A stretch of DNA of 41,350 bases, taken from positions 1 to 41,350 of the forward strand of contig MGTT01000001.1 in the NCBI GenBank assembly GCA_001799575.1. The letters are read 5' to 3'. Positions 1 to 41,350 of the stretch are shown piece by piece; positions within the stretch are counted from its first letter, which is position 1; each line of letters starts with the position of its first letter. A program made the translations under genes and the position numbers. The stretch comes from Elusimicrobia bacterium GWA2_56_46. Lineage in GTDB: Bacteria > Elusimicrobiota > Elusimicrobia > Elusimicrobiales > UBA9959. The notes below the pieces were generated by a model. That model was not told the DNA's origin, did not search any database, and was given only the letters and a program-made list of their open reading frames with translations.

Positions 1-265
1 GCCTTCAACGGCAGCAGGGAACAGATTTATCTATGAACAACCACAACCTTGTGGGCGGAGGCGCTTTGCCTCTTGACACGGGAACCGCTAATGAGTGCTT
101 CCATCGGCGGCCTGCTGGACAAAAAGGCTGCCCGCCGCCACCCGCCGTAAAACTTACACACCTGGTGATTCTTTGGCCCTTGTCCGCAACCCCAGCGCTT
201 TCCTGAAATGCAATATTTTGTCCCACCCGAATTATTGCTTGATCGACCCACCCATTAAAACGAAA

Positions 266-288
266 CCGCCGGGGTGTTTTTCCGGCGG
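266..288 (-). terminator. Candidate intrinsic terminator (minus strand)
   Basis: CCGCCGG (266-272) pairs with CCGGCGG (282-288) across a 9-base loop. Read on the minus strand the stem is followed by TTTCGTTTTAAT, which resembles an intrinsic terminator tail. It lies about 280 bases beyond the deacetylase stop codon, so it may serve an unseen transcript or act as a backup. Confidence 0.4.
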
Positions 289-366
289 CAAAATGCTGTT
301 AACGCTGGTTTTTTTGTTTCGGGATGTTGTGGGAAAGGTGCCGGGGGTATAGCTGGCGGGGTGACG

Positions 367-426
367 GGGGGCCGGGCCTTTTCGACCCGGCAGGCCGCCG
401 ACGGAACGCGAAAAGGCCCGGCCCCC
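367..426. repeat. 18-bp perfect inverted repeat with 24-base loop
   Basis: The arm at 367-384 (GGGGGCCGGGCCTTTTCG) is the exact reverse complement of 409-426. The loop is itself GC-rich. Neither side has a run of T, so it is not a classical intrinsic terminator. It could be a cruciform-forming site, a dispersed palindrome or part of a structured RNA; nothing nearby decides which. Confidence 0.7.
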
Positions 427-477
427 TGGCAGGCCCCCGAACTGGCAGCCCCGGCATCTCCTTATTCCCAATAGAAA

Positions 478-508
478 ACCCGGATCGCTCATTAGGAACG
501 GTCCGGGT
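478..508 (-). terminator. Probable terminator of the deacetylase gene
   Basis: ACCCGGA (478-484) pairs with TCCGGGT (502-508) across a 17-base loop. On the minus strand the stem runs straight into TTTTCTATT. It sits about 60 bases past the deacetylase stop codon, a usual place for a terminator. The long loop lowers confidence. Confidence 0.5.
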
Positions 509-567
509 CTCAACACCTTAACAGCGGTTTCTACAAAAAAATCATGGGGCTGGCGTAAGCTAATTAG

Positions 568-1689
568 CTAAGGGCGTCCCCTGAACGCCGCGGCCATCCT
601 TTCGGGGGGGACCACTTTGTAGCCGTTATCCGCAAGCCAGACCACGAGGCGCTTGGCGGCCGTGCGGCTCTGCGGATGGATGTCGTGCATCAGCACTATG
701 CCCTTGCCGCGCTCCTTTATCAGCGAGATCGTCTTCTGGAAAAGGGCCTCGGGATCCTTGGTGGACCAGTCAAGAGTATCTATGGTCCACCCCACCGGCA
801 CCAGCCCGAGTTCGGAATCTATCGCCCTCAGCGCCTCGGGCGAGATAATGCCGTAAGGCGGGCGGAAAAAACCCGGTTCTTTGCCGACGGCGGACGTTAT
901 GGAGGCGCTCACGCCGCCAAGCTGTTTGAGGGTTTCCGCGGTGGAAAGCGCGGTGAACGGCTTGCCGGACGGGGTGGCGTGGTTGTAACCGTGCACGCCG
1001 ACGGAATGGCCGTCGGCCGCTTCGACCTTAAGCCTGGCCTTGCCGGAATCTCCCAGATTGGCGCCGAGCACAAAGAACAGCGAGGGGGCCTTGCCTTCTT
1101 TCATGGCGGCCGAAACCTCCTCGGTGAGCGAACCGGGGCCGTCGTCGAAAGTGAGTATTATTTCGCCTTTCTCCAGGAAACCGTCGTACTGCACCAGGAA
1201 AGGCGTGTTGTTTTTGACGTAATTTATCTGGCAGTAACCCTGCTTTATAGGCACGCCGCGGGTCTCTCCGCTGCGGGAGGAAAGCGGTCTGTCAAATCCC
1301 AGGGCGTCGTTTATTTCGCTCCGAACCCTGGCTGAAACTCCGCCAAGCCGCCTGGAGCCGGCTCCGCCGGAATAAGCGGCGCCGGACAACTTGCTTATCT
1401 CGCGCGAAACCCCCTCAAGCCGGGCGCGCAGATACTGCCCGGAGGCCGAGGCTTCCAGGAATTCAGGGCTGTCCCGCCGGGCGGCATAAGCGGCATTCGA
1501 GTAAAACTCCAGGGCCGAATAGATTTCGTCGTATTCCGCCCTGAGCGACTTAATATCGGGCGAAGCGGCCTGCACTGCGGGAACCTCAACCTGGGAAAGT
1601 TCTCCGGCGAGGCGCGTTTCCAGGGCGCAAAGGGAATGGACTGGAAATAAAGAAACCAGCGAGGCCAGAACAAAGTATTTTTTGGTCAT
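568..1689 (-). CDS. Secreted polysaccharide deacetylase (NodB/CE4 family)
   Basis: A 373-residue exported protein predicted to remove N-acetyl groups from an envelope or extracellular polysaccharide (peptidoglycan, chitin-like or exopolysaccharide; the substrate cannot be told). Residues 1-22 form a signal peptide. Residues 45-150 are a helical, low-similarity stretch. The C-terminal half is a NodB domain with every expected motif: TFDDGP (180-185, catalytic and metal-binding Asp), HGYNH (233-237, metal His pair), RPPYG (276-280), DTLDW (304-308) and the catalytic-base motif LMHDIH (333-338). The complete metal site suggests an active enzyme. A clear ribosome binding site, AGGAGG about six bases before the ATG, fixes the start. 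It is transcribed alone: terminator-like hairpins lie on both sides. The family assignment is firm; the substrate is not. Confidence 0.93.
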   Translation of the reverse strand: MTKKYFVLASLVSLFPVHSLCALETRLAGELSQVEVPAVQAASPDIKSLRAEYDEIYSALEFYSNAAYAARRDSPEFLEASASGQYLRARLEGVSREISKLSGAAYSGGAGSRRLGGVSARVRSEINDALGFDRPLSSRSGETRGVPIKQGYCQINYVKNNTPFLVQYDGFLEKGEIILTFDDGPGSLTEEVSAAMKEGKAPSLFFVLGANLGDSGKARLKVEAADGHSVGVHGYNHATPSGKPFTALSTAETLKQLGGVSASITSAVGKEPGFFRPPYGIISPEALRAIDSELGLVPVGWTIDTLDWSTKDPEALFQKTISLIKERGKGIVLMHDIHPQSRTAAKRLVVWLADNGYKVVPPERMAAAFRGRP

Positions 1690-1734
1690 ATTTTCCTCCT
1701 AGTATCCGCTATTCACACTATACGCGCGATTCGG

Positions 1735-1759
1735 GAGAAAAACAAGGGCCGAAAGGCCC
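1735..1759 (-). terminator. Terminator after the RND efflux operon
   Basis: GGGCC (1746-1750) pairs with GGCCC (1755-1759) around a GAAA/TTTC tetraloop. On the minus strand it is followed by TTGTTTTTC. It lies 21 bases beyond the RND permease stop codon and upstream of the deacetylase gene, so it probably ends the thioredoxin-TolC-RND transcript. Confidence 0.65.
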
Positions 1760-1779
1760 GGAGGCCTGTGTTTTTGGAC

Positions 1780-4700
1780 CTATTTGTGAAGGCGGGCGCC
1801 GTGCACCAGATTGTAAAGCGCGGGGACGGAAGTGCGCGACAGTATCGTCGAGGCTATCGCCCCGCCTATAAGCGAGATCGCCAGGCCCTGGAAGATCGGG
1901 TCGAACAGGATGACTCCGCCGGCCACCACTACCGCCGCCGCGGTCAGCAGCATGGGCCGGAAACGCGCGAGCCCGGCGTCTATGCAGGCCTGCCCCACTG
2001 GCGCGCCCTCTTTAATGCGCAGTTCGATGAAGTCCACCAGGATTATAGAGTTCCTCACCACAATGCCCGCGCCGGCGATAAACCCGATCATGGAGGTGGC
2101 CGTGAAAAAAGAGCCCATCAGCCAGTGCCCCGGCAGCACGCCGATAAGCGTAAGCGGTATGGGCGCCATTATTATAAGCGGCGTCACAAAACTGCCGAAC
2201 CACGCCACCACGATGACGTAAATAAGCAGCAGCACGATGGCGAAAGAGATCCCCATGTCGCGGAAAACCTCGTACGTGACCTGCCACTCCCCGTCCCACT
2301 TGATCGCGGTTTTCCCGCCCGAAATATCCGGCTGGCGGGCGTAGTACTGATCTATCCGTACCCCTTTGCCGCGCGCCAGGGCGTCTATTTTCCCGCGCAG
2401 ATCCAGGATGGCGTAGACGGGACTTTCTATCGCGCCGGAAACCTCCGCCGTGACATAAGAAACTTTCTGGAGGTTTTTCTGGTAACGCGGCAGCGCGGCT
2501 TCCGTCGTCTGCGGCTTTACCAGGGCGGAAAGCGCCAGGGGCGTGCCGTTGACGGAGTAGAGTTTAAGCGAGTCCAGAGCGGCCAGGGATTTTCTGCCGT
2601 CCGGCGGCAGGCGCAGATTGATGGCCACGGGCTCGTTCTCGCCGGTCACATGGGCGAGGCCTATGTCGGAGCCGGAAAACGCCATATACGCGGTTTTGGT
2701 TATCTCCGAAGAGGAAAGGCCGTTCAGCGTGGCTTTCTGCCTGTCCACGCCCAGGCGCAGAAGGCCCTGCGGCGAGGGCAGATAGCTGTCCACGTCCACG
2801 ATGCCGGGCGCGCCGGACAAAAGCTTTTTAATGTCGCCCACCAGCGCGTTACGCTTCTCCTCGTCATCATTATAGATCTCAATAACCAGCGTGGAAAGCA
2901 CCGGAGGGCCCGGCGGCACCTCCGCCACCTGTAAGCGGGCGCCGTATTTGTCCGCTATCTCTTTGAGACGCGGCCGCGCCGCCGAGGCGATCTCGTGGCT
3001 CTGGCGCTTGCGCAGATTTTTGCCGGCCAGGTTCACCTGGATATCCGCCTGGTAGGGCCTGCCGCGCATGAAATAATGCCGCACCAGGCCGTTGAAGTTG
3101 TACGGGCCCGAAAGACCGGCGTAGGTTTCGACGTCGACGGCCTCGGGCAAAGTCCGCAGATACTGAGCCAGTTCGTCCACCGCCCGCTTCGTCAGCGCGT
3201 AGGAGGAATTTTCCGGCATGTTCAGGATGACCTGGAATTCGTTCTTATTGTCGAAAGGCAGCATTTTTATTTTCACTTTCCCGGCCAGGACCAGCGCCGC
3301 CGAAAGGATCACCAGCCCCAGCGTCGCCGCCAGCGAGCCGTAAAGGGCGGTTCTGCCGCTGAAAAGCCATTTCATCAGGCGCACATAGGCGTGGTCCACC
3401 GGCGAAAGCGCGGGCCTGGCGCAATGCGTTTTCGGCGGCCAGTTTTTAAGGATCAGCGCGAACATCCACGGGCTGACGATGAACGCCGCCCCCAGGGACA
3501 GGACCATCGCGGCGGACGCGCCGACGGGGATCGGCAGCATATAGGGCCCCATCATGCCGCTCACGAAAGCCATGGGCAGGATGGCCGCTATGACCGTTAT
3601 GGTGGCGAGGATCGTCGGGTTGCCGACTTCGTCCACCGCGCGCAGGGCCGCCTGCCATTTCGGGCATTCGGGATCCAGCGTGCAATGCCGGTGGATATTT
3701 TCCACCACGACTATGGCGTCGTCCACCAGAATGCCGATGGAAAAGATCAGCGCGAACAAGGTGATGCGGTTGAGCGTATAACCGAACATATAATAGACCA
3801 GCAGCGTAAGCCCCAGCGTCACCGGCACCGCCACCATCACCACCAGCGATTCCCTCAGTCCAAGCGTGAAAGCTATCAGCAGCGCGACGGAAAGGGTCGC
3901 CAGCAGCATATGGAACAGAAGTTCGTCGGATTTTTCCCTGGCCGTCTCTCCGTAATTGCGCGTGACGGTCCAGGTCACGCCTCCGCCGACCACCCCGCCT
4001 TTCAGTTTTTCAAGTTTCGCCAGCACCTGGGCCGCCACGCGCGTGGCGTTGGCGCCCTTGCGCTTGGCCACGGTAAGCGTGACCGCGGGGAGCGGCGCGT
4101 TCTTTCCCTCGTAGATGGCGGCGTCGGCTTCTTCCTCGTCCCGCCCGTCAGTCACCTGCGCCACTTCCGAAAGCGGCACGGGGCGGCCGTCCCAGAGGCC
4201 GACTATGGTTTTCTTCAGATCGTCCGCGGTGCGGATGAAAGAATCGGTTTCCACCAGCACGGCTTCCTTCTCGCCGCTCAGGCTGCCTGCGGGCAGCCTG
4301 AGATTGGACTGGGTGATGATCCCGGCCAGCTGCAGCGGGGTGATACGCCGCTCCGCCAGTTTTTTCGGATCGAAATGGACGAGGAAAGCGCGTTTATGCC
4401 CGCCGATTATCGTCGTCTCCGAGACTTCCGGTATCGAGATTATCTCTTCGCGCACGGCCGCGGCCGTTCTGCGCAGCGCGAGCGCGTCCGCCTGCCCGCC
4501 GTGGAAAGTGAGCGCCAGGATCGGCACGTCGTCGATAGAGCGCGGTTTTATCAGGGGCTGGCCCGCGCCGAGGGGCATGAAATCCGCGTTCGAGGAGACT
4601 TTAGTGAAGATCCGCGTCATGGCCTCTTCGGCGTTCAGACCGACCTTGAAACGGACGATGAACATGGCGAAATTGGTTTCGGCGGTGGTGTAGACGTATT

Positions 4701-4959
4701 CCACTCCGGGGATTTCCATCAGTTTGCGCTGTCCCACGCTGGTAAGCCGGTCCTCCACTTCTTTGGCCGGCGCGCCGGGGAAAGGAACGATAATATCGAA
4801 CATCGGCACTGAGATCTGTGGTTCCTCCTCGCGCGGCAGCATGACCGCGGCGAAGACGCCCAGCAGCAGGCTGGCCAGCGCCAGCAGCGGGGTTATCCTG
4901 GAACGTATAAAGGCGTTTGCGATATGCCCGGCGAGACCCATTTTAGGATTAGCGCTCAT
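1780..4959 (-). CDS. RND efflux permease (AcrB/HAE1-type)
   Basis: A full-length (1059-residue) inner-membrane proton-driven exporter of the resistance-nodulation-division superfamily. The first transmembrane helix is at about 20-42. It is followed by the family signature LPREEEPQISVP (41-52) and the porter-domain motif around VEDRLTSVGQRKL. A second block of helices starts near 350. The proton-relay pair is present in GILVDDAIVVVENI, with Asp413 and Asp414 in helix 4. A second porter half and helices 7-12 complete the duplicated fold. The start codon overlaps the stop of the upstream TolC gene by four bases (ATGA), showing translational coupling. Substrates could be drugs, solvents, lipids or envelope building blocks; the subgroup (PREEEP type) is usually annotated as hydrophobe/amphiphile exporter. 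Odd: no periplasmic adaptor gene lies in this operon. Confidence 0.93.
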   Translation of the reverse strand: MSANPKMGLAGHIANAFIRSRITPLLALASLLLGVFAAVMLPREEEPQISVPMFDIIVPFPGAPAKEVEDRLTSVGQRKLMEIPGVEYVYTTAETNFAMFIVRFKVGLNAEEAMTRIFTKVSSNADFMPLGAGQPLIKPRSIDDVPILALTFHGGQADALALRRTAAAVREEIISIPEVSETTIIGGHKRAFLVHFDPKKLAERRITPLQLAGIITQSNLRLPAGSLSGEKEAVLVETDSFIRTADDLKKTIVGLWDGRPVPLSEVAQVTDGRDEEEADAAIYEGKNAPLPAVTLTVAKRKGANATRVAAQVLAKLEKLKGGVVGGGVTWTVTRNYGETAREKSDELLFHMLLATLSVALLIAFTLGLRESLVVMVAVPVTLGLTLLVYYMFGYTLNRITLFALIFSIGILVDDAIVVVENIHRHCTLDPECPKWQAALRAVDEVGNPTILATITVIAAILPMAFVSGMMGPYMLPIPVGASAAMVLSLGAAFIVSPWMFALILKNWPPKTHCARPALSPVDHAYVRLMKWLFSGRTALYGSLAATLGLVILSAALVLAGKVKIKMLPFDNKNEFQVILNMPENSSYALTKRAVDELAQYLRTLPEAVDVETYAGLSGPYNFNGLVRHYFMRGRPYQADIQVNLAGKNLRKRQSHEIASAARPRLKEIADKYGARLQVAEVPPGPPVLSTLVIEIYNDDEEKRNALVGDIKKLLSGAPGIVDVDSYLPSPQGLLRLGVDRQKATLNGLSSSEITKTAYMAFSGSDIGLAHVTGENEPVAINLRLPPDGRKSLAALDSLKLYSVNGTPLALSALVKPQTTEAALPRYQKNLQKVSYVTAEVSGAIESPVYAILDLRGKIDALARGKGVRIDQYYARQPDISGGKTAIKWDGEWQVTYEVFRDMGISFAIVLLLIYVIVVAWFGSFVTPLIIMAPIPLTLIGVLPGHWLMGSFFTATSMIGFIAGAGIVVRNSIILVDFIELRIKEGAPVGQACIDAGLARFRPMLLTAAAVVVAGGVILFDPIFQGLAISLIGGAIASTILSRTSVPALYNLVHGARLHK

Positions 4960-6329
4960 TTTGATCCTCCCGATAAGGCCGCGCTTATCTCGGCGATCCT
5001 GGCGCCGTCTAAATTGCCGGAAACGAACATCAGCGCGGCATAGTAGGAATGGAGCCTGAAAACGGCCTCGGTCCTCGCGGCGCGGGCGCTCATCAGCGCC
5101 GCCTCGGCGCGCACCACTTCCAGCACGCTCTGGCGTCCCTGCCGGAACATCGGTTTGAACAGCTCCAGCGAGCGCCGCGCGTTATCTTCGGCTTCCTCCG
5201 TCCGCGGGAGGACGGCCTTTGCGCTTTCATAGCCGCGGTAGTATTCCGCTATCAGCCCGGCGGCGGCGTCGCGCATGGCCCGCGCCGAGTTTTCGGCCCG
5301 GGTTTTCTCCGCCGCTTTTTCTTCTACGCGGGCACCGCGGGTGAAGTCTCCGAACGGTATAGTCATGCTTACGCCCGCCATATGCCGGAACGGGTTGGCG
5401 GAAAAATCTTTCGTATCGGTCTGCACGCCGGCGAAAGCGCCTATCTGCGGCAGCGTGGAATTGCTTTCCATGTTTTTGGCTATTTCCGCGGCCTCGCTCT
5501 GCAGCCCGGCGGCCGTTATGTCGCCGCGCCTCTTCTCAAGGCCGCTCAAAAGTTCCTGTTCGTCAGGGAGCGAATACGGAGGCCGCGCCAGCGCGCCGGA
5601 CGGAGTTACCGCGGCCCCGGCTTCGCCGCCCATAAGCACGTTTATCGAGGCGGCGGCCGCCCGCGCTTCGCCGGCGAAGCCGGTTTCCGCGGCGGCCAGC
5701 GAACTCAAAACAGCCTGCGCCGCGTAATAGTCCGAACCCAGCACCAGGCCTTTGTCTTTCAGGCGGTCGGCCGCGGCAAGTTCGTCCCTGGTGGAAGCCG
5801 CCGTTTCTCCGGCAAGGCGGGCCAGTTCGGTTTTAAGCAGCAGCATGAGGTATTTCTGCGTGGTTTCGAAAGCCGTCCCCTTTTCCGCAAAACCGTATAC
5901 CGCGCGGCCCTGCGCGGCGGCTATTCCGGCAAGTCTGCGCGAATCGCGGATCCTGAATCCGGTGAAGAGCGGCACGCTCAACTCCAGACTGCTGGAAAAA
6001 TTCGCCATAGGCGAAGGTTCATTCAGCTTATCCAGGGCAAAATCATCCATTGTGAACGCTTTCTGGCGCAGCAGCGAGCCGAACACGTAGACGGGATCGT
6101 CGCCGCGCGTCGCCTCGGAACGGAAACGCAGGCCGGGCAGGCGCATCGCGGCGGCGCGGCGCGACGCGGCCCCGGCCCGGGAGATCTCCGCGGCGCGGCT
6201 TTTAAGTTCATAACTGTGCTCCACGCTTCCCGCGACGGCGTCCGCAAGCGAGAGTGCGGCGCCGCTCCACGCCGACGAGGCGCTTGAGCAGCACAAAAAC
6301 GCCGCGATAACCGGTTTTGTTATCTTCAT
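4956..6329 (-). CDS. TolC-family outer-membrane efflux protein
   Basis: A 457-residue outer-membrane channel, the likely exit duct for the RND permease encoded directly downstream. Residues 1-25 form a signal peptide (MKITKPVIAAFLCCSSASSA, then a small-residue cleavage region). The rest is the usual TolC internal duplication: long Ala/Glu/Arg-rich helices, with stretches such as SLELSVPLFTGFRIRDSRR (about 113-131) and GVSMTIPFGDFTRGARVEEK (about 322-341) that match the beta-strand to helix transition of each repeat. It lies eight bases downstream of the thioredoxin gene and overlaps the permease by four bases. Low sequence conservation is normal for the family, so the call rests on pattern and context. 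Confidence 0.88.
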   Translation of the reverse strand: MKITKPVIAAFLCCSSASSAWSGAALSLADAVAGSVEHSYELKSRAAEISRAGAASRRAAAMRLPGLRFRSEATRGDDPVYVFGSLLRQKAFTMDDFALDKLNEPSPMANFSSSLELSVPLFTGFRIRDSRRLAGIAAAQGRAVYGFAEKGTAFETTQKYLMLLLKTELARLAGETAASTRDELAAADRLKDKGLVLGSDYYAAQAVLSSLAAAETGFAGEARAAAASINVLMGGEAGAAVTPSGALARPPYSLPDEQELLSGLEKRRGDITAAGLQSEAAEIAKNMESNSTLPQIGAFAGVQTDTKDFSANPFRHMAGVSMTIPFGDFTRGARVEEKAAEKTRAENSARAMRDAAAGLIAEYYRGYESAKAVLPRTEEAEDNARRSLELFKPMFRQGRQSVLEVVRAEAALMSARAARTEAVFRLHSYYAALMFVSGNLDGARIAEISAALSGGSK

Positions 6330-6337
6330 ATATCGGA

Positions 6338-6691
6338 CTATTTAACGCCGAGCACGTCGGCGATGGCTTTCTCCAGATGTTCTTTCGGCAGGGCGCCGCG
6401 CACGACCTGCGGCTTGCCGGACACGGGTATGAAAAGCAGGGTCGGGATGCTTTGTACGCCGAACATGGCGGAAAGCTGCTGTTCCTCCTCGGTATTTACT
6501 TTATATATATCCAGCTTCCCGGCATATTTCTCCGCCAGTTCGGCCAGCGTAGGGGAAAGCATCTTGCACGGGCCGCACCAGTCGGCGTAAAAATCCACTA
6601 TGCAGGGCTTCGCCCCGGCGAACTTCCAGTCTTTGTTGGCTTCAAAATCAAAAACCTTTGTTTTAAAAGAAGCCAGTGTCAGGTTTTCCAT
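6338..6691 (-). CDS. trxA: Thioredoxin
   Basis: A 117-residue cytoplasmic protein-disulfide reductase with the canonical active site WCGPC (38-42) and the cis-proline motif SIPT (Pro83). There is no signal peptide. The ribosome binding site GGAGG lies five bases before the ATG. The N-terminus is about 10 residues longer than E. coli TrxA, with an insert before the first core strand. It is the first gene of a tight cluster with TolC and the RND permease. That is an unusual partner; co-transcription may simply reflect a shared stress promoter. It could be the main thioredoxin or a paralogue. Confidence 0.93.
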   Translation of the reverse strand: MENLTLASFKTKVFDFEANKDWKFAGAKPCIVDFYADWCGPCKMLSPTLAELAEKYAGKLDIYKVNTEEEQQLSAMFGVQSIPTLLFIPVSGKPQVVRGALPKEHLEKAIADVLGVK

Positions 6692-6707
6692 AATTCCTCC
6701 CGTGAAG

Positions 6708-6808
6708 TAAGGATAAAGGATTAGGGCTAAAGGCTAAAGGGCAGAAAAAAACCATTATGTTTTCCTTATTTCGTCCTTAGTCCTTAAGCCTTTATCCTTT
6801 AGCCTTAT
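6708..6808. repeat. Fold-back array of degenerate heptamers (TAAAGGN type)
   Basis: From 6708 the sequence runs in 7-base steps: TAAGGA, TAAAGGA, TTAGGGC, TAAAGGC, TAAAGGG (to 6741). After a spacer of about 32 bases the same unit returns in reverse orientation as TCCTTAG, TCCTTAA, GCCTTTA, TCCTTTA, GCCTTAT (6774-6808). The two arms can therefore fold on each other. The array lies between the ECF sigma gene and thioredoxin and occupies the region where a promoter or terminator would be expected. Confidence 0.8.
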
Positions 6809-6876
6809 ACCATCTCCATTAATTAGATGCGTCCGGAGACCAAAAGGATTCGCCTGATTGGAGGAAAAGCGGGGTG

Positions 6877-7449
6877 TCAGCGGAAATCCGAGAGCTGTTT
6901 TTTCAGCAGCAGCCTGGCGCGGTGCAGCCTGGCTTTCAGGGCCGGGACGGTGACCTTGATACGCGCGGCCGCCTCGGAGTTGGACAGGCCTTCGATGTCG
7001 CAGAGAGTGATGGCGAGCCGGTAACCGGCCGGCAGGGAGGCCAGCGCCCCGCTTACCGCGCGCGAAAGCTCGTTTTTAAGGGCGTTTTCATTTACGCAGG
7101 AGCGGGAGGGGTGCCCCTTGCTGTTTTCATCCGGCATCTCGGAGAGGGCCTCGGCTTTGACTTTGCGGAAGCGCTGCCAGCAGTTATTGGCGGCGATGCG
7201 GTAAAGCCAGGTGCTGAACGCGGCGTTGGCCCTGAAAGAATTTATGCTTTTCAGCGCGGAAAGGAAAGTTTCCTGCGCCACGTCTTCCGCCTCCGAAGGC
7301 ATCCTGGCGCAGACGCCGGCCGCGATCCCGTAAAGCCGGTCTTTATATTTTAAAACCAGCGCCTCAAAAGCCTTGTCGTCGCCGGCCCTGGCCCGTTCGA
7401 TCAGCAGATTTTCGGTATTCATATTGGTCTCGCCGTACCACGATCCCAT
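6877..7449 (-). CDS. ECF-type RNA polymerase sigma factor
   Basis: A sigma-70 family factor of the extracytoplasmic-function group, which redirects RNA polymerase to a stress or envelope regulon. Region 2 covers about residues 25-95 (the stretch EDVAQETFLSALKSINSF is the core-binding and -10 recognition part). Region 4 is the C-terminal helix-turn-helix (LPAGYRLAITLCDIEGLSN and the following helix, about 140-188). The start is uncertain: 7449 gives 190 residues, while the ATG at 7422 (protein starting MNTENLLIERA) is the more typical N-terminus for the family and has a purine-rich GGCGAGA just upstream. No anti-sigma factor gene is adjacent; the next genes on the same strand are the thioredoxin and efflux genes, which are possible targets. 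Confidence 0.92.
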   Translation of the reverse strand: MGSWYGETNMNTENLLIERARAGDDKAFEALVLKYKDRLYGIAAGVCARMPSEAEDVAQETFLSALKSINSFRANAAFSTWLYRIAANNCWQRFRKVKAEALSEMPDENSKGHPSRSCVNENALKNELSRAVSGALASLPAGYRLAITLCDIEGLSNSEAAARIKVTVPALKARLHRARLLLKKQLSDFR

Positions 7450-7573
7450 ATCTTAACAACCTGCCCGCCACAAGTCAATAACTCCTAACCAACGGTCAGA
7501 TTTGCAGCCTCTCTGCTCCTACGCCGTCGGCGGAAAAAAATTGTATATTATTATGCATCGTTCAGGAGGCTAT

Positions 7574-8005
7574 ATGAAACCCGTATTTTTCGCGGCTTTG
7601 GCCGCCGTCTGCTGGAGCGTCGGCGGATTTTTTGAGAAAAAAGGACTGCGTCTCGGCGGCCTGTCCCCGCTGACGGGCATAACCGTAAGGACCGCGGCCG
7701 CTCTTCTTGTTCTGGGGCTCGCCGGTTACCCCGGCCTGAAAACCCTGGGCGGAGCGGGAATAACGCCCCTGCTCTACCTGATCCTGGGCGGCGGAGTGCT
7801 GGCCGGTTCCCTGGGGATGCTGTCTTTTTATACCGCGATAGGAACCGGGGAATTGGGACGCGTGATGTCCGTGGCGTTCGGTTTGACGCCGCTTCTCGGC
7901 TTCGCCCTGGGCGCCGTTTTCATGAAAGAGCCGGCGACCCTCCAGAAATTGCTGGGTGTTATTTTCACGTCCCTCGGAGTGATCTTCATAACCACCGGCA
8001 GATAA
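7574..8005 (+). CDS. Half-size EamA/DMT-family transporter
   Basis: A 143-residue integral membrane protein with a single EamA domain (about five hydrophobic helices). Full EamA transporters carry two such domains (about 280-300 residues), so this one presumably works as a dimer like the small multidrug resistance proteins. The first helix begins KPVFFAALAAVCWSVGGFFEKKG, a typical EamA opening. The C-terminus has the family's closing pattern (EPATLQKLLGVIFTSLGV). I chose the ATG at 7574 because AGGAGG lies four bases before it; an upstream in-frame ATG at 7502 lacks a ribosome binding site. The substrate is unknown. Confidence 0.85.
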   Translation: MKPVFFAALAAVCWSVGGFFEKKGLRLGGLSPLTGITVRTAAALLVLGLAGYPGLKTLGGAGITPLLYLILGGGVLAGSLGMLSFYTAIGTGELGRVMSVAFGLTPLLGFALGAVFMKEPATLQKLLGVIFTSLGVIFITTGR

Positions 8006-8050
8006 ACCCAAAAAAACCACAAACAATTTTGAAATATTTTTTCGCCTCCT

Positions 8051-8134
8051 GGGCCATAAGCACCATCCGGAGATAGGTACTAAAACATCAGCCGTCTGCT
8101 CCCTTAGGCCCTTTAAGCGGGGGGCGTTATCCGC
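8051..8134 (+). other. Possible structured leader upstream of the secreted protein gene
   Basis: The 192-base gap 8006-8197 contains a GC-rich block. GGGCC (8051-8055) plus TAAG (8057-8060) can pair with CTTAGGCCC (8103-8111), enclosing a 42-base internal region. A second small stem is GCGG (8117-8120) with CCGC (8131-8134). I could not match it to any riboswitch consensus I know (c-di-GMP I/II, TPP, SAM, cobalamin, glycine, fluoride, guanidine). It may be an ordinary leader. The AT-rich stretch just before it (8010-8045) and an ACTATACC box near 8138 are the only promoter-like features. Confidence 0.25.
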
Positions 8135-8197
8135 CATACTATACCATAGGCCGCGCCGTTCGGATGGATAAGCGGCTGGCCGCCGGAGGGTTAAAGT

Positions 8198-8779
8198 ATG
8201 AAAAAAGTATTGGCATTTGCGGTTGTCATGGCGTCGGCCTTGAGCGCGGTATACGCTTCATCGGGCGCCGCGGATTCGCTCATAAGATCCGCCGGCTCGG
8301 ACAAGGACGCGGTTGTAAAAGAACTTCCGGCCGCGGTCGCTGGAATAGATCAGTCAGGCCTGGCGCGCGCCGGACTGCATACTCCGGCCCAGTATCTGCA
8401 GAAACTGCAGTTTTCCACGATCCTTGAGGGAAAACAGACCAAAGTCACCATAATCGTGGGGAAAGATTATATGTACGTCGCCGATGCCAGGATCGTCGTG
8501 GACAAGGCAGAATTCTCCGTAAACTCGCAGAGCGCCGGAGGATTCAGCGGAACGCGCAAAGTCCTGGAAAACGGCGTCGTCAAAGTGGATCAGAGCATTC
8601 AGATCACGTCTCTTGCCGAGGCTCCGGAAGTCATTCAAACCGCCCCCGCGATCGCCAAGCAAATGGGCTTTGCCAACTGGAAAGAGGTTAAATGTTCCAA
8701 GGGCGATATGCTGATGATAATCGGCGACAACAAGAACGATAAGCTGATCGGCAACTGTATCACTCCTGCGGGAAAATAG
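8198..8779 (+). CDS. Small secreted protein of unknown function
   Basis: A 193-residue protein I do not recognise. Residues 1-20 form a clear Sec signal peptide (MKKVLAFAVVMASALSAVYA). The mature part is soluble. From about residue 75 it alternates short beta-strand-like segments (KVTIIVGKDYMYVADARIVV) with polar turns, suggesting a small beta-rich periplasmic or extracellular domain. It has two cysteines near the C-terminus (in VKCSKGD and GNCITPAGK) that could form one disulfide bond. GGAGGG lies seven bases before the ATG. It is monocistronic: a strong terminator follows 20 bases after the stop. Confidence 0.8.
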   Translation: MKKVLAFAVVMASALSAVYASSGAADSLIRSAGSDKDAVVKELPAAVAGIDQSGLARAGLHTPAQYLQKLQFSTILEGKQTKVTIIVGKDYMYVADARIVVDKAEFSVNSQSAGGFSGTRKVLENGVVKVDQSIQITSLAEAPEVIQTAPAIAKQMGFANWKEVKCSKGDMLMIIGDNKNDKLIGNCITPAGK

Positions 8780-8800
8780 GCTTCTCCGCGGTGAAAGAAA

Positions 8801-8838
8801 ACCGGAAAATCCGTTTGTTCGGGATTTTCCGGTTTTTT
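8801..8838 (+). terminator. Strong intrinsic terminator, probably bidirectional
   Basis: ACCGGAAAATCC (8801-8812) is a perfect 12-bp match to GGATTTTCCGGT (8822-8833), followed by T6. On the opposite strand the stem is followed by a T-rich tail (TTTCTTTC). It sits between two convergent genes, so it can stop transcription from both sides. Confidence 0.9.
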
Positions 8839-8877
8839 GCGGCCCCTGTGAAAGAGGCGGGCGGGATAGCCGGGCTT

Positions 8878-10311
8878 TCAGCTTTCTTCCCTCAGTTTTT
8901 TCACGTATGAAACGTGGAACTTCTTCATCTTTTCCACCAGCGCCCTGATATCGTCTTTCGGCGGCAGGAAAGTGGTGCGGAAATGAAGCGTTCCCGGCTG
9001 CTGCCCGAAGCCGGAACCAGGCACGACGCAGATCCCGGTCTCCTCCAGCAGCCTCAGGCAGTATTCGGAGTCCCTGGCGGCCTCATATTTCATCCTGGCC
9101 TCGGGGGTCATCTTGGCCAGTTCAGCTCCTTTCGGGTGCGGGAGTTCGAATTTGACGAAAGCGTACATCGCGCCGCCCGGGATATCCACGCTCATGCCTT
9201 CGATCCCGTTCAGTCCCCTGCCCAGGATCTCCGCTTTTTCTTTAAGGCCTTTCAGGATCCCGCCGCGTTCTTCCGCGTACAGCGCGTAGCTTTCCGAACC
9301 TTTCTCCGGCGGCGACGCCATCAGGTAAGTGACAAGCTGCCCCGGCACGTTGGAGCAGAGGCCGATGGATTGCAGCTTGATCAGCTCCGCGTACACGTCG
9401 TCGGGCATATTCCTGACTTCCATATAACCGCCCCTGTGGCCGCATTCCCCCAGGAAGCCCTTGGAAACCGAATGAAAACTGAAAAGCGTCACGTCCTCTT
9501 CGCCCATTTCATACATCACTTTCGCGAAAGAATGGAATTTGAGCCCTTTACCGTAGACGTTCTCCTGATAAACCTCGTCGGCCAGGATCGCCAGGCCGCG
9601 CGCTTTGGCGAAGCGGATGACCATTTCGATGTTTTTCCTGGAAAGCACGGCGCCGGTGGGATTGCCGGGATTTATAACGGCGATAGCCACGGGATTGACG
9701 CCTTTCTTCAGAGCCGCTTCGATGCTCGCGGCCAATTCGCGCTCGTCCAGCTGCCAGCCGTTCTTTTCGTCCAGGAAATAATTTATCTGCTTCGCGCCGT
9801 AGAGCGCGATGGTGGCGCTGTACAGCGGATACTGGGGGATCGGGACCATATACCCGTCCGTCTCTTTATTCGTCAGCATGGTGAACGCCGCCTGCACGCC
9901 CTTGCTGGCGCCGTCCGTCAGCGCGATCCTGTCCGCGTCCACGGGGATGCCGTCGCGCCTATTGATGAAATCCGCTACTGCCCTGCGGATGAAAGGCAGG
10001 CCGGCGCTCTGCGTGTAGGCTCCCGTGCCGCCGTGAGTTCCCTCAAGTATCATTTTGGCCCGCCTGACGACGTCGGCCGGGAAAAGTTTCTCCGCGCCGG
10101 GACGGGAAAGCAGGCCGGGATACTCCGCCAGACTGAGCGTCTGGCGCACGAACGTAAGCGGTTTTTGCTTCAACGCCTGGGGGTTGCCGATATTGCAGTA
10201 AATTATTTTCCTGCCTTTGGCCTCCAGGTCATGCGCCCGGTTAACGATCTTTCCCCTGACGGCGTAATGGGCTTCCAGCAGTTTTGAATTCACGTTGTGG
10301 AGCTTGATCAT
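8878..10311 (-). CDS. Alanine aminotransferase (eukaryotic GPT-like, class I/II PLP enzyme)
   Basis: A 477-residue PLP-dependent aminotransferase of fold type I. The sequence around the PLP lysine, SFHSVSKGFLGECGHRGGY (Lys284), is characteristic of the animal/plant-type alanine aminotransferases (pyruvate + glutamate to alanine + 2-oxoglutarate) and distinguishes it from E. coli AlaA or AspC types. Other expected motifs are GAYTQSAGLPFIR (98-110), NPGNPTG (214-220) and ADEVYQENVY (244-253). Length fits the GPT group (about 480). In a fermentative bacterium it could let the cell dispose of pyruvate and amino groups as alanine; that role is inference. It is the last gene of a three-gene unit, four bases after the holin-like gene. 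Confidence 0.9.
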   Translation of the reverse strand: MIKLHNVNSKLLEAHYAVRGKIVNRAHDLEAKGRKIIYCNIGNPQALKQKPLTFVRQTLSLAEYPGLLSRPGAEKLFPADVVRRAKMILEGTHGGTGAYTQSAGLPFIRRAVADFINRRDGIPVDADRIALTDGASKGVQAAFTMLTNKETDGYMVPIPQYPLYSATIALYGAKQINYFLDEKNGWQLDERELAASIEAALKKGVNPVAIAVINPGNPTGAVLSRKNIEMVIRFAKARGLAILADEVYQENVYGKGLKFHSFAKVMYEMGEEDVTLFSFHSVSKGFLGECGHRGGYMEVRNMPDDVYAELIKLQSIGLCSNVPGQLVTYLMASPPEKGSESYALYAEERGGILKGLKEKAEILGRGLNGIEGMSVDIPGGAMYAFVKFELPHPKGAELAKMTPEARMKYEAARDSEYCLRLLEETGICVVPGSGFGQQPGTLHFRTTFLPPKDDIRALVEKMKKFHVSYVKKLREES

Positions 10312-10315
10312 ATTT

Positions 10316-10654
10316 TCAATCGCGCTCGAAGCTGTGGAGAAAGGAATTCACCAGCCACAGGACAGGCGCGAACGCCATCGCCCACCAGAAGTTAGCGACA
10401 TGGAAGCCGGGAACCAGGGAAGCGGCCAGTTCCACAAGGCCGCCGGTTATCACGAATGTGAACAAACCCAGAGTGAGCAGATTTATGGGCAGGGTAAGAA
10501 AAATGAGAATGGGGCGCAGGACCGCGTTTGCCAGGCCCAGCGCCGCCGCCGTGACTATCGCGGCGGTAAAACCATCCACCGTCACGCCCGGAAGGACCCC
10601 GGCAGCGGCGTACACGGCCAGGCCGCTCAGAAGTACATGGACCAGGATTTTCAT
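10316..10654 (-). CDS. Holin-like four-helix membrane protein (phage holin superfamily IV / Phage_holin_4_2)
   Basis: A 112-residue inner-membrane protein with four hydrophobic helices. The pattern ANAVLRPILIFLTLPINLLT followed by GLFTFVITGGLVELAASLV is typical of this family, which is widespread in bacterial chromosomes outside prophages. No phage genes are near, so a lysis role is not implied; the cellular role of the family is unknown. Its ATG overlaps the stop of the upstream response regulator by four bases, and the aminotransferase follows closely, so the three genes are co-transcribed. Confidence 0.88.
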   Translation of the reverse strand: MKILVHVLLSGLAVYAAAGVLPGVTVDGFTAAIVTAAALGLANAVLRPILIFLTLPINLLTLGLFTFVITGGLVELAASLVPGFHVANFWWAMAFAPVLWLVNSFLHSFERD

Positions 10655-11016
10655 TCTTTCAACTCGTCGAGTGCATTCGCGACTACGGCCATGAATTTCT
10701 TTATTTCAAAAGGTTTTTCAAAATATTCAGTTATACCGGCCCGCTCCAGTTGCTGAGCGGCGTCCGGAGTCCCGGTAACCAGCAGGCTTTTGGCGCCGGC
10801 GCGCTTATTTTCAAAAAGCCTTATAAGCTCCGTGCCCAGGCCGTCGGGGAGCATAAGATCGGTTATCAACAGGTCGTAATTATTGTTTTCGATAAGACCG
10901 GACGCCTCCACAAAACTGGCGGCCAGGGTAATGGAATAGTCTTTTCCCGAAAAGATCCGGGAATAAAGTTTCAAAACGGTTCTGTCGTCTTCGGCTACGA
11001 GTATGCTTTTGGCCAT
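10651..11016 (-). CDS. Stand-alone response regulator (receiver domain only)
   Basis: A 121-residue CheY-like receiver with no output domain. The acidic pocket is at Asp10/Asp11 (VAEDD), the phospho-acceptor is Asp53 (LLITDLMLPDG) and the conserved lysine is Lys101 (FEKPFE). I start it at the ATG at 11016 because the family begins right there (MAKSILVAEDD). An upstream in-frame ATG at 11088 would add 24 residues of no recognisable character. Neither start has a good ribosome binding site. No kinase is adjacent, so it must be phosphorylated by one encoded elsewhere or bind a partner protein. Confidence 0.88.
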   Translation of the reverse strand: MAKSILVAEDDRTVLKLYSRIFSGKDYSITLAASFVEASGLIENNNYDLLITDLMLPDGLGTELIRLFENKRAGAKSLLVTGTPDAAQQLERAGITEYFEKPFEIKKFMAVVANALDELKE

Positions 11017-11151
11017 TATATCCGAACGGCATCCAATTCTATCGGCATATTCATATTTTAGCGCAAATTGGAGCGGCGGCGCCAACAAAATAATATTTTG
11101 CCGGGAAGCTCAAAGTCGCTCTTTCTTGATCGGTGACCCCATTGCCTGTTT

Positions 11152-12012
11152 TCAAATGGTCTTCTTCAGGACTACTACTTCTACTCTTCTGTTTTGGGCC
11201 CGGCCTGTTTCGGTCGTATTGGAAGCGACCGGCCGGACGGAGCCCAGCCCCTGGTATGTCAGCCGTCCCGGGTCGATCCCGGCATCGACAAGGTACTGGT
11301 AGACGCGGGCGGCCCGCTCTCCGGATAACAGAAGATTCCTTCGCGAGGAACCGCTGGAATCGGTGTAGCCCCTGACCGTTACCATGTTTTTGGCGTAGGA
11401 TTTCAAAAGAACGGATATTTCCCGCAGGGCCGGAAGAGCCTCATCCTGAATTTTACTCTGCCCGGACTTGAAGATCAGGTTCTCCGCAATGCCTAGAACC
11501 AGCCCTTCTTCGGTATATTTGAGCCGCAGTTTCCTGGCGGAGAGGTTTCGTATTTCAAGCGGGGTAAACAGGCTGACGGAGATTTTTTGCGTGGTGTGAA
11601 CCCGTTTATTGGAGTCCGTCCACACCAGCCTGGCGTTGTAGAAACCGTCCGGCAGCGGGTCTCCGTCGCTGGAAATCCCCGCCCAGGGCAGGGCGGCCGC
11701 AAACGGACTGTTCACGCCCTGTATGAAGCTTCTCTTGCGGCCGCTTTGATCGTAGATCTGGATCTGCCACGCGCCGACATTGTCGGATCCGTCGTCCGCC
11801 CCGTCGGAGAACAAGCCGGCCTGCGGATCGTTTTTACGGACGGCGAACGACACAGGCGGAGCTGTCAGATCCGGCGTTAATCTCTCCATGGCCTCCAGCG
11901 CAACCTCCATCCGGTCTTCATTCTCCCCAAACGCGGAGTGGCCGGGCCTGGCCGGCAGCGCCAGCAGCAGCGCAAGCGCCGCGAGAACCGCATTTATAGC
12001 TGATAGTTTCAT
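11152..12012 (-). CDS. OmpA-family peptidoglycan-associated envelope protein
   Basis: A 286-residue exported protein. Residues 1-27 are a signal peptide (hydrophobic core NAVLAALALLLALP). Residues 80-150 form a beta-rich module with WAGISSDGDPLPDGFYNARL (110-129), which resembles the FlgD-type Ig-like fold. Residues 175-285 are an OmpA C-terminal domain with the peptidoglycan-binding signature GYTDSSGSSRRNLLLSGERA (215-234) and the closing NRRVEVVV (274-281). It probably tethers the outer membrane or a surface structure to peptidoglycan. I chose the ATG at 12012 because it starts the signal peptide and has a G-run upstream; longer in-frame starts would bury it. The gene is divergent from gpmI with about 100 bases between. 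Confidence 0.88.
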   Translation of the reverse strand: MKLSAINAVLAALALLLALPARPGHSAFGENEDRMEVALEAMERLTPDLTAPPVSFAVRKNDPQAGLFSDGADDGSDNVGAWQIQIYDQSGRKRSFIQGVNSPFAAALPWAGISSDGDPLPDGFYNARLVWTDSNKRVHTTQKISVSLFTPLEIRNLSARKLRLKYTEEGLVLGIAENLIFKSGQSKIQDEALPALREISVLLKSYAKNMVTVRGYTDSSGSSRRNLLLSGERAARVYQYLVDAGIDPGRLTYQGLGSVRPVASNTTETGRAQNRRVEVVVLKKTI

Positions 12013-12077
12013 GATCGTTTTCCCCCCGTCACATTGTGCCAAAATATTCTCCATATCATCAAGTCCTCTGTTTTTTC

Positions 12078-12083
12078 TAGAAT
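12078..12083 (+). promoter_or_regulatory. Candidate -10 box for gpmI
   Basis: TAGAAT lies 30 bases before the gpmI start codon, with the ribosome binding site GGGGAGG between. No good -35 element is visible 16-18 bases upstream. TAGAAT recurs as a -10-like box before several genes in this window. Confidence 0.4.
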
Positions 12084-12112
12084 ATAAAGGAGAGTTGCGG
12101 GGAGGATAAAAA

Positions 12113-13672
12113 ATGGATAAAAAAAGGGTTCTTCTTATAGTGCGCGACGGGTGGGGGATCGCCAAACCCGACAAGTACAACGCCGTCTATAACGCCAAAA
12201 AGCCGAACATGGACCGCTATCTCAGGATTTACCCCAACACCGTCCTCGACCCCGCCGGCGAGGCCGTCGGCCTCCCCAAGGGCTACCAGGGCTCCTCGGA
12301 AGTCGGCCACCTCAATATGGGCGCCGGCAGAATCGTGATACAGGAACTCAAACGCATCATGGACATGATAGAGGACGGCTCCTTCTTCGAAGCGCCCGCT
12401 CTCAAGAACGCCATCGACAACGCCGTGCGGAAGAACTCCGCGCTGCACCTTATGGGCCTTGTCCAGGACGAAGGGGTTCACGCCCACCAGGATCACCTGT
12501 ACGCCATCATGCGCCGCGCCGCCGCGGCCGGCGTAAAAGATATCCGCATCCACTTCTTCGCCGACGGCCGCGACACCCCCCCCCGCAGCGCCCTGAGCTT
12601 TCTCAAGATGCTGGAAGAAGTCATGAAAGATGTGCCCGGCGCAAAAATAGCCACCCTCATGGGCCGCTACTACGCCATGGATCGCGGTGAAAAATGGGCG
12701 CTGACGGATCAGGCCTATAACGCCATCACGGGGGCCGAGGGCGTCCCCATGGATACCGCCGAAGAAGCCCTTAACCACGCTTACGGCTCCCTCAAAAATC
12801 CCAACGGCGAGCCCATCGCGGACGAATATATCCCCCCCGCCATAATCGGCGGTTATAAAGGAATGAAAGACGGCGACTCGGTCATCCACACCAATTTCCG
12901 CCAGGATCGCGCCATACAGCTCACCAGGGCTTTCGTGGAGCCCATTTACCCGGGTCAGCGCTGGAAGAAGTTCAATATCGTCTACTGCGGCCTTACCCGC
13001 TATTACGACGCTTTCAGGTTCAGCGCCCTGCCCCCCATGGACGAGGGCGGCGGCATGAACAACCTCCTGGGCCAGGTCATAGCGGAGCACGGCCTCAGTC
13101 AGCTCCGCCTCGCAGAGACCCAGAAATTCAAGCACGTGACGTCGTTTTTCAACGGCAAGCGCCTGGAACCTTACAAAAACGAGGATCAGGTGGAGATCAA
13201 AGGGACTTTCGACCCGTCCAGTTTCGGCGAACATCCGCAGATGAACGCGCCGGAAGTGGCCGCGCGTGTCGTTGAGGAAATAGCCCGCCGGAAATACGAC
13301 TTCATCCTGGTCAACTTCGCCAACGGCGACATGGTGGGGCATACCGGCAACTTCGACGCCGCCGTCAAAGCCATAGAAATCGTGGATGAGAACGTGGGGA
13401 AACTTACGGAAGCGGCCCTGAAGAACGGCTGCACGGTTCTAATCACGTCGGATCACGGCAACGCCGAAGAAATGTGGAATTACAAGATAAATATGCCAAA
13501 GACAGCCCACACCACAGGCCCCGTGGAATTCATCTACGCGGCCGAAGACGCCGCCGGGGTGAAGCTGCGCCCGCACGGCATACTCTCGGACGTGGCGCCC
13601 ACGGTGCTGCAGATCCTGGGCCTGCCCCAGCCGGAAGATATGACGGCAAAGTCTCTTATTGCTTCGCAATAA
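12113..13672 (+). CDS. gpmI: 2,3-bisphosphoglycerate-independent phosphoglycerate mutase
   Basis: Interconverts 3- and 2-phosphoglycerate in glycolysis and gluconeogenesis through a phosphoserine intermediate and two Mn ions. The protein has 519 residues, normal for the family (about 510-550). It begins with the metal motif DGWG (12-15). The catalytic serine is Ser62 in GSSEVGHLNMGAGR; most homologues read GNSEVGH, so Asn to Ser next to the nucleophile is a small deviation. Downstream are the metal-binding motifs MVGHTGN and SDHGNAEEM and the closing HTTGPVEFIY. GGGGAGG lies seven bases before the ATG. Codon use is strongly biased to C-ending codons, as expected for a highly expressed enzyme. 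The stop codon lies inside a perfect hairpin (13651-13677). Confidence 0.97.
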   Translation: MDKKRVLLIVRDGWGIAKPDKYNAVYNAKKPNMDRYLRIYPNTVLDPAGEAVGLPKGYQGSSEVGHLNMGAGRIVIQELKRIMDMIEDGSFFEAPALKNAIDNAVRKNSALHLMGLVQDEGVHAHQDHLYAIMRRAAAAGVKDIRIHFFADGRDTPPRSALSFLKMLEEVMKDVPGAKIATLMGRYYAMDRGEKWALTDQAYNAITGAEGVPMDTAEEALNHAYGSLKNPNGEPIADEYIPPAIIGGYKGMKDGDSVIHTNFRQDRAIQLTRAFVEPIYPGQRWKKFNIVYCGLTRYYDAFRFSALPPMDEGGGMNNLLGQVIAEHGLSQLRLAETQKFKHVTSFFNGKRLEPYKNEDQVEIKGTFDPSSFGEHPQMNAPEVAARVVEEIARRKYDFILVNFANGDMVGHTGNFDAAVKAIEIVDENVGKLTEAALKNGCTVLITSDHGNAEEMWNYKINMPKTAHTTGPVEFIYAAEDAAGVKLRPHGILSDVAPTVLQILGLPQPEDMTAKSLIASQ

Positions 13673-13677
13673 GAGAC
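13651..13677. repeat. Perfect 12-bp hairpin overlapping the gpmI stop codon
   Basis: GTCTCTTATTGC (13651-13662) is exactly complementary to GCAATAAGAGAC (13666-13677) across a TTC loop. The gpmI stop TAA is inside the right arm (13670-13672). No T-run follows, so it is not a standard terminator; it may stabilise the mRNA end or be part of the repeat element that continues to 13719. Confidence 0.8.
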
Positions 13678-13698
13678 GCCATATGGCGATTTCTCTGC

Positions 13699-13719
13699 CT
13701 ATGGCTTATGGCCTATGGC
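13699..13719. repeat. Tandem heptamers (YTATGGC type)
   Basis: Three exact 7-base steps: CTATGGC, TTATGGC, CTATGGC. GCCATATGGC, a palindrome containing the same word, lies just before (around 13678-13687), and further TATGGC words occur to 13745. It has the same period as the arrays at 6708, 18945 and 37593 but a different unit, and it fills the gap between gpmI and the DUF167 gene. Confidence 0.7.
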
Positions 13720-13752
13720 GCGGCTGGAACAGCCGCATTATGGCATCCCTTT

Positions 13753-13971
13753 ATGTTTTACAAACTGAAAGTCCACGCCGGAGCTAAACGGGACAAGCTG
13801 CTCCGCAAAGGGCCGGACTCCTTTGAGCTGTGGATCAAAGCCCCGGCTGAAAGGGGGCTGGCCAATGCGGCCGCCGTCCGGCTGCTGGCCGCTGAAATAA
13901 AGATAGAGCCAAAACGGATTCTGCTCATAAAAGGCGCCCAAAGCCCCGCCAAAATCGTAAAGGTTATTTAG
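13753..13971 (+). CDS. DUF167 / UPF0235 (YggU-like) protein
   Basis: A 72-residue cytoplasmic protein of the YggU family, whose biochemical role is unknown. The sequence follows the family pattern: an N-terminal strand (YKLKVHAGAKRDKL), then the conserved block IKAPAERGLANAAAVRLLAA and the closing KRILLIKGAQSPAKIVKV. It is at the short end of the family (E. coli YggU has about 96 residues). I start it at 13753, where the domain begins; frame-compatible upstream sequence is repeat DNA. No ribosome binding site is visible, so translation may be weak or coupled. Confidence 0.82.
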   Translation: MFYKLKVHAGAKRDKLLRKGPDSFELWIKAPAERGLANAAAVRLLAAEIKIEPKRILLIKGAQSPAKIVKVI

Positions 13972-13977
13972 TATAAT
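13972..13977 (+). promoter_or_regulatory. Perfect -10 box (TATAAT) seven bases before a start codon
   Basis: TATAAT directly follows the DUF167 stop codon and ends seven bases before the ATG at 13985. A transcript starting at the usual distance would begin at or next to the A of the ATG, giving a leaderless mRNA. This agrees with the lack of a ribosome binding site there. No -35 consensus is visible. Confidence 0.5.
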
Positions 13978-13984
13978 TGGATCC

Positions 13985-14617
13985 ATGCCAGAGAGAAACA
14001 CCGCGAGAAAGATCTTTATAGCGCTCCTGCTGGTCTTCGCGGCCACCCTGACCACGCTCCTGTGCCGGCAATTCAGCGTTGGCCCGGCCAGATCTTCTCC
14101 GGCTTTCCGCGCTTTCGGGCCTGAAACCGCGAAAATACGGATCTACGAATACACCGACTTCGCCTGTCCACACTGCCGCCTGACCGACGCTCATGTGAAT
14201 AAAATGCTGGAACTTTATAAAGGTTCGGTGCGCCTTGATTTCAAACATTATCCGCTTACAAGCATCCACCCCTGGTCTTTCACCGCGGCGGCTTACGCCG
14301 ACTGCGCCGGCGGGCAGGGCAAATTCAGGGAATACGCCGACCTGCTGTTCGAGGGCCAGGAACAATGGGCGCGGAGCAAAGATAAACCCAGGGAATTCAC
14401 GGAATACGCCCGGCGGCTGAAACTGGATATGCCGGCTCTGGAAAAATGCGCCGAAGACCCCGTCACACTGCGCCGGATCAGGCTGGATTCCGCCGAAGGC
14501 GACTTGCGCGGCGTGGACGCCACCCCCACTTTTTTTATAAACGGCAAAAGGGCGGTGGGCGCGAACCAGTTACTGGAGCAGGTAAAGAAATTCGACAACC
14601 TGCTGAAACAGAATTAA
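13985..14617 (+). CDS. DsbA-like thiol oxidoreductase (thioredoxin_4 fold), membrane-anchored
   Basis: A 210-residue envelope protein with an N-terminal hydrophobic segment (about 9-26: signal anchor or signal peptide) and a DsbA/thioredoxin domain. The active site is CPHC (61-64) in YEYTDFACPHCRLTDAHV, the same dipeptide as E. coli DsbA, which suggests an oxidase. The cis-proline motif is GVDATPTFFINGK near the C-terminus. It likely forms or isomerises disulfide bonds in exported proteins. The next gene encodes a MauE-like membrane protein that could re-oxidise or supply it, so the two probably form an electron-transfer pair. A third gene of unknown function follows. Confidence 0.9.
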   Translation: MPERNTARKIFIALLLVFAATLTTLLCRQFSVGPARSSPAFRAFGPETAKIRIYEYTDFACPHCRLTDAHVNKMLELYKGSVRLDFKHYPLTSIHPWSFTAAAYADCAGGQGKFREYADLLFEGQEQWARSKDKPREFTEYARRLKLDMPALEKCAEDPVTLRRIRLDSAEGDLRGVDATPTFFINGKRAVGANQLLEQVKKFDNLLKQN

Positions 14618-14625
14618 ACTTATAT

Positions 14626-15087
14626 ATGAGCGGAAAGTGTGAAATAAAGGAAGTGTTGGGCCTGGCCGCGCGGCTCGCGGCCGGCGGGGTTTTCATCTAC
14701 GCCGGCTTCCTGAAGGCCTCCGCGCCGGCTGAGGAATTCGCTTACGCCATAGAATCTTACAGGGTGCTGCCGGCCGCCCTGACGCTGCCGGCCGCCCTGG
14801 CCGTGCCCTGGCTAGAGCTCTATCTGGGCGTTTTCCTCACCGCGGGCATTTTTATACGCCAATCCGCTTTCTGTGTTATAGCCATGCTCCTGGGCTTCGA
14901 AGGGCTCCTGCTCCAGGCCCTGGTACGGGGGCTCCCCGTCACTTCATGCGGCTGCTTCGGCGCCTCCGGGAGCAATTCCCTCGGCCATGAATTCGTCCAG
15001 AATCTGGCCTTTCTCGCTCTGGCCGCCCTGGCTTTAAAATACGGCGGAAAATTCTCGCTGGACTCCCTGATAGACGCCCATGAATAA
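14626..15087 (+). CDS. MauE/DoxX-like membrane protein
   Basis: A 153-residue inner-membrane protein with four hydrophobic helices and the MauE-type opening (LAARLAAGGVFIYAGFLKAS). The motif TSCGCFG between helices 3 and 4 places a Cys-Gly-Cys pair near the membrane surface. MauE family members are needed for disulfide formation in methylamine dehydrogenase and are thought to act like DsbB; here the partner would be the DsbA-like protein encoded eight bases upstream. I chose the ATG at 14626, after the upstream stop; a longer in-frame reading would overlap that gene. Its last eight bases overlap the next gene. Confidence 0.87.
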   Translation: MSGKCEIKEVLGLAARLAAGGVFIYAGFLKASAPAEEFAYAIESYRVLPAALTLPAALAVPWLELYLGVFLTAGIFIRQSAFCVIAMLLGFEGLLLQALVRGLPVTSCGCFGASGSNSLGHEFVQNLAFLALAALALKYGGKFSLDSLIDAHE

Positions 15088-15862
15088 TCGTCCGGCTTCG
15101 ACGCTGCCTGCCCGGATCCTGCCGGCGCTCTGCCTCTTTATCGTCCTGGCCGGCGGAACCGCGCACGCGTTCCGGCCCTACTCGAAAGGGGCTGAAGCCC
15201 GGGCCTGCTGGATGACGGTATCCTCGATCAAAACCGGGCAGGAATATTACATGGAGGTGGCGGCCGACGGGGCCGTTCTCACCCGGATCGGAACCGGAAA
15301 AGCGGTGGTCACCAGACGCGGCAGGATCCAAACCAGGCTGGCCGGGGATTTTTTCCGCGAAATAGAAAATTCGGAACTGATAACTTCGCAGGTAACCCGG
15401 GACAGCAAGATGATCTTTTACAAAGGCGAGGTTCTCAAGATCTCGGCCTATATCAGCGGCGAACTGAAACGCATAGACGCGCCGCTTAACAATTTCGGAG
15501 AGGCTTTCTCCCACGCTTTCGGCGAGGTGAAAAAGGCCGCCTCGAAACTGGCGGTGGATAAAAATCTGAAAGGTTTTCTGACGGCCGAACCGCTTGAGGG
15601 CGCCGCGCTGGAGGAGTTCCAGGCCAGGGCCTCCAAAGACGGGAAAGCCGGGAATATCGAAACCTACGAGATCCAGAAAACGCCGGCGCTCCTTAAAGCC
15701 ATAAAGCAGCCGTACCGCCTGATCCCGCTCGGAACCGGCGCGGATCTTAAGGAGATCCAGGATTTCATTTCAGCGCGCGGACTCTACGGCCTCCGGAACC
15801 TTTTCTACCTGCCCTCCACAAGAGGCGCTTTCAAATGCCAGATCCTGGAAGCTGTAAAGTAG
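15080..15862 (+). CDS. Exported protein of unknown function in a thiol-redox operon
   Basis: A 260-residue protein I do not recognise. It has an N-terminal signal peptide (about 1-30, core ILPALCLFIVLAGGTAHA). After it the sequence is soluble, mixed alpha/beta, with a strand-rich first part (YYMEVAADGAVLTRIGTGKA) and a helical middle (about 135-180). Only two cysteines remain in the mature part (ACW near 43 and KCQ near the C-terminus); they could form one long-range disulfide. It overlaps the MauE-like gene by eight bases, so it is translationally coupled and may be the specific substrate or partner of the DsbA/MauE pair. That link is inference. Confidence 0.8.
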   Translation: MNNRPASTLPARILPALCLFIVLAGGTAHAFRPYSKGAEARACWMTVSSIKTGQEYYMEVAADGAVLTRIGTGKAVVTRRGRIQTRLAGDFFREIENSELITSQVTRDSKMIFYKGEVLKISAYISGELKRIDAPLNNFGEAFSHAFGEVKKAASKLAVDKNLKGFLTAEPLEGAALEEFQARASKDGKAGNIETYEIQKTPALLKAIKQPYRLIPLGTGADLKEIQDFISARGLYGLRNLFYLPSTRGAFKCQILEAVK

Positions 15863-15881
15863 TGCTCTGACCGGGTTTTTT

Positions 15882-15890
15882 TGTTAGAAT
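15882..15890 (+). promoter_or_regulatory. Extended -10 promoter (TGTTAGAAT), probable leaderless start
   Basis: TG-T-TAGAAT is an extended -10 element; TAGAAT occupies 15885-15890 and the ATG of the response regulator starts at 15897, six bases later. The transcript would begin at or beside the start codon. There is no ribosome binding site. A T-run (15876-15882) precedes it. Confidence 0.5.
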
Positions 15891-15896
15891 AGGCCT

Positions 15897-16313
15897 ATGG
15901 TTGAAAACGCCAAGATCCAGGTCATAGCGGTGGACGACGATGAAACCATTCTCGACGTCTACGAGACCGGGCTCGCCGCCGCCGGGTGCGACATAAAAAC
16001 CTTTTCCAATCCCAAAAAGGCCAAGGAATATTTCTCCGCCCTGAAATCCGGCGACGCCCCCCACGTCATTCTGATGGACATTATGATGCCCGGAATAGAC
16101 GGCATCAGCCTCATGCACGACATCCACTCCATGGACGGCACGGCCCATGTCCCGATCATCGCGGTGAGCGGGCTCAACGACGCCGCCACGCTTAACGACG
16201 CCCTGCTGTTCGGCGCCATGGATTACGTGGTGAAGCCGTTCGAAATGTCCGTACTGGAAGCCAAGATCAAAAAGGCTTTCGAACTCTCACTGAGACGGGC
16301 CCCCAGGATTTAG
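15897..16313 (+). CDS. Stand-alone response regulator (receiver domain)
   Basis: A 138-residue CheY-like receiver without an output domain. The acidic pocket is Asp13-Asp15 (AVDDDETI), the phospho-acceptor is Asp61 (ILMDIMMPGIDG) and the conserved lysine is Lys113 (VVKPFEMS). A short basic C-terminal tail (LRRAPRI) ends it. No histidine kinase is adjacent. The start has no ribosome binding site but a -10 box six bases upstream, suggesting leaderless translation. Confidence 0.92.
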   Translation: MVENAKIQVIAVDDDETILDVYETGLAAAGCDIKTFSNPKKAKEYFSALKSGDAPHVILMDIMMPGIDGISLMHDIHSMDGTAHVPIIAVSGLNDAATLNDALLFGAMDYVVKPFEMSVLEAKIKKAFELSLRRAPRI

Positions 16314-16315
16314 AC

Positions 16316-16337
16316 CGAAAATTGCTGGCAATTTTCG
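16316..16337. repeat. Perfect short hairpin between two genes
   Basis: CGAAAATTGC (16316-16325) is exactly complementary to GCAATTTTCG (16328-16337). It begins two bases after the response regulator stop and ends ten bases before the next ATG. It shares the core ATTGC..GCAAT and the position at a stop codon with the hairpin at 13651-13677. No T-run follows. TAAGG right after it may be the ribosome binding site of the next gene. Confidence 0.7.
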
Positions 16338-16347
16338 TAAGGTTTGT

Positions 16348-17577
16348 ATGTTAAAGCTGGCTAAAACCGTTTTCACGCAGAAAACCCACGACGGCACCAC
16401 GGAGCGGCTCCTCCAGCTGGCGCTCGCCTACTTCGCCACCTACATCGTGACCGGCATAGCGCCGAAATACTTCATGAACACGGCGCCCGGCTACCCGGCC
16501 ATGAACGAAGTACAATACATGGTCTATTCCACGCTCCTCTCCAGCCTGTTCTGCGTCAGCCTGGTCATCGTCTGGAAATGGTACAGATTCCAGTCCCAGG
16601 GCAGGATCACGGCGCTGGGGCTGACTTTCCCGAAAGAGTTCCTCTACATCATACCGTCCGGTATCTGCACCGCGGTGGTCATCCCGACCACCACGCTCAT
16701 GTATCTGCTGCCGATCTCGGTCATGGTCGCCATGATCATCATGCGGGCGAGCATTATCGTCATCAGCCGCCTCATCGACTCCATCCAGATACGCCAGGGC
16801 ATTCTGACCAAGACGGTCTACTGGGAGGAAAACGTCGCCGTGGTCTTCGCGCTTTTCGCGGTGGCCCTCCAGCTCCTGAACTTCAAGGGCGCCGTCTCCC
16901 TGCTGCGGGAAACCCGCTGTTTCATACCCTCTTTCAACCAACTGTTCGCGTTCGACCCCGGCAATTTCGCTTTCGTCAGGAACGCGGCGGCCATGACCAT
17001 TCTGATCAGTTACATCGTAGCTTACGCCATCCGCATCTATATAATGAACTATTTCAAAAACACGCGGGCCAAAGACGTACCCTATGACAACAAGGGTTTC
17101 TTCGCCATAGAACAGCTTTCCGCCAGCGCCGCGATGCTTCTCGCCACGCTGGCCGTGGTCTTCCTCATGACCCCGGATCCGGCCAACCCGAAAGACTTCG
17201 TGGCCGCTTTTCAGAGCAGTTTCAACGCGCCGCACGCGCAGTGGCCGCAAGCCGCCCTCGCCGGGATCCCTTACGGCATAGGCGCTTTCTTCTCGGTATT
17301 CCTCTTCATGTTCAAGGGCCGCACCGCGACTTTCGCGGGCCTGGTCAACCGTCTCACCTCTCTCATCGCCGGCACCATCGCCACGCTGGCCGTGTTCTTC
17401 CTGATGGCCGCCAAGCCGCCCAAACCGGAAGACTGGATAGGCCTGGGCGTCATCTTTATAGCGATTTATTTCCTGGCCCTCGCCGAAAAGAAGCGCGCCT
17501 GCGAACTGGCGGCGGCTCACGAGATAGAGCTGGAGCCGGGCACGGAAATAGTCTGCGACCCCGGAAAAAAACCGTAA
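16348..17577 (+). CDS. Multi-pass membrane protein of unknown function
   Basis: A 409-residue inner-membrane protein with about nine or ten hydrophobic segments (for example 26-46, 60-80, 98-140, 168-186, 220-240, 260-282, 312-332 and 345-390). The pairing of short helices and the IPSGICTAVVIPTTTLMYLLPISV region (about 101-124) recall drug/metabolite-type permeases, but I cannot assign a family. The cytoplasmic C-terminus is polar and acidic (HEIELEPGTEIV). It lies between a response regulator and UDP-glucose dehydrogenase, all on the same strand with short gaps (34 and 28 bases), so it may belong with nucleotide-sugar or polysaccharide metabolism; this is only positional. Confidence 0.8.
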   Translation: MLKLAKTVFTQKTHDGTTERLLQLALAYFATYIVTGIAPKYFMNTAPGYPAMNEVQYMVYSTLLSSLFCVSLVIVWKWYRFQSQGRITALGLTFPKEFLYIIPSGICTAVVIPTTTLMYLLPISVMVAMIIMRASIIVISRLIDSIQIRQGILTKTVYWEENVAVVFALFAVALQLLNFKGAVSLLRETRCFIPSFNQLFAFDPGNFAFVRNAAAMTILISYIVAYAIRIYIMNYFKNTRAKDVPYDNKGFFAIEQLSASAAMLLATLAVVFLMTPDPANPKDFVAAFQSSFNAPHAQWPQAALAGIPYGIGAFFSVFLFMFKGRTATFAGLVNRLTSLIAGTIATLAVFFLMAAKPPKPEDWIGLGVIFIAIYFLALAEKKRACELAAAHEIELEPGTEIVCDPGKKP

Positions 17578-17605
17578 AGCCGGGAATTTTTTGAGGAGAA
17601 AATTT

Positions 17606-18937
17606 ATGAAAAAAAACAATAACGACAAGGTCAATATCTGCGTTGTCGGCGCGGGCTATGTGGGGCTTGTCTCCGGCGCCTGCCTGGCCGAAACGGGCCA
17701 CCGCGTGGTCTGCGTGGATTCCGACCCCAAAAAAATCGCCCTGCTTGAAAAAGGCGTGATGCCGATCTACGAAGAGGGCCTTGAGAAAGTGGTGAAGCGC
17801 AACGTCAAAGCCGGACGCCTGTTCTTCACCACCTCCATAAAAGGCGGGATGCTCCACGGCGGCCGGCGGGCCGAAGCGATCTTCATAGCCGTGGGAACCC
17901 CTCCCCGCGAAGACGGCTCCGCGGATCTCTCCGACGTGGAGAAAGTGGCCGAAGAGATAGCCCGCAACATGAGCGGCTATACCGTGATCGTGGAAAAGTC
18001 CACCGTTCCGGTCGAGACCTGCGAATGGATCAATAAGACCGTGGCCCGCCACAACAAGAACCATATACCTTTCGACGTGGCGTCCAATCCGGAATTCCTG
18101 CGCGAGGGCACCGCGGTCAAGGATTTCCTGGAACCCGACCGCGTGGTTCTGGGCTGCCCCTCAAAACAGTGCGAGACGGTGCTGCGCAGGATCTACAAGG
18201 CCATGAAAGGCGCCACGGTGCTTGTGACCGACGTGAAAAGCGCGGAACTCATCAAGCACGCGTCCAACTCTTTCCTCGCCGCCAAGATCTCTTTCATCAA
18301 CGCGGTGGCCCGGGTCTGCGAAAAAACCGGCGCCGACGTGGAAATGGTGGCCAGAGGCATGGGCCTGGACAAGAGGATCGGCGCCAGCTTCCTGAAAGCC
18401 GGCATAGGTTTCGGCGGCTTCTGCTTCCCCAAGGATCTGGAAGCGTTCTACTGGCTCAGCCACCGCAAAGGTTACAACTTCGAACTCCTGAAAGCCGTCA
18501 AGGAGATCAACGAAGACGCCAAGCTGTGGCTGGTGCGCAAAGTGCAGGACGAACTGTGGAACCTGGAGGGCAAGACCGTGGCGCTGCTGGGCCTGGCGTT
18601 CAAACCGGAGACGGACGATATGCGTTTCGCCCCCAGCATAGATATAATAGCCGAATTCAGGAAACTGGGCGCCAAAGTGCGCGCCTATGACCCGGTTTCG
18701 CAGGAGAACGCCAGGAGGGTGATCCAGGGCATCTACTTCGCCGAAGACGCCTACGATTGCGTGGCCGGAGCCGACTGCGTCTGCCTGGTCACAGAATGGA
18801 AAGAGTTCGCCGGGCTGGACATGAAAAAGATCCTGGCCTTGCTGAAGCACCCGATCATGATAGACGGCCGCAATCTTTATACCCCGTCCAAGATGCGGGA
18901 GCTAGGGTTTACGTACAAGTCGGTGGGAAGGCAATAA
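17606..18937 (+). CDS. ugd: UDP-glucose 6-dehydrogenase
   Basis: Oxidises UDP-glucose to UDP-glucuronate with two NAD+. The 443-residue protein has the Rossmann motif GAGYVGLVSGACLAETGH at about 15-32. NAD-domain motifs VGTPP and EKSTVPVET follow. The catalytic cysteine lies in GIGFGGFCFPKDL (around residue 271). The C-terminal UDP-binding domain includes LGLAFKPETDDMR. I chose the ATG at 17606, preceded by GAGGAG with good spacing, over an in-frame ATG at 17591. The next gene encodes UDP-glucuronate decarboxylase, which uses its product, so together they make UDP-xylose for a surface polysaccharide or glycan. No glycosyltransferases are adjacent. Confidence 0.96.
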   Translation: MKKNNNDKVNICVVGAGYVGLVSGACLAETGHRVVCVDSDPKKIALLEKGVMPIYEEGLEKVVKRNVKAGRLFFTTSIKGGMLHGGRRAEAIFIAVGTPPREDGSADLSDVEKVAEEIARNMSGYTVIVEKSTVPVETCEWINKTVARHNKNHIPFDVASNPEFLREGTAVKDFLEPDRVVLGCPSKQCETVLRRIYKAMKGATVLVTDVKSAELIKHASNSFLAAKISFINAVARVCEKTGADVEMVARGMGLDKRIGASFLKAGIGFGGFCFPKDLEAFYWLSHRKGYNFELLKAVKEINEDAKLWLVRKVQDELWNLEGKTVALLGLAFKPETDDMRFAPSIDIIAEFRKLGAKVRAYDPVSQENARRVIQGIYFAEDAYDCVAGADCVCLVTEWKEFAGLDMKKILALLKHPIMIDGRNLYTPSKMRELGFTYKSVGRQ

Positions 18938-18944
18938 AATTCAA

Positions 18945-19020
18945 GATTCCGGATTGAAGATTCAAGATTAAACCCAACACTCCGGCAATCCGGAATCCGC
19001 AATCTTGAATCCGGAATCCC
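18945..19020. repeat. Fold-back array of heptamers (GATTCNN type), copy 1
   Basis: The left arm runs GATTCCG, GATTGAA, GATTCAA, GATTAAA (18945-18972). After a 13-base spacer the right arm is the same unit reversed: CAATCCG, GAATCCG, CAATCTT, GAATCCG, GAATCCC (18986-19020). The element fills the ugd-uxs gap almost exactly, ending at the ribosome binding site AAGGA of the next gene. The same unit recurs at 37593-37721. Confidence 0.85.
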
Positions 19021-19035
19021 AAGGACGGCCATGTT

Positions 19036-19965
19036 ATGCGAATCCTCGTCACCGGCGCGGCCGGTTTTTTAGGCAGCCATCTCTCCCGGTATCTGCTGGC
19101 CAAAGGCCACTCGGTGGTAGGCCTGGATAATTTCATCACCGGCAATCCGGACAATATCCTGGATCTGTTCAAGAACGGAAAATTCGAATTCATAAAATAC
19201 GACGTCACGAACTACCTGAACGTGCCCGGCAAACTGGACGCCGTCATGCATTTCGCCAGCCCCGCCTCGCCCATAGACTACCTCAAGTACCCGATACCCA
19301 CGCTGAAAGTCGGGGCTTTGGGCACCCATAAGGCGCTGGGCCTGGCGAAGGACAAGAAAGCCATCTTCATGATAGCTTCCACCTCCGAAGTCTACGGCGA
19401 TCCTCTCATAAATCCGCAGCACGAAGGCTACTGGGGGAATGTCAATCCGGTGGGGCCCCGCGGGGTCTACGACGAAGCCAAGCGCTTCGCCGAGGCCCTG
19501 ACCATGGCCTATCGCCGTTATCACCATATGCAGGTGCGCATAGTCAGGATCTTCAACACCTACGGTCCCAATATGCGTCTGAAAGACGGGCGCGCGGTGC
19601 CTAACTTCATGGTACAGGCGCTCAAGAACAAACCGATCACGATCTACGGCGACGGCACGCAGACCCGCAGCCTGTGCTACGTTTCCGACCTGATAGACGG
19701 CATCTACCGCCTGCTGAAAAGCGGCATCAACGAGCCCGTCAATATCGGCAACCCGCGCGAGCTGACCCTGCTTGAGCTGGCCGGCATGGTAAAAACCGCC
19801 GCCGGCAGCAGATCCAGGATAGTATTCCGGCCCCTGCCGGAGGACGATCCCAAGGTGCGGCGGCCGGACATCTCCCGCGCCATGAAAACCCTGAAGTGGC
19901 GCCCCAAAGTCTCCCTGGAAGATGGCCTCAGAAAAACCGTGGCCTATTTCAGAACCCGCGTTTGA
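19036..19965 (+). CDS. uxs: UDP-glucuronate decarboxylase (UDP-xylose synthase), extended SDR
   Basis: A 309-residue NAD-dependent extended short-chain dehydrogenase/reductase. It opens with the glycine motif [11 protein letters not shown] (6-16). The catalytic triad residues are the Ser/Thr region [10 protein letters not shown] and Tyr-X3-Lys in [16 protein letters not shown]. That block, together with the [15 protein letters not shown] segment, marks the UXS group rather than GalE or RmlB. It converts UDP-glucuronate, made by the upstream enzyme, to UDP-xylose. AAGGA lies about ten bases before the ATG. No transmembrane region, so it is cytosolic. A related activity (UDP-apiose/4-keto-pentose type) is possible but less likely. 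Confidence 0.9.
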
Positions 19966-19976
19966 CGCGGTACAGT

Positions 19977-22880
19977 ATGGATATCAGATCACTACCCGGC
20001 GGCGGCAGCTTCCTGGCGCGTATAGTTCTACCCAGCGCCCTCGCCATAGCCTTATTCATCTCCGCCACCTTCCTTTTCATCATCCCTTCTTTCGAACGCA
20101 ATATGCTGGATCGTAAGCGGGAAACCATACGGGAACTCAACAACTCCGTCCACAGCCTGCTTGAGAAATTCTACCGGGACGAGAAAGCCGGACTCCTTAC
20201 GCGGGCGCAGGCCCGGCGCAAGGCCGCGGAAAGCGTGCGCGCGCTGCGCTACGGGCCCGAGAATAAGGATTATTTCTGGATAACGGATCTTGGTCCTACA
20301 ATGATTATGCACCCCTACCGTCCGGATCTGGACGGAAAAGACCTTTCCGGCTTCCGGGATTCTCACGGCAAACGCATCTTCGTAGAATTCGCCGAGATCG
20401 GGCGGCACTCAGGTTCCGGCTACGTGGACTATATGTGGCAGTGGAAAGACGATGCCGCGCGCATAGTACCGAAACTTTCCCACGTGCGCCTGTTCGAGCC
20501 CTGGGGCTGGGTCACCGGCACCGGCATCTATATAGAGGACGTGCGCACGGAGATAGCCAGTCTTGAAGCCAGCCTTATAAAGATCTCTCTTCTTATAGCC
20601 GGCATCATCGCATTGATACTCCTCTATGTAAATCAACAGAGCCTGCGCATCGAACGCTCCCGCCGCCGGGCGGAAAAACTCCTTTCGGAATCGGAGGAAA
20701 AATACCGGAAACTGGTCGAGGCCGCCACGGAGGGGATAATAATGATCCTGGACGGCAGCCTCGTCTATTCCAACCGGACCATGCTCGATATGCTGGGCTA
20801 TGATCCGGAAGAGCTTAAAAAACTTAACCTGGCCGGGATCCTGCACCCGGACTCCTCAGCCAGCTTTGAATATCTGCGGGAACTCCTGGAAAGCGGCGGA
20901 ACGCCTCCCCGGATCGAAGCCGCCCTCCTGCGCAAGGACGGGGAAAATTTCCGCGCCCTGCTAACGGCATCGAAACTGCGCTTCGGGGGGCGGGAGGGTT
21001 TTATACTTACCGTAAAGGACATCGACCGGCATAAAAAAACGGAAGAAGAGCTTTCGGAAAGCAGAGAGAAGTTCCGCCTCCTGACGGACAATATAAACCT
21101 GGGCGTCTTCCGGGTGGATCTGCCGGAGCGGCGCGTAACGGAGGCCAACCCCGCCGCCGCCCGGATACTGGGATATCCAAACTTCAAAGAACTCTCCCGC
21201 GCCGGTGACGATCCTCTCAGGCCGTTTGAAAGCGCCGGGCTCCTGGCGGAAGTTTCCTCCGGAAAGGCGGTCAGGGAGGCCCTGGTCGCCATACTGCCGG
21301 GCCGGCCCGCGGAACGCTCGGTTCTTATCTCTCTCATGCCGCTGCCCGGCGGCTCCGAACCGGCCCGCTATTGCGACGGATTGATCGAGGATATCACCGC
21401 CCGCAGGAAGTCGGAGGCGGAACGCGAAAAACTCCTGTCGGAACTTCAGATGTCCCTGGGGTCGCTGAACCAGTCGGTTCGCGGCATTGCCAGGAAAGCC
21501 GCCGCCTGCCCTCTTTCCACCCCTATAGATAAGGCCGCGGAAATGATGACCAGGGCCGAAAGCAGCTGTATCCTGGTGGAGAACGGAGGAGAATTTGTGG
21601 GAGTGGCGACCGACCACGACCTCCGCTCCCGCGTACTCGCCGGGACAACCACCCCGCAGGAACCCGTCTCGCGCATCATGAGCTCGCCGCTCATCAGCGT
21701 ACCGGAAACGGCCCTTCTTTTTGAGGCCGTGCTGCTGATGCGGGAAAAGAATATACGCCACCTGGCGGTAAGGGACGCCTCCGGGAAAGTGGTAAGCGTG
21801 ATCGACGAAAAAGAACTCCTGGCCCTTAAATGGTATTCGCCGGCGGTTCTGATGGAGGAATTCGCCAGGGCCTCCACCGTACAGGAAGTAATAGCGGTAA
21901 AAGAGCGCCTACCCAGACTGGTGAAAACACTTTCGGACAGCGGCGCCGACAGCGCCGGTATCACCCGCCTTATCACCGCCGCGGCCGACGCGGCCACGGC
22001 GCGCTTTGTGGATCTCGCCGCGCGCGCTCTTGGGGAACCCCCGGTTCCATTCGCCTTTATGGCGCTGGGCAGCCAGGCCAGAGGCGAGCAGACCCTGGCC
22101 ACCGACCAGGACAACGCTATTGTCTACGCGGATCCGCCGCCGGGGCTTGAGAAAACGACCGGGGAATATTTCCAGGCCCTGGGGGAACAAGTCTGCCGCT
22201 GGCTTAACGAAGCCGGGTACCCCCTCTGCAACGGGGCAGCCATGGCGAATAACCCGAAGTGGTGCCGGCCCCTGGCCGCCTGGAAAACCTATTTCAATGA
22301 TTGGGCGGGGATCACCGACCCCCAGGCGCTGCTGGACATTAACGTATTTTTTGATTTCCGCTGCGTCGCCGGAGAGAGGGCGCTTGAAACGGAATTGCGC
22401 GCCCATGTACGGGCCGCCGTAAAAGGCAGGAAGATCTTTTTTCTAAATCTTGCCAACAACGCCCTGCTCTTCAAAGTGCCCGTGGGATTCAGGGGCGCCG
22501 TCATTGTCGAGGACGAGGGGGAACACCGCGGGACTCTGGATCTCAAGCAGCTGGTGCGGGTCATAACCGATTTCGCCAGGATCTACGCCCTGCGCGGGGA
22601 TGTGGCCGCGCTCCCCACCGTTAACCGCCTCGCCGCCCTGGCCGAAGCCAATATTCTAGACCAGGCCGAAAAAGAGTCTTTTTCGCAGGCTTTCGAGTCC
22701 CTGATGCGTCTGCGTCTCAGGCGTCAGGCGGCGCTGGCGGGAGCCGGGGCCGTTCCCGACAACCGCATAAAACCCGCCGAACTTTCCCAGGCGGATCAGC
22801 TGGCGCTCAGGGAAGCCGCCGCGGCCGCGATGGAAGCTTTGAATAAACTCAAGTATTTGGTAAAATTCCTGATCGTTTAA
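19977..22880 (+). CDS. Membrane sensor: Cache-PAS-PAS-CBS-CBS-nucleotidyltransferase (DUF294)
   Basis: A 967-residue protein of unusual architecture. Helix 1 (about 13-37) and helix 2 (about 201-219) flank an extracytoplasmic single-Cache domain (40-190; note YFWITDLGPTMIMHPYRPDL and PWGWVTGTGIY). Two cytoplasmic PAS domains follow (about 236-352 and 362-478), then a CBS pair (about 505-615), a GlnD-like nucleotidyltransferase domain with GSQARGEQTLATDQDNA (698-714; metal ligands Asp710 and Asp712), and a C-terminal DUF294 helical domain (about 790-960). It has no histidine kinase, GGDEF or methyl-accepting domain. The soluble CBS-NTase-DUF294 module is known beside ActP-type symporters, and a DUF485 gene and such a symporter follow here. 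I infer sensing of a small carboxylate and control of its uptake by nucleotidyl transfer or ligand binding. The ATG at 19977 gives the correct signal anchor. Confidence 0.87.
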   Translation: MDIRSLPGGGSFLARIVLPSALAIALFISATFLFIIPSFERNMLDRKRETIRELNNSVHSLLEKFYRDEKAGLLTRAQARRKAAESVRALRYGPENKDYFWITDLGPTMIMHPYRPDLDGKDLSGFRDSHGKRIFVEFAEIGRHSGSGYVDYMWQWKDDAARIVPKLSHVRLFEPWGWVTGTGIYIEDVRTEIASLEASLIKISLLIAGIIALILLYVNQQSLRIERSRRRAEKLLSESEEKYRKLVEAATEGIIMILDGSLVYSNRTMLDMLGYDPEELKKLNLAGILHPDSSASFEYLRELLESGGTPPRIEAALLRKDGENFRALLTASKLRFGGREGFILTVKDIDRHKKTEEELSESREKFRLLTDNINLGVFRVDLPERRVTEANPAAARILGYPNFKELSRAGDDPLRPFESAGLLAEVSSGKAVREALVAILPGRPAERSVLISLMPLPGGSEPARYCDGLIEDITARRKSEAEREKLLSELQMSLGSLNQSVRGIARKAAACPLSTPIDKAAEMMTRAESSCILVENGGEFVGVATDHDLRSRVLAGTTTPQEPVSRIMSSPLISVPETALLFEAVLLMREKNIRHLAVRDASGKVVSVIDEKELLALKWYSPAVLMEEFARASTVQEVIAVKERLPRLVKTLSDSGADSAGITRLITAAADAATARFVDLAARALGEPPVPFAFMALGSQARGEQTLATDQDNAIVYADPPPGLEKTTGEYFQALGEQVCRWLNEAGYPLCNGAAMANNPKWCRPLAAWKTYFNDWAGITDPQALLDINVFFDFRCVAGERALETELRAHVRAAVKGRKIFFLNLANNALLFKVPVGFRGAVIVEDEGEHRGTLDLKQLVRVITDFARIYALRGDVAALPTVNRLAALAEANILDQAEKESFSQAFESLMRLRLRRQAALAGAGAVPDNRIKPAELSQADQLALREAAAAAMEALNKLKYLVKFLIV

Positions 22881-22942
22881 ATAACAGGGAGCGCCGCGCC
22901 CGCCGGGAACACAAGTCCGCCGCGCGGCCTTTAGGAGACCAA

Positions 22943-23227
22943 ATGCTTCACGAACCAGCGGCCCAATGCGGGCCAGACGCTTCGGCGGATTACAAGATGC
23001 GCATAGGCGTGTGGATGTTCCTGCTATACGCGGCGGTATACGCCGTTTTCGTCGCCATCAACCTGCTGAAACCCCTCTGGATGGAAAGAACCGTATGCTT
23101 CGGCCTGAATCTGGCCGTCGTTTACGGTTTCGGCCTCATAGCCTTTGCCCTGTTCCTCGCGCTCATTTACAATCATATGTGCGGAACGCATGAGGCTGGA
23201 TCGAAAACCGCTGAAGGAGCGAAATAA
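22943..23227 (+). CDS. DUF485 small membrane protein (YjcH-like)
   Basis: A 94-residue protein with two transmembrane helices and the family signature NLAVVYGFGLIAFALFLALIYN in the second. DUF485 proteins are encoded next to ActP-type acetate symporters, for which they are presumed small subunits. TAGGAG lies about seven bases before the ATG, and the symporter start is two bases after the stop. The N-terminal 16 residues are polar and cytoplasmic. Confidence 0.9.
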   Translation: MLHEPAAQCGPDASADYKMRIGVWMFLLYAAVYAVFVAINLLKPLWMERTVCFGLNLAVVYGFGLIAFALFLALIYNHMCGTHEAGSKTAEGAK

Positions 23228-23229
23228 CC

Positions 23230-25128
23230 ATGGCTATAGCTATTTTCCTCGCGTTTGTCGGCCTCGTACTTGGACTTTCATTCTACTTCGCGGGCAAGAC
23301 CAAGTCGGCCAGCGGATACTTCGCGGCAGGCGGACAGATCCATTGGGCCGTAAACGGTGTAGCCTTCGCCGGGGATTACCTCTCTGCCGCCTCTTTCCTG
23401 GGCATCTGCGGCATGATAGCGACCGCCGGATACGACGGCTTCCTGTATTCCATCGGCTACCTGGCCGGCTGGATCGTGGCGCTGTTCGTGGTGGCAGAGC
23501 CTATGAAACGCCTGGGCAAGTACACCTTTACCGACGCCCTGGACTCCAAGTTCAACTCGCGGGGGATCAAACTGACCGCGGCCATCAGCACTCTGGTGGT
23601 TTCAGTATTCTACCTGATCCCGCAGATGGTGGGCGCGGGCGTGCTGGTAGAGCCGCTGCTTGGCATACCTCATTACGCCGGAGTCATCATGGTCGGGGCT
23701 ATAGTCATAACGATCGTGGCCACGGCGGGCATGACTTCCACCACTTACGTTCAGTTCATAAAGGGCGGCATGCTGGTGGTGTTCTCCCTTGTAGTCTGCG
23801 TCGCGGTGCTCTACCGCGGACTTTCAACAACTCCCGACCAGGGCGGACGCGTTCCTTTCCACGAGTATAAGACCATGAACGCCTCCGAGGTTCGGGGAGA
23901 GCTTGTTCCCGCGGACAAGGCTTATACCGTGACTGGCAAACAGGAAGTAAAGGGCGCGGCTTTCGTGAAACTGCTCTCGGGCGGAATCGAGACCTGGTGG
24001 ACGCTTTACAATAAGGACGGGAAGCTGACCCTGCGCGAAACTCAGTACTCCACGGCTAAGGCCGACGGAACCAGGCTGGTCAACGGCCTGCCGGAATCGA
24101 AGGAGAACCAGCCGCGCCTGTACGGCAATCTTGAAGCCATCAAAGGGAAGACCGGCCCCGAAGCCGCCACGGGGAAAGTCGGGCCGCTGGAGTTCCTTTC
24201 CATCCTGAGCGACCCCGAAACAAGGGTGAACCGGTGGAAGACGGTCAAATTCTCCGACGGCGCGGATAAGGTTGTGGTCTACGCCCCCAACGTCACGCCC
24301 GGCAACAAACTGATGCGCCCCGGCCTTAAGTTCAAGGTGGAAGGCACGCCGATGCAGAAGCTGGACTTCTTCTCGCTGATGCTGGCGCTTTTCCTGGGCA
24401 CCGCGGCTCTGCCGCACATCCTGATAAGGTACTATACCGTGCCCAGCCCGGCCTGCGCGCGCAAATCCACCATAGTGGCCATCGCCGCCATAGGCTTCTT
24501 CTACATACTGACCATGTATCTGGGCCTGGGCGCCCTGGTAAACTCGGTAGTGAACCCGCTGACGGACAATATGTCGGCCCCGCTGCTGGCCAGGTCTTTC
24601 GGGACTTTCCTGTTCGCGATCATCTCGGCCATAGCGTTCGCCACCGTGCTCGGCACGGTGAGCGGGCTTATTATAGCCGCTTCCGGCGCGGTGGCGCACG
24701 ACCTGATGGATCGCTATATGCAGCTCGGCTTCAACGAGAAGCAGAAGGTGCGGGCGGGCAAGATCGCGGCTTTCGCGGTAGGGATCGTCGCGATAATCCT
24801 TGGGATAATCTTCAAGGGAATGAATGTTTCTTTCCTGGTGGGCCTCGCCTTCGCGGTAGCCGCGTCGGCCAATCTGCCGTCCATCATCATGATACTCTTC
24901 TGGAAGAAGACCACCGCCAAAGGGATCGCGGCCTCCATCGTCACCGGCATGGTTTCCGCCGTAGGAATAATAATGTTCTCGCCGAGCATCTACGAGAAGT
25001 TCGGCCTGGATCCCGCCGCGGCGCCCATACCGCTGGACAACCCCGGCATCTTTTCCATACCGCTGAGTTTCCTCGTACTGGTAGCCGTCTCTCTGCTGAC
25101 GCAAAAGAAAGAAGCGCAAGCGGTCTGA
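23230..25128 (+). CDS. actP: ActP-like cation/acetate symporter (SSS family)
   Basis: A sodium:solute symporter, probably for acetate or another short carboxylate, in the inner membrane. Strong family motifs include the opening FYFAGKTKSASGYFAAGG (18-35), FAGDYLSAASFLGI (46-59) and GTAALPHILIRYYTVP (390-405). At 632 residues it is longer than E. coli ActP (549). The extra length is a polar, soluble-looking segment at about 198-375, after helix 5, rich in charged residues and short strands; it would lie outside the membrane core. The gene is coupled to the DUF485 gene (2-base gap) and sits downstream of the Cache/CBS/nucleotidyltransferase sensor. Solute specificity within SSS is inferred from family and context. 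Confidence 0.9.
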   Translation: MAIAIFLAFVGLVLGLSFYFAGKTKSASGYFAAGGQIHWAVNGVAFAGDYLSAASFLGICGMIATAGYDGFLYSIGYLAGWIVALFVVAEPMKRLGKYTFTDALDSKFNSRGIKLTAAISTLVVSVFYLIPQMVGAGVLVEPLLGIPHYAGVIMVGAIVITIVATAGMTSTTYVQFIKGGMLVVFSLVVCVAVLYRGLSTTPDQGGRVPFHEYKTMNASEVRGELVPADKAYTVTGKQEVKGAAFVKLLSGGIETWWTLYNKDGKLTLRETQYSTAKADGTRLVNGLPESKENQPRLYGNLEAIKGKTGPEAATGKVGPLEFLSILSDPETRVNRWKTVKFSDGADKVVVYAPNVTPGNKLMRPGLKFKVEGTPMQKLDFFSLMLALFLGTAALPHILIRYYTVPSPACARKSTIVAIAAIGFFYILTMYLGLGALVNSVVNPLTDNMSAPLLARSFGTFLFAIISAIAFATVLGTVSGLIIAASGAVAHDLMDRYMQLGFNEKQKVRAGKIAAFAVGIVAIILGIIFKGMNVSFLVGLAFAVAASANLPSIIMILFWKKTTAKGIAASIVTGMVSAVGIIMFSPSIYEKFGLDPAAAPIPLDNPGIFSIPLSFLVLVAVSLLTQKKEAQAV

Positions 25129-25137
25129 GCGGCCTGA

Positions 25138-25842
25138 ATGAAAATAGTAGTTTTCACAGACACCCACGCCAACCTCCCCGCCCTTAAAGCCCTGGCCCGG
25201 GAGATACGCCGCGAAGGCTATGACGCGGCCTTTCACACGGGGGATGCCGTCGGCCTCGGTCCGTGGCCGGCTGAAACCATAGAATTACTGGGGGAGATCC
25301 CGCGGCTCAGCCTGCTGACCGGCAACCACGACGCCTGGATGTGCGGGGGACTGCCCGGGGGAGCGGAGCGCTGGCTTGAAGAACATTACGCGTGGCTGTC
25401 CGGGCAGGTGTCCCGCATACATATAACCGCGGCCGCCGCCTGGCCCTACCTTACAGAACATGAGTTCGAAGGAGTGCGCACCGCTTTTGTGCATTACGCG
25501 CTGAGCTCCTGCGGCCGCCAGGTCTCGCTGCCGATAAGCGATCATATCCCCGGCGACCTTGACGCCCTGCTGGGGAAACATTCCTCCCTGCTGGTCTTTC
25601 ACGGCCACAGGCATAAGGCCTCCGATCTTAAAGGAAAAGTGCGCTATGTAAATCCCGGCTCGCTTGGCTGCTGGCATAAACCCGCCGCCCGCTATGCCAT
25701 CGTAAGGTTCCACAAGGGCAAGGCCTCGATACAACACCGAGCCGTACCCTATGACGAAGCGGAACTGCTGGAAGGCTTTGCGGCCCGGAAAGTCCCCGAC
25801 TACCGGCGGATACTCTCCTCTTATTTCGCCCGCTATTCGTAG
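25138..25842 (+). CDS. Calcineurin-like metallophosphoesterase (YfcE/MJ0936 type)
   Basis: A 234-residue cytosolic phosphoesterase with all metal-ligand motifs of the family: FTDTHANLPAL (6-16, Asp and His), GDAVGLGP, GNHDAW and FHGHRHKA, then NPGSLG. It likely hydrolyses a phosphodiester or small phosphorylated metabolite; the substrate is unknown. It follows the symporter by nine bases, so it is probably in the same operon, and could remove a nucleotide signal, but that is speculation. The 3' end overlaps the convergent ABC permease gene by ten bases, leaving no room for a terminator. Confidence 0.9.
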   Translation: MKIVVFTDTHANLPALKALAREIRREGYDAAFHTGDAVGLGPWPAETIELLGEIPRLSLLTGNHDAWMCGGLPGGAERWLEEHYAWLSGQVSRIHITAAAAWPYLTEHEFEGVRTAFVHYALSSCGRQVSLPISDHIPGDLDALLGKHSSLLVFHGHRHKASDLKGKVRYVNPGSLGCWHKPAARYAIVRFHKGKASIQHRAVPYDEAELLEGFAARKVPDYRRILSSYFARYS

Positions 25843-27128
25843 CGCAGGGCTTCTACGGGGTCGAGTTTTGACGCCTGGTAGGCGGGATAGAGCGACGCCA
25901 GAAAACCGGTGGCCACCGCGGCCAGCACGGACACGAAAGGCATCCACCATTGCAGCATTATCATGTCCTCGTTGCCCTTGGAGGCGAGGTATTGTATCCC
26001 CCCCAGCCCGACCATGATGCCCGCCACCCCGCCGAAGAATCCCAGCAGCATGGCCTCGATCACGAACTGCGCCATGATCGCGCCGCGGGTGGCGCCTATC
26101 GCGCGCCTTATGCCGATCTCTTTTATGCGGGAATAAATCGTGGCCAGCGTGACGTTCATGATGCCTATGCCGCCGGCGAGGATCGCTATGGCGCCTATTA
26201 TAAGCACGGTGTACATATCGCGCTGCTTGTCCGCCAGCTTGTCCTTGATGATATCGCGGTAATCCTTGATCTCCAGGAAATTAAGGCGCCCGCCGTGGCG
26301 CGCCGCCAGGAACTTCTCCACGCGCGCTTTATAGGCGTTTATAGTGGACTCCCTCCCCGTGTCCAGATTTATCTGGTCTATGCCGCCCTCGGATTCATCA
26401 TAGCCGGACAAAAAACGCTGGACGGTGGTTATGGGGGCCAGAATCTTGGGCGACCAGGATTCCACCTGGAGGAACGCTTTCGGATTTTTCTCGCGCGGCG
26501 GCTCGTAAAGCACGCCGACCACCGTATACAGGTTCCCCGACAGCATTATCGTCTTACCCAGCATATCCTCGTGTTTGACGAACTCCTGGAACCGATCCTT
26601 ATTGTCGTAGAATTTCAGCCACTTGGGCTTTTTCAGCCAGCCGCCCTCTATGATTATCACGCATACGCGCGCGCGTGTGTCGATGTCGAACTGGTTGAGA
26701 AAACGTCCGCGCATTTTATAGATCCAGCCGCGCTTGCGCCACTGGGGATCCACTCCCAGCACGCTCTGCCACTCGCTGAAATTGCCCACCCTGAACTGGA
26801 TCCATTTGCGGAGCATGGGAGAGGTCATGAACAGTTCCGGGTAGCGGCTTTCCAGCGCCAGCGCGTCCTCCAGCGTAAGGGACTCGCGCGCCTGTTTTTT
26901 TTCCATGTCCGAACTGGAGTTCCAGCGGTCTTTCATCTTGACTACTATGCGGCCCGGACCGGCGACCTCCAGCGCTTTCTGCGTGCGCGTGCGTATGGAA
27001 TAAATAAGGGTGATGCTGTAAAGGATGGAGATAACTCCGACGGAAATGGAAAGGAAGCTCAGGAAAGAGCGCAGCTTGTTATTGAAGATTTCAAGCGTGC
27101 CGGTCCGCAAAGATTCATAAACGCGCAT
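25833..27128 (-). CDS. MacB-like ABC transporter permease
   Basis: A 431-residue inner-membrane protein of the FtsX/MacB group. It has one N-terminal helix (about 18-44; LRSFLSFLSISVGVISILYS), a large periplasmic MacB_PCD domain (about 45-300), then three C-terminal helices starting at about 308 with the conserved IKEIGIRRAIGATRGAIMAQF loop (residues 335-355). Unlike E. coli MacB the ATPase is a separate protein, encoded just upstream with a 1-base TAATG overlap. MacB-type transporters are mechanotransmission machines that move substrates from the periplasm through TolC; substrates may be peptides, lipids or macrolides. It is the last gene of the tolC-adaptor-ATPase-permease operon. Confidence 0.92.
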   Translation of the reverse strand: MRVYESLRTGTLEIFNNKLRSFLSFLSISVGVISILYSITLIYSIRTRTQKALEVAGPGRIVVKMKDRWNSSSDMEKKQARESLTLEDALALESRYPELFMTSPMLRKWIQFRVGNFSEWQSVLGVDPQWRKRGWIYKMRGRFLNQFDIDTRARVCVIIIEGGWLKKPKWLKFYDNKDRFQEFVKHEDMLGKTIMLSGNLYTVVGVLYEPPREKNPKAFLQVESWSPKILAPITTVQRFLSGYDESEGGIDQINLDTGRESTINAYKARVEKFLAARHGGRLNFLEIKDYRDIIKDKLADKQRDMYTVLIIGAIAILAGGIGIMNVTLATIYSRIKEIGIRRAIGATRGAIMAQFVIEAMLLGFFGGVAGIMVGLGGIQYLASKGNEDMIMLQWWMPFVSVLAAVATGFLASLYPAYQASKLDPVEALRYE

Positions 27129-27793
27129 TAGTTTTCCACCAGCCCGTCTTTCATTCTGATCACCCTTGAAACCCTCTTCGCCAGCCCCTGGTCGTGCGTC
27201 ACCATCACGATGGTGAGGCCCTCTTTATTGAGTTCCAGCAGCAGATCCATGATCCCGGCCCCGCTTCCGGAATCCAGGTTGCCTGTCGGTTCGTCGGCCA
27301 GCAGCAGGCGCGGGCGGTTGGCCAGGGCGCGGGCCAGGCCCACCCTCTGGCGCTCGCCGCCCGAAAGTTTTACCGGGCTGTTGCTTTCTTTGCCGGCAAG
27401 CCCCACGCGGGCCAGCAGCTCCGCGGCGAGTTTGCCGGCGGGCTCCTTGTCCATGCCGGCGTAGAGCATGGGCAGCTTCACATTATCCAGGGCCGAAAAT
27501 CTGGGCAGCAGGTTAAAAGACTGGAAAACGAACCCTATCCCCCTGAGCCGCAGCCCCGAGCGTTTCCCGTCGTCGAACGCCGTTACGTCGCGTTCCCCGA
27601 AATAATATTTTCCGGAGCTGGGGTTATCAAGGAAGCCGATGATATTGAGCAGCGTAGACTTGCCGCAGCCGGACGGGCCGGTAATGGCCGTAAACTCTCC
27701 GGCGCGTATATGCAGATTCACTCCCCTGAGCGCCTGATAGCCGGAGCCCTTGCCGATCGGATAGACCTTATGCAGATCCTCGCATTTTATCAT
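27128..27793 (-). CDS. ABC transporter ATP-binding protein (MacB/LolD type)
   Basis: A 221-residue ATPase that powers the adjacent MacB-like permease. Walker A is GPSGCGKST (39-47), the Q-loop glutamine is Gln91 ([10 protein letters not shown]), the signature is LSGGERQR (143-150), Walker B is [13 protein letters not shown] (163-175) and the H-loop is VTHD near the C-terminus. The 'DEPTGNLDS' context is typical of the LolD/MacB/FtsE branch. Its ATG overlaps the adaptor stop by four bases, and its stop overlaps the permease start, so stoichiometric translation is expected. Confidence 0.95.
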
Positions 27794-28779
27794 GAGCGTG
27801 GTTTGGCTGCGGTGGAAACGGCAACCGCCGCGGGGGCGGGCGCTTCCTCCTGTATATTGAGCGGTTTGTCGCTGTATACCTGGTCTCCTTCCTTCAGCCC
27901 CTTAAGCACTTCCACGTCCATCTCGTTGCGCAGGCCGGTGACCACCGGTATTTTTTTAGCCGCCGCGCCGGGGACGTAAAGATAGGCGAAACCCCTGCCG
28001 CGTTCCTGGAAAAGCCCGGAAATGGGCATCTTTAAAATATTCTTTCTCTCTTCCATGACCGTTTCTATGCGGGCCGTCATGCCGGAGCGCATCGCGGCGG
28101 TGGGGCGCGGCACGCCCGCTTCCACCCTGAAACTTTTAATTCCGGAGCGGCCGTCTTTCTCGGCCACCGGCGCGATAAGGTCTATCGTCCCGGAGATCTC
28201 CAGGCCGGGCAGCGCGTCCGCCATGATCCTGACCGGCATTCCCTTACGCAGCTTCAGGACTTCCATCTCGCTGACGTTGAGCTTGACCACCATTTTCTCC
28301 ATGTCTCCGATCTGCATAAGGCAGGTCGGATTGCCGGAATCGTAAACCCCGGAAACGCGCTGGCCCGTCTTGACCAGCCCGGCCTTATCGTAATAGCTCC
28401 GGCTTTCGCAGGGAATGACGGTACCGGTTATGGGGGAAAGCACCTCTACGGGCAGGAATTTGTCGGCCGAGCTCTGGCCCGGCTGCACCAGCGCCACACG
28501 CGCGCCTTTGCGCACGGTTTCCCCCTCGCGCACGCTGACCTCATCCAGCGTCCCCCCGACTTTTGAAAAAACTTCCACCACGTTCTTCGGATAAAGATCG
28601 CCCAGATCCTGGAACTTAACGTCTATATCGCCGCGCGCCACCGCCACTTTTTCTATTTCCGCCTCGACTACGGAGGTTTTCTTGTAGGCCTTGTAGCCCC
28701 ACCAGCCTCCCCCGCCCAGCATCGCCGCCGCGGCGGCATAAACGGCCATCCTGAAAACAGCGCTTTTGAACTTTTTCAT
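27790..28779 (-). CDS. MacA/HlyD-type periplasmic adaptor lacking the coiled-coil hairpin
   Basis: A 329-residue membrane-fusion protein anchored by an N-terminal helix (about 8-30). The two halves of the lipoyl domain are recognisable (FSKVGGTLDEVSVREGETVR at 71-90 and VEVLSPITGTVIP at 111-123), followed by beta-barrel (about 160-230) and membrane-proximal domains. The halves are joined by only some 20 residues, whereas MacA and AcrA have a long alpha-helical hairpin there that contacts TolC. Hairpin-less adaptors exist (BesA of Borrelia). It lies between the TolC gene (9-base gap) and the ATPase gene (4-base overlap); GGAG precedes the ATG. Confidence 0.9.
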   Translation of the reverse strand: MKKFKSAVFRMAVYAAAAAMLGGGGWWGYKAYKKTSVVEAEIEKVAVARGDIDVKFQDLGDLYPKNVVEVFSKVGGTLDEVSVREGETVRKGARVALVQPGQSSADKFLPVEVLSPITGTVIPCESRSYYDKAGLVKTGQRVSGVYDSGNPTCLMQIGDMEKMVVKLNVSEMEVLKLRKGMPVRIMADALPGLEISGTIDLIAPVAEKDGRSGIKSFRVEAGVPRPTAAMRSGMTARIETVMEERKNILKMPISGLFQERGRGFAYLYVPGAAAKKIPVVTGLRNEMDVEVLKGLKEGDQVYSDKPLNIQEEAPAPAAVAVSTAAKPRS

Positions 28780-28788
28780 ATATGTCTC

Positions 28789-30090
28789 CTACCAGAGCTG
28801 CCTGCCCAGCGCGGCGTCATAGCGCGCCCCGGCCAGCAGCAGATCGTAAAACGCGTTTGCCAGTTCGCTCTGGGCGGACAAGTCGTCGCTCTGGGCGCCG
28901 GTCAGTTCTATTATGCCAGAGCGCCCCTCATTGTACCTGCTGTTCACGATCTCAAGATTCTGCTTTGAAATACCAGCTTTAAGGCCCGAGACCTCATAAC
29001 GTTTGACCGCCGTAGCAAGCGCGAGCCGCGCCGAAACCACCTCGCGGCGCACCTGCAGCTCCCGGAGATAGATCTCCCGGTCCGCCCGTTCAAGGGCCGT
29101 GTCCGCCTCGAAAGAAGACTGCCTTTCCGAAAAAGTGGCGGGGCCGAGCGGAAGGGAAAGGCTCAGTTTCAGGGAATAGTCCGGATTGACGGAGCCGGCC
29201 GCGGGCCGGCCCCACGAGCCAAGGCCCTGCCTGTCGTAATAGGCGTCTATCGAGAGGCCGGGGAAACGCTCGATCAACGCCTTTTTCGCGGAGTAAGCGG
29301 CCATTCTGCGTTCAAGAGTCAGGATCTCCAGTTCCGGCCGGCGGCTCAAAGCATAATCAACGTCGCCCTCAGCGGCGGAAAAAGAAGCGGTGGAATAAGA
29401 GACAAAATCCTCAAGCTCCACCCCGGTTTCAGGCGCCCTGTAAAGCGAGAGATTAAAGTCCATCACCGCGTTCCTGTAATCTTCAAGAGAACCAACCTCC
29501 GAAAGCTGGCTGGAACGGAACCCCAGTTCGCTCTTAAGCACGTCGGAATAGCTTTTCATCCCTTCATTGTAATAGCGCGTGATCTTTTCGTACTGCTGCC
29601 GATAGGAATCGAGGCTGTTCCTCACCACTTCAAGCAGACGCTTTTTGCGCAGCACGCCGTAATAATCGCCCAGCGCGGCCAGCGTGACGCGCTGGCGCTC
29701 CAGCCAGAGGCGGCGTTCGTAAACCTTGCTTGAAAGCCGGCTGGAATCAAGCGAGAGTTTATCCTTGAAATTGTTGTAAAGGTTAAAGCTGGCGGCGACT
29801 CCGGCCGCCGTATCGTCCCTGTTAAACCGCAGACGCGGATCGTTATGCGCGGAATAAGGAGTATCGGAAGCACTTATTATCACGGAAGGCAGATAAAAGC
29901 GGGCCAGCTCCGAGACATAGCGGCCTTTGTAGATCTCCGCGTCCTCGGCGGTCTTTTTGATCTCGTGGGAAACCCTGAAAACCTCCGCTTTATACGACGC
30001 CAGCGTCCAGTTGTCGGCGGACGCCGGGAACGCGCAGCAGAGAAGCGAAGTAAGCAGCAGCTGCCACGTCTTTATTCGGCTCAATGACAT
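28789..30090 (-). CDS. TolC-family outer-membrane channel of the MacAB-like operon
   Basis: A 433-residue outer-membrane protein. Residues 1-25 form a signal peptide (core LLLTSLLCCAFPASA). The remainder shows the TolC duplication with long charged helices (for example LDSYRQQYEKITRYYNEGMK, about 154-173, and the parallel segment with NLEIVNSRYNEGRSG near 385) and beta-barrel strands such as SLKLSLSLPLGPATFSE. It is the first gene of the efflux operon, so the full tripartite set (channel, adaptor, ATPase, permease) is encoded together. It is not close to the other TolC in this window (4956-6329). No clear ribosome binding site precedes the ATG. Confidence 0.88.
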   Translation of the reverse strand: MSLSRIKTWQLLLTSLLCCAFPASADNWTLASYKAEVFRVSHEIKKTAEDAEIYKGRYVSELARFYLPSVIISASDTPYSAHNDPRLRFNRDDTAAGVAASFNLYNNFKDKLSLDSSRLSSKVYERRLWLERQRVTLAALGDYYGVLRKKRLLEVVRNSLDSYRQQYEKITRYYNEGMKSYSDVLKSELGFRSSQLSEVGSLEDYRNAVMDFNLSLYRAPETGVELEDFVSYSTASFSAAEGDVDYALSRRPELEILTLERRMAAYSAKKALIERFPGLSIDAYYDRQGLGSWGRPAAGSVNPDYSLKLSLSLPLGPATFSERQSSFEADTALERADREIYLRELQVRREVVSARLALATAVKRYEVSGLKAGISKQNLEIVNSRYNEGRSGIIELTGAQSDDLSAQSELANAFYDLLLAGARYDAALGRQLW

Positions 30091-30149
30091 AAGAATTACG
30101 GATATTTCAGGCAGCTTTCTTTCGTCCTTAAGTTTTCATTCCCCAACGG

Positions 30150-30188
30150 ATAAAGAAGCCGTCCGTTTTAGGCGGACGGTTTCTTTAT
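30150..30188 (-). terminator. Terminator after the first clostripain gene
   Basis: A 16-base stem (30150-30165 with 30173-30188, one G-T pair) around a 7-base loop, followed on the minus strand by a weak pyrimidine tail. It starts 20 bases beyond the clostripain stop codon and separates it from the efflux operon that follows on the same strand. Confidence 0.65.
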
Positions 30189-30207
30189 GCGTGCCTGCTT
30201 GCGCGCC

Positions 30208-31590
30208 CTATACCCTGCCCCCTATTCCCTCCGTCTTTTTTTCGGGCTGCGCTATCCAGTCTATCAGCCTGTCCCAGTCGGAGTACTTGGACCACTTAAG
30301 TTCCTTGTAGCTTGCGGGCAGAACTGTGCCGGGCAGATACACCGCTATACCGTGAGAGTTGGAATAATCCGAGGGAGGAGACCAGTAGCCCCCGTCGGCG
30401 CCGTTATTGGTTCTGTTTCTCACCACCAGGACGGTCCGTATGTAATACATCAGCGCTTTGCCCGCCGTTTCAACCCGCACATCTTTCGTCTCGGCGACCA
30501 CAAGCTGGGCGAAGTGGTAAAGATCCTTGTTCTCGATGTAGGCGTAACTCTGCGCCTCCTCCATGGCTTTCTTGACAAGGTCTTTTTCTCCGGCCCCGAT
30601 CATCGCGGCGGCGAACGCATTTGCGGAAATGCGCAGACCGGAAAGAGCTGCGGACTTGATAAGACTCTGGGTGGAACCCTCTCCGATGGCCTGATAGTGG
30701 TCGGAATAGGCGTCCACGACCGTTTTACCGAACTGCTCCGGAGTCATCTTCGGATTCCTGACAAGCGGGCCAAGCATCAGATCATACGTGTAGCCGTCGC
30801 CGGGCTCGGTCTCTTCGGAACCGACTATGTAATCGGCGTAATGCCTTAGTTCGTAGACCACCTCGGCCATCTGCATAAGGCAGGCGTCGGAACCGTAAAC
30901 GTCCACGCCGCCAATCTCTTTAAGCATAAGCCCCATCTGCGGGGTATTGATGTGATTGCCGGTCTCGTCGTCGTATGAGATGCCTTTTCCGCGGGACTGA
31001 TCCCTCTTGAGCCAGCCCGCGCCGTGGTTCCACACGACGAGCATATACTTTTTGGCGGGATACTTGGCCTTGGCCCACCTGCCGAAAGCGACTACATTTT
31101 TATAATCGCCCATATCGCTCTTCCCGAGATCCTCCACTACGGGGGAGGAGATCCTGGCGGTATCGGTGTCTCTGGCTATCAGGTAGCGCCTGGTGCCTTT
31201 CCAGTCCCCATCGGAGGCGTCAAAGTCGTCCATGCGGCCCACTTCTGCGACGATATTTACGTGCCAGGAAGAGCCGATCATCTCCATCTCGTTCATATCC
31301 TTGAGGGCGTATTTTTCAAGGTCGTTCTTCCCGTTTATATAGACCATGATGGTCCATTCCTTACGATCCTTGAGCCCGATCGTATGTTCATACAGCCAGT
31401 GTCCGAGACCCTTACTGTCCTCGGCCTGAACCGGGACCGGAACTGGAACCGCCTGCTCGCTGAATTGAACTGCCCCGCCCAGCTCTTTGCCAAAATCATT
31501 GGCTGAGGGATTATCGAAGTTCACCTCGGCCGAGGCGAAAGAGGCCAGGGAAACCAACACGCCCGTGAAAACCGCAAGTCTCTTTAGCAT
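30208..31590 (-). CDS. Secreted clostripain-family (C11) cysteine protease, paralogue 1
   Basis: A 460-residue exported peptidase of family C11, clan CD. Residues 1-21 form a signal peptide, and the mature protein would start EVNFDNP. After a Pro/Val-rich linker (about 45-60) the catalytic domain begins at WTIMVYINGKNDLEKYALKD (79-98). The dyad is intact: His189 in VVWNHGAGW and Cys237 in VYGSDACLMQM. The family typically cleaves after Arg or Lys and is activated by self-cleavage. The ribosome binding site AGGAGG lies eight bases before the ATG. It has its own promoter and terminator. A paralogue lies upstream at 31758-33026 with the same layout; this copy has a longer linker and an extra segment near the C-terminus. 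Confidence 0.93.
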   Translation of the reverse strand: MLKRLAVFTGVLVSLASFASAEVNFDNPSANDFGKELGGAVQFSEQAVPVPVPVQAEDSKGLGHWLYEHTIGLKDRKEWTIMVYINGKNDLEKYALKDMNEMEMIGSSWHVNIVAEVGRMDDFDASDGDWKGTRRYLIARDTDTARISSPVVEDLGKSDMGDYKNVVAFGRWAKAKYPAKKYMLVVWNHGAGWLKRDQSRGKGISYDDETGNHINTPQMGLMLKEIGGVDVYGSDACLMQMAEVVYELRHYADYIVGSEETEPGDGYTYDLMLGPLVRNPKMTPEQFGKTVVDAYSDHYQAIGEGSTQSLIKSAALSGLRISANAFAAAMIGAGEKDLVKKAMEEAQSYAYIENKDLYHFAQLVVAETKDVRVETAGKALMYYIRTVLVVRNRTNNGADGGYWSPPSDYSNSHGIAVYLPGTVLPASYKELKWSKYSDWDRLIDWIAQPEKKTEGIGGRV

Positions 31591-31632
31591 TTGATGTTCC
31601 TCCTATGACTGACCGGTAAACCGCTGTACTAC

Positions 31633-31660
31633 AGTCTACCACACTGGCCGGAAAGAACAA
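31633..31660 (-). promoter_or_regulatory. Promoter of clostripain paralogue 1
   Basis: On the minus strand: -35 TTGTTC (31655-31660), 16-base spacer, -10 TAGACT (31633-31638), with transcription expected near 31626, about 35 bases before the ATG. TGGGTCT lies eight bases upstream of the -35, as at the paralogue. Confidence 0.6.
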
Positions 31661-31698
31661 GAGGCCGGAGACCCAGGCGTAATCGGGCCAAAGTACCC

Positions 31699-31738
31699 AA
31701 AAAGAAAGGCCGGCTTTTTAGGCCGGCCTTTCTTTTTT
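31699..31738 (-). terminator. Strong terminator between the two clostripain genes
   Basis: A perfect stem (31701-31714 with 31722-31735, extendable by two A-T pairs) with a 7-base loop. It is flanked by T-rich tracts on both strands, so it can work in both directions. It ends the upstream paralogue's transcript and forces the two genes to be transcribed separately. Confidence 0.88.
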
Positions 31739-31757
31739 GTACCTGAAAGACTATGTT

Positions 31758-33026
31758 TTATTTGTCGGCGGTGTACCAGTTGATAAACTCGTCCCACTGC
31801 GAAGCTTCGGCCCAAGCCAGGCTATTGTAGGCCGGATCCAGCCCATAACCCGGCATATAGACCGACAGGCCCTTGGCGTTGGTATACTCGCTGGTGGTAA
31901 CACGGTTATGCAGCACCAGTTCTTTCAGCAGGTAATTCTGCAGAGCCCCAGCCTTGGCTTTCACCCCGGCATTCTTGGAACCGGCGGCGTAGAGCTGCAG
32001 GAAGTGCCAAAGATCCTTGTTGTCGGCGATGGCAAAGGCCTGCGCGTCCGAAATGGCGGTCTTGACAAGGGCCTTTTCGCCGGAGGCCATGGCGGCGGCG
32101 ACGAAGTCGTTGACGGCCGCCAGGTAGCCCGGCAGCGCGGAAGTCTTGATCAGGCTCTGGGTTGACCCTTCCTTAATCGCCTGATAGTGATTCGCGTAAG
32201 CGTCGACGGCCGCTTTGCCCAGCTGCTCCGGAGTCATGGCGGGGTTCTTTACGATCGGAGCGAGAAACGTATTGTAGGTATAACCGTCGCCGGGCTCGGT
32301 CTCTTCCGAACCCACTATGTACTCGGCATTCGCCATCAGTTCGTAATCCACTTCGGGCATCTGCATAAGGCAGGCGTCCGAGCCATAAACATTTACGCCG
32401 CCGATGCCTTTAAGCGCCAGGCCCAGCTGAGGGGTGGTGACATGACTCCTGAACTCGTCGTCGTAGGAAATACCTTTATGGATGTCCAAAACCCGAGACT
32501 TTTCCCAGCCGGAACCATGGTTCCACATAATGAACATATACTTTTTGGCCGGATACATGGCTTTGGCCCAGTTACCGAACCCGATAACATGCCGGAAGTC
32601 GCCCATATCCACCTTACCGAGATCCCTTATCATGGGAGAGGTGATCTTCCTGGTGTTGCTATCTTTCTGCACCAGGTAGCGGCGGGATGTTTTCCAGTCT
32701 CCGTCGGAACTGTCATGCCCGGCGATGCGGCCTATCTCCACCACTACGTTCACCTTGTCGGAGGAACCGATCATTTCCATCTCGTTCACGTCTTTGAGGG
32801 CGAACTCTTCCAGGTTGTTTTTACCGTTGATGTAGACCATGATGGTCCACTCTTTTTCCGCGGCCTTCATGTCCGGAGACGGAACGGCCGGCGCGGGAAC
32901 CAGATCCGCTATATCCGAGAGCCCTTCTTTGAGGTCATTAGTTTTGGGGTTGTCAAAATTGATTCCGGCATAGAGGGAAGCCGACATCGATAACGCAACC
33001 GCGGTCATCACAAGTTTCTTCAACAT
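31758..33026 (-). CDS. Secreted clostripain-family (C11) cysteine protease, paralogue 2
   Basis: A 422-residue exported C11 peptidase. The signal peptide is residues 1-20 and the mature start GINFDNP mirrors paralogue 1. The catalytic domain starts at WTIMVYINGKNNLEEFALKD (60-79). The dyad is His170 (MWNHGSGW) and Cys219 (VYGSDACLMQM), with the shared EYIVGSEETEPGDGYTYN block after it. I start it at 33026, where AGGAGG lies seven bases before the ATG, rather than at the longer ATG 33086. The close similarity, tandem position and same strand point to gene duplication. The targets may be host or environmental peptides, or other exported proteins; nothing here decides. Confidence 0.93.
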   Translation of the reverse strand: MLKKLVMTAVALSMSASLYAGINFDNPKTNDLKEGLSDIADLVPAPAVPSPDMKAAEKEWTIMVYINGKNNLEEFALKDVNEMEMIGSSDKVNVVVEIGRIAGHDSSDGDWKTSRRYLVQKDSNTRKITSPMIRDLGKVDMGDFRHVIGFGNWAKAMYPAKKYMFIMWNHGSGWEKSRVLDIHKGISYDDEFRSHVTTPQLGLALKGIGGVNVYGSDACLMQMPEVDYELMANAEYIVGSEETEPGDGYTYNTFLAPIVKNPAMTPEQLGKAAVDAYANHYQAIKEGSTQSLIKTSALPGYLAAVNDFVAAAMASGEKALVKTAISDAQAFAIADNKDLWHFLQLYAAGSKNAGVKAKAGALQNYLLKELVLHNRVTTSEYTNAKGLSVYMPGYGLDPAYNSLAWAEASQWDEFINWYTADK

Positions 33027-33123
33027 CTTACATCCTCCTACTTTCTCTTCAAATAGCCGACCGCCCGAAAGCCGCGCGCGCCGCACTAAGCCCGCGCATG
33101 CGTTTAGCCGGTCAAGCCTGAAT

Positions 33124-33151
33124 ATTCTACACCATTATTGACTATTATCAA
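33124..33151 (-). promoter_or_regulatory. Promoter of clostripain paralogue 2
   Basis: On the minus strand: -35 TTGATA (33146-33151), 16-base spacer, -10 TAGAAT (33124-33129). Transcription would start near 33116, giving a leader of about 90 bases. TGGGTCT lies seven bases upstream of -35. Confidence 0.65.
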
Positions 33152-33172
33152 GGACGAAAGACCCATACCCGA

Positions 33173-33190
33173 ATAGGTCTTAAGACCTAT
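33173..33190. promoter_or_regulatory. 18-bp perfect palindrome upstream of clostripain promoter (candidate operator)
   Basis: ATAGGTCTTAAGACCTAT is its own reverse complement. It lies 22 bases upstream of the -35 of clostripain paralogue 2 and just past the hybrid kinase stop codon. A further AAGACC half-site is at 33159-33164, between the palindrome and the -35. The arrangement suits binding of a dimeric regulator; there is no loop or T-run to make it a terminator. Confidence 0.45.
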
Positions 33191-33210
33191 ATAAAAAGCG
33201 CCGCCGAGGA

Positions 33211-35250
33211 TCAGGCGGGTTTCAAAATTTCGGCTATTTTGCCCAGCAGGGCGTCGGGCGTGAACGGCTTCTGCATATAAACCGCTTTTGAGGCCAGCAC
33301 CTTTCCAAATTCTTCCTCTTTATCCACGTATCCGGACATGCACATAATCTTCATGTACGGATATTTCAGGAGAACCTCTTTGGCCAAGGTTATGCCGTCC
33401 ACGCCGGGCATCGCAAGATCGGTGATCATAAGCGCCATAGGTTCCCGGCTCCCGGAGAGGAGCTTCAGCGCCGCCCCGCCCTCAACGGCTTCCGCAACCG
33501 TGTAGCCGGCTCCGGTCAGCACCCTGCTGATTATCCTGCGCATTGCGCCGTCGTCCTCTACGAGCAGTATGCGACCTCCGCCGGTTATGCGAACCGCCGC
33601 CGGATCCGGCTCGGCTTTGGTTTCCACCGCCCTGTCTTTGGCAAGCGGCAGGCTTATAGTAAACACGGTTCCCTTCCCGGACGCGCTTTCCACCTGTATA
33701 TCGCCTCCGCTCTGCTTGATTATGCCGTAGGCCGTGGACAGACCGAGCCCGGTACCCTTGCCTAGTTTCTTGGTAGTAAAAAAAGGTTCGAACATTCTCG
33801 CTTTGACAGCCGCATCCATGCCCTGGCCGGTATCCCTGACGCTCAGCGTCACATATCTTCCGGGGGCAATACTGCCGGGCCCGGCGGTTCCTGGCTGAAC
33901 AACCTCCAGGACGGATGTCGCGACGGTGATCTCGCCGCCCTGGGGCATGGCGTCGCGGGCGTTCAGCACAAGATTAAGTATGACCTGCTCTATCTGACTG
34001 GGATCGGCTTTCACAAGACCTATGGCCTGGTCAAGGTTTAAGGTGAGCGTGATCCTCTCCCCTATAACTCTGTGCAGCATGGCGCCGATATTGGCGATGC
34101 TGTCATTCAGGTTCATAATCCTGGGCTCCATCACCTGACGGCGGCCGAAAGCAAGGAGCTGGCGGACCAGCCGCGCGGCCCTGTCGGCGGCCTTGCTTAT
34201 TTCATCCACATCCTCCAGCCTGGCGTCCCCGGGCGGGAAACTTTTACGCAGCAGATCGGCGTAGCCCAGGACGGGACCGAGCAGATTGTTCAGGTCGTGG
34301 GCGATACCGCCGGACAACTGGCCTATAGAGTCCAGTTTCTGCGCCTGCCACAGGGACTCCTCGCTCTTGCGCAGGGCCTCTTCCGCCTCTTTGCGCCCGG
34401 TAATGTCCTCGAATATTGCCACAAAATGGTCTTTCTCCGGCCTGAAAACCGAAACGCGGAACCATCTTGATAAAGGCCTGACAAAAGTTTCAAACTCTTT
34501 CGACAAGCCCGTCATCGCCACCCGGCCGTAGATCTCCAACAACTCCGGATTGGAATCCCTGATCCCCGGAATGACCTCCGATACTTTCCTGCCCGCCGCG
34601 TTTTTCACGCCGGTCAGGCGCTCGAAAGCGGCGTTCACGTCGATATAAACCCAGTCGGCCGGACGGCCCTGCTCATCAAAGATCATCCTGCAGTAGGCCA
34701 GCCCCTCCAGCATATTCTCGAACAGGTTGCGGTAGCGCCCCTCGCTCCTCTCCAGACTCTTTTTCGCCTCCAGAAGTTCCCGTTCCTTAACCTGAAGTTT
34801 GCGGGAAAAAACCCGCAGATATTCCCCCACCGCATCAGCGCTCCAGACCGCCGGTTCCGCCGGCGGGGAGGCTTCGCCCGTTTTACTTTTTTCGAGTTCC
34901 CCGCGGATCGCGTCAAGAAGCGCGCGGCGATCCACCGGCTTCGCTATGAACCTGGCGGCGCCCATACTGTGGGCGAGCGTCTCCTCGTCCTTTTCTGAAG
35001 CGGTCGCCGTGTACAGGATAACCGGGATCTTTTTCAGCCTGGCGTCCTCCTTAAGCTTATGACAGAACATAAACCCGTCCATTTCAGGCATCATAATATC
35101 CGAAACAACCAGATCCGGAGGGGAAACCAGGGCTTTTGCCAGCGCGTCCACGCCGTTCACGGCGCTTTCCACGGTGTAGCCTTTCCCCGCCAGCAGCGTT
35201 TCCATCACGTCTCTGGCATCCCGATCGTCCTCAACAACAAGTATTTTCAT
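33211..35250 (-). CDS. Hybrid histidine kinase: REC-PAS-HisKA-HATPase-REC
   Basis: A 679-residue soluble (no membrane helix) sensor kinase. An N-terminal receiver (1-115) has acceptor Asp51 (VVSDIMMPEMDG) and Lys105. A short coiled stretch leads to a PAS domain (about 172-290). The HisKA motif GGIAHDLNNLLGPVLGYADL has the phospho-His at about 319. The ATPase domain has N- and G-box motifs (VILNLVLNARDAMPQGG, RDTGQGMD, GTGLGLSTAYG). A C-terminal receiver (about 560-677) has acceptor Asp in MITDLAMPGVDG. A receiver at each end suggests it receives a phosphate signal and relays it internally or to the stand-alone regulators nearby. It lies 22 bases downstream of the deacetylase-like gene, on the secA-lnt strand. 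Confidence 0.94.
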   Translation of the reverse strand: MKILVVEDDRDARDVMETLLAGKGYTVESAVNGVDALAKALVSPPDLVVSDIMMPEMDGFMFCHKLKEDARLKKIPVILYTATASEKDEETLAHSMGAARFIAKPVDRRALLDAIRGELEKSKTGEASPPAEPAVWSADAVGEYLRVFSRKLQVKERELLEAKKSLERSEGRYRNLFENMLEGLAYCRMIFDEQGRPADWVYIDVNAAFERLTGVKNAAGRKVSEVIPGIRDSNPELLEIYGRVAMTGLSKEFETFVRPLSRWFRVSVFRPEKDHFVAIFEDITGRKEAEEALRKSEESLWQAQKLDSIGQLSGGIAHDLNNLLGPVLGYADLLRKSFPPGDARLEDVDEISKAADRAARLVRQLLAFGRRQVMEPRIMNLNDSIANIGAMLHRVIGERITLTLNLDQAIGLVKADPSQIEQVILNLVLNARDAMPQGGEITVATSVLEVVQPGTAGPGSIAPGRYVTLSVRDTGQGMDAAVKARMFEPFFTTKKLGKGTGLGLSTAYGIIKQSGGDIQVESASGKGTVFTISLPLAKDRAVETKAEPDPAAVRITGGGRILLVEDDGAMRRIISRVLTGAGYTVAEAVEGGAALKLLSGSREPMALMITDLAMPGVDGITLAKEVLLKYPYMKIMCMSGYVDKEEEFGKVLASKAVYMQKPFTPDALLGKIAEILKPA

Positions 35251-35272
35251 GGTTTTCCCCGCCGTTATTTTT

Positions 35273-36181
35273 TCAGACCGTCTTTTTCATTTTTATCGCC
35301 GCTATCATAGTATTCGCGTGCAACCGCGCGGCAGCGGATAATTTCGCCGCGTAGCCGCCGCTTAAGACCAGGGCGACCGGGACGCTTCTTTTAAAACATT
35401 CCGAAAAAACCAGTTCGTCCCTTTTTTTCACCCCGGCCGCCGTCAGCCCGAGCCCGCCCAGCAGGTCGCCTTTATAGACGTCCACCCCGGCGTTGTAAAT
35501 GACAAGGTCCGGACGGGCTTTTTCAAATACCGCCGGCAAATTACTTTTCAGCAATCCCAGATACGCGGCGTCACCGGCGCCGGGAGGAAGTTCCAGATCC
35601 AGCGAACCGCGCTCTTTGGCAGCCGGATAAATTCCGCGCTGATGAACTGAAAAAGTGAAAACCGCCTTGTCTTTTCTGAATATCGAAGCCGTGCCGTCGC
35701 CCTGGTGAACGTCCAGATCTATGACCAGCGCGCGTTTTATCTTTTTCTCTTCGCGCAGTTTGTTTATCGCCACCGCTATATCGTTCAGGAGGCAGAAACC
35801 CCCGCCGCGGCCCGCGAAAGCGTGATGCCCTCCCCCGCCGCAATTGATCCCGAGGCCGGTCCTTAAAGCCAGGCGCGCGGCCAGAATAGTGCCGCCGGTA
35901 TTCATCAGGTGCGCCTCTATTACTTCTTTGGCGGTCTCAAGTTCCGCCCTTTCCTGGTCGGCGGGCGTAAGCCTGCCGCCCAGGATCTTATCCACCCAGG
36001 CCGGCGTATGGGCCAGCAGGAGATCCGCCCGCGAGGGCCGCCGGGGCTCCACTATATCGGAAAGCTTGACGATCTTTTCTTTCAAAAGTATTTTCAACGC
36101 CGCTTCAAATTTACCGGTTTTGAATATATGCCCCCTGCTGCCCGTAGTATATTTTTTTGAAAAAACGATAGGAATGGACAT
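35273..36181 (-). CDS. Histone-deacetylase-family amidohydrolase
   Basis: A 302-residue zinc hydrolase of the arginase/deacetylase fold, related to AcuC and acetylpolyamine amidohydrolases. Catalytic His pair is in GGGGHHAF (115-122). The zinc ligands lie in IDLDVHQGDGT (154-164; Asp157 and His159), and the third Asp is expected in or after NAGVDVYKGD. The active-site tyrosine is present in LSGGY. It probably removes acetyl groups from lysines of proteins or from polyamines. In a bacterium with ActP-type acetate uptake, reversal of protein acetylation is a plausible role. It lies in a run with lnt (16-base gap) and the hybrid kinase (22-base gap). Confidence 0.9.
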   Translation of the reverse strand: MSIPIVFSKKYTTGSRGHIFKTGKFEAALKILLKEKIVKLSDIVEPRRPSRADLLLAHTPAWVDKILGGRLTPADQERAELETAKEVIEAHLMNTGGTILAARLALRTGLGINCGGGGHHAFAGRGGGFCLLNDIAVAINKLREEKKIKRALVIDLDVHQGDGTASIFRKDKAVFTFSVHQRGIYPAAKERGSLDLELPPGAGDAAYLGLLKSNLPAVFEKARPDLVIYNAGVDVYKGDLLGGLGLTAAGVKKRDELVFSECFKRSVPVALVLSGGYAAKLSAAARLHANTMIAAIKMKKTV

Positions 36182-36197
36182 AAAAGCGGCGGCAGAT

Positions 36198-37655
36198 TTA
36201 GTACAGCGGAACCCTGGCCGCCAGGACTCCTCGTTCGTTCAGGCCTTTCTTCGCCAGCACCCGGCCCCAGGGGTCTATGACGGCCGAAATGCCGTTGTTG
36301 GCCGCGCGGATGACCGGCCGCCGGGTTTCCACCGCGCGGAAAATATTCACGATAAAATGCTGGTGCGGGGCGGCCGTATCCAGGTACCAGCCGTCGTTCG
36401 TAATATTGAAGAAAACCGCGGCCCCGGCCCGTACGTCGGCGGAGAACAGATACGGGAAAATGGATTCGTAGCAGACGGCCGCGCCCAGTTTTATGCCGCC
36501 GGGAAGCTCGAAGAGGGGCTGTTCCATATCCCCCTCCTCAAATTCCCCAAGGGCGGCCACAGGTTTGATATATTTCCCGAGAAAATCCCTGAGCGGCACA
36601 TATTCCCCGAACGGCACCAGCCGCCTTTTATTGTATGAGGCCTTTATCTCCCCTTTCCCGTCCAGCAGAAAGGCCGCCACGTGGCGTCCATCCCCGCGCG
36701 AAACCGAACCCACAATATTATAGCTTTTGTTTTTCAGGGAAACGGTCCTGAGCCAGCCGGCATAAAAGGGTTCGTCTATCCAGCCGGGCAGGGCGTTTTC
36801 CGGCCAGACTATCAGTTCGGCGTTCTTCAGGCCGCTCAGCAGATCCTCCAGTTCTTTCCGGATCCCGGCGGCTTTTCCGGCATCCCATTTATCGTACAGA
36901 TTTATGCAGGGCTGCAGCAGGGCCGCGTCAAGGTATCCGGCCGGTATTACGGACGAAGCGGCCCCGAGCTCGCGCAGACCATAACCCCAGAGCAGGGCGG
37001 GAACCAGCGCGGCGGGCGCGAAACGCAGGAACTTTTTCCAGGGCCTCTCCTTAGGGATAAACAGCGTCCCCGCCAGCGCCCCCGTAAAACAGACAGCCGC
37101 GCTCAACCCGTAGATCCCGGTCACTGAAACCACCTGAATGAACGGGATATAAGCCCACTGCGTGTAGCCCAGCATGAACCACGGGAACCATACCGCTTTG
37201 AGACTTAAATAAACCTTACCGTACTCCAGCAGCGCCCAGCCCGCCGCGAAGAGATACGGCCAGGCCCGGGGCCCAATCCTTTTCAGATAAAACCCCAGGG
37301 CGGCGGCGGACACGAATTCCGCCGACATAACGAAGCTCAAAGCGGCCAGGCCGAAAACCGAAACGGCCGGATTCACGCCGCCGGCCCGCATAGTCGGATA
37401 GATCCAGTAAAGAATACCGGCATAAAAAGATAAACCGGCTATGAAGCCGGCCATTAAAGCCTGTTTAATATTTCCGGCCCGCCAAAGGGCGATGGTAAGC
37501 GGCGCCAGCGCGAGCCAGGCCAGCCACCCCTGGTTGAATTTGGGATAACTCAGTATCAGCAGCAGTGAAGTGAGCGCGGGAAGCAATAACGGGATTGAAG
37601 ATTTAAGATTCCGGATTCCGGATTTTTGAAATTCTGATTTGGAATCCATCTTCAA
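36198..37655 (-). CDS. lnt: Apolipoprotein N-acyltransferase
   Basis: Transfers the third acyl chain to the N-terminal cysteine of lipoproteins in the inner membrane, the last step of lipoprotein maturation in diderms. The 485-residue protein has an N-terminal membrane region (helices from about 22 to 205) and a C-terminal nitrilase domain with an intact catalytic triad: Glu286 (VWPENALPGW), Lys343 (NKRRLVPFGEYVPL) and Cys395 (GAAVCYESIFP). Residues 10-21 are encoded by a heptamer repeat arm (37593-37627), so the first 21 residues are repeat-derived and not conserved. No alternative ATG lies between these and the first helix. The gene follows secA on the same strand. Confidence 0.95.
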   Translation of the reverse strand: MKMDSKSEFQKSGIRNLKSSIPLLLPALTSLLLILSYPKFNQGWLAWLALAPLTIALWRAGNIKQALMAGFIAGLSFYAGILYWIYPTMRAGGVNPAVSVFGLAALSFVMSAEFVSAAALGFYLKRIGPRAWPYLFAAGWALLEYGKVYLSLKAVWFPWFMLGYTQWAYIPFIQVVSVTGIYGLSAAVCFTGALAGTLFIPKERPWKKFLRFAPAALVPALLWGYGLRELGAASSVIPAGYLDAALLQPCINLYDKWDAGKAAGIRKELEDLLSGLKNAELIVWPENALPGWIDEPFYAGWLRTVSLKNKSYNIVGSVSRGDGRHVAAFLLDGKGEIKASYNKRRLVPFGEYVPLRDFLGKYIKPVAALGEFEEGDMEQPLFELPGGIKLGAAVCYESIFPYLFSADVRAGAAVFFNITNDGWYLDTAAPHQHFIVNIFRAVETRRPVIRAANNGISAVIDPWGRVLAKKGLNERGVLAARVPLY

Positions 37656-37721
37656 TTATTGACCCTAAACACCAATCCTGAATCTTAAATCCGAAATCTT
37701 GAATCCTGAATCCGGAATCTT
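37593..37721. repeat. Fold-back array of heptamers (GATTCNN type), copy 2
   Basis: The left arm is GATTGAA, GATTTAA, GATTCCG, GATTCCG, GATTTTT (37593-37627). After a spacer of about 45 bases the reversed unit runs CAATCCT, GAATCTT, AAATCCG, AAATCTT, GAATCCT, GAATCCG, GAATCTT (37673-37721), ending one base before the secA stop. It shares its unit with 18945-19020. The left arm lies inside lnt. Confidence 0.85.
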
Positions 37722-37722
37722 T

Positions 37723-40368
37723 TTATGCGCCGTGGCATTTTTTGTATTTCTTGCCGGAACCGCAGGGGCAGGGGTCATTCCTGCCCACTTTAAGATTGGC
37801 GTACTTTTCCTGCGGCTTTTTTTTGGTCATCAAATTGCCGCCCTGAGCCGCGCCGGATCCCGCGGCGGCCCCGGCGGGTTCCGCGCCCTCTTCCCGCGTT
37901 ACCCTGGGCCGGGCCGAAACCGCGGGCGGAAGCTGGATCCTGAAAACGTATTCCACCATCTGGTCCCTGACGCGGGCCAGCATCTTCTCGAACATCGCGT
38001 AGGATTCCTTCTGGTATTCTATAAGCGGGTCTTTCTGGCCGTAGGCGCGCAGACCCACGCCTTTTTTAAGGTGATCCAGGTCGTAAAGGTGGTTCTTCCA
38101 GACATGGTCTATGATCTGGAGCAGCAGCACGCGCTGCATCTCGTTGAAGTCCACGCCGCGCCCGGCAAAGTCGGAGGACCGGCCGTCGTAGATCTGCGCG
38201 GCTTTTTCCAGCAGCTCTTTTCTGAGCGCTTCCGGCGGCATATTGTGGAGCTGGTCTTTACTATACTCCAGCTTAAAACCGAAAGTTCTGGCCAGGTAGA
38301 TGTTCAGATTTTCCATGTTCCAGAGCTGGGAGGACTGGTCGGCCGGCGCGCACAGATCCGCCTGCTCTTCCGCCGCCTCCTGGATCATGCTCTTTACCCT
38401 GCCCGTAACCTCTTTCCCGTCCAGGATCACGTTACGGAGCTCGTAAACGGCCATGCGCTGCTTGTTCATGACATTATCGTAATCGAGGAGCTGCTTGCGG
38501 GCGTCGAAGTTCATCCCCTCCACCCGCTTCTGGGCGCCCTCTATCTGGCGGCTGACCAGGGAGGACTCTATGACCTCGCCCTCTTCCATACCGAGCTTCT
38601 CCATGATCATGGAGATCCTGTCCGAACCGAACAGGCGCATCAATTCGTCTTCCAGCGACACGTAGAAAACCGAGGAGCCGTGGTCGCCCTGGCGGGCGCA
38701 GCGGCCGCGCAGTTGGTTGTCTATGCGGCGGGATTCGTGGCGCTCCGTGCCCATGACGTGCAGGCCTCCGACGGAGGCCACGAACTGGTGATTGGCTTCG
38801 TCGGGGGGATTGCCGCCCAGGATGATGTCGGTTCCCCGGCCCGCCATATTGGTGGCGATAGTCACCTGGTTCTTCCGGCCGGCCTGGGCTATGATCTGCG
38901 CCTCCATCTCGTGATATTTGGCGTTCAGCACCTCGTGCGGCACGCCCTTCTGGCGCAGCATCAGGGAAAGCTTCTCCGATTTGTCTATGGAGCGGGTACC
39001 CACCAGCATCGGCTGCCCTTTCTTCCAGCGCTCCTCTATCTCGGCCACGATGGCGTTGTTCTTCTCGCGCTCGGTGCGGTAAATGCGGTCCGGCGCGTCC
39101 TCCCGGATCATGGGGCGGTTCGGCGGGATCTCCACCACGTCCAGCTTGTAGATCTCCCAGAACTCGTCGGCCTCCGTCATGGCCGTGCCGGTCATGCCGG
39201 AAAGCCTGTTATAAAGCTTGAAATAATTCTGGAACGTGATGGTGGCAAGGGTCTGGTTCTCTTCCTTGATGCGCAGGTTTTCCTTGGCCTCGATGGCCTG
39301 GTGCAGGCCGTCCGACCAGCGGCGTCCGGGCATCAGGCGGCCTGTGAACTCGTCCACGATGACGATCTCACCGTCCTTCACCACGTATTCCACGTCTTTC
39401 TTGAACAGATGGTAAGCCCGCAGGGCCTGATTCAGATGGTGCGCCCATTCGGCGCCGACATCGTCGTAGATATTGCCCACGCTGAGGATCTTCTCGGCTT
39501 TCTTTACGCCCTCATCGGTCATAATGACGGAATGGTTCTTCTCGTCTACGACGGCGTCGTAACCCTTGCCCAGATCCACTTCCTCACGTTTTGCGTCTAT
39601 TTCTTCTTTCTCGGTTATGAAACGGACGTTCAGGAGCGGGATGACGCGGTTGACGATATAATATTTGTCGGTGGACTCCTCCGCCGGGCCGGAAATGATA
39701 AGCGGGGTGCGCGCCTCGTCCACCAGAATGGAGTCCACTTCGTCCACGATGGCGTAATTGCGCTCGCGCATGACGCGCTCGGACTTGTCCATGACCATGT
39801 TATCGCGCAGGTAATCGAAGCCGATCTCGTTATTGGTGACGTAAGTGATGTCGCAGTTATACATCGCCCTGCGCTCCTCGTTGCGCATATCGTGCTGTAC
39901 GAAGCCGACGGTCAGGCCCAGAAATTCGTGCACGGGCCCCATCCAGAAGCGATCCCTCTTGGCCAGATAGTCGTTGACGGTGACGACATGGACGCCTTTG
40001 CCGGGCAGGGCGTTCAGATAGGCGGCCAGCGTGGCCACCAGGGTCTTGCCCTCTCCGGTGCGCATTTCCGCGATCTTGCCCTGATGCAGAACTATGCCGC
40101 CCACCATCTGCACGTCGTAGTGGCGCAGCTGTATGGTGCGTTTGGCGGCTTCCCGCACGGCCGCGAAAGCCTCGGGCAGGATGTCGTCAAGAGTTTCCCC
40201 GGCGGCCAGGCGCTCCTTGAACTCCACGGTCTTTGAACTGAGCTCCCCGTCGCTGAGTTTGGAGATCTCTTCCTCAAAAGAATTTATCCGGGCCACCAGA
40301 GGGTGAACCGTCTTCAAAGCCCTTTCGCTTTTACTGCCGATAACCGCCTCAACAAGTTTTTTAAGCAT
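37723..40368 (-). CDS. secA: Preprotein translocase ATPase SecA
   Basis: The motor that drives unfolded preproteins through SecYEG. The protein has 881 residues from the ATG at 40368, which gives the standard SecA opening ([19 protein letters not shown]). A longer in-frame start at 40431 adds 21 unconserved residues. Walker A is MRTGEGKT (ending at about 109), Walker B/DEAD-like is [15 protein letters not shown], then the preprotein cross-linking domain, the helicase motif [13 protein letters not shown], the helical wing and scaffold, and a C-terminal linker rich in Ala/Gly. It ends with a complete zinc-binding SEC-C motif ([19 protein letters not shown]), which binds SecB or ribosomes. Neither start has a clear ribosome binding site. 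secA is followed by lnt, linking export and lipoprotein maturation. Confidence 0.97.
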
Positions 40369-40500
40369 AGTAGTGATATTTAACAACTTTTGAGCCGGCT
40401 TATAAAGGGCCGACCCAAAATTGAAAACCATAATGCCGCAAAAAAGTTAAAGCGTCCTGATTACGGATTGCCGCCGCATCCGCCGGAAGTTTCACAATTC

Positions 40501-40524
40501 ATCCCGACATGACGTTGTCGGGAT
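40501..40524. repeat. Hairpin in the secA-restriction gene intergenic region
   Basis: ATCCCGACA (40501-40509) is complementary to TGTCGGGAT (40516-40524) around a 6-base loop. It lies in the 259-base divergent gap 40369-40627. Downstream on the plus strand are a promoter-like pair (TTGTCG at 40515-40520 and TATATG at 40539-40544, 18-base spacer) and TAGAAT at 40586-40591. The hairpin overlaps the possible -35, so it could modulate it. No secA promoter is obvious. Confidence 0.5.
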
Positions 40525-40627
40525 GGTCTGCTATACTGTATATGGGTCGGCGCAAGGGGATACGCTTCAAATTGAGGCAATTTTGTAGAATCTAGTGATA
40601 GAGGGAGATTTAAAACATTGGGGATAT

Positions 40628-41299
40628 ATGTCTATAGTTCTGAAAAATATTGAAAAGCGGGTAGAATCAGCGGTAGCGCATTATTGGAAAACACTGGCCA
40701 CCCAATCTAAAAAACAATCGGCGGGAGACGCTGATCGCGGTGGACGTGCGTCTGTGACGGGCGGGAAACAGATGGATGGATTCTGCCGCTTAATTGAGCA
40801 GGTTTTAATCGACAATGGAATGTCCAGGGAAAATATCTATTTCGATAAAAAGCTTGAGCTTCCAGGTTTTTTTAGACCGACTAAAAAATGGGATATATTG
40901 GTGGTTTATAAAAACACGCTTGTCGCCGCAATGGAATTCAAATCTCAAAAAGGTCCGTCTTTTGGCAACAACCTTAACAATCGTTCCGAGGAAGCTATCG
41001 GGACGGCGCAGGATTTATGGACGGCTTTCCGCGAAGGGGCTTTTGACAAGAGCCATCGGCCCTGGTTGGGCTGGCTTATGTTGATCGAGGATTGCCCGGC
41101 TTCTCGCACTCCGGTTTCAGTTTCGGAACCGCACTTTCCGGTTTTCCCGGAATTTAAGAATACGTCATACATGATGCGTTATGAGCAGCTTCTGCGGAAG
41201 CTTGTGCGCGAAAGGCTGTATGATTCCTCCGCATTATTGGCTTCCACCGAGAAACAGGGGATGTTCCGTCCCACGTACTTAGCCCCAGTTTTGGCGTAG
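40628..41299 (+). CDS. Type II restriction endonuclease, PaeR7I/XhoI family
   Basis: A 223-residue DNA endonuclease closely matching PaeR7I, an XhoI isoschizomer (CTCGAG); PaeR7I itself has about 246 residues, so this copy is near full length. Shared blocks include GGKQMDGF (45-52), LPGFFRPTKKWDILVVYKN (78-96), AAMEFKSQKGPSFGNNLNNR (100-119) and EEAIGTAQDL (121-130). The PD-(D/E)xK catalytic set is Asp89 ... Glu103-X-Lys105. GGGG lies before the ATG at 40628; an in-frame GTG at 40595 would add 11 residues. DNA here is visibly more AT-rich than its neighbours, suggesting transfer. No cognate methyltransferase is in the window; it could lie beyond the right edge. Confidence 0.9.
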   Translation: MSIVLKNIEKRVESAVAHYWKTLATQSKKQSAGDADRGGRASVTGGKQMDGFCRLIEQVLIDNGMSRENIYFDKKLELPGFFRPTKKWDILVVYKNTLVAAMEFKSQKGPSFGNNLNNRSEEAIGTAQDLWTAFREGAFDKSHRPWLGWLMLIEDCPASRTPVSVSEPHFPVFPEFKNTSYMMRYEQLLRKLVRERLYDSSALLASTEKQGMFRPTYLAPVLA

Positions 41300-41301
41300 T
41301 A

Positions 41302-41347
41302 AATCCCACATAACCGGACCCACTTAAGGGTGGGCCAATCCCACATA
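41302..41347. repeat. Direct repeat at the right edge, period 35
   Basis: AATCCCACATA occurs at 41302-41312 and again at 41337-41347. The bases between can fold (GGACCCAC with GTGGGCC, one bulge). The window ends three bases later, so whether the repeat continues cannot be seen. Confidence 0.45.
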
Positions 41348-41350
41348 CCT

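Follow-up and report, generated by a model that had tools for sequence, protein, structure and literature searches.

What would a bacterial membrane receptor do with a nucleotidyltransferase at its cytoplasmic end? Comparable bacterial receptors are known to signal through kinase, cyclase, diguanylate cyclase or chemotaxis domains. Within the window, the whole 41,350-nucleotide stretch of DNA analyzed here, the ORF at 19977-22880 encodes a 967-amino-acid protein with the domain order Cache-PAS-PAS-CBS-CBS-DUF294-DUF294_C (hereafter the receptor). The first-pass annotation had read a Cache domain, two PAS domains, a CBS pair, a nucleotidyltransferase and DUF294_C from this protein, and Pfam recovered every one of them, with E-values spanning 1e-17 to 1e-45, all well over the cut-off. 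All features are on the forward strand. The extracytoplasmic sensor is an sCache_2 domain (residues 44-195, 20106-20561; 4.4e-36) bracketed by two TM-like hydropathy segments, at residues 9-40 (20001-20096), where the model shows a long helix at 10-70, and at residues 193-223 (20553-20645), where it shows a helix at 186-251. This computed topology bears out the earlier description of the protein as a membrane receptor. There follow PAS domain 1 (residues 241-349, 20697-21023; 6.2e-18), PAS domain 2 (about residues 364-477, 21066-21407; PAS_8 at 2.6e-17, or PAS_4), the CBS pair in two stretches (about residues 506-616, 21492-21824; 2.7e-18), the DUF294 nucleotidyltransferase (NTase) domain (residues 644-779, 21906-22313; 3.5e-45) and the helical DUF294_C domain (residues 820-959, 22434-22853; 4.2e-32). 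The combination of PF03445, PF10335 and a CBS pair places the receptor in the DUF294 family, as it does 46 of 46 relatives; the alignment shows that the second PAS domain is missing from relatives L019, L020, L029 and L030. Pfam gave no match to the cyclic-nucleotide-binding domain PF00027 in the 967 residues, its place being occupied by the Cache-PAS part, and no histidine kinase domain was among the receptor's matches. The tandem NTase arrangement of GlnE was absent as well, Pfam detecting a single DUF294 stretch. The MctS model scored 85 bits against a cut-off of 700, with the match confined to the sensor part (residues 36-228).

By sequence, the best structure matches of the Cache domain are PDB 4k08 (2.4e-38) and 5g4y (1.8e-32). 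In PscD (5g4y/5g4z), Y90, H103, Y143 and K156 hold the carboxylate between W92 and W145, and F126 lies behind it; the ligands are glycolate, acetate, propionate and pyruvate, and the seven contact residues are common to Adeh_3718 and McpP (PMC5062169). In the 5g4y alignment these contacts map to Y99, H112, Y152, K166, W101, W154 and F135 of the receptor, and all seven are invariant among 61 sensors. In identified L-lactate receptors the pocket His is replaced by Leu (PMC12415202), and the receptor keeps His at this position. Given the seven invariant PscD contacts and the retention of His rather than Leu, the sequence argues strongly that the Cache domain would bind a C2/C3 carboxylate. A profile search of the genome found AckA above cut-off and no AcsA above its cut-off. 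The PscD, McpP and Adeh_3718 chemoreceptors share with the receptor a single sCache_2 domain with the same contact residues, but they end in MCP signaling domains, whereas the receptor ends in an NTase.

The NTase motif G698-S699...D710-x-D712 (22068-22112) lies in GSQARGEQTLATDQDNA, residues 698-714, and a conserved putative third catalytic Asp, D793 (22353-22355), lies where a strand of the model begins. G698, R702, E704, D710, D712 and D793 are identical in all 81 fused sensors and S699 in 80 of 81, and soluble DUF294 relatives mostly retain the same NTase residues. The predicted model of residues 483-967, which includes the NTase and the C-terminal domain, has a mean pLDDT of 89.3. The best folds listed for this NTase and C-terminal module are the N- and C-terminal adenylyltransferase domains of GlnE (1v4a, Z 28.1, 337 aligned, 6.1 Å; 3k7d, Z 26.5, 307 aligned, 3.0 Å), followed by DrrA (6yx5, Z 25.8, 295 aligned, 3.5 Å, 12% identity in the aligned part). 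The NTase had earlier been called GlnD-like; by fold the emphasis shifts to GlnE and DrrA, and GlnD was absent among the matches listed. Structures of CBS pairs rank below GlnE and DrrA, at Z 18 and lower (2yzi, Z 18.4). CBS pairs take up most of the Foldseek/VIA rows and may mask further relatives of the C-terminal part.

The modeled NTase has a GlnE/DrrA-type adenylyltransferase-like fold with a complete predicted catalytic GS...DxD...D set, and we infer that it may transfer AMP or another nucleotidyl group. GlnE is a soluble enzyme with two NTase domains in tandem that modifies glutamine synthetase, and DrrA is a protein AMPylase. Like the receptor, GlnE combines an NTase with a helical C-terminal domain and DxD...D catalytic residues, although the receptor carries one NTase under a membrane sensor. 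The adenylyltransferase domain of DrrA (6yx5) shares the NTase fold but belongs to another organism, target and context. Earlier sequence work grouped DUF294_C with the C-terminal domains of GlnD/GlnE and DrrA (PMC3710099). In the CBS pair, an adenosyl-binding-type motif is largely kept, with T545 present in 71 and D548 in 74 of the 81 fused sensors.

How widespread is this architecture? The genome comprises 2.66 Mb in 30 contigs, and the public genomes closest to it are Elusimicrobia MAGs. In its own phylum, Elusimicrobiota, the CBS-NTase part is present in 15 of 295 genomes. An alignment scan of public genome contigs returned 392 relatives, the best 80 of which match nearly full length at 35-83% identity and place the architecture in at least eight phyla. 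Their titles include Elusimicrobia, Acidobacteriota/Holophagaceae, Aminicenantes, Bacteroidetes/Ignavibacteria, Calditrichaceae, KSB1, Myxococcales, Gemmatimonadetes and Actinobacteria, among others. The sCache_2, PAS, CBS, DUF294 and DUF294_C domains all occur in 46 of 46 scanned relatives outside Elusimicrobiota. The architecture is widespread and not peculiar to this genome. Its frequency is low: the phylum of L041 has it in 9 of 345 species, and that of L045 in 9 of 331 (one partial). In the tree, the fused sensors form one clade and the soluble DUF294 proteins a separate one. No viral contig matched the receptor, and plasmids gave partial matches only, with no record covering 80% of the query. 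A search of open-licence papers found no study of the full Cache-PAS-CBS-DUF294 architecture, in keeping with the earlier remark that it was not known to be characterized.

Three genes follow the receptor on the same strand: a small DUF485 membrane protein (22943-23227), an SSF symporter of 632 amino acids that is ActP/MctC-like (23230-25128; Pfam SSF, 6e-68) and a calcineurin-type metallophosphoesterase (MPE; 25138-25842; Metallophos_2, 1.7e-17). The gaps between the four genes are 62, 2 and 9 bp. The previously described neighborhood of DUF485 and an ActP-like symporter was recovered, the DUF485 match being weak (1.4e-6; 28.7 bits against a cut-off of 28), but the MPE, 9 bp past the symporter, had been missed. 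The symporter falls below the NCBIfam MctC/ActP equivalog cut-offs, with ActP (TIGR02711) at 323.8 bits against 1099.25. The MPE carries DxH, GD, GNHD and GH motifs, and its nearest solved relatives are 3rqz and 3qfm. Upstream UDP-sugar genes (17591-19965) were considered as part of the system and rejected, since among the hits in relatives the sensor-DUF485-ActP-MPE block recurs without them. All 14 Elusimicrobiota loci that were read have the order sensor, DUF485, symporter (L031 has the sensor end only), and the MPE follows the symporter wherever the contig extends. Most of the 80 loci have an SSF symporter within 7 kb, and three types recur: ActP-like with DUF485, a 515-amino-acid SSF, or a 563-amino-acid SSF with DUF4212. 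The earlier proposal of linkage to a carboxylate-type symporter therefore extends to many phyla.

The MPE is one of several partner enzymes. Among the 81 sensors, 70 have one partner nearby, of exactly one kind each, and no locus has two kinds. An MPE lies upstream in 27 loci, downstream of the symporter in 8 (window included) and convergent in 6; a TIM-barrel protein (AP_endonuc_2/xylose-isomerase-like) is convergent downstream in 14; a PHP domain is fused to the receptor in 9 and encoded as a separate upstream gene in 2; and a 3'-5' exonuclease accompanies a soluble DUF294 gene in 4. The sorting relied on similarity to seed proteins taken from the same loci, so these counts cover the families found that way. 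Among the fused sensors the exonuclease occurs in Myxococcota-type loci only, and the window sensor has the MPE, not the exonuclease, in its neighborhood. Eleven loci have no partner; at least 5 of them are at contig ends, and L044, L066, L100, L107 and L108 lack one despite ample flanks. Convergent Crp-type genes (L079, L100 and L108) and an amidohydrolase (L044) were not counted as partners.

As a seed-independent check, we tallied the Pfam domains of neighboring genes. Of 91 adjacent non-transporter genes, 30 carried Metallophos and 12 AP_endonuc_2, vs. at most 1 of 140 genes more than 4.5 kb away for each (Fisher's test taking 1/140, 5e-13 and 8e-5, for loci that are not independent). The mutually exclusive partner types changed at least seven times on the tree. 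The PHP domain, part of the receptor itself in L065, is encoded by its own gene upstream in L075 and L083, both closely related to L065. In five loci taken after the pattern had been seen (L132, L133, L134, L136 and L137), a known partner type was present in 5 of 5. The sample from the Bacteroidota phylum largely repeats earlier loci, so that only L132 from it counts as new, and L135 is the same as L072. L138, which matches residues 470-946 only, has no recognized partner.

The metal-binding motifs of the MPE and PHP proteins are largely present, and the nearest solved relatives of the PHP partners are phosphoesterases or nucleases, including the 5'-3' exoribonuclease 7ug9 and the amidohydrolase 2yb1. 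Those of the TIM-barrel partner are MJ1311 and sugar (tagatose) epimerases, which makes an eraser role for it doubtful and weakens the notion that every partner is a phosphodiesterase. With the TIM barrel set aside, a clear phosphoesterase is present at 56 of 81 loci.

Does the partner go with the sensor or with the transporter? Within Elusimicrobiota, an MPE orthologue (57-88% identity) is present in 14 of 15 sensor genomes, a figure that includes the window's own genome, and is missing from all 280 sensor-less genomes. The lone sensor genome without one has a completeness of 78%, and its contig breaks off within the symporter. Two Elusimicrobiota genomes with an ActP-like symporter but without the sensor have no MPE near it. 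The MPE in this phylum tracks the sensor rather than ActP, a profile that co-inheritance as a block could also yield. For soluble DUF294 genes on plasmids, a 3'-5' exonuclease is the neighbor in 10 of 11 loci (the exception is Skermanella L112), including an Agrobacterium gene annotated as hypothetical that matches exonucleases at 4e-111. Soluble DUF294-exonuclease pairs occur without a carboxylate transporter in Hymenobacter, Vibrio and Cytobacillus, which suggests that the partner is tied more closely to the NTase than to the transporter. One further pair is set beside a sugar symporter. Such pairs indicate that the target need not be the symporter.

The soluble cNMP/CBS-DUF294 proteins share the CBS pair, DUF294 and DUF294_C with the receptor. 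They too lie beside, or are co-regulated with, ActP and DUF485/DUF4212, and have a phosphoesterase-type partner, the exonuclease. Unlike the receptor, they are without Cache, TM and PAS parts, and some have a cyclic-nucleotide-binding domain instead. One of them, Pflu5625 of Pseudomonas fluorescens, belongs to the CrbS/R acetate regulon, as do ActP and a DUF485 protein. Deleting Pflu5625 had a negligible effect on growth on acetate, and the same study proposed nucleotidylation, drawing on Aravind and Koonin 1999 (PMC5715377). In P. putida, the same acetate response includes the CBS-domain protein PP_0354, which is up on acetate and is described as uncharacterized (PMC8402216); it is probably a soluble CBS-DUF294 protein. 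No measured activity of any DUF294 protein appears in the papers found. MctS and CrbS, which are sensors for monocarboxylate or acetate transport and use, resemble the receptor as regulators tied to SSF-type carboxylate uptake, and the MctS model partly matches its sensor part, but both are histidine kinases acting on transcription, and the receptor is without a kinase domain.

The computed domains, topology, conserved pocket and active site, fold and gene linkage are best read as a probable carboxylate-gated receptor nucleotidyltransferase (the writer) opposed by a phosphoesterase (the eraser), which together would tune carboxylate uptake. We consider this reading about evenly balanced between right and wrong. 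On the outer side of the membrane, the Cache domain would bind acetate, pyruvate or propionate as its C2/C3 monocarboxylate, and the signal would run through the second TM segment to the PAS domains and along a helix to the CBS pair. The CBS pair, probably reading adenine nucleotides and so reporting the energy state, would set the activity of the NTase, which would attach a nucleotidyl group (AMP being the likeliest) to a protein, with either the loaded or the empty Cache domain as the trigger. The most plausible target would be the adjacent symporter/DUF485 unit or its partner, and the neighboring phosphoesterase would remove the group. Acid uptake would in this way be tuned post-translationally to the supply outside and the energy state inside. 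The broader proposal is that at least eight phyla share one class of transmembrane receptor, with protein nucleotidylation as output, one of several unrelated phosphoesterases as eraser, and a role as a switch for carboxylate uptake; it is plausible but somewhat more likely to fail than to hold.

Other readings of the same loci must be weighed against the writer-eraser pair. The nuclease-like character of some partners (the exonuclease beside soluble DUF294 genes in 10 of 11 plasmid loci, and PHP proteins near 7ug9 and 2yb1), together with soluble pairs far from any carboxylate transporter, would fit an NTase that makes or extends a small nucleotide signal for the transporter or for gene expression, with the partners degrading that signal. 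The closest folds are all protein-modifying adenylyltransferases, however, and in some loci the exonuclease begins with a hydrophobic stretch resembling a membrane segment, which would be atypical of a messenger hydrolase; we regard this reading as unlikely. It is less probable again that the phosphoesterase controls how much of the CBS ligand (AMP, ATP or Ap4A) is available, without acting on the NTase product, and that the target of the NTase is unrelated. CBS pairs do bind adenine nucleotides, including Ap4A in AcuB (9s4y), and T545 and D548 are largely conserved, but a locally encoded enzyme would need to shift a global nucleotide pool, and the fusion of PHP to the receptor better fits action on its own product.

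The NTase might also be a nucleotide-binding switch without transfer, the receptor controlling the symporter or another protein by direct contact. The slight phenotype on deleting the soluble homologue (PMC5715377) would agree with this, yet the metal-binding aspartates are invariant in 81 of 81 sensors and a phosphoesterase partner recurs, and we hold such a switch to be a little less probable still. Finally, the loci share ancestry, the fused sensors are one clade and several are near relatives, as would be expected if the domains had been joined by accident in one lineage and the linkage reflected co-inheritance only. The arrangement persists where module identity falls to 29-45%, spans at least eight phyla and comes with symporters of three types and partners of several unrelated kinds, all of which makes this accident very improbable.

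What is new here is the breadth of the architecture, the invariant pocket and active site, the match to an adenylyltransferase fold and the recurring phosphoesterase partner. If the adenylyltransferase-like output is true, it would add a further output chemistry to those of bacterial receptors. The recurring, mutually exclusive phosphoesterase partner turns this into a concrete write/erase hypothesis with named genes, and the DUF294 family, uncharacterized but tied to acetate use in Pseudomonas, would gain a testable function.

Among the loci that encode relatives of the fused receptor, the PHP domain is part of the receptor in L065, whereas the closely related loci L075 and L083 encode it in a gene of its own upstream; a fusion or split event is visible here. 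At locus L138, the relative (L138:5038-7542, 834 aa) matches only over residues 470-946, the CBS-NTase part. The DUF485 and symporter genes adjoin it, and no recognised partner enzyme gene was found beside it at this locus.

In seven loci of the Myxococcales/Myxococcota set (L045, L048, L052, L072, L133, L134 and L136), the genes for the fused receptor, a soluble DUF294 protein and a 3′-5′ exonuclease are next to one another. Downstream of the receptor in L079, L100 and L108 is an opposite-strand gene for a Crp/FNR-type regulator, the end of which lies no more than about 12 bp from the receptor stop. A gene for a secreted porin-like protein of roughly 400 aa that has no Pfam match (L074:13951-15168) has similar genes near the receptor in other loci, and this protein cluster is represented in 34 of 70 loci.

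The SSF match of the window symporter is split (residues 30-195, then from about 356), and the ~160 intervening residues form an insert (about 196-357; window 23815-24300, + strand). Total symporter length is alike in relatives across phyla.

Upstream of the receptor in the window, UDP-glucose dehydrogenase-like and NAD-epimerase genes (17591-19965) end 11 bp 5′ of its start, and in this genome they may share one transcript with the receptor.
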